A stretch of DNA of 29,530 bases, taken from the IMG/VR virus record IMGVR_UViG_3300027972_000044, positions 1 through 29,530 of that record; one strand, given 5' to 3'. The position numbers and the translations under genes were made by a program. Under the pieces are notes generated by a model. It was given only the letters and a program-made list of their open reading frames with translations. It did no database searches and was not told the origin of the DNA. This DNA is from a virus. Shown one piece after another: positions 1 through 29,530 of this stretch (positions are counted from its first letter, which is position 1; each line of letters starts with the position of its first letter).

Positions 1-2205
1 CTGATTCATAGCAGCTATTTCTAATTTAACTCTATTATTCTCATCAATCTCATATTTCTTAAGATCTCTATCTGCTTGTTCTTGTGCAGCTTCTGCTTCA
101 AGTTGCATCTGCTGAGCCTCAAGTTGTTGTTGAGCCTGTTGCTGAGCTTGCTGCTGAAGTTGTTCTTCAAAAGCTTCAAACTTACGTTGTAATGCAGCAG
201 GATCTTGAGTACGATAAAGCTCCATAACCATAGAAAGTGTGCCACCGTTCTGCATGAAAGGTTGGACAAGTGCTTTAAGAGTAGCCATCATGTCTTTATC
301 AACAGCAGAATTAGTAGAATAAATTCCATATTCAGACTCTTTAAAAAGCTCTCCATCAAAGTCTAATACATCCTGACTGCCATCAGATAGAATAAACTGT
401 CTCTTGAACTTCTGATCTTTCCAGGCAATTTTGGCTGTTTCTATATAAGCTTCTATTGCTCTGTTAATAAAATCATCGTGAATACTAAAATATTTAGCTG
501 TTGAAAGACTACTCTGCTTAACACTACGTTCTACTCCTCCAACTGTTTCTCTATTATCTACAGCTCCTTTACGTTGAGGTGTAACTCCCACTATATCAGC
601 AATTCTGTTTTCCAGGAAAGTAAGAATACCTAGTAAATTCTGAATAACAGCTGGGTCTCCTATTTCAACACTTCCACCTCCTCTGTTCATATTACCAGCC
701 AACTTACCTAAAGCAGCTCCTTTAGATCCTTCATTAAATTCATCTTCAAAGATAATTTTCATCTGATCTATAAAGAATAAGAACTGATCCATAGTAAAAT
801 TACTAGGAATCATACTAGTAGAAATCTTAGCTATCTTACCTTTATAAGTCTTTAATTCTTCCCAGAGCTTATGCATGAAGAAATTATAAGTTAACTGATA
901 ATCTTTTCCTAAACTAACAAAAGATAATGATCTGGCATCATTAGTATTAAAAACATTACCAACTATACCAGGAGCACATTTGCTGGGATTATCCATTGAC
1001 CTGAACTGAATAGGTCTCGGGCCCATCTTAACATATATATCATCTGCTATCTTGGTAGTCTCATTCCATTCACCAATCCAGATCCATTTAACTGCTTCTT
1101 TTTCATCCTCATTAAGGGGATAATCCTCATCTACATATCTTTTCTGAATATCACCACTTTCATCCAGGAAAGTAATAATACCTACTTTTCTCATTCCTTT
1201 CCAGAGAACTCTAAGTTTTCTTACATTACCAAAGGAATCAAAAGATCCACCAAACATAGAATTAGCTTGAACACCGGCTGTTATAACCTTTCCTATACCC
1301 CCTTGTTGCATAATCCAGGAAGTAAGATCTATAGGCTGATTTATTAAAGTTCTGTTAAATAACTTACTTGAAGCAGCAATATTATAACTATATCCATCTT
1401 CCAACTTCTTAATCTGAGAGTCTTTAAGCTCATCGTGATATTCATCAATAATCTGTCCTACAGGTACATATGATAACTCTATAATTAAATCAGAGTCTTC
1501 TATACGATAAGAATTTCCACCTCTTATAGTAAATAAATTTAAAGGATTTATTTTTCTTAGAATAGGTTCTCCTCCTGCTATATCAGTAGCAATTATTTCT
1601 TCTCCTTGTACCAGTAAGTCTTCAAAGCATTTACTAAAGACTTCCTTCATATTCTGAGAAATGTACCCATAATGAATTATCTGAGAAGCCATAAGCTCTC
1701 TTCTGTCCCTGTAGTTAAACTTCATCCACTTAGCCTGAGCCTGTACAGCAGCAGCTACTTCTTCTTCTGAGTATTTTGAGGCAACTATTCTATCTAAAAT
1801 AGACTTATTAATTAAAGCACTTATTTCTTCCAACTTGGAGTTAACCAAATCAGGATTAGACATTACTATAAGAGGATTAAATTTAGCTTCTCTTTCCTCA
1901 CCTAGTAATACAGCCATATAAGAATTTAATAATGGATAATTCTTATAATTGTTATTAAACTTAGCCTCAATATTATAAGGATTTATTACGGCTGAGATCT
2001 CTTTAGGATCTACTATATTATTAATAAGATTGACATTACTTAGTTTTTCTGCTAAGGTAGCCCTAATCCCATTATCAGTATCATATCCTACAATAGTATC
2101 GGCAGCATCAGCACATTCTTTATAATAAGATTCTGTCTTTTGTGCTCTGCTTCTCTTTTGAAATGGGAACGACATTTTCCCTGTATTGCTAAAACTAGTT
2201 GCCAT
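1..2205 (-). CDS. Portal protein, C-terminus cut by window edge
   Basis: Continuous reading frame of 735 codons from an ATG at 2205 to the first base of the window, with no stop, so the C-terminus is missing. It is assigned as the portal, the dodecameric ring through which DNA enters the capsid, from its size, its place directly downstream of the large terminase, and its layout: a long mixed alpha/beta body, then a C-terminal glutamine-rich coiled coil (runs such as QQQAQQQAQQQLEAQQ) within the last 70 visible residues. The N-terminus (MATSFSNTGKMSFPFQKRS) is polar and basic. The ATG lies about 8 nt downstream of the expected start of transcription from the promoter at 2220-2252, so translation would begin almost at the mRNA 5' end. 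The assignment rests on context and general layout, not on a catalytic motif. Confidence 0.8.
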   Translation of the reverse strand, partial: MATSFSNTGKMSFPFQKRSRAQKTESYYKECADAADTIVGYDTDNGIRATLAEKLSNVNLINNIVDPKEISAVINPYNIEAKFNNNYKNYPLLNSYMAVLLGEEREAKFNPLIVMSNPDLVNSKLEEISALINKSILDRIVASKYSEEEVAAAVQAQAKWMKFNYRDRRELMASQIIHYGYISQNMKEVFSKCFEDLLVQGEEIIATDIAGGEPILRKINPLNLFTIRGGNSYRIEDSDLIIELSYVPVGQIIDEYHDELKDSQIKKLEDGYSYNIAASSKLFNRTLINQPIDLTSWIMQQGGIGKVITAGVQANSMFGGSFDSFGNVRKLRVLWKGMRKVGIITFLDESGDIQKRYVDEDYPLNEDEKEAVKWIWIGEWNETTKIADDIYVKMGPRPIQFRSMDNPSKCAPGIVGNVFNTNDARSLSFVSLGKDYQLTYNFFMHKLWEELKTYKGKIAKISTSMIPSNFTMDQFLFFIDQMKIIFEDEFNEGSKGAALGKLAGNMNRGGGSVEIGDPAVIQNLLGILTFLENRIADIVGVTPQRKGAVDNRETVGGVERSVKQSSLSTAKYFSIHDDFINRAIEAYIETAKIAWKDQKFKRQFILSDGSQDVLDFDGELFKESEYGIYSTNSAVDKDMMATLKALVQPFMQNGGTLSMVMELYRTQDPAALQRKFEAFEEQLQQQAQQQAQQQLEAQQMQLEAEAAQEQADRDLKKYEIDENNRVKLEIAAMNQ

Positions 2206-2219
2206 ATATAATTTTTTTG

Positions 2220-2252
2220 CAAATTTAAAAATTAAATCTATTACTTTTCAAT
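2220..2252 (-). promoter_or_regulatory. Bacteroidota-type promoter for the portal gene
   Basis: On the minus strand TAAATTTGC matches the -7 consensus TAnnTTTG (plus-strand positions 2220-2227). ATTG lies 21 nt upstream in the place of the -33 element. It overlaps the end of the terminase gene and is about 15 nt from the portal ATG. The -33 part is weaker than in the other left-arm promoters. Confidence 0.5.
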
Positions 2253-4538
2253 ATTTTTATTTGTGGTATAGCGTAAACTCGATATTGACTTTGCCGGATT
2301 GATTATCTTAGTGGGATTTTTAAGAGAAAACTTACTAAACCAAGGATCATCTATTATAGTTTTAATCTTCTCTGAGTATTTATGTTGTTCATATTTCTCA
2401 CGATCAGCTCTTAAAATCATTAACATTCCCATAGCAGATACACGGTCAAAGTTATCATCAGTATTCCAGGCAATTAATTCTCTTATATATCCTAAAGATC
2501 TCACTCTATGTAGATTAAGTATAGAAGGTTTCTCTACTATTTTCCCCAAGTCGTCTACTTCAGGTTCTTCAAAAGGATCATAAGCGGTCGATATTAACCA
2601 ATCTGCTTGTAGTTTACGCCCCCAGGCATTAATCATTTTATTAGCATTAGTACCTTTTGCACGATTTCCAAAAGCTACTCCTTTGGCATAATCCATATCC
2701 CGGAGTACTTGAGGAGTATCACATAAATATTGAAGATTTCTTGTGGTATCAAAATATTGAAATAGTCCTTTTAAGTTGTTTTCATAGTTAGCAATAGCAT
2801 TATAAAACTTTAATAGTTTCAAACAATTTTCATAGAACTCAGAGGCTAGCTTAGGTCTTCCAGTATACTCTGCTACTATTCTGTCTGTCCAGGTATCAAA
2901 GATAAAAATTGAACCCAATGAATTAGTATAATTACCTTCATCAGAATCTATAGGGTCTATACCTGCTATATAACGCCAAATAGGAATATTACCGTCTGTA
3001 AGTCTTCTGGGCATCTCAAAGATTTCTATACAACCATTTCTATCTAACTCATCTTTAAGGGGATAGTTTCTTAGTGGTGGATGAAGTTCTTGTTTATCCC
3101 AACTGATGCTACCACTTACAGTTGTTTTAAGATGTCCTACATAATGAGCACCTAAAAACTTTGGAGCATCCGGTAATATATTTGCAAGATGATCTTTAAG
3201 ATCTGATACAGGAAAGATGCTACCTTCCCTTCTCATAATAGCTTCCTGAGGAACTACACACATTTCAGCTTTATGCTGAACTAGTGTATTGGCATCAGTA
3301 GAATTATATTTAATATATACTCTCCTTGATACAATTTCAAGTAATGCCCCAAGTACATCTGAATTACCATTATGATCATATTTACCTAACCTATTTAAGT
3401 AAGCAGGAAAGAAGAAAGCACAAGTAGAAGTTCCATTTGTATTTTTATCGTATACGTTAGGAAGCTCCAAGATGTTATAACCTCCAGGATTATAATACAT
3501 TTCTTCTGCTCCTTTAAAATCAGCTCCCTCAGTACCTCCAGTACCCCCACCAACCATAGTTCCAAAAGCATAATTACCTTCCTCTACAGACTCCCTTGCC
3601 ACCATCCAAGCTTTAAGCAAGTTAGGATGTTTTCCCCATTCATCCCAATATATCTTCGGGCCTCTTTTACCCCTAGCCTTATCGGGATCTCCCTGAGTAG
3701 TAACACCAATTACTGAGTTATTAGTTCCTTTGGATAAACCATTGGAATCAGAATATCCCATTTCCCAGACCATACTATTCATGGAATCTTTAGATCTCAA
3801 CCTGGGCCAGGGAGTTGAACTTGCACACCAATCTACATTATCCTCAAATTTATTAAGGATACCGTCTTTTATAAGATATTCTTTTTCAGAGGCTATAGCA
3901 AAAGCTTTTACAAACTCTGTATTTGTAGAAGTATCTCCTAATACTAATAACCTACAGAGATCTGATCCTGCCTTATATGAAAATCCCATACCTCTCTTTT
4001 TTAAGAGACCGGCATGTTTTCCAACATTTATTGCCTGATTGATGTAATGGAAATAGAGATAATCTCCATCATATACATCTGGGAAATCTCTTTTTCTCTC
4101 TGCTCTCTTAGATCCTTCCTTAGTAACACTTCTCAGGATTGGAGAGTAATTTAAATAAAAATAGTGAGGGCCTGTAATCCACTCACCATCAAGTTCTCTT
4201 ACATAACCATCACGACATCGCCTGGCTTCTTCCTTCCAGAACTTTGAATATTCTGAATTAGGAGCAGAATTAGGATATAAATTTGTATATTTTTTAAATC
4301 TCTGATAATGTAAAGCAGCGGATCTAAAATAATCCATATCCTCCAAGATATGAGGATTAATAATGTCAACTTTTACTCTTCCTAAATCGTCTTTCTCCAA
4401 GTCTTTTGTATACTTTCTATCCGAAGAAATAAGATTTTTAATAAAAGCAACAGTATCTATAAATTCAATTATCTCACTGGCTACTTCTCTGTCTAATTTA
4501 TTAAAATCTAATACAGACTGACATACATTATATTCCAT
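2241..4538 (-). CDS. terL: Terminase large subunit
   Basis: Packaging motor ATPase and headful nuclease of 765 residues, which is long for the family and typical of crAss-like phages. An N-terminal segment contains WITGPHYFYLNYSPI. A Walker-A-like KKRGMGFSYKAG lies near residues 180-191, and a Walker B motif with the catalytic acidic pair (KIYWDEWGK) near 295-303. A C-terminal RNase H-like nuclease begins at about residue 520 with acidic residues in IAGIDPIDSDEGN. A TTG lies two codons upstream, but the ATG at 4538 is preferred; it overlaps the preceding gene by 11 nt, suggesting translational coupling. It is the last gene before the portal promoter. No frameshift is visible. Confidence 0.92.
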   Translation of the reverse strand: MEYNVCQSVLDFNKLDREVASEIIEFIDTVAFIKNLISSDRKYTKDLEKDDLGRVKVDIINPHILEDMDYFRSAALHYQRFKKYTNLYPNSAPNSEYSKFWKEEARRCRDGYVRELDGEWITGPHYFYLNYSPILRSVTKEGSKRAERKRDFPDVYDGDYLYFHYINQAINVGKHAGLLKKRGMGFSYKAGSDLCRLLVLGDTSTNTEFVKAFAIASEKEYLIKDGILNKFEDNVDWCASSTPWPRLRSKDSMNSMVWEMGYSDSNGLSKGTNNSVIGVTTQGDPDKARGKRGPKIYWDEWGKHPNLLKAWMVARESVEEGNYAFGTMVGGGTGGTEGADFKGAEEMYYNPGGYNILELPNVYDKNTNGTSTCAFFFPAYLNRLGKYDHNGNSDVLGALLEIVSRRVYIKYNSTDANTLVQHKAEMCVVPQEAIMRREGSIFPVSDLKDHLANILPDAPKFLGAHYVGHLKTTVSGSISWDKQELHPPLRNYPLKDELDRNGCIEIFEMPRRLTDGNIPIWRYIAGIDPIDSDEGNYTNSLGSIFIFDTWTDRIVAEYTGRPKLASEFYENCLKLLKFYNAIANYENNLKGLFQYFDTTRNLQYLCDTPQVLRDMDYAKGVAFGNRAKGTNANKMINAWGRKLQADWLISTAYDPFEEPEVDDLGKIVEKPSILNLHRVRSLGYIRELIAWNTDDNFDRVSAMGMLMILRADREKYEQHKYSEKIKTIIDDPWFSKFSLKNPTKIINPAKSISSLRYTTNKNIEK

Positions 4539-5079
4539 CCTCAAAAGTAGCTTTAGTCTTGCTACCTACTTTATCCTTTTTAGACTCTACTTCTTTCTTA
4601 ACCATATTTTCTAGGTTGGTAAGATTCTGTAAGATACCTGCACTCCTCTCTATTACCCTAGCTAACTTATCTATATCATAAATAGGTTTTCCTTTGTCGT
4701 CAAGAGCCAGAAAGTCCACTTCTCTGAAATAATTTCTCATCTTATCCAAGACTACTTTAGAATCCCTTAATAATAATAAGGGCATTATTTCTTCACTCCT
4801 TTTACGATAGAACTCTCTGGCATTCTTAACAACAACATCTTCCTTCCAGGATTTAGGAAGGCTAAGCACACTGATAATCTCTGCTTGTCTTTGTTCCTCA
4901 TCTACTACATCTGAGAAATCAGACTTAAAATCTTCCATGAAATATATATATCCTAATTCAGCTAAAGCTGTTTCCTTCTGTTTAGTTTTATCTCTGTCCC
5001 AGACAGATTTAAAAGGAACTAAAACATAAGCTTCTTCTGAGATAGTAAGTTTATTATCTATTAAATCAAACAGTCTCAT
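4528..5079 (-). CDS. Hypothetical protein, possible small terminase subunit
   Basis: 183 residues, mostly helical and highly charged, ending in a lysine-rich tail (EVESKKDKVGSKTK). It sits directly upstream of the large terminase and overlaps it by 11 nt, the usual place of the DNA-recognising small subunit. I see no clear helix-turn-helix, so the role is inferred from position only. A structural or scaffold-related protein is the main alternative. Confidence 0.6.
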   Translation of the reverse strand: MRLFDLIDNKLTISEEAYVLVPFKSVWDRDKTKQKETALAELGYIYFMEDFKSDFSDVVDEEQRQAEIISVLSLPKSWKEDVVVKNAREFYRKRSEEIMPLLLLRDSKVVLDKMRNYFREVDFLALDDKGKPIYDIDKLARVIERSAGILQNLTNLENMVKKEVESKKDKVGSKTKATFEDGI

Positions 5080-5317
5080 CTTTTTTCTTTGCTTTCTTTT
5101 TTAAAAGTCTCTTCTTGTTCCAGACAGGACAGTAAAATAATAAAAAATAAGGTATCCTTAAAGAAGGATAGTTCTGCTTTTCAGCATCACATCTATACTT
5201 CATTATTATAGTCTGTAAATCAAAAGGAGCTTCAAAAACTTTTTCAACATCAGAAATTTTAAGATTCATTTCCTTTGCTATACTATTAATCAAACTCTTG
5301 ATTTCCTTCTGCATCAT
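5066..5317 (-). CDS. Hypothetical basic protein
   Basis: 83 residues. The N-terminal half (IKSLINSIAKEMNLKISDVEKVFEA) looks like a small helical module. The C-terminal end is strongly basic (KKRLLKKKAKKKDE). It overlaps the gene on each side (14 nt and 32 nt), so it is part of the tightly packed terminase operon. I do not recognise the family. Confidence 0.6.
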   Translation of the reverse strand: MMQKEIKSLINSIAKEMNLKISDVEKVFEAPFDLQTIIMKYRCDAEKQNYPSLRIPYFLLFYCPVWNKKRLLKKKAKKKDETV

Positions 5318-5483
5318 CTTCTTCCAAGCTTTTTAAATATTCTTCTTCTTCTGCAATCTCTCTAAGACAAACAGCACAAATAGGCACTTCATCACCAAAG
5401 TTATTCTTTATTTTATAAATCCTTTTGCTCTGTTGGGGTCGATCAAGAGATTCGCATCGAACACAAACTTTTTTACTTGCCAT
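5286..5483 (-). CDS. Small zinc-finger-like protein
   Basis: 65 residues with two CxxC pairs, CVRC near residue 7 and CAVC near residue 37, spaced like a zinc ribbon. The C-terminal tail is acidic (EEEEYLKSLEEDDAEGN). It overlaps the upstream exonuclease gene by 11 nt and the downstream gene by 32 nt. It probably binds zinc; a DNA, RNA or protein partner cannot be told from sequence. Confidence 0.65.
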   Translation of the reverse strand: MASKKVCVRCESLDRPQQSKRIYKIKNNFGDEVPICAVCLREIAEEEEYLKSLEEDDAEGNQEFD

Positions 5484-6426
5484 TACTAACTAAAATATTT
5501 TTCCTATTCTTAAGAACAGAATGTCTTTCCCTTGACAATGCACCACATTCTACACATCTGATATTACGATACTTACCAGTAGGTGTAAAATAATAAAACC
5601 CCGCAAAGACAAGATGATTACTGCCACAATGAGGACAGACAGGTTCTTCTGAATCTACATATAAATTATAATTAGGATGTCCCTTAATATAAGGACGCAT
5701 AATTAAATATAATTCTTCTAATACCTTAACATCCTGTTTATTATAAAATTCCATATATTGTAAAGCCTCAACATTTCCTGCAAGACAGGATGACCAGAGT
5801 CTAAAATCGGTGTCAGATTTACCTTCTATCCCAAAAGTCCTTGCCAATCCTTCCAACTTATTGCTGGAAAAACCAAATTCTTTTTTAGCTACCTTCTTAG
5901 TATCTATCTGCTGATAAAAAGTAGTAGGAGGTAATCCATGAACAAGAAATCTTGCTTTTATTCTAGGTATATCAAACTTTTCTCCATTATGAGCTATTAC
6001 AATATCTGCTTCATTAAGCACTTTCCAAAGATTAGCTATTATCCTTGAATCATCTTCTGCTAATACTTCTTCTGGAGTTAATTTGTTAGAGAATACTTCT
6101 TCATCTAATAGCCACTTAGCTGCCCAAGTAATTATAAACCAATCAGATATAATCTGATCTAAATAAACATTCTGTTTCCAGAGATTCCAGACGAAAGCTT
6201 TTATAGGAGCAGTTTCAATATCTAATATCAAGATTCGGGGCAAAGAGCTCTCTATCTTCTTATTTTCAGGAACATCCTCACAATATTGTTCCATTCTGAC
6301 AATACGCTTTGCTTCCCTTATAAGTTCAGGAGTAGTTTTTAACCAATCTGCGAGCTTATTAGCTCCCATCTCCATCATATAAGGTTTCTCGTGAATCTTG
6401 CTGATTATTCTGGATAGTTCTATCAT
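5473..6426 (-). CDS. DEDD-family 3'-5' exonuclease with C-terminal zinc ribbon
   Basis: 317 residues. An N-terminal helical part (NKLADWLKTTPELIREAKR) resembles a helix-turn-helix. A DnaQ-like RNase H fold follows: ILDIETAP supplies D69 and E71, HNGEKFD supplies D152, and YNKQDV near residue 230 supplies the last aspartate with a preceding tyrosine, as in DEDDy enzymes. The C-terminus has paired cysteines, CPHC and CVEC, with the spacing of a zinc ribbon. No polymerase domain is attached, so this is a stand-alone exonuclease for DNA or RNA. It lies in the terminase operon, not the replication arm, so a role in processing packaged or recombining DNA is possible. The start overlaps the preceding gene by 68 nt; a later start is possible. 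Confidence 0.8.
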   Translation of the reverse strand: MIELSRIISKIHEKPYMMEMGANKLADWLKTTPELIREAKRIVRMEQYCEDVPENKKIESSLPRILILDIETAPIKAFVWNLWKQNVYLDQIISDWFIITWAAKWLLDEEVFSNKLTPEEVLAEDDSRIIANLWKVLNEADIVIAHNGEKFDIPRIKARFLVHGLPPTTFYQQIDTKKVAKKEFGFSSNKLEGLARTFGIEGKSDTDFRLWSSCLAGNVEALQYMEFYNKQDVKVLEELYLIMRPYIKGHPNYNLYVDSEEPVCPHCGSNHLVFAGFYYFTPTGKYRNIRCVECGALSRERHSVLKNRKNILVSNGK

Positions 6427-6595
6427 TTGTATAAATTTTAATTTTAACTGTACAGGGATCTGTTCTTTTTAAGGAGTAAGATACTTCTACTTCGGGAATA
6501 TAAAGACATAATCTACAGACAGTTTCAAAACTTTTCTGTAGTTTATAAATATCCTCTTCTGTAATCGTAACTTCACCTATATAAAAACTACTCAT
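6359..6595 (-). CDS. Hypothetical protein
   Basis: 78 residues from the ATG at 6595; an upstream in-frame TTG is less likely. It overlaps the genes on both sides (8 nt and 68 nt). Alternating hydrophobic and polar residues in the middle (VEVSYSLKRTDPCTVKIKIYT) suggest beta strands. No family recognised. Confidence 0.55.
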   Translation of the reverse strand: MSSFYIGEVTITEEDIYKLQKSFETVCRLCLYIPEVEVSYSLKRTDPCTVKIKIYTNDRTIQNNQQDSRETLYDGDGS

Positions 6596-6941
6596 CCTCT
6601 TCAAACACGAAAGTTAGTTCATTAGTCTTTCCTAATACATATTTAGGAATTAATGAATTATCTTCTATTATTTTATTTTGTTTTAAACAACTTATAAGAT
6701 TATATATTCCTGTAATTTTAAGACCCATTTTATCTGCTATTTTCTGTTTAGTATCATAAGTAAAAATAAGTTTATTTCTTTCTTTGAAAGGTATATTCTT
6801 ATACTTATGATTAACAGATAATAAATGAGAATAGAATTCTATTTCTTTAGGACTTAACTTATTGAAAGGAGGGATATTACTTATTATTGACAAAAACTTG
6901 ATAAAATAATCATCATCATTAACTTTTATTTTTATTTTCAT
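6588..6941 (-). CDS. Hypothetical protein, possible winged-helix DNA binder
   Basis: 117 residues from the ATG at 6941 (MKIKIKVNDDD). An ATG at 7022 would add 27 residues but would overlap the preceding gene by about 100 nt. The segment KQKIADKMGLKITGIYNLISCLKQNKIIE reads like a helix-turn-helix followed by a wing, as in phage replication or regulatory proteins. The DNA-binding role is a guess from this pattern. Confidence 0.6.
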   Translation of the reverse strand: MKIKIKVNDDDYFIKFLSIISNIPPFNKLSPKEIEFYSHLLSVNHKYKNIPFKERNKLIFTYDTKQKIADKMGLKITGIYNLISCLKQNKIIEDNSLIPKYVLGKTNELTFVFEEDE

Positions 6942-7179
6942 GTGCTTTAAGTATATTTTTGCTAAGAGTCCAAAATAAAGAAAGTTGTTTATCATCCAAT
7001 TTAGAAAGGAGTTCCCCATCATTTAAGGCTGATTCAACAACTTCAATAAAGTATACATTATCATTAATATATACCTTCTTTACACATTTACCAAGTTCAT
7101 TATAAACAAGTTCCCCTGCTCGTACGTGATTTTCGTCCAACTCTATAAGAGGCATACTGTTCCTTCTGTAATACTTCAT
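6919..7179 (-). CDS. Hypothetical protein
   Basis: 86 residues from the ATG at 7179; the longer frame would need a TTG that falls inside the promoter. First gene of the terminase operon, beginning about 9 nt downstream of the expected transcription start. Acidic, with a likely helical end (DKQLSLFWTLSKNILKAHENKNKS). Function unknown. Confidence 0.6.
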   Translation of the reverse strand: MKYYRRNSMPLIELDENHVRAGELVYNELGKCVKKVYINDNVYFIEVVESALNDGELLSKLDDKQLSLFWTLSKNILKAHENKNKS

Positions 7180-7194
7180 TTTACTGTGTTTTGG

Positions 7195-7226
7195 CAAAGA
7201 TAATAACTAAAAACGAGATTTCCAAA
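7195..7226 (-). promoter_or_regulatory. Bacteroidota-type promoter of the terminase operon
   Basis: Minus strand: TTTG at 7226-7223, exactly 20 nt, then TATCTTTG at 7202-7195. This is the full -33/-7 signature of the Bacteroidota housekeeping sigma factor. The predicted start near 7188 leaves a leader of only about 9 nt before the ATG at 7179. Confidence 0.75.
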
Positions 7227-7250
7227 TATTTTGGCAAAAATCTTAAAATG

Positions 7251-7272
7251 AAAAAAGTCTCCTAAGAGACTT
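7251..7272 (-). terminator. Terminator overlapping the Hsp20 stop codon
   Basis: On the minus strand AAGTCTC, loop TTAG, GAGACTT, then TTTT. The stop codon TAG of the Hsp20 gene is the end of the loop. It separates the chaperone/nucleotide operon from the promoter of the terminase operon. Confidence 0.85.
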
Positions 7273-7612
7273 CAATCATAATTTTCTTGTTTTCTACCGG
7301 TAGTTCCTTCTTTGGAATTGTAATCTTCAGAATGCCACTTTTATAAACTACCTTAGTATCACTAAGACTATACTCAAACAACCTTTGTTTATTCCCTATA
7401 GAATAGGTAGTATCCTTATTATCTTCTCTTTTAATAGTTAAATACAGGGTATCGTCCTCAACATATACAAGAAAGTCTTCTTTCTCATACCCAGGCAACA
7501 CAAAGGTAATTTCAATAGTATTATCTTTCTCTACAACTTCTTTCCAGACTGACATTTTATAGTCATAATAGTCCGGAAATAATGATTCAAATAAATAATT
7601 GTTAAATCTCAT
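7262..7612 (-). CDS. Small heat shock protein (Hsp20, alpha-crystallin family)
   Basis: 116 residues, close to the minimal length for the family. The alpha-crystallin beta sandwich is visible: ITFVLPGYEKEDFLVYVEDDTLYLTI matches the usual strand pattern with the P-G-x-x-x-E/K-D turn, and SGILKITIPKK is the typical GxLxIxxPK end. A short N-terminal arm (FNNYLFESLFPDYYDYK) precedes it. It would act as an ATP-independent holdase in the cytoplasm, perhaps for virion proteins. It is the last gene of the 9369-7262 operon, which also has a GroES-like gene. Phage Hsp20 genes are known from large phages. Confidence 0.9.
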   Translation of the reverse strand: MRFNNYLFESLFPDYYDYKMSVWKEVVEKDNTIEITFVLPGYEKEDFLVYVEDDTLYLTIKREDNKDTTYSIGNKQRLFEYSLSDTKVVYKSGILKITIPKKELPVENKKIMIEVS

Positions 7613-7629
7613 GTTATTAATAATTTAAG

Positions 7630-7908
7630 TTAAAATCCTATTTTATCTTTCTTACTATTAGTTACACCTGAAGAATGATCTATAAGCTTAAGAATGTCTG
7701 ATATTTTAATACCTAAAAACCAAGATTCTTCTCTAACATATTGATTAGCAATATCCTTATCAAAATCTGTCCAATATAACCCTTGTGTTAATTTCTGTTT
7801 TTTAAAAACAGAAGAATGATTAAATTCTGTAATTATAGTATCTCTCAATTTATCATAAGTATTAGATATTATTGGCATCTCCTCCTTTGGTGTTTCTTTC
7901 TTTAACAT
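7630..7908 (-). CDS. Hypothetical protein
   Basis: 92 residues, polar, with an aromatic stretch (GLYWTDFDK and EESWFLGIKISDILKLID). It overlaps the upstream gene by 47 nt and ends 17 nt before the Hsp20 start. Not recognised. Confidence 0.6.
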   Translation of the reverse strand: MLKKETPKEEMPIISNTYDKLRDTIITEFNHSSVFKKQKLTQGLYWTDFDKDIANQYVREESWFLGIKISDILKLIDHSSGVTNSKKDKIGF

Positions 7909-8200
7909 ATGTATAACCTCTCTGTTTGTGTGTGTTTACTAATCCTTTTTCATAATAATTTTTCCAAAGACTAATATCTACCTTGGATAAATGCACTAAC
8001 TGTCCCTTAAGGTAACTTCTTACCTCTTTCTTAATAATTTTACTGACAATTTTAAAATCTTCAAGACTCATATTTCTAGGTCTGTATCCTTTAAAAATGT
8101 TCTCAATATCTACTGCATCCAACTCGACTCTTCTATCATTAGGCAGAAGAAAGACATGGGTCTTCTCTCCCGAATCTGTAAATTTTTCCAATACTCCCAT
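7862..8200 (-). CDS. Hypothetical protein
   Basis: 112 residues, basic, with a central segment (MSLEDFKIVSKIIKKEVRSYLKGQL) likely to be helical. Its ATG touches the GroES-like stop codon (1-nt overlap). No family recognised. It belongs to the nucleotide/chaperone operon. Confidence 0.65.
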   Translation of the reverse strand: MGVLEKFTDSGEKTHVFLLPNDRRVELDAVDIENIFKGYRPRNMSLEDFKIVSKIIKKEVRSYLKGQLVHLSKVDISLWKNYYEKGLVNTHKQRGYTYVKERNTKGGDANNI

Positions 8201-8523
8201 TAGTTTACAAGTTTTAAAGGTTGTTTATTAGCATCAAAGTCTATCTGATCTTCGGGTACTGCAACTTTTATATTCATCCTTGGAATAATAGCATACTTAT
8301 CTCTACGCCATTCAAAAGCATCAGTAGCCCTAAAATCCAAAACTATATCTCCTATTTCAAGATCCTTAACATCAGGAGCTTTTGCAATTATAACACCATG
8401 ATCAGTAACATTACTCACAGAATTTCCATCTGGAGCAATTATCTTTTGATTCTTCAGGATTACTTTCATAAGAACAGATCCCTGATACAACCTGATCTTG
8501 GTAACATCTTTAATTCTTTCCAT
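8200..8523 (-). CDS. GroES-like co-chaperonin
   Basis: 107 residues, about the length of Cpn10. GSVLMKVI, DHGVIIAKAPDVKDLEIGDIVLDF and YAIIPRMNIKVAV follow the order of the GroES beta barrel (DRVLVK, GxVVAVG, VKVGDxVLF, YLIxxxxDILAVI). The mobile loop region is replaced by IIAPDGNSVSNVTD. It would cap the host GroEL chamber to fold phage proteins, as Gp31 does for T4. It overlaps the next gene by 14 nt. Similarity is at the level of the fold pattern. Confidence 0.65.
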   Translation of the reverse strand: MERIKDVTKIRLYQGSVLMKVILKNQKIIAPDGNSVSNVTDHGVIIAKAPDVKDLEIGDIVLDFRATDAFEWRRDKYAIIPRMNIKVAVPEDQIDFDANKQPLKLVN

Positions 8524-8803
8524 CTTTTAATAATTCAAAATATAATAAAAAAATTGCATTACAAGCTACATGACTAAGGTGTAATAATCCAGATTCAGGA
8601 TCAACAACTTCACCTTTTCTATGAGCCACTATATGTCTTAATAATGCCGCATAATATCTATCTTCTGCATTCTCCACTTTCTGCCAGTTATTGGCTTCAT
8701 ATTTCTTAGCTCCAAAAGTTAATACCTTTACTACTTCCTCTACACAATCTATTGGAATTAAATCCCAACGCAACTTATCATTATCAAATTTCAGTCCTTC
8801 CAT
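8510..8803 (-). CDS. DUF5664 (MazG-like) nucleotide pyrophosphohydrolase
   Basis: 97 residues with the features of the dATP/dGTP diphosphohydrolase N-terminal family: KFDNDKLRWDLIP, VEEVVKVLTFGAKKYEANNW, RYYAALLRHIVAHRKGE, and DPESGLLHLSHVACNAIFLLYFE. The acidic and histidine residues that bind metal are present. Members hydrolyse dATP or dGTP to the monophosphate. It overlaps the nucleotidase gene by 13 nt, so the two probably act on the same pool. Relatives occur in 2-aminoadenine phages (MazZ), but no PurZ-like gene lies in this window. Confidence 0.8.
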   Translation of the reverse strand: MEGLKFDNDKLRWDLIPIDCVEEVVKVLTFGAKKYEANNWQKVENAEDRYYAALLRHIVAHRKGEVVDPESGLLHLSHVACNAIFLLYFELLKDGKN

Positions 8804-9369
8804 ACATACATGACATTAAGTTCTTTTCTTATCACATTAAACACCATCTCTTCTGTCAAATCGACAGTATTCCAAGAAGAAGGTACTAAAATTGCCTTAC
8901 CACCAAAAGATCGAAAACTTTCTGTATTATGATAATAATCATCTATAAGTATATTACCGGGAGCAGTTAAAAGATATTTTTTGTTTGCAAAAATAACATC
9001 TTTTACATTAAGATTAAGGTATCTACTAAGCCAGGCTAGTTTTTCTTCTATACAAGCTATGCTTAATGAAGGAGCTGTTACAATAGTTACATCTCCCATA
9101 GAAGAAAGATATCCATATAGCTCTTTATACCAGGGCGTAGGCTTAAGATTATACCAAAACCAACGAGTGTCATCTATGGTTTTCCAGAAGTCTTTCTCTG
9201 TAATACCATAATAATCATAAGTAGGCCAGGCTCCAAATTCACTGGCATACTGCCTTAAAGTAATATTCTTCTGATACCTCTTATTAAGAGCATCTAAAGC
9301 TCCGGAAATAAAGTCTACTAAGACTCCATCCATGTCTAATAAAAACTGTAATCTTTTTTTCTCCATCAT
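8791..9369 (-). CDS. 5'(3')-deoxyribonucleotidase (NT5C, HAD superfamily)
   Basis: 192 residues. The HAD motif I (FLLDMDGVLVDF) lies at residues 9-20 with the nucleophile and acid aspartates, and motif II is VTIVTAPS. The motif IV acidic pair is in ILIDDYYHN, and GGKAILVPS follows. Such enzymes dephosphorylate dNMPs. First gene of its operon, beginning about 15 nt after the expected transcription start. Two adjacent ATGs (9369 and 9366) are possible starts. Next to the DUF5664 gene it suggests breakdown of host or competing nucleotides. Confidence 0.85.
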   Translation of the reverse strand: MMEKKRLQFLLDMDGVLVDFISGALDALNKRYQKNITLRQYASEFGAWPTYDYYGITEKDFWKTIDDTRWFWYNLKPTPWYKELYGYLSSMGDVTIVTAPSLSIACIEEKLAWLSRYLNLNVKDVIFANKKYLLTAPGNILIDDYYHNTESFRSFGGKAILVPSSWNTVDLTEEMVFNVIRKELNVMYVWKD

Positions 9370-9390
9370 TTAATGTTAATAATTCTTTGA

Positions 9391-9422
9391 CAAAGATACT
9401 ACCTAAATATAGAATAACCAAA
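9391..9422 (-). promoter_or_regulatory. Bacteroidota-type promoter of the nucleotidase/chaperone operon
   Basis: Minus strand: TTTG at 9422-9419, exactly 20 nt, then TATCTTTG at 9398-9391. The predicted start of transcription is near 9384, 15 nt before the first ATG. Confidence 0.75.
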
Positions 9423-9453
9423 CAATTATTCATTTATTTTAAAAAATAATAAT

Positions 9454-9481
9454 AAAAAACCCCCAATATTTCTATTGAGGG
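9454..9481 (-). terminator. Rho-independent terminator
   Basis: On the minus strand CCCTCAATA, loop GAAA, TATTGGGGG, then TTTTTT. The one wobble pair forms (U-G) on the minus strand but would be a C-A mismatch on the plus strand, which fixes its direction. It ends the transcript of the small membrane protein gene. Confidence 0.9.
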
Positions 9482-9526
9482 TAAAACCAAAACTATGAAC
9501 ACATGAAACAATGAAAAAAGCAATAC

Positions 9527-9694
9527 TTACTCTTCTATATCAAATAAAAATTTTAAACCTCTAATCATTAATAAAACCACTATCAACACTATTGCAAATC
9601 CCCAATACCATAAGGTAAAAAATAGTCCTAATATCGACCCTATTATTATACCTTCAAAAAATCTAAACTTCTTATATATATTAAATCTTTTCAT
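9527..9694 (-). CDS. Small membrane protein
   Basis: 55 residues from the ATG at 9694 (MKRFNIYKK). One long or two short membrane segments cover residues 12-48 (IIIGSILGLFFTLWYWGFAIVLIVVLLMI), with a basic N-terminus. An upstream ATG at 9715 lies inside a hairpin (ACAACT, 7-nt loop, AGTTGT), so it is less likely. Function unknown. It is alone between a promoter with a long leader and a terminator. Confidence 0.6.
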   Translation of the reverse strand: MKRFNIYKKFRFFEGIIIGSILGLFFTLWYWGFAIVLIVVLLMIRGLKFLFDIEE

Positions 9695-9715
9695 AAAAAA
9701 TCCCCTACAACTCAT

Positions 9716-9837
9716 TAAAAGTTGTTGATTGACCCCAGACAGCTTACTTTCACATGCCGTACGATTTACACCTACACTCCGAGTTTTACCTACTCAACTA
9801 AGGGAGTCCATGTTATCCTAGCTTCGGCTAATTATTT
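9716..9837 (-). ncRNA. Possible structured leader RNA or small RNA
   Basis: About 120 nt lie between the promoter at 9844-9875 and the membrane protein gene, whereas other left-arm leaders are 8-15 nt. On the minus strand I see hairpin TAGC-CGAA-GCTA, stem ACATG/CATGT enclosing ACTCC/GGAGT, and an alternative partner GGGGTC for GACTCC further downstream, so two folds compete. A hairpin also covers the upstream ATG. This could be a cis-regulatory leader or a separate RNA. It is GC-richer than its surroundings. No known riboswitch recognised. Confidence 0.4.
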
Positions 9838-9843
9838 TCGATG

Positions 9844-9875
9844 CAAATATAATAACTAATTTTGAAACTTCCAAA
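9844..9875 (-). promoter_or_regulatory. Bacteroidota-type promoter
   Basis: Minus strand: TTTG at 9875-9872, exactly 20 nt, then TATATTTG at 9851-9844. It drives the leader RNA and membrane protein gene. Confidence 0.7.
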
Positions 9876-9901
9876 AAAATCTTTTCCTGGTATAGCTTAA
9901 A

Positions 9902-10135
9902 CTATGAAATTGCTATATTATATATATGGTCTGTTGTGGTTGGAGACACTATTGGCTCATACCACTTATAATAATACCAGGGATAATATCCAACATAATT
10001 ATAAGTCTCCGAATAAATCTTATACTCCTTGTACTCTTCTCCAAAAGCTTTCTCAAGCCAAGTAACTAATTCAATTATGTTACAAGGCTCTAACAATGTA
10101 ACTAGTTTTTCTGTTGTGTTAATCTGAAATCTCAT
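9902..10135 (-). CDS. Hypothetical protein
   Basis: 77 residues. The second half is tyrosine- and tryptophan-rich (YNYVGYYPWYYYKWYEPIV). The first half (FQINTTEKLVTLLEPCNIIELVTWLEKAFGEEY) may form helices. It follows the RusA gene by 6 nt, in one operon. Not recognised. Confidence 0.6.
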   Translation of the reverse strand: MRFQINTTEKLVTLLEPCNIIELVTWLEKAFGEEYKEYKIYSETYNYVGYYPWYYYKWYEPIVSPTTTDHIYNIAIS

Positions 10136-10141
10136 ACCAAA

Positions 10142-10507
10142 TTATTTATTCCAAATAAGAATTTTACCTTCATCCCACCAAACTTTACTAGCCTCTATAT
10201 TCCAAATCTCCTTATCTTCATCCTTCAAACAATCATTTAAAGCCTTAACTAAATTATCTAAATCAGGCTTTTGTTTATGAGGCAATCCATGAGAACTATT
10301 CTTCTTTTCTTTAGTCCAACTCTTAGGCATAGCTATTAAAAACTCCACTTTATAACTATTACCTAACTTAAATTTCTTCTTCTTACAGATAAGGTTTATA
10401 GCATCTTTAAAGGCAAAATACCTATTTACTACTGGTCTTTTTTTCCACTTATCTGCTATTGTCATCCTAGGCTTAGGAACAGGATCTAAATTAATTTCTA
10501 TTATCAT
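10142..10507 (-). CDS. rusA: RusA-type Holliday junction resolvase
   Basis: 121 residues, the usual length. Family marks: PVPKPRMTIADKWKKRP at the N-terminus, FLIAMPKSW in the middle, and the signature HKQKPDLDNLVKALNDCL with the metal-binding aspartates, then a closing beta-strand segment (ILIWNK). RusA dimers cut four-way junctions during recombination or before packaging. It overlaps the preceding small membrane gene by 17 nt. Confidence 0.92.
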   Translation of the reverse strand: MIIEINLDPVPKPRMTIADKWKKRPVVNRYFAFKDAINLICKKKKFKLGNSYKVEFLIAMPKSWTKEKKNSSHGLPHKQKPDLDNLVKALNDCLKDEDKEIWNIEASKVWWDEGKILIWNK

Positions 10508-10583
10508 CCCACCTTAAATAAATTATTAGTCCTACTACTACAACTAATGCTATAATAACTATTACTAAACTTTCTGTTGTCAT
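10491..10583 (-). CDS. Small single-pass membrane peptide
   Basis: 30 residues, MTTESLVIVIIALVVVVGLI, then IYLRWDDNRN. One membrane helix spans residues 5-22 with a charged C-terminus. Its ATG overlaps the upstream stop (ATGA) and its end overlaps the RusA start by 17 nt, which supports it as a translated member of the operon. Function unknown. Confidence 0.6.
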   Translation of the reverse strand: MTTESLVIVIIALVVVVGLIIYLRWDDNRN

Positions 10584-10870
10584 ATTATCTTAGTTTTAAA
10601 AGCCAAATAAAAATTATCAGCTTTTGGTTTATCCTTATTCAATACTACAATAACCTTGTAATCCTGAAACTTAATCACAAGACTTTTTCCAAAGTCTACA
10701 AATCTATCTTCAGCTAAAGTTATACCTCCGTCTACCTTAATAATATTATTAACCTCTTCCTGAACTAAGGCATAACTCTCCTTGTCTACTTCAGCATACA
10801 GAATATTATTTTCAACAAGTTCTTTAGGAATCATGTTTATACAACGATCAATAGTGCCTAATATACTCAT
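10580..10870 (-). CDS. Hypothetical protein, first gene of the left arm
   Basis: 96 residues from the ATG at 10870; the longer frame would need a TTG inside the -7 element. Probable alpha/beta protein (LGTIDRCINMIPKELVENN, LVIKFQDYKVIVVLNK). It starts about 9 nt after the expected transcription start. No family recognised. Confidence 0.65.
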   Translation of the reverse strand: MSILGTIDRCINMIPKELVENNILYAEVDKESYALVQEEVNNIIKVDGGITLAEDRFVDFGKSLVIKFQDYKVIVVLNKDKPKADNFYLAFKTKII

Positions 10871-10885
10871 ATTATTATTTTTTTG

Positions 10886-10917
10886 CAAAGTTATATACTA
10901 ATATCGACAAATGCAAA
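10886..10917 (-). promoter_or_regulatory. Bacteroidota-type promoter, first of the left arm
   Basis: Minus strand: TTTG at 10917-10914, exactly 20 nt, then TAACTTTG at 10893-10886. Predicted start of transcription near 10879. Confidence 0.7.
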
Positions 10918-10973
10918 TTTTTAACTACTTATTTTTAACCCCGGGTACATTTTCTTAAAATTGTTGTATCCCC

Positions 10974-11022
10974 TATCGAGTGAGTATTTATTATGAATTA
11001 TAAGATGATTATCGAGTGAGTA
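10974..11022. repeat. 13-nt direct repeat, candidate operator pair
   Basis: TATCGAGTGAGTA occurs at 10974-10986 and again at 11010-11022, with starts 36 nt apart. The pair lies between the divergent arms, upstream of the first right-arm gene and about 60 nt from the left-arm promoter. It could bind a repressor or activator that sets the order of arm expression. No bound protein can be named. Confidence 0.55.
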
Positions 11023-11060
11023 AGTCATATCCACAAACACCCCGCCCACTTTCGTGTGTT

Positions 11061-11072
11061 GGGCATATGCCC
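11061..11072. promoter_or_regulatory. 12-bp perfect palindrome upstream of the first right-arm gene
   Basis: GGGCATATGCCC is a perfect palindrome 40 nt before the ATG at 11112, within an unusually GC-rich stretch. GCCCA at 11044-11048 can also pair with TGGGC at 11060-11064. It may be a dimeric operator or a 5' untranslated hairpin. I find no TAnnTTTG element here, so the right-arm start promoter remains unassigned. Confidence 0.45.
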
Positions 11073-11111
11073 CGGTTGTTTCACTAATGTTTTATTAAAA
11101 ATTTTCATACT

Positions 11112-11378
11112 ATGAAAACTTTGAGAAATCGCTATGCGATTGGTCGTGTCAGAATTGACGGCGTTAGGATGACTGGCACTAAAAGTGCAGTCGTCGATTA
11201 TACTGAGCTCACACCTGACGGTGATGATCAGAACTCTGGCACTGCCATGTGTTTTGACGTCGACGCTGTTGAGCTTGACGACGATGATTGCCTGGCTGGT
11301 AACAGCAGACTCTCCGCAAGCGGTGAGTTTATTGTACAGTCGAGAGCAATCGACCGTACAGGATTAGGACGTAAATAA
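11112..11378 (+). CDS. Acidic GC-rich hypothetical protein, first gene of the right arm
   Basis: 88 residues. The N-terminus is basic (MKTLRNRYAIGRVRIDGVR). The middle is acidic (ELTPDGDDQNSG, DVDAVELDDDDCLAGN). Codons use much more G and C than any neighbour, which suggests recent transfer or selection for high expression. It follows the repeat/palindrome region directly, so it is probably one of the first genes expressed. Its stop codon lies in the loop/stem of a terminator hairpin. A host-takeover protein or nucleic-acid mimic is possible, but nothing in the sequence proves it. Confidence 0.6.
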   Translation: MKTLRNRYAIGRVRIDGVRMTGTKSAVVDYTELTPDGDDQNSGTAMCFDVDAVELDDDDCLAGNSRLSASGEFIVQSRAIDRTGLGRK

Positions 11379-11393
11379 CGTCCTTTTCCTTTT
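11366..11393 (+). terminator. Terminator-like hairpin overlapping a stop codon
   Basis: AGGACGT at 11366-11372, loop AAATA, ACGTCCT at 11378-11384, then TTTCCTTTT. The stop codon TAA of the 88-residue gene spans loop and stem. It is the first of several similar elements at the start of the right arm. Confidence 0.65.
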
Positions 11394-11487
11394 AACTGAT
11401 GGAATGCTTTGATATTCATCAAATACCAAGTATCAATGATCAGTTATCGAGAGCCCTGATGGGGCTTTCTTGAAATTAATTTTTTTC
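11394..11487 (+). terminator. Two-hairpin element ending in a terminator-like stem
   Basis: A first hairpin pairs AACTGAT (11394-11400) with ATCAGTT (11439-11445) around a nested TTTGAT-attc-ATCAAA. A second pairs GAGAGCCC (11449-11456) with GGGCTTTC (11462-11469), followed after a short gap by a run of seven T. The pair may be a small RNA with its own terminator or an attenuator. Confidence 0.5.
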
Positions 11488-11880
11488 TACATATGAAGAA
11501 GGATTTTGACTGGGCGGGGCTCGTTATTTATTGTAATTAATTGATTTAGTGTTCATTAAGTCGAGCTCCAACCTTTTAAACCTTTTTAATCATCATTGTT
11601 TTAGTTCCAGATTTAATAATATAGCTTAAATTAAGTCAAGGTTGTTAAGCCATATTTCACTAAACTAACCTGTCAAAAATGTTAAATGTTAAATTCTACG
11701 CATCGCACACTTCGTAGTAGTCCTTATGACTAAAAGTGCAAAGCCTTATACTAGTTAAACGGGCTAGAAGAATACTAGTTTTGCCTGTTTTATAATTTAT
11801 AGTACTAACCTTTTAAAAAGCTTATTACAATTATGAAACTCATGTAGGAGGGAGTCCTGCCAATTATAATTAACGGATAA

Positions 11881-11929
11881 AAATGCCTTGCCATGATCTA
11901 GAAGGACTAGGGAGCGAGGCATTTCTTTT
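11881..11929 (+). terminator. Strong hairpin with T-rich tail
   Basis: AAATGCCTTGC (11881-11891) pairs with GCGAGGCATTT (11914-11924) over 11 bp with one G-U pair. The 22-nt loop contains a nested CTAG-aagga-CTAG. The tail is TTTCTTTT. It may end a small RNA transcribed from the non-coding stretch upstream. Confidence 0.6.
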
Positions 11930-11984
11930 AACTCGATTATTTATAAATAACTATATATAACTTTTACCATTTCCTTTCTGACTC

Positions 11985-12053
11985 AAGCCCTCATCTACCC
12001 TTCATTTTCTTGGATTTAATTAACATTATCTCTTAGATGGGGGCTTTTCTTTT
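11985..12053 (+). terminator. 13-bp hairpin with T-rich tail
   Basis: AAGCCCTCATCTA (11985-11997) pairs with TAGATGGGGGCTT (12034-12046), 13 bp with one G-U pair and a 36-nt AT-rich loop, followed by TTCTTTT. The tail resembles the hairpin at 11881. The long loop is unusual for a plain terminator. Confidence 0.6.
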
Positions 12054-12077
12054 GTTAATTATTAACCAATATATTTG
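12046..12077 (+). promoter_or_regulatory. Weak candidate promoter
   Basis: TATATTTGC at 12070-12078 matches TAnnTTTG. Exactly 20 nt upstream is TTTC, one base from the -33 consensus. It would start a transcript near 12084, leading into the small genes from 12211. Confidence 0.35.
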
Positions 12078-12210
12078 CCTATGCTACATTCTTACTCCAC
12101 CAATACTAATTGAGCTATGAGTAAGTTGAAAACTAGCTATTATCGTCTGTTTTGTATGGTATTAGCACTAATGATCTTAGACAAACAAACCAAATTAACT
12201 AAATCAATCA

Positions 12211-12282
12211 ATGAAAGAATTAATTGCTTATTTAGGAGTAGTCATGACTCAGGAAGATTATCTTGAGTATGACAAAGATTAA
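12211..12282 (+). CDS. Possible very small gene
   Basis: 23 residues, MKELIAYLGVVMTQEDYLEY and a short end. The ATG follows an A-rich stretch and the next small gene begins 12 nt after the stop. Length and lack of a family make it uncertain. Confidence 0.3.
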   Translation: MKELIAYLGVVMTQEDYLEYDKD

Positions 12283-12294
12283 AACTGTAAAGCT

Positions 12295-12396
12295 ATGTGG
12301 TATTATCCTACCTTTAAAGAACATCTTATTTCAATAATCAAAGTATTGTTGATAATAGGAGCAATTGTCTGGATAACTATAAAAACAACTTGTTAA
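12295..12396 (+). CDS. Small membrane peptide
   Basis: 33 residues. A single hydrophobic segment covers residues 11-29 (LISIIKVLLIIGAIVWITI), preceded by WYYPTFKEH. It lies 21 nt before the next gene. The hydrophobic pattern supports it as real. Function unknown. Confidence 0.5.
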   Translation: MWYYPTFKEHLISIIKVLLIIGAIVWITIKTTC

Positions 12397-12417
12397 CCTT
12401 CTAATAATATAGCTAAA

Positions 12418-12627
12418 ATGGCAATTTTAAGAAGTAAAAGACTTCTCTTAACATGTAAATGTTGGTTAGGAGAAGTTATAACAGATGTTCCTGAATATGG
12501 TTATCTGAAAGCCCTTGGCTTTAAGAAGTATGTTCCCAAAATAAGAGTTTACGTTACTGAGACTTTTAGTTTCAAGTATGTAGATAATGTTGGTAAAGAC
12601 ATAATGATTAATGTTTTTCAAAACTAG
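12418..12627 (+). CDS. Hypothetical protein
   Basis: 69 residues, basic, with a CxC (TCKCWLGE) near residues 13-17 and alternating hydrophobics later (KIRVYVTETFSFKYV). Not recognised. It is in line with the small genes on each side. Confidence 0.55.
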   Translation: MAILRSKRLLLTCKCWLGEVITDVPEYGYLKALGFKKYVPKIRVYVTETFSFKYVDNVGKDIMINVFQN

Positions 12628-12632
12628 TTGTT

Positions 12633-12767
12633 ATGAAATTTAATGATATCAAACCAGAAAAAAAGAAGAAAAGGATATTAGGCAAGAATTATATTCCATC
12701 AGATGTGATTATAAGAATGCCTAAGAATTCGAGGGATACAAACTTTCTTAAGGATCTCTGTAAATAA
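12633..12767 (+). CDS. Small basic hypothetical protein
   Basis: 44 residues, MKFNDIKPEKKKKRILGKNY followed by IPSDVIIRMPKNSRDTNFLKD and LCK. Very basic, so it may bind nucleic acid. It begins 5 nt after the preceding stop and ends 45 nt before a terminator. Confidence 0.5.
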   Translation: MKFNDIKPEKKKKRILGKNYIPSDVIIRMPKNSRDTNFLKDLCK

Positions 12768-12812
12768 TGGTTATTATCGTGACATAATAATAACATAGTT
12801 TTTAGTTGGTAT

Positions 12813-12841
12813 GGAGGATATGTAACAGTATCCTCCTTTTT
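12813..12841 (+). terminator. Rho-independent terminator
   Basis: GGAGGATA (12813-12820), loop of 8 nt, TATCCTCC (12829-12836), then TTTTT. Perfect 8-bp stem. It closes the group of small early genes. Confidence 0.9.
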
Positions 12842-12854
12842 AATAACTTAATTA

Positions 12855-12971
12855 TGAAAGAAACTAAGAGCTACTTCTATTTGTAGACATGTAAATGCAC
12901 AAGTCAAAATGGAAAACATTGAATTGCAATATGATCGTATTGCAGAACGTGAATCAAGAATCAACAAGTAA
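12855..12971 (+). other. Possible decayed small gene
   Basis: An ATG at 12855 opens a 10-codon frame ending in TAG, followed in the same frame by TCKCTSQNGKH. The TCKC echoes TCKCW in the gene at 12418, and both share ACATGTAAATG at the DNA level. A second frame from 12909 reads MENIELQYDRIAERESRINK. Together they look like one small gene broken by a stop and a shift, but short frames arise easily by chance. Confidence 0.25.
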
Positions 12972-13000
12972 TAAATATATTTACATTAAAATTAATTAAG

Positions 13001-14683
13001 ATGTTCAAAGCAAAAATCAAACCCCAAAAACAGACATCTGAATATTCTGTAGTTAAAACTCAGATAGGTGGATTCATAAAAGCAGGTCTTAAAGGATCTG
13101 CTGAAACAAAATCAGGCAATCTTGCAAAGAAATATGCTCATCTTGATGATCCTTTTCTTACTCAGTTTGGATCTGTTGGACAGTATAAACAGAAAAGATC
13201 TTTTGAGGAGATAGCAAACGATTGTGAATCTCTCTGGTCAAAAGACAAAAGACTTTCAATAGTCTTTATGGTTTATCTGAGAATAATAACAAGAATTGTT
13301 GTATTCTTTGATGGCACATCAACCAGAGTAGCTCAGAAAGGTGCAGAACTGAAACATGAGTCTATCATGAGGATGATCTGGCTCTTTGTTAAAAACGAAA
13401 GTTCTTTTTGGAAGAATATAGGTCTCTTTATATCTGTTGGATCTTGGAAAGATATCTTTACCATGCTTCAGTATGATTATATGTATCATGGTTGGAAAGA
13501 CAGAGTTCTTAATTGGGATAAAATAACCAATTTTATTCTTACAGGATTAGAGAATTCAAACACTGTTAATCTTGTCAAGAAATATCTTCCTCAGTTAAAA
13601 GCAAGATCTAAATGTACCACTATTGAATCAGAAGCTGATACTTATATAGCTAAGTTTATATGCCATAAAATATTTGGAGAAAATGAATCTCTGAAGATGG
13701 CTAGTTATAAAAAGTATAGAAAGATGAAATCTTCCGGTACAGCTCATTCCTGGCAACAGTTGATCAGCCAAAAAAAATTTGATCGTATTGATTTCAGTAA
13801 GATACATGGTAGAGCCTTATCTCTTCTTGTAAGAAGTAAGTTTCTTAAAAATCATGATCTTGTTGATAAGTATAATGCTTGGATTGGTGATCCTGAAACA
13901 AAAGATGTTAAATATACTGGATTTGTTCATGATTTATTTCAGACTTGTGAAAAATACAGAACTCTTGTTTCTATACCTGTACAAGAACAAACCACTATAA
14001 TTAAGCAATTTGATACTCTTGTTAAAAAAGCAGGAGAAAAGCCTATGACTAAGTATATTGTAGTCAGGGATACTAGTGGTTCAATGCGTAGTCAAGCCAA
14101 AGGATGTAATATGTCCAGTGGTAATATTGCCAAGGCTCTTTCATTATACTTTAGTCAATTTCTAACAGGAGCTTTCTCTAATGCCTGGATAGAATTTAGT
14201 CGTGAAGCTTTAATGCATTACTGGTCTGGAAATACTATTCTTGAAAAATGGTATAATGATAGTTCTAATTATGTAGGTAATACTGATTTTCTAAGTGTTA
14301 TACATCTTTTTATAAAGATAAAAGCACAAGGAATATCAGAAAGTGAATTTCCAGAAGGTATACTTTGTATATCTGATGGTGAATTTGACGGAGCATCATT
14401 AGCAGATACAAATGTAGAATACGCATTAAAACTACTTCGCAATGCTGGTTTTTCTGAAGAATATGTAAGAAATTTTGTTATTGTTCTTTGGAATATACCT
14501 AATATATTTTATTGGGATTCTACTACTAAATTTGAAACATATGAAGGATCATATCCTAATGTGTTTTATTTTGGTGGATACAATGCCAGTGTAATATCTT
14601 TTCTTTCGGATAAAGTAAAAACCACAAAAGAATTATTTGATTCAGTAATGGATCAGGAAGTTCTTAATAGAGTGGAATTGTAA
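13001..14683 (+). CDS. Ro60-like RNA-binding protein (TROVE/DUF2828-like with VWA domain)
   Basis: 560 residues, close to Ro60 in length. Residues 1-340 are helical and basic, with blocks such as DDPFLTQFGSVGQY, SKDKRLSIVFMVYLRI and SVGSWKDIFTMLQY, which fit the TROVE/DUF2828 helical-repeat ring that in Ro proteins binds misfolded RNA ends and Y RNA. Residues 350-550 form a von Willebrand A domain with a complete MIDAS: D357-T-S359-G-S361 (in VVRDTSGSMRS), T428 (GNTDF) and D459 (CISDGEFD). In bacteria Ro proteins act with a Y RNA and nucleases in RNA quality control. Here the gene is followed directly by about 970 nt of apparent structured RNA, matching the usual Ro/Y-RNA neighbourhood. Fold family is fairly sure; Ro function is inferred. 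DUF2828 proteins of unknown role are the alternative. Confidence 0.8.
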   Translation: MFKAKIKPQKQTSEYSVVKTQIGGFIKAGLKGSAETKSGNLAKKYAHLDDPFLTQFGSVGQYKQKRSFEEIANDCESLWSKDKRLSIVFMVYLRIITRIVVFFDGTSTRVAQKGAELKHESIMRMIWLFVKNESSFWKNIGLFISVGSWKDIFTMLQYDYMYHGWKDRVLNWDKITNFILTGLENSNTVNLVKKYLPQLKARSKCTTIESEADTYIAKFICHKIFGENESLKMASYKKYRKMKSSGTAHSWQQLISQKKFDRIDFSKIHGRALSLLVRSKFLKNHDLVDKYNAWIGDPETKDVKYTGFVHDLFQTCEKYRTLVSIPVQEQTTIIKQFDTLVKKAGEKPMTKYIVVRDTSGSMRSQAKGCNMSSGNIAKALSLYFSQFLTGAFSNAWIEFSREALMHYWSGNTILEKWYNDSSNYVGNTDFLSVIHLFIKIKAQGISESEFPEGILCISDGEFDGASLADTNVEYALKLLRNAGFSEEYVRNFVIVLWNIPNIFYWDSTTKFETYEGSYPNVFYFGGYNASVISFLSDKVKTTKELFDSVMDQEVLNRVEL

Positions 14684-14687
14684 TTAT

Positions 14688-14820
14688 AAAAGTAAACTCT
14701 CTCTGAAACTCACATAATTCTCACATCAGTAGTGAATCCTATAAAAGAAGAACCCTATGATACTAGTTTGGGTAGTGAGAAAATATCTAGGATTATATAC
14801 TAGTGAGAGTTTACTTTTTT
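14688..14820 (+). ncRNA. End-paired structured RNA, candidate Y-RNA-like partner
   Basis: AAAAGTAAACTCTC (14688-14701) pairs perfectly over 14 bp with GAGAGTTTACTTTT (14805-14818), enclosing 103 nt and ending in T residues. Inside, TTCTCAC (14718-14724) pairs with GTGAGAA (14775-14781), ACCC (14752-14755) with GGGT (14770-14773), and AATCCTA (14735-14741) with TAGGATT (14788-14794). The last pairing crosses the first inner one, giving a possible pseudoknot. A closed end helix, a large internal loop and a U-rich 3' end about 130 nt along are the layout of Y RNAs, and the element begins 5 nt after the Ro-like gene. I do not see the conserved Ro-binding helix of animal Y RNAs or a clear tRNA-like module. 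The outer stem and T-tract could also serve as terminator of the Ro-like gene. Confidence 0.6.
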
Positions 14821-14824
14821 AATT

Positions 14825-15006
14825 TAATCTTCTTGCTGAAGACAAACAGTAAGCTTAAAGGAGCTGCCCAAAAACGCTCATGGGTTCTTATAGTCATGCC
14901 AAGATGACGTTGTTTGTTGTAAGATAATAAATTTAGCCAGCCTTTGGCGATGGAACAGGCATAAAACACCGCCATTTATTCCGCTTGGAAACGGACAGGA
15001 AGATTA
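14825..15006 (+). ncRNA. Second structured RNA, about 180 nt, unknown family
   Basis: TAATCTTC (14825-14832) pairs with GAAGATTA (14999-15006), continued after a bulge by CTG/CAG. Inside are ACAAACA (14842-14848) with TGTTTGT (14911-14917) and hairpin GTCAT-GCCAAG-ATGAC (14893-14908). GAGC/GCTC and GCCCA/TGGGT (14861-14885) interlock and could be alternatives or a compact pseudoknot. GCCA/TGGC lies at 14936-14948 and TCCG/CGGA at 14980-14995. It is clearly GC-richer than its flanks. It resembles no tRNA, tmRNA, RNase P or 6S sequence that I recognise. It directly follows the end-paired RNA, so both may come from one precursor. Confidence 0.5.
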
Positions 15007-15031
15007 TTTTTGATAATTATATATAAATCTT

Positions 15032-15126
15032 AGGATGCAAAAACAGCAAGTTTAAATACTATATGTAAATAAACGATAGCTATGAGTATCTTAATAAGAA
15101 TAATTAGATAATAAAACTTGCATCCT
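15032..15126 (+). ncRNA. Diverged first unit of the hairpin string
   Basis: AGGATGCAA (15032-15040) pairs perfectly with TTGCATCCT (15118-15126). Two bases after the 5' arm comes ACAGCAAG, the same motif and position as in the six regular units downstream. The loop is longer (about 67 nt) and contains a copy of the linker-like TTAATAAG at 15091-15098. A TATTTTTG at 15005-15012 could be a -7 promoter element for the string, but no good -33 element precedes it. Confidence 0.5.
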
Positions 15127-15176
15127 GTTTATATTATTATTATCTTTGTAAAATATTAAAAGAAAATAGCTTAATA

Positions 15177-15584
15177 AGAAGTCATACAGCAAATATAAAA
15201 ATTTCAATATGGGTTTGAAAAACAATCGACTTCTGATAAGAGTAGTTACAGCAAATAACTTACTATAAGATCGCCAAAAATGACCTTTATGTAAAACTAC
15301 TCTGACAAGAATGGTTACAGCAAATAAATATATAACATACAATTTTGGTTTGTAAACGTTAAAGATACCATTCTGATAAGGTTAGATACAGCAAATAATT
15401 AAAAACAATAGCCTTCTAAGCTGTCAAGTTTGATCATTCTAACCTGATAAAGTCTCATACAGCAAATATATTAAGCAATAATCTGATAAATTATCTCGCT
15501 AAATACTGAGACTTGATAAGATTACTAACAGCAAATAATAAAAAATATACTGTAAATATATTCTATAAATAGTAATCTGATAAA
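15177..15584 (+). ncRNA. Tandem string of six covarying hairpins
   Basis: Six units repeat every 59-71 nt. Paired arms are 15177-15183/15228-15234, 15239-15247/15295-15303, 15308-15315/15367-15374, 15379-15386/15438-15445, 15450-15457/15507-15514 and 15519-15526/15571-15578. Stems are 7-9 bp, perfect, and different in sequence in every unit. Consecutive hairpins are separated by exactly four bases, GATA (once GACA), giving the apparent linker TGATAAG. Each 5' arm is followed within 0-2 nt by ACAGCAAATA, and the remaining loop of 32-39 nt is AT-rich and not conserved. Conserved single-stranded motifs with compensating stems argue for selected RNA (or single-stranded DNA) structure. Not a CRISPR array: the repeat is too short and interrupted by the variable arm. 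Function unknown; position suggests a link with the Ro-like protein. Confidence 0.75.
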
Positions 15585-15650
15585 TAAATTAGTATTCACT
15601 AAAAACTCAAAGCCACGAAAAAATTAATCTTTTTGTATTTCATTAGTTTA

Positions 15651-16058
15651 ATGAGCTTAGAATGTTTTGCTCCTATTTATAAATCTTTATTTATATTGGA
15701 ACAAGCTCCTATTAAACATTTATCTCTTAAAGATATTGAAAAGTTATTGATTGATAATAACATACAATATCCTGAAATAGTGTTAGCTCAAATTAGACTT
15801 GAAACAGGAAATTTAAAATCTAGGATCTGTAAAGAAAATAAGAATCTTTTTGGTATGAAATATCCTAGAAAGCGTGAAACTACTGCTATTGGTGAGCAAT
15901 TTGGACATGCAATGTACTCTACTTACTCTGATTGTATTAAAGATTATGCTCTTTGGCAACAATCCAGATATAAAGGAGGTGATTATTATGCTTTTCTTGA
16001 AGACATAGGATATGCTCAAGATAAAGATTACATCAACAAACTAAAACAATTTTCTTAG
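15651..16058 (+). CDS. Endolysin-like glucosaminidase (FlgJ/LytB-type fold)
   Basis: 135 residues from the ATG at 15651; a TTG 18 nt upstream would add MYFISL. The core LAQIRLETGNLKSRICKENKNLFGMK is the glucosaminidase signature, with the catalytic glutamate E51 in LETG and the conserved NLFGMK. Further family residues are in YSTYSDCIKDYALWQQSRY. It would cut the glycan strands of peptidoglycan. The short single-domain form and the holin-like gene about 230 nt downstream fit an endolysin. No sure signal peptide. It starts right after the hairpin string. Confidence 0.8.
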   Translation: MSLECFAPIYKSLFILEQAPIKHLSLKDIEKLLIDNNIQYPEIVLAQIRLETGNLKSRICKENKNLFGMKYPRKRETTAIGEQFGHAMYSTYSDCIKDYALWQQSRYKGGDYYAFLEDIGYAQDKDYINKLKQFS

Positions 16059-16092
16059 CTATAATATTTTAATACATAATCTATTAATAATT

Positions 16093-16278
16093 ATGAGAAC
16101 AATTTATATTAGTCATATAAACCATAGTAAGACTAAAAGATCTTTATTTGGTAAGTTTATTACTGATTATGATACTCATGAAGGTATTGTAAGAGAAGTA
16201 GCACCAAAAACAGGAGATAGAGCTCCTAAATATAGAATTAAAAGTACAAGAGAATCAGTGAATGTAATAATTATATAA
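16093..16278 (+). CDS. Hypothetical basic protein
   Basis: 61 residues, basic, with short alternating strands (GIVREVAPKTGDRAPKYRIKSTRESVNVIII). It lies between the endolysin and the holin-like gene, 8 nt from the latter. Function unknown. Confidence 0.55.
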   Translation: MRTIYISHINHSKTKRSLFGKFITDYDTHEGIVREVAPKTGDRAPKYRIKSTRESVNVIII

Positions 16279-16286
16279 TTAAAAAA

Positions 16287-16799
16287 ATGAAAAAAGTTAT
16301 CTTTCTTTTTATCTTTAGCTTTGTATTTATGATACAAGCTTACAATCAAGATGTTGTTCCAGAACAAACAGAAGAACTTGCTTCAGTACAAGTTATTGAT
16401 AAAGTATTTGATGAAGTAACAAATGCTATCGAAAGTCTTGCCAAAGCTCTTGAAGTTCCTGCTGAACATGTTTATAAGATATTAGTAAAACAGCAATTTA
16501 TTAATTCTATTTCTAATATACTTGTTATTATAATTTCTTTTCTTGTATTTCATTTAATTTTAATATATTCTTTTAGAGACTATATTAAAACAAATGAAAA
16601 ATATAGAAAAATGTATGACAGATCAGAAGATTATATTCATTATGATTTAGATGAAAGCTGGTGGTTATTTAGTATTATTCCTTCTATCATAATTATTATA
16701 GTAACATTTATTTTTCTAATTTGTTCATTTGAAAATATAATAACTGGTTTTGCTAATCCTGAGTATGGAGCAATAAAAGATATTATTAATGCATTATAA
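16287..16799 (+). CDS. Holin-like membrane protein
   Basis: 170 residues. An N-terminal hydrophobic segment (VIFLFIFSFVFMIQAY) reads as a signal peptide or membrane helix. An amphipathic part follows (DEVTNAIESLAKALEVPAEHVYKILVKQQ), then membrane segments near 74-95 and 131-148 and a C-terminal end FANPEYGAIKDIINAL. Proteins of this form are often annotated as holins in Bacteroidota phages, making membrane lesions that let the endolysin pass. Position near the glucosaminidase supports this. The exact mechanism cannot be read from sequence. Confidence 0.65.
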   Translation: MKKVIFLFIFSFVFMIQAYNQDVVPEQTEELASVQVIDKVFDEVTNAIESLAKALEVPAEHVYKILVKQQFINSISNILVIIISFLVFHLILIYSFRDYIKTNEKYRKMYDRSEDYIHYDLDESWWLFSIIPSIIIIIVTFIFLICSFENIITGFANPEYGAIKDIINAL

Positions 16800-16801
16800 T
16801 A

Positions 16802-17017
16802 ATGATTACTTATTATTTAATTGGTAATTGGATGGGCCCTTTTAGGACAAACTCATCTACTGAATCTTTACAAAATTTTTTAGATTGGGCTAGAAAATAT
16901 GAATTTGAACCTCATGAAGATGGTATTTGGCGTAGTAAAACTGGAGGTAGAATAGTATTTGAATCCGTTGATGAAAGTGTCTCTGAAAAAATTAAGCCAT
17001 TTAAAATAGGAATTTAA
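16802..17017 (+). CDS. Hypothetical protein
   Basis: 71 residues, with paired aromatic and charged residues (YYLIGNWMGPFRTNSS, LQNFLDWARKYEFEPHEDGIW). It follows the holin-like gene by 2 nt and overlaps the next start by 1 nt, so it is part of the lysis operon. Not recognised. Confidence 0.6.
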   Translation: MITYYLIGNWMGPFRTNSSTESLQNFLDWARKYEFEPHEDGIWRSKTGGRIVFESVDESVSEKIKPFKIGI

Positions 17018-17253
17018 TGCATTTTGATCAGATAATGATATTTTTATTAGGAGTGCCTGCTCTTTGGTTGGTTGGAAGAACAGAGCCTTGGCGACGCTGG
17101 GGCTTTGTTTTTGGTTTATTAGCTCAACCTTTTTGGTATTACTCTGTAATAAAAAATCATCAATGGGGCATATTGCTTCTAAATATTTGTTATACTTACT
17201 GTTGGATACAAGGTATTTATTTTAACTTTATAAAAAAGAAATCAAACGTTTAA
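17017..17253 (+). CDS. Small membrane protein
   Basis: 78 residues with about three hydrophobic segments (IMIFLLGVPALWLV, WGFVFGLLAQPFWYYSVI, WGILLLNICYTYCWIQGIYFNFI). Tryptophan-rich, with positive charges between segments. Possible lysis accessory (second holin or antiholin) from its place; no direct evidence. Confidence 0.6.
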   Translation: MHFDQIMIFLLGVPALWLVGRTEPWRRWGFVFGLLAQPFWYYSVIKNHQWGILLLNICYTYCWIQGIYFNFIKKKSNV

Positions 17254-17274
17254 TTTTAATCAATAATTGTAATT

Positions 17275-17817
17275 ATGAAAAAAGTAATTTTGTTTTTTGT
17301 CATTCTTATGTCTGTTTTTACAGTACAGGCACAATCTTTTAAATATCTTGTAGGAGATGTTCCAGATAATCTCTTTAAAGATGTTGTGATAGAGAATCCT
17401 TCATATGTATCTTCTGATCTTCTTAAGGTAGGAGATAATTATATGCTTCCAAGAGTTGCCACTACTAATACAATAACTCTTTTCAAGCTTAGTGGTACTA
17501 TAAGTACAGGAGCTATGGTATATGATACTAAAACAAAGAGTATAGAACCGGAAGCTTGGCTAGGTAGTGGGCCTGTATTTTCAGTACGACAATATAAAGC
17601 AGATGATCTAGGTAATCCATATAAGAACTTTGGAGTTGGTATAGGATTACTGGTAGGTACTAATATTAACTCTCCGGCATTTGATCTAAGCCAATTGAAA
17701 GCAATAGTGCATTTTGAGGTACGAGATTGGGCAAGCATTGGATATGGTTATGCTATGATCACACCAAACAGTGATCGAAGACATGCTATTCTATTTAATA
17801 CAGTATTTGATTTTTAA
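17275..17817 (+). CDS. Exported protein, possible outer-membrane beta barrel
   Basis: 180 residues. A Sec signal peptide (MKKVILFFVILMSVFTVQAQ) ends at about residue 20 with an AxA-like cleavage site. The mature part has alternating beta strands (FGVGIGLLVGT, AIVHFEVRDWASIGYGYAMI) and ends in FNTVFDF, a terminal aromatic residue as used by the BAM machine. It may change the host surface, for instance in superinfection exclusion, or help lysis. Last gene before a terminator. A periplasmic protein is the alternative. Confidence 0.65.
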   Translation: MKKVILFFVILMSVFTVQAQSFKYLVGDVPDNLFKDVVIENPSYVSSDLLKVGDNYMLPRVATTNTITLFKLSGTISTGAMVYDTKTKSIEPEAWLGSGPVFSVRQYKADDLGNPYKNFGVGIGLLVGTNINSPAFDLSQLKAIVHFEVRDWASIGYGYAMITPNSDRRHAILFNTVFDF

Positions 17818-17835
17818 TTATAGTTAGTCAATTAC

Positions 17836-17873
17836 AAGCCCCTATAATAATATATAGGGGTTTTAACTTTTTT
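17836..17873 (+). terminator. Rho-independent terminator closing the lysis operon
   Basis: CCCCTATA (17839-17846), 6-nt loop, TATAGGGG (17853-17860), with an A/G flank that also pairs with the following T, then TTTT and a further T run. It ends just before the next gene at 17876. Confidence 0.9.
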
Positions 17874-17875
17874 AT

Positions 17876-18373
17876 ATGAAAGTAATAATTAACGAGCATT
17901 TAACAGACGAAGAGCTTAATAATTTTGAAAAAAGAATTCGTCATGGAAGAAAACTAAAGATACATAATAGAGAGCAAAATTATTATCAAAATTCTCCTTT
18001 TTTAGAAGGATTACATCAGATATTTCTTGATTTAATTACCTATAATACTCTTTATGCAAAAAATAATCTTATTCAATGCTGTCCGAATAGAAGAAGATCA
18101 CAAAAAGATCTTTATAATATAGTAAGATATTATTATCCTGAAGTAAGTTTTAAAGAGTTTAGATCTGCTCTGTTTACTCTTTGTAATAGAAGATATATAG
18201 GAACTTTATATTGTTCAGATATCAGAAAAAGAGTATTTAGAAAGAATAACAGAGGATTATATTCTGATTTCTATGAGAATCATCTTATGTCTGATAAACA
18301 GAAAGATGAATTAGGATTATATTTAAATACATCAACTATAACTGATGAAAAGTACACTAAACTTTATACATAA
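17876..18373 (+). CDS. Hypothetical basic protein
   Basis: 165 residues, rich in arginine, tyrosine and asparagine. QKDLYNIVRYYYPEVSFKEFRSALFTLCNRRYIGTLYCSD looks like a winged-helix fold, often used in DNA binding. It overlaps the next start by 1 nt. First gene after the lysis terminator, heading towards the replication genes. Regulatory or replication role possible, not shown. Confidence 0.6.
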   Translation: MKVIINEHLTDEELNNFEKRIRHGRKLKIHNREQNYYQNSPFLEGLHQIFLDLITYNTLYAKNNLIQCCPNRRRSQKDLYNIVRYYYPEVSFKEFRSALFTLCNRRYIGTLYCSDIRKRVFRKNNRGLYSDFYENHLMSDKQKDELGLYLNTSTITDEKYTKLYT

Positions 18374-18585
18374 TGTTAAAAACAGAAAGAGTTATAAGTC
18401 CTGTATTAGATACTAATATTAAGGATGACCTGGACAATAGTCCAATTTGGAAAGATGCTTTTCATGAAGAAGAGATATTTTCAGAACTATATGATAAATA
18501 CCCAAATTGGTATGAATATTCTATAAAATTTGATGGTTTAAAACCAGTGCAATTTTTAAAAATCTCTAAATACATTTTAAAATGA
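18373..18585 (+). CDS. Hypothetical acidic protein
   Basis: 70 residues, acidic and aromatic (DDLDNSPIWKDAFHEEEIFSELYDKYPNWYEY). It overlaps both neighbours by 1-4 nt, which supports expression. Not recognised. Confidence 0.6.
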   Translation: MLKTERVISPVLDTNIKDDLDNSPIWKDAFHEEEIFSELYDKYPNWYEYSIKFDGLKPVQFLKISKYILK

Positions 18586-19715
18586 GTAGAGTACTTAATA
18601 AAGCAAAAGCAAAACAACCTCCTGTTGTAAAAGCAAATAAACCTGATGAAGGGCCACTCAATCTTGTTGATGGTATAACTTTAATAGATTCATTAGTTTC
18701 TGGTACTTTTTCACCTAAGTATTCACAAGCATCTTATATAACAGGTACAGATCCTTTTTCTACAATGGAAGAAGTATCACAATCAATAACAGGTATGAAT
18801 TTTATAAAAGAGAAAGAAGAAGAGGAAGATGAAGAAGAAGGAAAAGATGACTATATTGGAAAGAATAATATGAATTCTGACTATGTTGACTCTAAAGGAG
18901 CTAGCATTAATGAAGGATTTTATGCTTGGAATACGGGAAAAAGGATAAAAAGTCATAATAAAAGTATAGATTTTAAATATTTTTTAAGATATACTGAATC
19001 TAAAGATATTAGTGATCTCTTAAAATTTTTAATAAAAGAAGGATTTTTAAGTGAGCATAATAACTGTATGATGACTGATGGTATGTCTGAAAATTCTCCT
19101 AATCTTAATAACTATGTTAATTCACTTGTTAAGTCGCTTATTATAAGTATAAAAGAACATATATCTATCTATAATCTTTCTAATTCAGGAAAAGAAATTT
19201 TTATCCATTCTCCTCTTACTCTTACTAGTAATTTAACTTCTTTAATAAGAGATATATTTATGTCTCCAAAAAATCGTAAGGTCTTTTTGGCAGTAGATAC
19301 TTTAGAAGTATTTCAAGAAGTTATTAAAACTTGTATAAAGAAAGGTATAAAGATAGAAGAAGAGTTATTGTCTATTAATTATGATTTTTTAGAATTAAGA
19401 AAAAATACTTTAACTATTAAATTAATATTTTTAGGTAATATCAATGAGCTAATATTAATCAAAGATAAATGTAAAGAATATATAGCACCTACATCACATT
19501 TTTATTATAGTCTGGACACAATTCCTGATTTAATATTAGAAAATGATGTTGAACTTGAAAAAGTAGAAATCAATGGTGTCAAATATAACAAAGATGCCTT
19601 TGTTACAATGGTTGAATGTGATTTTGATGCCTTTATTTCTAATCTTGACTTTGAAAGCACTATAGCTAATATTAAAAATGTTACAAAAGAAATAAAAGAG
19701 AAAGAGCTTCTATAG
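18582..19715 (+). CDS. Hypothetical protein with a segment copied in the SSB-like gene
   Basis: 377 residues. Residues 1-80 are polar, followed by an acidic run (EKEEEEDEEEGKDD) near 76-89. Residues 102-114 read VDSKGASINEGFY, identical in protein and DNA to part of the SSB-like gene. The rest (about 130-377) alternates helices and hydrophobic strands (KEIFIHSPLTLTSNLTSLIRD, KVFLAVDTLEVFQEVIK), perhaps an ATPase-like alpha/beta fold without a P-loop. It lies upstream of the replication genes. No family recognised. Confidence 0.65.
   Translation: MSRVLNKAKAKQPPVVKANKPDEGPLNLVDGITLIDSLVSGTFSPKYSQASYITGTDPFSTMEEVSQSITGMNFIKEKEEEEDEEEGKDDYIGKNNMNSDYVDSKGASINEGFYAWNTGKRIKSHNKSIDFKYFLRYTESKDISDLLKFLIKEGFLSEHNNCMMTDGMSENSPNLNNYVNSLVKSLIISIKEHISIYNLSNSGKEIFIHSPLTLTSNLTSLIRDIFMSPKNRKVFLAVDTLEVFQEVIKTCIKKGIKIEEELLSINYDFLELRKNTLTIKLIFLGNINELILIKDKCKEYIAPTSHFYYSLDTIPDLILENDVELEKVEINGVKYNKDAFVTMVECDFDAFISNLDFESTIANIKNVTKEIKEKELL
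18884..18923 (+). repeat. Copy 1 of an exact 40-nt in-frame repeat
   Basis: Begins TGTTGACTCTAAAGG and ends GAAGGATTTTAT. Identical over 40 nt to 22374-22413, same strand and same reading frame, in two otherwise different genes. Confidence 0.95.
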
Positions 19716-19736
19716 TAATTTTTAAATATATTATAT

Positions 19737-20288
19737 ATGGTAGCATTATTTGTAACAATTGATATTCTTGAGATTGGAAAACTAAAGCTCAATATCAATG
19801 AATATCTTAATTTACTAAAACTAAGACACAATGAAGAAAACAAGAGCTTCCCCTATGATTTAGATCCAAGATATTTGGATAGACTAGAAGAAGAAGGATA
19901 TGTAATTCATGATCCTCAAAATGATGGTTATATTTTAGGGCCAAATAGTAAAAAGATTTTTGAAGAAGATGATTTATTTGTAGAATTCTTTTCTTTATAT
20001 CCTGGATACGTAGAAACTGGATTAGGACGAAGAGCTATATCAGCTAAAGATCCTAATAGTATTTCTGGTAAAGCAACTCATGATATCTGGAGAAGAGTAA
20101 CTAAAAATAAACCAGGTCTTCAAAGGAAAATTATAGAATGCCTTAAACGTGAATTGGATCATAGAAGATCGACAGATTCTATGGCTTATTTACAAGGCAT
20201 TGATACATGGTTGCGTCAAGCAACTTGGGAAAAATGGGAAAATATTCCTGAAGAAAATAAAAGTAATAATTCATCAATTAAGTTATAA
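19737..20288 (+). CDS. Possible replication initiator or helicase-loader protein
   Basis: 183 residues. The N-terminal part (YLNLLKLRHNEENKSFPYDLD, YLDRLEEEGYVI) reads as a winged helix. The C-terminal part ends in AYLQGIDTWLRQATWEKW, which resembles the closing motif of phage replisome organisers (TWLNxxRWED-like). It lies 60 nt upstream of the DnaB-like helicase. Both the pattern and position point to loading or initiation, but no ATPase motif is present, so this is inference. Confidence 0.55.
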   Translation: MVALFVTIDILEIGKLKLNINEYLNLLKLRHNEENKSFPYDLDPRYLDRLEEEGYVIHDPQNDGYILGPNSKKIFEEDDLFVEFFSLYPGYVETGLGRRAISAKDPNSISGKATHDIWRRVTKNKPGLQRKIIECLKRELDHRRSTDSMAYLQGIDTWLRQATWEKWENIPEENKSNNSSIKL

Positions 20289-20292
20289 GATA

Positions 20293-20324
20293 TTTGGAAT
20301 ATAGCATTATTATGTGTATTTTTG
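20293..20324 (+). promoter_or_regulatory. Bacteroidota-type promoter of the helicase gene
   Basis: TTTG at 20293-20296, exactly 20 nt, then TATTTTTG at 20317-20324. Predicted start near 20331, 18 nt before the ATG at 20349. It is the only right-arm promoter I find with both elements perfect. Confidence 0.65.
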
Positions 20325-20348
20325 TGAAGTTGATATTGTAGGGAAAAT

Positions 20349-21473
20349 ATGCTATATGAAGATGTACTCAATAATTTGAGTAACAATAAGAAGAAGAGAG
20401 AATCAGGAGATGTAATAGCCATTCCTTGGTCATTACCTCGACTTTCTACTGTTCTTCCCGGAATTGAACAAGGTAGATATAATTTAATTAGTGCTAGTCC
20501 TAAAGCAGGTAAAACGCAACTGGCAGACTTTTTATATGTATATCAGCCAGTAGAATGGATTATTAATAATCCTCTTTCTAATATATCACTAAAGATATTT
20601 TATTTCTCATTAGAAGTATCTAAAGAAAGTAAGATTAAAGCAGCTATGTGTTATAAACTATATAAGGATTATAATATTCTTATAAGTCCACAAAAGCTTA
20701 GTTCAATTTTTAGTAATTATATATTAGATGATAAGATAGAATCTATTATTCATAGTGAAGAATTTAAAAGTTGGTTTGATAAATTTAGTAATATTGTAAC
20801 TTATTATGATACCATAAGAAGTCCTAATAGTATATTTCATTTAATGAAGTCTTATGCAGAACATCCAAGTAATGGGAAATACTCTTATAAAACTATTAAT
20901 TGGCAGAATGAAGATAAAACTTATTCTCCAAGAGAAGTAAGAGACAAATATGTACCAGTAAGACCAGATGAATATGTTATTGTTATTGTAGATCATGTTG
21001 GATTATTACAAACAAGTACCAATGAAACATTACATCAAACCATTAGTAAATTTAGTAGTGAATATTGTTTAGAGATGAGAGATAAATGGAATTATATTCC
21101 TGTAGTCGTTCAACAACAGAGTGCTGATTCATCAAGAGCTCAGTTTAATTATCGTGGAGACACTATTATAGATAAAATTAAACCAGATTCTGAGGGATTA
21201 GCAGATAATAAATATACTGCTAGAGATGTTGATTTAATGGTTAGTTTATTTTATCCTAAAAGATATAATATAGATAAGTATGAAGATATAGATTTAGCTA
21301 GAATAGGTGATAATCATCGTGAATTTATGATCAATTTAAATAGAAATGGTATTAGTAATGCTAGTATACAACTATTTTTTCTTGGATCAAGTTCATATTT
21401 TGCTGAATTGCCTAAAGCAATGTCAGAGTTTGATTATCTTAATTATGAAAACATAATAAAAACACAAATTTAA
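20349..21473 (+). CDS. DnaB-like replicative helicase
   Basis: 374 residues, RecA-fold helicase domain without the usual DnaB N-terminal domain. Walker A is SASPKAGKT (48-56), motif 1a FYFSLEVSKESK, Walker B VIVIVDHVGLL and motif H3 VVVQQQSADSSRA, followed by RDVDLMVSLFYPKRY and FMINLNRNGISNASIQLFF as in the DnaB C-terminal core. It would unwind the phage fork. It has its own promoter and is followed after 4 nt by a second ATPase. Confidence 0.85.
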   Translation: MLYEDVLNNLSNNKKKRESGDVIAIPWSLPRLSTVLPGIEQGRYNLISASPKAGKTQLADFLYVYQPVEWIINNPLSNISLKIFYFSLEVSKESKIKAAMCYKLYKDYNILISPQKLSSIFSNYILDDKIESIIHSEEFKSWFDKFSNIVTYYDTIRSPNSIFHLMKSYAEHPSNGKYSYKTINWQNEDKTYSPREVRDKYVPVRPDEYVIVIVDHVGLLQTSTNETLHQTISKFSSEYCLEMRDKWNYIPVVVQQQSADSSRAQFNYRGDTIIDKIKPDSEGLADNKYTARDVDLMVSLFYPKRYNIDKYEDIDLARIGDNHREFMINLNRNGISNASIQLFFLGSSSYFAELPKAMSEFDYLNYENIIKTQI

Positions 21474-21477
21474 TTTA

Positions 21478-22200
21478 ATGAATAGTACACTTATAGGAAT
21501 TGTGGGACCGGCAGGTAGTGGTAAAAGTAGTTCATACTTTCCTGAACCTGGCCTTGGAATTGTAGGGTTAGATCCTAAACAAACTTTTATTATTAATGTA
21601 TCTGGTAAACCTTTTCCGTTCAAAGGATGGAGAAATATTTATCAAGCTTTTTCAAATACTAATTTAAAAGGTAATTACATTAATACAGAAGATGCAGCAA
21701 TAATTACTAAAACTATGAATTATGTTAGTAATGAAAGACCAGATATAAAAAATATTATTATTGATGACTTTCAATATCTAATGGGATTTGAATTCGTAGA
21801 AAAAGCTATGACTAAAGGATATGATAAGTTTAGTGAAATTGCTATGCATTGTATGCAAGTTCTTAATACAGGACGTAAATTAAGAGCAGATATAAAAACA
21901 TTCGTCTTAGCACATTCAGAAGATATTGAAGTAGGTTTTGGTAATGTGATTAAAAAGATTAAAACAGTAGGTAGAATGGTAGATGAAAAAATAGAACTAC
22001 CTGGAATGTTTACAGTTTTACTTTATACTAAAACAACTTGGAACGATTCTGATAAAAAAACTACTTATGAGTTTGTAACAAATCAGGATAATATATATCC
22101 TGCAAAAAGTCCTTATGGAATGTTTAAAAATTTATATATTCCAAATGATTTAGGATATGTTGCTTCTTGTATAGATGAGTATGAAAATAGCAACAAATAA
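21478..22200 (+). CDS. P-loop ATPase (phage NTP-binding, Sak4/RecA-like)
   Basis: 240 residues. Walker A GPAGSGKS lies at 10-17 and Walker B NIIIDDFQYL at 92-101; a later polar segment, TFVLAHSEDIEV, may be the sensor region. The layout matches phage RecA-like ATPases that work with single-strand binding protein in annealing or recombination. The next gene is an SSB candidate, which supports this. A helicase-loading role is an alternative. Confidence 0.8.
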   Translation: MNSTLIGIVGPAGSGKSSSYFPEPGLGIVGLDPKQTFIINVSGKPFPFKGWRNIYQAFSNTNLKGNYINTEDAAIITKTMNYVSNERPDIKNIIIDDFQYLMGFEFVEKAMTKGYDKFSEIAMHCMQVLNTGRKLRADIKTFVLAHSEDIEVGFGNVIKKIKTVGRMVDEKIELPGMFTVLLYTKTTWNDSDKKTTYEFVTNQDNIYPAKSPYGMFKNLYIPNDLGYVASCIDEYENSNK

Positions 22201-22221
22201 TAACTTTAAATATTAAAAATT

Positions 22222-22815
22222 ATGTCAGTAGACTTAAACAAAAGTGAAGATTTCGTAAAAGAATTAAAAATCTTTAACGATGGGATTGCAGGGATTGTGG
22301 ATAATGTTAAATTGACTATTGAACGTAAGACACCCGGAACTGATGACAAAAAACCAGATTACAAATTAATTGCTGTTGACTCTAAAGGAGCTAGCATTAA
22401 TGAAGGATTTTATTATCAGGAAGAAGGTTCTAAGGGTTTTACCGGATATCAAGCACAAAGACTTATAATGTTAGCAAGAGGAGTTTTTGGAGATGATGTT
22501 AAATTTCCTGTTTGGAATACTACAAGAGAGGTATTAGATGGAGTAATGAAAATGGTTGCTCCCTCTTTAAACAAGCCTTTCAGAGTAGCTGTTTGTTATG
22601 GTACAAGCAAAAATCCTGCTAGATATCTTGGATTTAAAAGCTTTGGTAGTTTTATACAACCAATGACTGTAGCTAATTCTTTAAGTTTAACAAGTAGTGA
22701 TAATGTTGTAAAAGCTCCAAATCCTACTCCTACAGCATCAGATGTTTTGTTAAATAATAATAATACTGAAGAATCTGTAGAAAATACAGATGATTTATCA
22801 TGGCTTAATGGTTAA
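22222..22815 (+). CDS. Candidate single-stranded DNA-binding protein
   Basis: 197 residues. Residues 1-150 are mixed beta and contain LTIERKTPGTDDKKPDYKLI, VDSKGASINEGFY and RVAVCYGTSKNPARYLGFKSFG. The final part is low-complexity (PNPTPTASDVLLNNNN), ending in acidic TDDLSWLNG, like the acidic tip of SSB proteins. Place after helicase and RecA-like ATPase genes supports the call. The OB fold itself is not obvious. It carries the second copy of the 40-nt repeat. Confidence 0.5.
   Translation: MSVDLNKSEDFVKELKIFNDGIAGIVDNVKLTIERKTPGTDDKKPDYKLIAVDSKGASINEGFYYQEEGSKGFTGYQAQRLIMLARGVFGDDVKFPVWNTTREVLDGVMKMVAPSLNKPFRVAVCYGTSKNPARYLGFKSFGSFIQPMTVANSLSLTSSDNVVKAPNPTPTASDVLLNNNNTEESVENTDDLSWLNG
22374..22413 (+). 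repeat. Copy 2 of the exact 40-nt in-frame repeat
   Basis: Identical to 18884-18923, 3,490 nt away; encodes VDSKGASINEGFY here as well. In this gene it fits a continuous beta-rich fold, so this may be the original copy. Confidence 0.95.
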
Positions 22816-22844
22816 TTTTGTTCATGTTTTTAGGTTAGGTGATT

Positions 22845-22871
22845 GAGGGTGTTAATAGCACCCTCTTTTTT
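22845..22871 (+). terminator. Rho-independent terminator abutting the tRNA
   Basis: GAGGGTG (22845-22851), loop TTAATAG, CACCCTC (22859-22865), then six T. The T run ends at the base before the tRNA. It closes the helicase-ATPase-SSB transcript. Confidence 0.9.
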
Positions 22872-22954
22872 GCTTGGGTGGTGGAATGGTATACACGTTG
22901 GACTTAAAATCCAATGGTCATTAGGCCGTGAGGGTTCGACTCCCTTTCCAAGTA
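22872..22954 (+). tRNA. tRNA-Leu (anticodon TAA)
   Basis: 83 nt, class II. Acceptor GCTTGGG pairs with TCCAAGT (with end wobbles), discriminator A, and the D-arm region reads GGTGGAATGGTATACAC. The anticodon stem TTGGA/TCCAA encloses CTTAAAA (anticodon TAA), followed by a variable arm TGGTCATTAGGCCGT and T arm GAGGGTTCGACTCCCTT. No CCA is encoded. It reads UUA, the commonest leucine codon expected in so AT-rich a phage. Confidence 0.95.
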
Positions 22955-22982
22955 CTATTTTAAAAATTTTAAAAATTAATAA

Positions 22983-23183
22983 ATGAAAAAACTCTATTTT
23001 TGTGCTACAGATGGTACTATTATGGTTAGTACACAATTGCCACATGCTACTAAAGAAGCTATAAAAAGTTGTGAGGGAATTTTTGAAGCAATACAAGAAT
23101 TATCCCCTAAGTTAAATATGGCTCTTGTAAACAGTATTGAAGAAGTTGATCAATTAGAATTAAAATGGGGATTTAATGAATGA
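22983..23183 (+). CDS. Hypothetical protein
   Basis: 66 residues ([20 protein letters not shown]...). Alternating strands followed by a helix ([19 protein letters not shown]). It overlaps the radical SAM start by 4 nt (ATGA), so the two are translationally coupled. Unknown; an accessory or substrate of the radical SAM protein is possible. Confidence 0.55.
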
Positions 23184-23974
23184 AAGCAAATAATCTAACA
23201 ATTTGTATTGATGCAATATGTGGTAAAAATTGCCCTTATTGTATATCTAAAATGACTTGGAATCCTACTCCTAATGAAGTATTGTTTACCAGAAACCTTC
23301 CAAAAGCTTTAGAGATGGCTAGGTTGGCTTCTGTTTCCAGTGTATTAATAACTTCTAAAGGAGAGCCTCTTAATAATCTTAATAAAGTTCAAGAATGTGC
23401 TAAATATTTCAGAACCTTTCCTTTAGAGATACAGACTAATGGTTTATTAAGTTGTGCTTGTACAGTAAAGTCTTTATATTTACATGGTTTTAATACTTTG
23501 GCTATTTCAATAGATAAATATAAAGCTATTGATACATTAGCAGATATATATAATGAAGCTAATAAGTTTGGAATGAATATAAGGTTAACTATTGTATTAA
23601 CTGATATGTGGAATGTTGATCCTAATGATTTTTTTGTTAAAATAAAAAATTATGGTATTAAACAAATAACCTTTAGAAAAGCAACTATTCCTAGCAATTC
23701 ATTAGATATAACTACTTCTAATTGGATACAAAATAATACCACAAAAGATCATTCTTATTTTCTTGATTATTTCAGAAGAGATTTTACTCCAAAACATTTA
23801 GTAAGAGAACTAGCTTTTGGATCTTCTGTTTATGATTTAGGAGGAATATCCTTTTCTATAATAGATTACTGTATTCAAGAACATAATAATACTGAAGATA
23901 TAAGGTCTTTAATATATCATCAGGATGGACATCTGTATACTAGTTGGGATAAACAAGGATCAATAATATTTTAA
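23180..23974 (+). CDS. Radical SAM protein
   Basis: 264 residues. The cluster-binding motif C14-GKN-C18-PY-C21 is the canonical CxxxCxxC. SKGEPL (near 60) stands for the GGEP SAM-binding motif, and LEIQTNGLL, TLAISID and MNIRLTIVLTD follow the strands of the partial TIM barrel. The chain stops soon after the barrel, with no SPASM-type second cluster. The reaction cannot be told. No queuosine genes lie nearby, so a QueE role is not supported here. The coupled small gene upstream may be its partner. Confidence 0.85.
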   Translation: MKANNLTICIDAICGKNCPYCISKMTWNPTPNEVLFTRNLPKALEMARLASVSSVLITSKGEPLNNLNKVQECAKYFRTFPLEIQTNGLLSCACTVKSLYLHGFNTLAISIDKYKAIDTLADIYNEANKFGMNIRLTIVLTDMWNVDPNDFFVKIKNYGIKQITFRKATIPSNSLDITTSNWIQNNTTKDHSYFLDYFRRDFTPKHLVRELAFGSSVYDLGGISFSIIDYCIQEHNNTEDIRSLIYHQDGHLYTSWDKQGSIIF

Positions 23975-23976
23975 AT

Positions 23977-24213
23977 ATGAAACCATTATTAATTGGATTA
24001 TTTACTTTAATAATAGTTATATTAATATCTTTAATATATATAATTCTTGTTGGAGTTTTTTCTATCTTAATTCGTAATATGTTTTCTCCTTGGTATATAT
24101 CAATGTGTTGGGAAAATATTATGGAAGAAGGAAATAAATATTTTTTTGTTCCTATTTTTATTACAATTCTTACTTTTGTATTATATTATATTGGAGTTGA
24201 AATACTAAATTAA
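23977..24213 (+). CDS. Small membrane protein
   Basis: 78 residues with two or three hydrophobic segments (LLIGLFTLIIVILISLIYII, FFVPIFITILTFVLYYIGV). It starts 2 nt after the radical SAM stop. Unknown function. Confidence 0.6.
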   Translation: MKPLLIGLFTLIIVILISLIYIILVGVFSILIRNMFSPWYISMCWENIMEEGNKYFFVPIFITILTFVLYYIGVEILN

Positions 24214-24236
24214 TTATTTAATATAACTAAATTATC

Positions 24237-24554
24237 ATGAAAACAATGTTCTATCATGGAGTTACTACCGATAATCGAAGATTTACGATAGCGGGTAAAC
24301 TCTCAGATGACTTTAAGTCTCTAAAATTGGGTATAGCAATTTGTGGTGCTAAAGAACTCTTTGTTAAAAAGCTAGGAAGAATAAAAGCAGAATCTCGTCT
24401 TCTTGGTTCAGCAAAAAGAGGTATATTAACTACTTTAGCTGCTTATAATGAAAGTAAGTATTATCAGGAATTTGTAGAAATTGCTTCTTCTTTTAATGGT
24501 TACGATTCTAAAGATTTAAAAAGAGGTTTTAACTTATATCATAATGTCAATTGA
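24237..24554 (+). CDS. Hypothetical basic protein
   Basis: 105 residues. Strand-rich start (MFYHGVTTDNRRFTIAGKLSDDFKSLKLGIAI as short pieces), then basic helices (FVKKLGRIKAESRLLGSAKRG). It overlaps the primase start by 11 nt, which hints at a replication role. Not recognised. Confidence 0.6.
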   Translation: MKTMFYHGVTTDNRRFTIAGKLSDDFKSLKLGIAICGAKELFVKKLGRIKAESRLLGSAKRGILTTLAAYNESKYYQEFVEIASSFNGYDSKDLKRGFNLYHNVN

Positions 24555-25533
24555 TCTTAACGACTCTAAGTTTTTATCAAAAGGTATCACAAAAGAAGAA
24601 CTTTTAAAAAAGTATTCTGATTACGATATATTCAGATATTATTTAGGAGATTTTGAACTAGGAGATACTTATCACAGTCCATTAAGACACGATGATAGTA
24701 TCCCTAGTTTTAATATTTTTTATAGTAAGCAATATGGATGCTTATTATTTAAAGATTTTGCAGGTAGAAGAGGAGATTGTATCAGATTTGTTCAATATTT
24801 ACTAGGATTAAAAAGTTATAATGAAACTATTCAAAAAATAGATTTTGATTTATCTAGTTCTATACCTAGAAAAAAAGAAGTCAATCCTAAACAATATCAT
24901 GCTGAAAAAGCATCTAGTCATATAGAAATAGTTGCTAGAAATTGGAAAAATGCTGATTTTGAGTATTGGTCTTCTTATGGCATAACCTTACCTACTCTTA
25001 CTAAATATAATGTGTCTCCTATTGTAGGATATTATATTAATGATTTTTATATTGAAACAAAAGGACTTACTTTTGCTTATATAGAACATAAAGATAATAA
25101 ATATACTTACAAGATATATCGTCCATATGCTAGTAAAACTAATAAATGGAGAACTAATCATCCTTTTGGTGTACATCAAGGATATACTCAATTACCTGAA
25201 TCAGGAGACCTTCTTATTATCACTAAATCTTTAAAAGACGTTATGTCTATTTGGGAAATAACTAATATATCTTCTATAGGAATACAAGCAGAATCTACTT
25301 TTATTAAACAAACTGTAATAGAAGAATATAAAAAAAGATTTAAGAAAGTAATCACTTTATTTGATAATGATAGACAAGGTATTATGCAATCTGAAAATTA
25401 TAAGAAAATGTATGATATATCTTTTATATATATTCCTATAGAATATGGTTCTAAAGATTTTAGCGATTTAGTTAAGAATTATGGAAAGACTTTTGCTACA
25501 GATATATTAAATAAATTATTAAAAAATATATAA
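24544..25533 (+). CDS. DNA primase with Toprim domain and degenerate zinc domain
   Basis: 329 residues. The N-terminus follows the CHC2 fold of DnaG-type primases: SPLRHDDSIPSFNIFY and FKDFAGRRGDCIRFVQ correspond to CPFHxEKTPSF and CxxCGxxGDxIxFV. Here the zinc cysteines and histidine are replaced (S, R, and FAGRRG), so zinc binding is probably lost. A Toprim domain near 220-300 has LLIITKSLKDVMSIWE and VITLFDNDRQG with the metal-binding acidic residues. It would make primers for the DnaB-like helicase fork. Confidence 0.8.
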   Translation: MSIDLNDSKFLSKGITKEELLKKYSDYDIFRYYLGDFELGDTYHSPLRHDDSIPSFNIFYSKQYGCLLFKDFAGRRGDCIRFVQYLLGLKSYNETIQKIDFDLSSSIPRKKEVNPKQYHAEKASSHIEIVARNWKNADFEYWSSYGITLPTLTKYNVSPIVGYYINDFYIETKGLTFAYIEHKDNKYTYKIYRPYASKTNKWRTNHPFGVHQGYTQLPESGDLLIITKSLKDVMSIWEITNISSIGIQAESTFIKQTVIEEYKKRFKKVITLFDNDRQGIMQSENYKKMYDISFIYIPIEYGSKDFSDLVKNYGKTFATDILNKLLKNI

Positions 25534-25585
25534 TCTTTATCAAACGCATAGTTTATTTAAGTTAGGTATGTAAAATTTACGGATT

Positions 25586-25801
25586 ATGGAAAGATGGGAT
25601 TTTAAATTAGAAAATGAAGTTTGCCCCACTTGTAAAGGTGAAGGTAGTATTTTAGAAAGTGGCGATATGCACAGAAGCGAAGGATGGATACCTTGCCCAA
25701 TGAGATATTTTCAAGGACACGGATACCCCACCTGTGGGAAAGACGGCAAACTTCATTTTTCGGAATATGATATAAAAAACAAAAAACGATTAATGAAGTA
25801 G
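25586..25801 (+). CDS. Small cysteine-rich, DnaJ-zinc-finger-like protein
   Basis: 71 residues. CPTCKGEG matches the CxxCxGxG repeat of DnaJ, and further cysteines lie in IPCPMRYFQGHGYPTCGKDG. Such units bind zinc. Base composition is less AT-rich than its neighbours. The TAG stop is followed closely by further stops. Function unknown. Confidence 0.6.
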   Translation: MERWDFKLENEVCPTCKGEGSILESGDMHRSEGWIPCPMRYFQGHGYPTCGKDGKLHFSEYDIKNKKRLMK

Positions 25802-25891
25802 TTTCGGTAGTAAATTTTATTACCTCTAACTGCTAATATATGTACACAATATATCCAAAACTCAAAAGATGAAACTTAAAAACCAAATACA

Positions 25892-26230
25892 ATGAAAGAG
25901 CTATTTGAAAAAATCCACATAAAGAGTGAAAATGATTTGCCAAAGAAAGTTGGAAATTATCATGTACAACTTATAGATGGTAGCGGACACAGATTACGTT
26001 TTCCATTTAATGGTGATGTAGGATATAATGTTGATGTTAATTATTGGCTTAAAAACGTTGACTATTATCTCCGTCCTGTTGAGCAGAAGCCTGATTGCTA
26101 CGAGAAAGAGTTTGTCGAGTGGATGTTTAGTAAACAACAAGTATTTGACCATCAAGCTGGAGAATGGATAAGTAATTTAGATTACGCTTATTCTTATTGG
26201 CTAACCAACATTAAAAACAAAGCAAGATGA
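25892..26230 (+). CDS. Hypothetical protein
   Basis: 112 residues, aromatic, with strands (NYHVQLIDGSGHRLRF) and helices (EKEFVEWMFSKQQVF). Like the gene before it, it is less AT-rich than the flanking replication genes. It overlaps the next start by 4 nt. Not recognised. Confidence 0.6.
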   Translation: MKELFEKIHIKSENDLPKKVGNYHVQLIDGSGHRLRFPFNGDVGYNVDVNYWLKNVDYYLRPVEQKPDCYEKEFVEWMFSKQQVFDHQAGEWISNLDYAYSYWLTNIKNKAR

Positions 26231-26391
26231 CAGAAGAAGAAATTAAAAACGCTATAGTAGAATTATTATATGATTTACATACAAGAAATCTACTTAATGA
26301 ATATATTGTAAACAGTATATCTATTAATTTTAAAATAGATGCTGAACAATTATGCTCTATTAATGGTATAACATATAATCTAGAATCATGA
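26227..26391 (+). CDS. Small hypothetical protein
   Basis: 54 residues (MTEEEIKNAIVELLYDLHTR at the start). It overlaps the preceding stop and the next start by 4 nt each (ATGA), which supports translation. A likely helical N-terminus is followed by a strand. Unknown. Confidence 0.6.
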   Translation: MTEEEIKNAIVELLYDLHTRNLLNEYIVNSISINFKIDAEQLCSINGITYNLES

Positions 26392-26624
26392 AAAAATTAG
26401 GATTATTTATTTTATTAACTTTAATCTTTTCTTGTGAACCAATAGAAGATTATTGTTGGGATTGCTTACAAGTTAAAACTAACTTGAATGAAAGGATAGT
26501 ACATTATAATCCGTTTACAATGTGTAATATGACACAAGAAGAAATTGATGATTTTGAAAAAACATATACTTATATTAAATGTGGAATATCTAGTGTATTA
26601 TCTTGTGAAAAACAACGAGAATGA
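26388..26624 (+). CDS. Predicted lipoprotein
   Basis: 78 residues. The lipoprotein signal peptide MKKLGLFILLTLIFSC ends in a lipobox (LIFSC) with C16 as the lipidated residue; acidic E-P follows, common for surface-directed Bacteroidota lipoproteins. Several further cysteines (CWDC, CNM, KCG, SCEK) may form disulfides. It could alter the cell surface. It overlaps the next gene by 4 nt. Confidence 0.65.
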   Translation: MKKLGLFILLTLIFSCEPIEDYCWDCLQVKTNLNERIVHYNPFTMCNMTQEEIDDFEKTYTYIKCGISSVLSCEKQRE

Positions 26625-27040
26625 AAAAAGATAAAAAAGTTGAAAAACAAATATTACCTAATAAACTTAAACCAATTGTTAAGTTTAATAATGGTGATGG
26701 TGCTTTATTATGTAATCTTTGTTACATTATTATAAAAACTCCTCTTGATAAAAAAGAGTGGGATAAAAAAACTTCTTTAGTTCTATGTCCTAAATGTATT
26801 AAATATGTAGTAAATAATACAGAAACTAAATATAAAGAAGGATTTTTGCCAAAGGAACATATGAAATTATTATCCAGATTTCCCACTAAGTATATGAATA
26901 TGGATAAATATTGGAATGCATTACATGGTATTACTTTCATGATAACAGATGATGGCGTATTAACGTATCATTGTGATATCATAACAGCTCTTAATTGTAC
27001 TATAGAAAATAGAGACATGTATTTACATGAATGGGATTAA
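26621..27040 (+). CDS. Zinc-ribbon-like hypothetical protein
   Basis: 139 residues. Basic N-terminus (MKKDKKVEKQILPNKLK), then CNLC and CPKC about 30 residues apart as a zinc ribbon. The C-terminal half has aromatic residues (MDKYWNALHGITFMI). Unknown function. Confidence 0.6.
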   Translation: MKKDKKVEKQILPNKLKPIVKFNNGDGALLCNLCYIIIKTPLDKKEWDKKTSLVLCPKCIKYVVNNTETKYKEGFLPKEHMKLLSRFPTKYMNMDKYWNALHGITFMITDDGVLTYHCDIITALNCTIENRDMYLHEWD

Positions 27041-27065
27041 CTAAATAATTAAATAATTAAATAAT

Positions 27066-27776
27066 ATGACAAGAAAACCAATAATAGGAATACCCGGATG
27101 GAAAGTTGGAGATAATAGTTTTGGTGTTACTTTACCATATATGGAATTTTTTGAACAATATGGAATAGTTAAAGTATTAACTTTAACAGAAGAAGTAGAC
27201 AATTCTATAGATCTTTTAGTAATACCCGGAGGATCTGATATAGATCCCTTAAGATATGGAGCAAAACCTAATTTTAATAATACACGACCAGATCCTATTA
27301 AAGAATATTTTGATGTAAAAATACTTCCTCAATATATTAAAGCTAATGTTCCTATCTTTGGAATATGTAGAGGCATTCAGACTATTGCTGTTTTGTTTGG
27401 TGGTGTTTTAATACAACATTTATATAATCATGAGTCTAATGATTCTTTAGACAGAGCTAAAGCAGTTCATAATATGATTGTTACTAATCATAAATTAGAA
27501 TCGGAATTAGTTAACTTTAAGAACGGTTATAATAAGGGAAAAGGAATCAAAGTAAATTCTCTACATCATCAATGTGTATCTAGTAAAAATCTTCCAGATT
27601 GTTTAGAAGTAATAGCTACTTATGTAGGTAAATCTAATTATGTTTCTATAGAAGCAATAAAACATTCTTCACTTCCTATAATGGCTGTTCAATATCATCC
27701 AGAAGAAATGGGATTTGATGTATTAAGTGATTACATGATTCAAAGTTTAATATCTAAAAGTAAAAATTATGCATAA
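27066..27776 (+). CDS. Class I glutamine amidotransferase-like peptidase (C26, gamma-glutamyl hydrolase type)
   Basis: 236 residues. Family marks: IPGGSDIDPLRYG, nucleophile C101 in FGICRGIQ, and H211 and E213 in VQYHPEE. PuuD-type enzymes hydrolyse gamma-glutamyl bonds. It overlaps the next gene by 8 nt, and the ATP-grasp gene follows, so the three form one unit. In such predicted amidoligase systems the peptidase is thought to trim or remove the added amino acids. Direct substrate unknown. Confidence 0.85.
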   Translation: MTRKPIIGIPGWKVGDNSFGVTLPYMEFFEQYGIVKVLTLTEEVDNSIDLLVIPGGSDIDPLRYGAKPNFNNTRPDPIKEYFDVKILPQYIKANVPIFGICRGIQTIAVLFGGVLIQHLYNHESNDSLDRAKAVHNMIVTNHKLESELVNFKNGYNKGKGIKVNSLHHQCVSSKNLPDCLEVIATYVGKSNYVSIEAIKHSSLPIMAVQYHPEEMGFDVLSDYMIQSLISKSKNYA

Positions 27777-28161
27777 AGTATTTGTATATGGATCTTTATT
27801 AAAAGGATTAGGAAATCATAGATTACTCGCTGATTCTACATTCTTAGGAGAAGATAATACTAAGCCTGAATTTCTTATGGTAGATCTTGGATGGTTTCCT
27901 GGTATAATAGAAGACATTGATGGTGTTTCTATTAAAGGAGAAGTTTATGAAGTATCTAATGATACTCTAAGTTGGTTAGATTCTTTAGAAGGATATAGAC
28001 CGTCTAGCCCTTCTTTTGGTTTATATAATCGTAAACAAATTGATACTAAATTTGGTAAAGCTTTAGTTTATATTTATAATCATTCAGGAAAAGTATTTAC
28101 TTCTGATAAATTAGTTAAAGACGGAGATTGGAGATCTCACTATCAAAATAAAAAAAGATGA
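27769..28161 (+). CDS. Gamma-glutamylcyclotransferase-like protein (AIG2 family)
   Basis: 130 residues. The start VFVYGSLLKGLGNHRLL is the family's YGSL substrate loop, and IKGEVYEVSNDTLSWLDSLEGY carries the conserved catalytic glutamate before GY. The fold releases 5-oxoproline from gamma-glutamyl amines. It overlaps both neighbours (8 nt and 4 nt). Together with the amidotransferase and ATP-grasp genes it suggests making and clearing of gamma-glutamyl-type linkages. Confidence 0.85.
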   Translation: MHKVFVYGSLLKGLGNHRLLADSTFLGEDNTKPEFLMVDLGWFPGIIEDIDGVSIKGEVYEVSNDTLSWLDSLEGYRPSSPSFGLYNRKQIDTKFGKALVYIYNHSGKVFTSDKLVKDGDWRSHYQNKKR

Positions 28162-28958
28162 AAAAATTTGTCCAGATAAGAACAAAAAATTCAACAGCTA
28201 GACCTCTTCAAAGGTCTATTTTATTTGATGATTGGGCTATTGTAAGACTAGGTTCTCGTACTCCTACTGAAAATTGTTCCAGAAAACCTAGGAATTTTAT
28301 AGAAGTAAATACTATAGACGCTATTGAAAATAGTAGATCTAAGCTGAGAATGAAATCTTGTTTTTCTAAGTTAAAAGTTCCTCAAGCTGATTGGTGGCGA
28401 GTAGGAAGTATTCAAAATACAAATACTATGCCTTATCCGTTAGTGTTAAAAAGAGTTTTTGGATTCCAAGGTAGAGGAATGAGATTAATTAATACAAAAG
28501 AAGAACTTAATGATTGGTTCGATGCTAACGGTTCTGAAGAAGGTTGGTATTTTGAAAGATTTTATAATTATGCTCGTGAATATCGTCTTCATGTATCTAT
28601 TGCTACTGGAGTATTTTTAAGTTGGCGTAAACTCAGAACTAAAGAAGCTACTAACAGATGGTTTTTTAATTCTACTAATTCTAATTGGGTAGGAGAAGAT
28701 CATAATCTTTTTGATAAACCTAAATGTTGGAAAGATATGGAAAAAGCAGCTGTAGATTCTCTTAAAGCTGTGGGACTTGATATAGGAGCTGTTGATATAA
28801 GAGTTCAATCTAATACACAAGAAAATCCTAAATTTATTGTTTGTGAAATTAATAGTGCTCCTGCTTTAGGAGAATTAGGGATTGAAAAATATAAAGAAGA
28901 AATTTTAAAAATATTACAAAATAAAAAACAAAATGATAGATATAAAACTTCTTTCTAA
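28158..28958 (+). CDS. ATP-grasp ligase
   Basis: 266 residues. Motifs in order: RLGSRTPT near residue 32, LVLKRVFGFQGRGMRL (ATP-binding lysine and glycine-rich loop), YFERFYNYAREYRLHVS, GAVDIRVQ, and CEINSAPALGELG with the metal-binding E-x-N. Family members join a carboxylate to an amine using ATP. In the three-gene unit it is the probable synthetic step, attaching an amino acid to a protein or small molecule. Substrate unknown. Confidence 0.85.
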   Translation: MKKFVQIRTKNSTARPLQRSILFDDWAIVRLGSRTPTENCSRKPRNFIEVNTIDAIENSRSKLRMKSCFSKLKVPQADWWRVGSIQNTNTMPYPLVLKRVFGFQGRGMRLINTKEELNDWFDANGSEEGWYFERFYNYAREYRLHVSIATGVFLSWRKLRTKEATNRWFFNSTNSNWVGEDHNLFDKPKCWKDMEKAAVDSLKAVGLDIGAVDIRVQSNTQENPKFIVCEINSAPALGELGIEKYKEEILKILQNKKQNDRYKTSF

Positions 28959-29530
28959 TGATTCAGAAATACTATATAATGAAAAAGATAAAAAATTTCG
29001 TAAGGGATTAACTATAACTTTTCTTAAAAATTTTAATAATAAAGTAGATGGTAATCATTTTTCAAGTATTATTAATCAAATATGTTGTTCTAATGTTAAA
29101 AACAGTTCTTATAATTGGCATTATTTTATTCCACCATCTTCTGATTTAGAACATATAAAGAAAGTTGTAAAAGAATTACAACAAGAATTTGATAATATTT
29201 CTTTTACTTTTGAGTCTTTTCATAAAGGTGATCTATTATATGATAAAATTAAAGAAGATTTAGAAAATAGTTATTCTTATTATTCTAATAATTCTTATCC
29301 TTATCTTAAATTACCTTTTAATAATTCAGAATTATTAAAAAGTAGTTTTATAAGTTATCAATATAAATCTCATATTTCAAAAGAAAAAATAACATTTTAT
29401 GAGGTTTTGAGCATTAGCTTTTTATATAGTAGGTTTTCAGAATTCTGTGTTAAAATAAAAATTAGACCTACAAGTATTAATATAAAAGAATTAAGTAATA
29501 GATTTATTATAGAAGAAAGAGAGATTATAA
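28933..29530 (+). CDS. Hypothetical protein, C-terminus cut by window edge
   Basis: 199 codons from an ATG inside the end of the ATP-grasp gene (26-nt overlap), with no stop before the edge. Very asparagine- and serine-rich (SYSYYSNNSYPYLKL). The N-terminus is MIDIKLLSNDSEILYNEKDK. No family recognised. The overlap suggests it belongs to the same operon. Confidence 0.6.
   Translation, partial: MIDIKLLSNDSEILYNEKDKKFRKGLTITFLKNFNNKVDGNHFSSIINQICCSNVKNSSYNWHYFIPPSSDLEHIKKVVKELQQEFDNISFTFESFHKGDLLYDKIKEDLENSYSYYSNNSYPYLKLPFNNSELLKSSFISYQYKSHISKEKITFYEVLSISFLYSRFSEFCVKIKIRPTSINIKELSNRFIIEEREII

Follow-up and report, generated by a model that had tools for sequence, protein, structure and literature searches.

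Ro-like proteins have already been described from phages, as have phage Y RNAs of the YrlA type. The YrlA-type Y RNAs of bacteria and phages, which occur with Ro60/Rsr, are represented by Rfam family RF02553 (Chen et al. 2014, as cited in PMC7790460 and PMC12282133). YrlA is comprised of a basal stem and D, T, and acceptor arms (PMC8394870), and according to one proposal it inhibits an anticodon nuclease competitively (PMC7790460). According to PMC12282133, purified virions of Listeria phage CKA15 contain an Rsr-like protein, and very abundant non-coding RNAs, thought by the authors to be possibly Y RNAs, lie within 2 kb of the Rsr-like gene. Phage tRNAs counter tRNA-cutting defences, that is, anticodon nucleases (PMC11555353, PMC10264068).

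The locus described here has a gene for a Ro60-like protein and a tandem array of RNA units, each with a constant frame and a variable inner part (the head). The multi-unit arrays with diverse, swapped cargo are new here as a variant of Y RNAs. The searchable literature, a scope that does not take in the primary Y RNA survey (Chen 2014), yielded neither arrays on a shared ACAGCAA frame that bear anticodon-arm and 23S heads nor any swapping of heads.

Units whose heads are circularly permuted tRNAs are, judged by their predicted anatomy, YrlA-type Y RNAs. They lie beside a Ro60-fold gene with their ends paired in a stem, and their heads have D, T, and acceptor arms without an anticodon arm. The RF02553 YrlA model aligned end to end with permuted units of Enterococcus phage EFDG1 (44.9 bits), Mycobacterium phage Lumos (39.3 bits) and contig L034 (35.8 bits). 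No unit reached the gathering threshold of 69 bits, the best being that of EFDG1, and the window had no RF02553 match. Unlike YrlA, whose RF02553 consensus has no ACAGCAA strand, the units are many in tandem and mostly carry other heads (anticodon arm, anticodon arm plus T-arm, or 23S H69-H71). Listeria phage P100, a relative of CKA15, has three units of the ACAGCAA motif near its Ro-like gene; the motif, tRNA heads and arrays are not mentioned in the accessible part of the CKA15 account (PMC12282133). The P100 locus also has a ROOL-like RNA.

Dictyostelid Class I RNA (RF01414, PMC7919456) shares with the units an AAG start, a short variable stem, a UUACAGCAA strand, a variable head and a CUG end. 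RF01414 scored 34.1 bits in the window and 39.3 bits in a Leptolyngbya phage, both below its gathering threshold of 41.5. Unlike the phage arrays, the dictyostelid RNAs are eukaryotic single genes, and their known binder is the RRM protein Rnp1A, not Ro (PMC7919456). The phage tRNAs that counter defence resemble the units in being translation RNAs supplied by a phage against tRNA cutting. They are functional replacements, whereas the heads here cannot decode.

Genome context of the locus

The window is the whole stretch of 29,530 nt that was analyzed (IMG/VR record IMGVR_UViG_3300027972_000044). By homology it is a fragment of a crAss-like, gut-type phage. Its portal and terminase matched phage families, and the best relatives of the terminase were crAss-like phages, in agreement with the label given in an earlier sequence-only reading. 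That reading had also described an RNA-protein island in which a Ro-like protein is followed by almost 1 kb without a convincing gene, and in which an end-paired element, a multi-branched 180-nt element and a hairpin string are read in one direction up to the lysis genes. The core of this description stood. A stretch of ~970 nt (14684-15650) is without a convincing gene and lies between the Ro-like gene and a glucosaminidase-type lysis gene (Pfam PF01832, E 3e-17), and all parts share one direction. The island as a whole was partly confirmed: the gene gap, hairpin string and direction held, while the two other elements are modest predictions only. The features are as follows.

13001..14683, + strand: Ro60-like protein, 560 amino acids, with a helical-repeat N-terminal part and a vWA domain with MIDAS motif D357-T-S-G-S361
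14690..14820, + strand: end-paired element, then a T run; arms of 22 nt, 91% complementary; only putatively a member of the RNA-protein system
14826..15010, + strand: 185-nt element with paired ends; fold z -2.2; only putatively a member of the RNA-protein system
15032..15126, + strand: unit 0, divergent, ends paired as AGGATGCAA/TTGCATCCT; ACAGCAA at 15043; linker not conserved
15118..15148, + strand: candidate Bacteroidetes-type promoter, TTG-N20-TATCTTTG, just 5' of unit 1
15177..15234, + strand: unit 1, stem AGAAGTC/GACTTCT; inner hairpin TTTCAA-TATGGGT-TTGAAA (15202-15220), a possible Pro(UGG) anticodon arm or D-arm, non-canonical
15239..15303, + strand: unit 2, stem AGAGTAGTT/AACTACTCT; inner hairpin not canonical
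15308..15374, + strand: unit 3, stem AGAATGGT/ACCATTCT; inner hairpin TACAA-TTTTGGT-TTGTA (15338-15354), a possible Gln(UUG) arm or D-arm
15379..15445, + strand: unit 4, inner hairpin ATAGC-CTTCTAA-GCTGT (15408-15424), an anticodon arm with a tRNA-Arg(UCU) loop
15450..15514, + strand: unit 5, inner hairpin ATAAT-CTGATAA-ATTAT (15478-15494), an anticodon arm with a tRNA-Ile(GAU) loop
15519..15578, + strand: unit 6, inner hairpin AATATA-CTGTAAA-TATATT (15544-15562), an anticodon arm with a tRNA-Tyr(GUA) loop; the unit's own minimum-energy fold differs

The elements at 14690-14820 and 14826-15010 folded better than shuffled sequences (z -2.4 and -2.2, respectively, with 4 of 200 shuffles as good in each case). 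The 185-nt element had no Rfam match. BLAST and nhmmer searches of ~98 related loci gave no convincing homologue of either, and a 22-mer from 14826-15010 was absent from IMG/VR; both are therefore classed as modest single-sequence predictions. They may be in the same transcript as the hairpin string.

The Ro60-like protein

The sequence family of the ORF at 13001-14683 is DUF7788 (Pfam, 1.2e-8), and 11 of 17 relatives matched DUF2828. Pfam TROVE (PF05731) had no match anywhere in the window, DUF2828/DUF7788 being found instead. The AlphaFold (AF2) model of the protein had a pLDDT of 86.7 and a pTM of 0.86. This predicted model aligned with Ro60 (2i91/1yvr) over nearly its whole length (VIA-align Z 18.4, 420-436 residues aligned; for 2i91, 436 residues at rmsd 4.4), the identity in the structural alignment being 11%. 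Z was 14.9 for the Ro60 of Thermus phage phiLo (9l5y) and 13.8 for Deinococcus radiodurans Rsr (2nvo). Unrelated vWA proteins scored Z 10 against the same model, well below the Ro60 matches. Residues D357, S359 and S361 of the MIDAS DxSxS were invariant in 8 and in 17 homologues. The predicted ring-type fold, with helical repeats and a vWA domain, is Ro60-like, though the protein is not TROVE by sequence. The earlier label of Ro-like is correct in terms of this fold and not of a TROVE match.

Structure of the RNA array

The hairpin string consists of seven end-paired RNA units at 15032-15578, six regular (15177-15578) and one divergent (15032-15126). A unit is made up of a unit-specific stem of 7-9 bp, an unpaired ACAGCAAAUAA strand, an inner hairpin, the 3' arm, and a GAUAA/GACAA linker. 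The conserved strand ACAGCAAAUA is present in every unit and the GAUAA-type linker in six of the seven, while the stem and inner hairpin vary.

The outer stems covary. Across 59 units, 6.54 of 7 positions were Watson-Crick compared to 3.55 when arms were swapped between units, in a test that used neighbouring motifs only, in a fixed register, with units not selected for stems. Fifty distinct stems occur among the 59 units, with several pair types in use at each of positions 3-7. Judging from this covariation the hairpin string is real structured RNA, and the string picked out by the sequence-only reading was borne out as six regular units and a divergent seventh. A CRISPR array or anti-CRISPR repeat RNA was rejected as an identity because the unit stems vary. 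No match was found in the island with Rfam at the gathering threshold.

The promoter pattern TTG-N20-TATCTTTG, for which ~2 chance matches are expected per strand of the window, was also found directly 5' of the arrays in contigs L025, L026, L027 and L037. Scans for sigma-70 promoters and terminators gave matches at chance numbers only.

tRNA and rRNA mimicry

A canonical 7-nt loop, CUNNNAA, closed by a stem of at least four base pairs was found in 28 of 109 short units. The mean in 200 dinucleotide shuffles was 0.6 (maximum 3), and reversed or complemented sequences gave one. The loop identities match real tRNAs, the commonest being Lys(UUU), followed by Cys, Thr, Met/Ile(CAU), Arg, Asn, Phe, Lys(CUU), Ile, and Tyr. 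The stems of these anticodon-arm heads are AU-rich and unrelated to tRNA, and they differ from unit to unit, so that the loop is the part that is kept. In the window such loops occur in three of the six regular units, Arg(UCU) in unit 4, Ile(GAU) in unit 5 and Tyr(GUA) in unit 6; with a shuffle rate of ~0.006 per unit, chance does not account for this. The fold of units 3-5 places the anticodon arm between two helices, 1 nt after the first and 3 nt before the second, a spacing reminiscent of position 26 and the variable region of tRNA. Units 1-3 of the window and about two thirds of the short heads are not canonical anticodon arms. The ATTGGTA/TTTTGGT-type loops of short units could be either D-arms or Gln/Pro arms.

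A T-arm was present in 50 of 75 long units of relatives, compared to 0-1 in shuffles, and in none of the short units, the regular six of the window included. ARAGORN predicted a complete tRNA in 20 of the 75 long units only if the head was circularized (none as linear sequence, none in 20 shuffle sets). These 20 permuted tRNAs, with D, T, and acceptor arms, are all in relatives. In each of them the tRNA is opened at the anticodon, its acceptor stem is capped, and the stem of the unit replaces the anticodon loop. Four units matched E. coli 23S rRNA at 1909-1938 (H69-H71), two of them at E 5e-5 (26 nt, 88%). At the level of sequence the inner hairpins are tRNA mimics, in the form of anticodon arms, anticodon arms with a T-arm, or circularly permuted tRNAs.

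Linkage and exchange among phages

A motif-first search of viruses with a DNA pattern of the linker and motif gave 46 IMG/VR contigs. Thirteen of these had at least two structured units, and the Ro-like gene was beside the array in all 13. L004, whose contig also has the gene beside the array, is counted among them. The protein-first search gave 46 viral contigs with relatives of the Ro-like protein, found with an alignment query, while a single-protein query gave none. Units were downstream of the gene in 35 of the 46, upstream in three more, and present as lax-rule candidates in a further five (43/46), the chance rate of the lax rule being about one per locus. Under the strict rule there were 138 units downstream on the same strand, two on the opposite strand and 11 upstream, compared to 3.0 in shuffles. 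Only two of the 46 close protein relatives had no unit, and a third contig ends too early. No multi-unit arrays were found away from a Ro-like gene.

Leptolyngbya phage Lbo-JY46 has a Ro-like gene with an array directly 3' of it. Distant Ro-like genes (~21-24% identity) had about three units nearby, on either side of the gene, in each of five phages: Listeria P100, Enterococcus EFDG1, Synechococcus B23, Mycobacterium Lumos, and Bacillus FADO. No units were found in the flank examined near the Ro-like gene of Salmonella phage Munch. A limited sample of nine Firmicutes TROVE loci (~1.5 kb flanks) had no clear units, and the ACAGCAA motif was not evident at these chromosomal Ro loci.

The linkage of protein and hairpin string is thus supported in both search directions. 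The sequence-only reading had proposed one ribonucleoprotein system with three kinds of RNA, to be doubted if the RNA elements were widespread without the protein or close relatives of the protein were without them. For the hairpin string such cases were largely absent, as no arrays lay away from the protein and two of 46 relatives were unit-less. In relatives the system comes without a convincing counterpart of the end-paired or the 185-nt element, so that a single ribonucleoprotein with three kinds of RNA is not supported. What stands of the proposal is the Ro fold and the linkage to the hairpin string.

Sequence comparison shows that the cargo of the constant frame is swapped between near relatives. 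Contigs L054 and L055 are ~92% identical through the Ro-like gene and have a unit with stem AGTTTTCAT/ATGAAAACT at the same place. On this frame one of the contigs has a Cys(GCA) arm and a T-arm, and the other has a tRNA whose T-arm precedes its D-arm; the neighbouring units also differ. In L065 and L087, which are 99% identical, one base differs at the anticodon position (CTACAAA compared to CTGCAAA).

Proposed function

The reading we favour, with confidence evenly balanced, is that the locus encodes a phage ribonucleoprotein of a Ro60-fold protein and tandem Y-RNA-like RNAs, whose swappable heads would most likely be decoys or competitive inhibitors of defence enzymes that target tRNA or rRNA. 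It draws on the anatomy, pairing, linkage, mimicry, and cargo swap seen in the sequences; Ro binding, processing into units, and decoy action are what we infer. A tandem transcript of small Y-RNA-like RNAs would be made beside the Ro60-fold protein and presumably processed into single units. The constant frame (the closing stem and ACAGCAAAUA strand, with GAUAA linkers between units) would be the handle held by the Ro-like protein, as Ro60 biology suggests. Each swappable head would imitate one translation RNA as an anticodon arm, anticodon arm plus T-arm, permuted tRNA, or 23S H69-H71. The nature of the heads suggests that they may be bait for host enzymes that cut or modify tRNA or rRNA during anti-phage defence. 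The Ro-like protein would display and stabilize them, and the repertoire would change by head swapping. The permuted tRNAs have no anticodon loop and could therefore be decoys only for enzymes that read the tRNA body, not for anticodon nucleases. Against the decoy reading stand the short heads, about two thirds of which are non-canonical, and the finding that Salmonella YrlA was uncut by the nuclease tested (PMC7790460). The CKA15 virion protein and the abundant nearby RNAs are consistent with an early role. Among the functions suggested by the sequence-only reading (to capture host RNA, protect phage RNA, or counter an RNA-based defence), the last looks best because the hairpins imitate tRNA and rRNA targets, a mimicry that the reading had not noticed.

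A unit might instead occupy the Ro-like ring as a scaffold or gate and, with its tRNA-like head, tether a host enzyme that binds tRNA (PNPase or some other nuclease), giving an RYPER-like machine for RNA decay or surveillance in which arrays are several tethers. The Ro60 fold of the protein, the match of permuted units to RF02553 YrlA and the D. radiodurans Rsr-Y RNA-PNPase precedent (cited in PMC7790460, PMC8394870, and PMC12282133) agree with this. A tether for a single effector should keep its head, however, and the heads here are diverse, anticodon-specific, and swapped between near relatives, many being just a 17-nt anticodon arm. An arms race with tRNA- and rRNA-cutting defences fits better than a single tether because the heads are diverse, identical at loop level, and swapped, and we regard the scaffold as a possible but rather unlikely function. 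Less probable again is RNA repair or quality control, in which the ring would hold tRNAs or rRNAs cut by defence and the units would compete for or gate the site. Ro60 does bind misfolded RNA (2i91, 9nep), rsr-yrlBA operons with RtcB respond to tRNA halves (PMC7790460), and an RNA ligase gene adjoins the Ro-like gene of Salmonella phage Munch. Munch, with its ligase, has no units near that gene, though, and no RNA ligase or kinase gene was recognized in the window in a non-exhaustive search.

Two further explanations would dispense with the ribonucleoprotein. The repeats lie just upstream of the glucosaminidase gene and could have their role at the DNA level or be RNA that regulates the lysis operon in cis (an attenuator, recombination site, or packaging site). 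This is scarcely credible given the compensatory stems, the confinement of tRNA mimicry to one strand, and the other phages that have units upstream of the Ro-like gene and different downstream genes. It is also very improbable that the units are functionless remnants of tRNA genes captured by a mobile repeat. Several phages do have tRNA clusters nearby, but the frame and stem are maintained by compensation and the anticodon loops are exact on stems unrelated to tRNA.

Extended to phages of many bacterial phyla, the decoy reading gives a tentative picture that we think somewhat doubtful as a whole. Such phages would share a Ro-binding handle and use it to display a library of RNA decoys that is modular and rapidly exchanged, with anticodon arms taken from chosen tRNAs, tRNAs reduced to the body, and 23S H69-H71. 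The Ro-like protein itself may be carried in the virion. The handle may also be the element that is recognized in the dictyostelid Class I RNAs, in which case they too would be Y RNAs.

The arrays offer a way to test why the Y RNAs of bacteria and phages mimic tRNA. The presumed target can be read from each head, for example tRNA-Lys(UUU), Tyr(GUA), Ile(GAU), or 23S H69, and the swaps that nature has made between the heads of close phage relatives can serve as mutants. If the heads are decoys, the arrays would counter immunity that cuts tRNA and rRNA by means of RNA, and they would show which nucleases a phage meets.

Similarity to dictyostelid Class I RNAs

Two of the Y-RNA-like units, at 15178-15235 of the window and at 147-204 of the related locus L053, matched the dictyostelid Class I RNA family (RF01414) at 34-39 bits, below the gathering cut-off of 41.5 bits. 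The units and the Class I RNAs are alike in shape as well as sequence, with an AAG start, UUACAGCAA and a CUG end in common. This likeness reflects either a shared recognition element or convergence.

Other genes and Ro loci of relatives

Further genes were predicted in the window:
22872-22955, tRNA-Leu(UAA) gene
27066-28958, glutamine amidotransferase-type peptidase C26, then, one gene further on, an ATP-grasp-like protein

A phage contig from a Lachnospiraceae MAG (L116) encodes a Ro-like gene with 61% identity to that of the window. It contains one in-frame TGA, possibly a case of stop-codon recoding. No convincing unit was found near this Ro-like gene. The array of another relative, L054, is split by an insertion of approximately 600 nt (5905-6480) with an apparent reading frame on the reverse strand; a homing endonuclease is the suspected candidate.

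A Hatchet ribozyme was predicted in the Ro-locus contig of a relative (L036, 3304-3454) at 75.1 bits, above the Rfam cut-off. In Listeria phage P100 (L104) a ROOL-like large RNA (833-1384) fell just under its cut-off (86 compared to 99 bits) and adjoins a Ro-like gene, tRNAs and Y-like units.

Further long units, including L034 1411, L066 5952 and L085 5656, have structured heads (variable inner parts) resembling neither T-arm tRNA nor 23S H69-H71. These heads are possibly mimics of other rRNA regions or of other RNAs.

Follow-up and report, generated by a model that had tools for sequence, protein, structure and literature searches.

Pairs of a Ro protein and its Y RNA are already known from phages. 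Y RNAs of mycobacteriophages (Chen 2014, cited in PMC12282133) and putative Y RNAs of Listeria phage CKA15 are described in PMC12282133, where a phage Ro-like gene has a tRNA-mimicking noncoding RNA nearby and the Ro-like protein of CKA15 was found in purified particles. The bacterial Y RNA YrlA (RF02553), which partners Rsr/Ro60, binds the Ro protein (Rsr) through its basal stem and mimics tRNA with its other end (PMC8394870), and the tRNA-like domain of Salmonella YrlA has been proposed to be a competitive inhibitor of an anticodon nuclease (PMC7790460). The Class I RNAs of Dictyostelium (RF01414) are about 60 nt long, join their ends by a short stem of free sequence with compensatory changes, and come from single amoeba genes with the eukaryotic DUSE promoter; their protein partner is Rnp1A, which has an RRM. 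In the source paper, no Class I RNA turned up beyond the dictyostelids (PMC7919456). Phage tRNAs evade tRNA-cutting defences by replacing the tRNA that has been cut (PMC10264068, PMC12409363).

The locus described here lies in a viral DNA of 29,530 nt (the window, which means the whole stretch analysed), and contains a gene for a predicted Ro60-fold protein and a tandem array of small hairpin units. We propose, with a probability of about 0.6, that it would encode a phage Ro ribonucleoprotein (RNP) whose tandem Y-type RNAs act as decoys for tRNA-cutting defence nucleases. Like YrlA, the phage units are located beside a Ro60-fold gene and have their ends paired in a basal stem. Some long loops of relatives carry a permuted tRNA mimic of D, T and acceptor arms. 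In contrast to YrlA, they form tandem arrays in which up to about nine different units follow one another, they have an ACAGCAA...CUGAUAA handle and anticodon stem-loop cargo, and the protein of the locus belongs to the DUF7788/DUF2828 family. The accessible description of the mycobacteriophage and CKA15 RNAs in PMC12282133 likewise mentions neither anticodon-loop units nor an array organisation nor a shared handle. The proposed purpose, overcoming anticodon nucleases, is the same as that of phage tRNAs, but the units, being unable to decode, would serve as lures. Four things are new here, namely the arrays, the cargo of anticodon stem-loops, the handle common to the units and the link to Class I RNAs; no description of any of them was found in the open-access literature searched.

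Ro gene and hairpin array in the window

The features of the locus are as follows.

12999-13039, plus strand: unit-like hairpin spanning the start codon of Ro, 5' arm AGAUGUU (12999-13005), 3' arm GACAUCU (13033-13039), then G
13001-14683, plus strand: gene for the predicted Ro60-fold protein (560 aa), HEAT-ring and vWA domain, DUF7788/DUF2828 family
14688-14818, plus strand: 131-nt element with a 14-bp terminal helix, a 103-nt loop and a T-run
15031-15127, plus strand: unit 0, arms TAGGATGCAA / TTGCATCCTG, ACAGCAA at 15043-15049, CUGU end, no recognised cargo
15141-15148, plus strand: TATCTTTG, resembling (resemblance only) a Bacteroidetes-type -7 element, just 5' of unit 1
15177-15234, plus strand: unit 1, cargo UUCAA-UAUGGGU-UUGAA (15203-15219), like a Pro(UGG) anticodon loop, but with A33
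15239-15303, plus strand: unit 2, arms AGAGTAGTT / AACTACTCT, no recognised cargo
15308-15374, plus strand: unit 3, cargo UACAA-UUUUGGU-UUGUA (15338-15354), Gln(UUG)-type anticodon stem-loop
15379-15445, plus strand: unit 4, cargo AUAGC-CUUCUAA-GCUGU (15408-15424), Arg(UCU)-type anticodon stem-loop
15450-15514, plus strand: unit 5, cargo AUAAU-CUGAUAA-AUUAU (15478-15494), Ile(GAU)-type anticodon stem-loop
15519-15578, plus strand: unit 6, cargo AUAUA-CUGUAAA-UAUAU (15545-15561), Tyr(GUA)-type anticodon stem-loop

The product of the gene at 13001-14683 is predicted to have a full-length Ro60 fold, with a HEAT-repeat ring followed by a vWA domain. The AlphaFold2 model built from 32 aligned phage proteins had a pLDDT of 87.9, and fold comparison aligned it with Ro60 (1yvr) at Z 17.8 and an rmsd of 4.3 over 427 aa. 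Each of the ten best fold matches was a Ro60/TROVE structure, among them Deinococcus RSR and Ro60 from Thermus phage phiLo, and unrelated vWA chains reached no more than Z 11. The MIDAS is intact (DTSGSM .. T .. DGEF), with little or no variation at DTSGSM, T428 and D459 across the alignment. By sequence profile, the protein matched the phrog_850 RNA-binding protein (3.6e-26). The gene had been labelled TROVE/DUF2828-VWA in the initial annotation, and a Ro60 fold is indeed predicted for its product. In the window protein, DUF7788 was the sole Pfam match, and the Pfam sequence model of TROVE matched neither this protein nor any of 32 relatives, in which DUF7788 (32/32), DUF2828 (19/32) and vWA_Ro60 (1/32) were found. 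A PDB sequence search with the Ro profile also returned no relative, and Ro60 was found by fold comparison alone.

The array, which the initial annotation overlooked, comprises seven hairpin units at 15031-15578, about 200 nt beyond the helix of the 131-nt element, and six of them are spaced 62-71 nt apart. Each unit is built to the same plan, namely a 5' arm, 0-2 nt, ACAGCAA, a variable loop, a 3' arm and then (C)UGAUAA or CUGU. In the window, UGAUAA precedes the next arm, and unit 0 has CUGU. The arm sequences are wholly different between units; the constant part, which we call the handle, is a 7-10 bp stem of free sequence with ACAGCAA after its 5' arm and CUGAUAA/CUGU after its 3' arm. When unit 6 was folded alone, the minimum-free-energy structure favoured another inner pairing. 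The folding energy of the array is not unusual (z -1.4), and therefore it was left out of the evidence. An Rfam scan of the window detected no RF02553 (YrlA), ROOL or GOLLD RNA. A sequence similar to TATCTTTG precedes the first unit in three other loci (L039, L040 and L041).

The unit-like hairpin at the Ro start codon is possibly an autoregulation site for Ro. CATCTG (RNA CAUCUG) occurs 25-125 nt downstream in 15/17 loci with the start context AG-AUG-UU, window included, compared with 1.65 in codon shuffles, whereas loci with another start context show no excess (2/28 versus 2.0 expected); the Ro start codon can therefore be the 5' arm of a unit-like hairpin. RF01414 matches this site in four phages (L083, L086, L107 and L109).

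Units in related phages and their linkage to Ro

Using a two-unit DNA pattern together with a protein search based on nine aligned Ro sequences, about 50 further contigs were collected. A one-unit DNA pattern gave mostly chance matches and was abandoned, and most matches in the genome-contig search had no array. The protein search by itself gave nothing with the single window sequence and 50 loci with the alignment. The stems of the units covary: 42 of 47 motif-defined units pair over at least 6 bp, compared with a mean of 4.5 and a maximum of 11 in 1000 trials in which the 3' arms were dealt to other units.

Linkage was measured on 44 non-redundant Ro loci that had been collected through the protein search only. 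At least one unit was present within 2 kb of Ro in 38 of these loci, and two or more in 31. The density was 1.02 units/kb near Ro (167 units) and 0.17 units/kb far from it (25 units), with 2 on the opposite strand. The position of the array varies from phage to phage: it precedes Ro in some and follows it in others, and a few have it at a distance of 1-2 kb. For example, Leptolyngbya phage Lbo-JY46, whose Ro is 47-50% identical to that of the window, has five units of the same plan with other arms, starting about 10 nt past the Ro stop. Units flanking Ro, often ending in CUGU, were also found in isolated phages, namely in Listeria phage P100, Enterococcus phages EFDG1 and VRE9_4, and Bacillus phages FADO and BcoS-136, and further ones in Mycobacterium phage Lumos, Staphylococcus phage 6ec and Campylobacter phage Los1. 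Cronobacter phage S13 and Synechococcus phage B23 have single candidate units, and neither Salmonella phage Munch nor Cronobacter phage GAP32 showed any. Judged from these sequences, the arrangement of Ro with a hairpin array appears to be common to many unrelated phages.

The noncoding RNAs near Ro are, according to PMC12282133, the most transcribed parts of the CKA15 genome. When the published coordinates of this region (26,236-26,727) are placed on the sister phage cka16, they coincide with a ROOL RNA (26,195-26,746); the units of cka16 occupy 25,281-25,559. By position, the most transcribed region therefore corresponds to ROOL, and the published result is no proof of unit transcription. 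A ROOL RNA match (86 bits, below the cut-off of 99.1) is also present at 1333-1884 of the Listeria phage P100 locus (L132), 1 kb upstream of Ro.

The phage units closely resemble Class I RNA, judging by the short terminal stem with compensatory changes, the motif CUUACAGCAA / (C)UUACAGCAA after the 5' arm, the AAG...CUGU ends and a length of about 60 nt (PMC7919456), and convergence may also explain this likeness. Unlike the single amoeba genes, they stand in tandem beside a Ro60-fold gene. Matches to RF01414 at E <= 1e-3 were obtained in 19/30 phage genomes and 0/14 control genomes, and the best score (39.7) is below the 41.5-bit cut-off, so that we do not claim Class I membership. Through the shared handle, the hitherto orphan family of Class I RNAs would gain a first link to Ro/Y-type RNAs. 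Permuted-tRNA units of relatives are matched by the Rfam model of YrlA, with at most 44.9 bits against a 69-bit cut-off. This model also matches 7/14 bacterial control genomes, perhaps through neighbouring tRNAs; its hits were therefore used only as support.

tRNA mimicry by the cargo

The cargo was examined by comparing 72 distinct short loops with 59 real anticodon loops from 162 tRNAs predicted by ARAGORN, which are a mixture drawn from every fetched locus. In 20 of the 72, a real anticodon loop recurs exactly and is closed by 4 bp or more, compared with a mean of 0.34 and a maximum of 4 in 300 dinucleotide shuffles, which control composition but not every bias. With a stricter set of loops seen at least twice in real tRNAs, there were 17 matches versus 0.18. 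In the window, four of six loops matched (Gln-UUG, Arg-UCU, Ile-GAU and Tyr-GUA), with 0.03 expected and none of 5000 shuffles doing so. Here and in the relatives, the anticodon identities are read from short AU-rich loops.

Lys-UUU accounts for 11/30 canonical anticodon mimics and 4/156 tRNAs in the fetched loci (Fisher p 3e-7), and Lys-UUU, Thr-UGU and Asn-GUU together for 15/30 mimics and 18/156 tRNAs. Lys-UUU mimics are found, for instance, in units 2 and 4 of Lbo-JY46. Loops of the U36-A37 type make up 21/30 of the anticodon mimics. The window's own units include no Lys-UUU, Thr or Asn mimic.

A second type of cargo is a circularly permuted tRNA, which is present in 21 of 63 long loops in relatives compared with 0.1 expected; this D/T/acceptor module was seen in those 21 long units and in none of the window's own units. 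The order is T-arm, acceptor 3' strand, linker, acceptor 5' strand and D-arm, and the anticodon arm is missing. Nineteen permuted bodies retain at least 15/16 pairs, which no shuffle did, and when halves were swapped between units, 3.3 were kept on average.

Several other forms of cargo were observed. Position 33 is A, C or G instead of U33 in several anticodon-like loops (L029, L045, L096, L101, L132 and window unit 1), and such departures might make these loops uncuttable. Some units contain a nearly whole tRNA in normal order, with the acceptor stem lost or replaced by the handle (L088 6959-7019 and L040 833), and that of L088 is tRNA-Ile-like with 52.6 bits by the tRNA model. In a recurrent unit type, a T-arm follows a GCCTGG..GGTGG-like stretch (L021 6792, L022 7535, L045 618, L032 8078 and L097 6202), which is perhaps a tRNA elbow mimic. 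Two long loops, at about 1229-1390 of L045 (CGTAACTATAACGACTCTAAGGTAGC) and at about 6861 on the reverse strand of L022 (GGCCCTAAGGTAG), resemble 23S rRNA helices 69-71 by eye; a BLAST search with them against E. coli genomes found nothing, and this candidate was not retained. A guide-RNA array was also dropped, since the cargo mimics rather than complements tRNA.

Proposed function and alternative readings

In the proposed ribonucleoprotein, the Ro60-fold protein would associate with a tandem array of small Y-RNA-type RNAs, each of which would use the constant handle to present a different tRNA fragment, either an anticodon stem-loop or, in relatives, a permuted tRNA body. With the anatomy described above, the units are very probably Y-type ligands of Ro. 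The handle is the likely Ro site, because YrlA binds its Ro protein via the basal stem. The presented fragments would then be decoys that occupy host tRNA-cutting defence nucleases such as PrrC, PARIS AriB and others during infection. This lure function is the one we prefer, at roughly even odds, since the mimic excess fits the targets of PARIS AriB (Lys-UUU, Thr-UGU and Asn-GUU tRNAs, PMC12409363) and PrrC (Lys-UUU, PMC10264068) and agrees with the inhibitor proposal for YrlA. Against it stand the lack of Lys-UUU, Thr and Asn mimics in the window and the lack of recognised cargo in units 0 and 2. The permuted bodies have no anticodon loop, and therefore they cannot lure an enzyme that needs this loop. 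If the proposal is true, an RNA-lure strategy joins phage tRNAs and RNA ligases in phage counter-defence, and the anticodon stem-loops with named identities make the role of phage Ro directly testable against known anticodon nucleases. More tentatively, and with odds somewhat below even, phages of many hosts may share a modular decoy library, in which a Ro60-fold protein is combined with interchangeable handles, each displaying a tRNA piece that corresponds to the target of a host tRNA nuclease, and Class I RNAs may be the eukaryotic members of one superfamily.

The main rival, which we consider rather unlikely, is that the units are Y-RNA tethers whose tRNA-like cargo brings tRNA-binding proteins of host or phage (modification enzymes, PNPase or RNA ligases) onto the Ro ring, yielding machines that degrade RNA or repair tRNA. 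Y RNA serves as such a tether in the RYPER complex of Deinococcus. YrlA binds Rsr with its basal stem, and DusA and TruB use its tRNA-like domain as a substrate (PMC8394870), the Rfam YrlA model matches units, and some phage Ro genes are close to a gene for RNA ligase or tRNA-splicing ligase. However, a tether could do without a range of differing anticodons, and the Lys-UUU excess is left unexplained, although the prevalent U36-A37 type of loop is the one used by t6A enzymes.

It is very improbable that the array merely regulates the Ro operon as an untranslated region, with feedback protein-binding sites and a secondary likeness to tRNA. This reading draws on the unit-like hairpin at the Ro start codon in 15/17 loci with the AG-AUG-UU context. 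In contrast, the array itself is upstream, downstream or 1-2 kb away from Ro depending on the phage, and the tRNA-likeness of its cargo is far above chance.

It is very improbable that the Y RNA of the Ro protein is the 131-nt element itself (14688-14820), as the initial annotation held. The perfect 14-bp inverted repeat that it reported is present (AAAAGTAAACTCTC at 14688-14701 and GAGAGTTTACTTTT at 14805-14818), and begins 5 nt past the stop codon of the Ro gene as stated. The window has two such repeats, this one included, where a Markov null expects 0.1. There is also some structural signal, with a fold z of -2.3 and 2 of 200 shuffles equally good. Overlapping alternative arms were found at 14720-14741 / 14788-14809, but the suggested pseudoknot of crossing helices gained no support. 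The element matched no Rfam family and lacks the handle motif. No homologue was found around Ro in about 50 related phages (best E 0.32) or in about 130 fetched loci, and the element was rejected as the conserved RNA. Relatives with the same protein lack the helix, and unrelated terminator-like repeats stand there instead: 15/44 Ro loci have a perfect inverted repeat with a T-run that begins no more than 70 nt from the Ro stop, compared with 0.9 expected from shuffles, whereas it is the array that they have in common. This pattern fits a terminator or boundary hairpin, which is probably the role of the element in the Ro transcript. The broader suggestion that the phage Ro has an unfamiliar Y-type RNA of its own is supported, but the Y-type elements are the units at 15031-15578. 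Between the element and unit 0, the stretch 14824-15030 is GC-richer and folds well (-48.3 kcal/mol), with no Rfam match. The other long perfect inverted repeat of the window (25611-25625 / 25745-25759, 15 bp, arms about 120 nt apart) begins within a predicted gene at 25586-25801.

Least credible of all is that the units are processed into functional or split tRNAs or into parts for tRNA repair, with permuted tRNAs being circularised and cut to mature tRNAs: the permuted bodies do have complete acceptor, D and T stems, but they lack the anticodon arm, anticodon arms sit in separate, body-less units, the handle stem occupies the place of the anticodon loop, and in Synechococcus phage B23 a similar handle appears to replace the anticodon loop inside an otherwise unpermuted tRNA-like RNA, which is given as 'tRNA-Undet' in its record.

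Elsewhere in the window, the protein encoded at 28158-28958 matches the ribosomal protein S6 glutaminyl transferase family (phrog_2599), and its gene is another possible translation-related host-takeover gene.

What the first reader, a model, noticed from the sequence alone, without database searches (positions are those of the whole stretch)
15177..15584. String of six hairpins with covarying stems, GAYA linkers and a fixed ACAGCAAATA motif
Seen: six stems of 7-9 bp, each perfect and each different in sequence, with exactly four bases (GATA or GACA) between consecutive hairpins and ACAGCAAATA within two bases of every 5' arm. The loops vary. Within one molecule this amounts to repeated compensatory change, which chance does not give six times in a row. 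I know of no named RNA family or repeat with this form. Inference: a phage RNA that is processed at the linkers, or a multi-site platform that binds a protein at ACAGCAAATA, or guides carried in the variable 32-39-nt loops. Since the arms would also form cruciforms or hairpins in single-stranded DNA, an origin or packaging role is possible.
Basis: partly seen in the sequence, partly recalled or inferred. Interest (0 to 1): 0.95.

Follow-up and report, generated by a model that had tools for sequence, protein, structure and literature searches.

The report
Phage Ro60-linked array of Y-RNA-like hairpins
The six hairpins are real and belong to a widespread but apparently undescribed family of small phage RNAs, encoded in tandem beside a gene for a Ro60-like RNA-binding protein, whose shared stem and ACAGCAA motif most likely dock on that protein and whose loops often imitate parts of transfer RNAs.

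Summary
Observation confirmed. Six units (15177-15582) share one architecture: AG/AA start, 9-nt arm, ACAGCAAATA, variable loop, complementary arm, then GATA/GACA. They follow a 560-aa gene (13001-14683) whose AlphaFold model matches Ro60 over its length (Z 17.1). The same units lie near Ro60-like genes in most relatives examined: 145 on the Ro-sense strand against 2 antisense, and in Listeria, Enterococcus and Bacillus phages whose Ro proteins are only 22-24% identical. Defined without using pairing, 61 of 83 units still have six perfect inner pairs (shuffled mean 1.2). In 17 related loci another copy encloses the Ro start codon, which suggests autoregulation; the window has a degenerate one. 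Long loops often carry permuted tRNA-like domains as in bacterial Y RNA YrlA; some short loops, including three of the window's six, carry anticodon-arm-like hairpins. Best reading: a polycistronic array of Y-RNA-like RNAs bound by a phage Ro60. Guide, origin and packaging readings are not supported. The unit also resembles Dictyostelium Class I RNAs, reported as restricted to dictyostelids, though below Rfam's threshold. Binding, processing and function are untested.

The parts
13001..14683 (+). Gene for a phage Ro60-like protein (560 aa; helical repeats plus vWA domain, DUF7788/DUF2828 type)
   Evidence: DUF7788 E 1.2e-8; phrog_850 'RNA-binding protein' E 3.6e-26; AlphaFold pTM 0.85; ten best structural matches all Ro60/TROVE, 2i91_B Z 17.1 over 434 residues
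12999..13039 (+). Degenerate unit enclosing the Ro start codon: AGATGT/ACATCT with AAGCAA in place of ACAGCAA
   Evidence: Start-codon hairpins across loci: 18 of 19 with AG before ATG have the matching downstream arm, 1 of 19 without. In the window the motif itself is degenerate.
15032..15126 (+). Probable additional unit (AGGATGCAA / TTGCATCCT, ACAGCAAG, long loop, followed by GT)
   Evidence: register 2 nt longer than the others
15177..15234 (+). Unit 1: AGAAGTC / GACTTCT
   Evidence: Rfam RF01414 34.1 bits, below gathering score
15239..15303 (+). Unit 2: AGAGTAGTT / AACTACTCT
15308..15374 (+). Unit 3: AGAATGGT / ACCATTCT
15379..15445 (+). Unit 4: AGGTTAGA / TCTAACCT; inner hairpin ATAGC-CTTCTAA-GCTGT resembles a tRNA-Arg(UCU) anticodon arm
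15450..15514 (+). Unit 5: AAGTCTCA / TGAGACTT; inner hairpin ATAAT-CTGATAA-ATTAT resembles a tRNA-Ile(GAU) anticodon arm
15519..15578 (+). Unit 6: AGATTACTA / TAGTAATCT; inner hairpin with loop CTGTAAA as in tRNA-Tyr(GUA)
14684..15031 (+). Structured non-coding stretch between the Ro gene and the units; identity unresolved
   Evidence: 14684-15170 folds with z -3.35; no convincing counterpart in related loci

Best explanation
The stretch encodes a tandem set of small Y-RNA-like RNAs that serve the Ro60-like protein encoded just upstream. Each unit is a closed hairpin. The outer stem (variable in sequence, closed by A-U and then G-C or A-U) plus the single-stranded ACAGCAA on its 5' side would form the Ro docking site. 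The region inside is an exchangeable effector. Long effectors are often a circularly permuted tRNA-like domain (T arm, acceptor-like hairpin, D arm) as in YrlA; short ones carry a small hairpin that in about a quarter of cases resembles a tRNA anticodon arm. The array would be transcribed as one RNA, with the linkers as probable cleavage points. Ro also appears to bind a copy of the same hairpin placed over its own start codon in many relatives, so that free Ro would shut off its own synthesis until the small RNAs have absorbed it. Shown: the architecture, stem covariation, strand-specific association with Ro-like genes across distant phages, the Ro fold, the start-codon hairpins, and the tRNA-like content of loops. 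Inferred: Ro binding, cleavage, autoregulation, and the role of the tRNA-like parts.
For: Ro fold: top ten structural matches all Ro60/TROVE, Z 17.1 to 13.7, against about 10 for vWA-only chains. Ro to array: 145 sense versus 2 antisense units in 41 Ro sources (a few overlap or duplicate); permuted 7-mers average 1.9 on both strands. Array to Ro: all 8 contigs that came in by DNA pattern and hold at least 2 units also carry a Ro-like gene; 0 of 9 records with only a chance pattern match do. Distant Ro/DUF2828 phages: Listeria P100 3 units, Enterococcus EFDG1 2, Bacillus 2S-4 5, all on the sense strand; a covariance model of short units gives 25 hits at E<=0.5, all sense and all in Ro sources, none in 29 controls. 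Start-codon hairpin: 18/19 versus 1/19, Fisher P 2e-8, not corrected for phylogeny. YrlA domain inside array units of relatives. T-loop in 37 and D-arm in 17 of 57 long loops, 0 of 84 short ones; where both occur T precedes D in 10 of 10; shuffles 0.2 and 0.8. CUNNNAA hairpins in 19 of 74 short loops, shuffles 0.49, maximum 4.
Against: No binding, RNA-seq or processing data for this phage. ACAGCAA is not part of the YrlA consensus as printed, so docking here would differ from that of known bacterial Y RNAs. None of the window's six units carries the tRNA-like domain that marks YrlA, and no YrlA match was found there. Salmonella phage Munch has a Ro-like gene but no fixed-register ACAGCAA unit near it; L181, L182 and L184 also lack units. 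Related phages are not independent samples. Anticodon-like hairpins are found in about a quarter of short units only, so they may be one effector type among several.
Confidence: 0.82

Rival explanations
1. Cis-acting elements only: the hairpins bind Ro while staying part of longer mRNAs (buffering, stabilising or punctuating the transcript) and are never released as small RNAs.
For: A copy lies within the Ro coding sequence at its start codon; array units abut without room for individual promoters; no terminator-like site was found near the array.
Against: Effector loops in relatives hold tRNA-like domains as in the small RNA YrlA, and the ends match Dictyostelium Class I RNAs, which are separate small RNAs (AAG start, CUGU end; PMC7919456).
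Confidence: 0.2
2. A guide array (CRISPR- or TIGR-like) with spacers in the variable loops or arms.
For: Tandem units with constant and variable parts, next to a gene for a probable nucleic-acid-binding protein.
Against: The neighbour has a Ro60 fold rather than a Cas or Nop-domain fold. Variable arms are self-complementary. Loops match the rest of the window no better than shuffles. In relatives the loops are enriched for tRNA-like motifs.
Confidence: 0.03
3. DNA elements: hairpins or cruciforms for replication origin, packaging or recombination.
For: Arms could extrude in single-stranded DNA; the array is intergenic.
Against: Nearly strict strand bias relative to the Ro gene (145:2), tRNA-like RNA domains in the loops of relatives, and a copy on the Ro start codon.
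Confidence: 0.02

Closest known systems
Bacterial Y RNA YrlA (Rfam RF02553) with Rsr/Ro60
   Same: Encoded beside a Ro60-like gene; 5' and 3' ends form a closing stem; in relatives the loop holds a permuted tRNA-like domain (T arm, acceptor-like hairpin, D arm) that the YrlA model recognises weakly (best E 2.2e-4).
   Different: Tandem arrays of different units; a distinct ACAGCAA motif beside the stem; many minimal units without the tRNA-like domain, including all six here; a copy over the Ro start codon; all YrlA matches well below gathering score (36.5 bits at best versus 69).
Dictyostelium Class I RNAs (Rfam RF01414)
   Same: AAG start, short stem with compensatory changes, conserved (CC)UUACAGCAA next to the 5' arm, variable inner part, CUGU end, about 60 nt (PMC7919456). 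Units score up to 39.7 bits against the gathering score of 41.5.
   Different: Phage, not dictyostelid; clustered in arrays; no hit reaches the gathering score; the published partner named is the RRM protein Rnp1A/Cibp, not Ro60; the published search found none outside dictyostelids.
Putative Y RNAs of Listeria phage CKA15 (PMC12282133)
   Same: Highly transcribed non-coding regions within 2 kb upstream of an Rsr-like gene; three ACAGCAA units lie just upstream of that gene.
   Different: The only published coordinates (26,236-26,727) lie outside these units, so it is not established that the abundant RNAs are these; the passages read here describe no motif or array.
Vertebrate Y RNAs with Ro60
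   Same: Small RNAs closed by pairing of the two ends, bound by a ring-shaped Ro60 (from general knowledge).
   Different: No sequence similarity seen; no tandem array in vertebrates as far as I know.

Membership tests
Ro60/Rsr protein family (for the neighbouring gene) | Full-length Ro fold: helical-repeat ring plus vWA domain | tested here: met
   AlphaFold pTM 0.85; 2i91, 1yvp, 1yvr, 2nvo and 9l5y (Ro60 of Thermus phage phiLo) are among the ten best matches, spanning residues 31-559
Ro60/Rsr protein family (for the neighbouring gene) | TROVE family sequence profile (Pfam) | tested here: not met
   No member of the 28-protein alignment hits a TROVE model at E<=0.01; all hit DUF7788 and 13 hit DUF2828. 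Hence called Ro60-like.
YrlA (RF02553) | Score at or above the Rfam gathering threshold | tested here: not met
   No match in the window; relatives up to 36.5 of 69 bits
YrlA (RF02553) | Permuted tRNA-like domain in the loop | tested here: not met
   Absent from the six window units; present in many long-loop units of relatives
YrlA / Y RNA | Gene next to a Ro60-like gene | tested here: met
YrlA / Y RNA | Bound by Ro60 | not testable with these tools
   Needs binding or pull-down data
Dictyostelium Class I RNA (RF01414) | Short covarying stem, UUACAGCAA-type motif at its 5' side, about 60 nt, AAG...CUGU ends | tested here: met
   Architecture matches, with reservations: the 3' end is CTGA in most window units rather than CTGT, and the motif agreement covers ACAGCAA or UUACAGCAA, not all 11 nt
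Dictyostelium Class I RNA (RF01414) | Score at or above the Rfam gathering threshold | tested here: not met
   Window best 34.1, relatives best 39.7, threshold 41.5 bits
TIGR array (TIGR-Tas) | Adjacent Tas protein with a Nop domain | tested here: not met
   The two flanking proteins are Ro60-fold and glucosaminidase; other ORFs of the window were only partly scanned

The most novel reading that the evidence does not exclude
The array is a Ro-displayed set of tRNA-part decoys: short units present anticodon arms with different pseudo-anticodons (in the window CUUCUAA, CUGAUAA, CUGUAAA; in relatives mostly CUUUUAA, the tRNA-Lys loop), long units present T and D arms, and together they absorb host tRNA-targeting nucleases or modification enzymes during infection. 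Dictyostelium Class I RNAs would be a eukaryotic branch of the same Ro-type RNA design.
Probability: 0.15. Interest if true: 0.95.

Novelty: new variant of a known kind. Interest (0 to 1): 0.85.

Why it matters
It gives a sequence and structure signature for the RNA partners of a large, mostly unannotated set of phage Ro60-like proteins (233 records with a match in one phage collection), so their function can be tested directly. It suggests a simple feedback circuit, with the same hairpin on the Ro start codon. The likeness to Class I RNAs offers a concrete candidate partner type (a Ro-like protein) for an abundant dictyostelid RNA class whose mechanism is not settled. Anticodon-arm mimicry, if functional, would be a new phage strategy.

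Tried and rejected
TIGR-Tas was my first idea; dropped once the neighbour proved to have a Ro fold. A single-protein search in viral contigs returned nothing; an alignment of three Ro proteins then found 37 loci. The first DNA pattern was too loose and gave mostly lone chance hits, some later used as controls. Loop-to-window complementarity: nothing beyond chance. Folding energy of the array is not exceptional (z -1.44), so it is not used as evidence. The idea that the most abundant CKA15 RNA (26,236-26,727) is one of these units was checked and rejected: no ACAGCAA unit there. Sequence search of the PDB with the Ro alignment gave no meaningful match; only fold comparison revealed Ro60. DUF2828 and DUF7788 did not ring in the 14 control genomes, so nothing is claimed about cellular distribution. 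Key papers on bacterial Y RNAs (Chen 2014, Sim 2020) are not held, so statements on YrlA beyond the Rfam model rest on general knowledge.

Full report
WHAT IS THERE. The six hairpins are as described. Each unit begins AG or AA, has a 9-nt 5' arm, then ACAGCAAATA, a variable loop of 30-39 nt after the motif, a complementary 3' arm, and GATA or GACA before the next unit. The motif always starts 9 nt after the first paired base; the apparent 7-9 bp range is how many of the nine positions pair. A likely further unit lies at 15032-15126 with a perfect 9-bp stem but a register 2 nt longer.

THE NEIGHBOUR. The gene directly upstream (13001-14683, same strand) is recognised by sequence only as DUF7788 and as an 'RNA-binding protein' PHROG. 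Its AlphaFold model (27 sequences, pLDDT 85.9, pTM 0.85) has Ro60/TROVE structures from eukaryotes, Deinococcus and a Thermus phage as its ten best hits (Z 17.1 to 13.7), clearly above vWA-only proteins at about 10. No Pfam TROVE match exists for any relative, so it is Ro60-like by fold and only remotely by sequence.

RELATIVES. An alignment-based search found 37 viral loci and one MAG contig with homologues, besides Leptolyngbya phage Lbo-JY46. In these sources fixed-register ACAGCAA hairpins occur 145 times on the Ro-sense strand and twice on the other; 59 permuted 7-mers give 1.9 on average over both strands. A few loci overlap or are duplicates, so 145 is not a count of independent units; 141 distinct units remain in a somewhat larger set. 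The reverse also holds: the eight contigs that came in by DNA pattern and hold two or more units all carry a Ro-like gene, while none of nine records with a lone pattern match do. Units also occur on the Ro-sense strand beside Ro/DUF2828 genes in Listeria phage P100, Enterococcus phage EFDG1 and Bacillus phage 2S-4, whose proteins are only 22-24% identical to the window's, but not in Salmonella phage Munch. A covariance model of 51 short units gave 25 hits at E<=0.5 over 49 sources, every one on the Ro-sense strand of a Ro locus, none in 29 control loci; the window hits and some others are training members, the distant phages are not.

PAIRING. Because the scanner requires pairing, covariation among its hits is partly built in. 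The clean test defines units by motif and linker only: 61 of 83 then have six perfect pairs at positions 2-7, against 1.2 (maximum 5) with shuffled arms; the antisense strand gives 0 of 9. Stem positions 3 to 7 each use four or more standard pair types; on 51 aligned units seven of nine pairs change on both sides, and sliding the register destroys the signal.

START CODON. In many relatives the Ro start codon sits inside a unit: agATGTTTaACAGCAAAcaaaaa...CATCTG. Of 19 loci with AG before the ATG, 18 have the downstream arm; of 19 without, one does (P 2e-8, uncorrected for phylogeny and with a few near-identical loci). The features appear and vanish together although the proteins are mostly about 45-60% identical to the window's, which argues for an RNA element rather than protein constraint alone. 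The window's copy has the stem (AGATGT/ACATCT) but a degenerate motif. The simplest reading is autoregulation of Ro translation; this is inferred.

LOOP CONTENTS. Loops fall into two classes. Of 57 loops longer than 60 nt, 37 contain a T-loop and 17 a D-arm consensus (shuffled 0.2 and 0.8); in all ten with both, T precedes D, the permuted tRNA order of YrlA. The YrlA model itself finds such domains in L128, L146, L130 and L145 below its threshold, and the tRNA model finds tRNA-like cores inside two units. None of 84 short loops has either. Short loops instead tend to hold a small hairpin with a 7-nt loop; CUNNNAA loops, the anticodon-loop pattern, occur in 19 of 74 against 0.49 expected, and 17 of these are identical to anticodon loops of tRNA genes found in the fetched loci. 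Three window units are of this kind: CTTCTAA, CTGATAA, CTGTAAA.

KNOWN RELATIVES. The unit closely resembles Dictyostelium Class I RNAs: AAG start, covarying stem, UUACAGCAA at its 5' side, CUGU end, about 60 nt (PMC7919456). Rfam scores reach 39.7 against a threshold of 41.5, so it is not filed as a member; homology or convergence is open. That paper reports the class as unique to dictyostelids. In Listeria phage CKA15 the Rsr-like protein was detected in purified particles, and three non-coding regions within 2 kb upstream of its gene are among the most transcribed, with Y RNAs proposed as one explanation (PMC12282133). Three ACAGCAA units lie just upstream of that gene, but the only coordinates given belong to another region, so this is consistent rather than proof.

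VERDICT. A tandem array of Y-RNA-like RNAs that most likely dock on a phage Ro60. It works like a Y RNA system; it is not a member of YrlA or of the Class I family by the tests run. Ro binding, linker cleavage, autoregulation and the purpose of the tRNA-like parts remain to be shown.

Noticed in passing
window 14684-15031: Structured non-coding stretch between the Ro gene and the units (14684-15170 z -3.35), with a long stem at the gene's 3' end followed by T's and another stem around 14819-15016; not matched in relatives.
   Followed up: partly
L147 3304-3454; L175 1065-1249: Hatchet ribozymes above Rfam threshold in two of the Ro-carrying phage contigs.
   Followed up: no
L193 2840-3500 (Listeria phage CKA15): Region holding the phage's most abundant RNA; it contains no ACAGCAA unit and is probably a different structured RNA.
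   Followed up: partly
window 11112-11378: Small ORF in a GC-rich island (46% GC against about 30% around) inside a long, sparsely coding stretch (about 10889-13000) between the two divergent gene blocks.
   Followed up: no
window 27066-28958: Cluster of a class-I glutamine amidotransferase/peptidase C26 gene, a likely gamma-glutamylcyclotransferase-like and a likely ATP-grasp gene; the last two judged by eye from the translation only.
   Followed up: no
L149 and L150: Ro-carrying viral contigs with many tRNA genes around the Ro locus (over a dozen each within 14 kb).
   Followed up: no
short units of relatives, e.g. L150 8397, L149 8123; window units 1 and 3: A second group of 7-nt inner loops contains GG (ATTGGAA, ATTGGTA, TTTTGGT, TATGGGT) and does not fit the anticodon pattern well; meaning unknown.
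   Followed up: no
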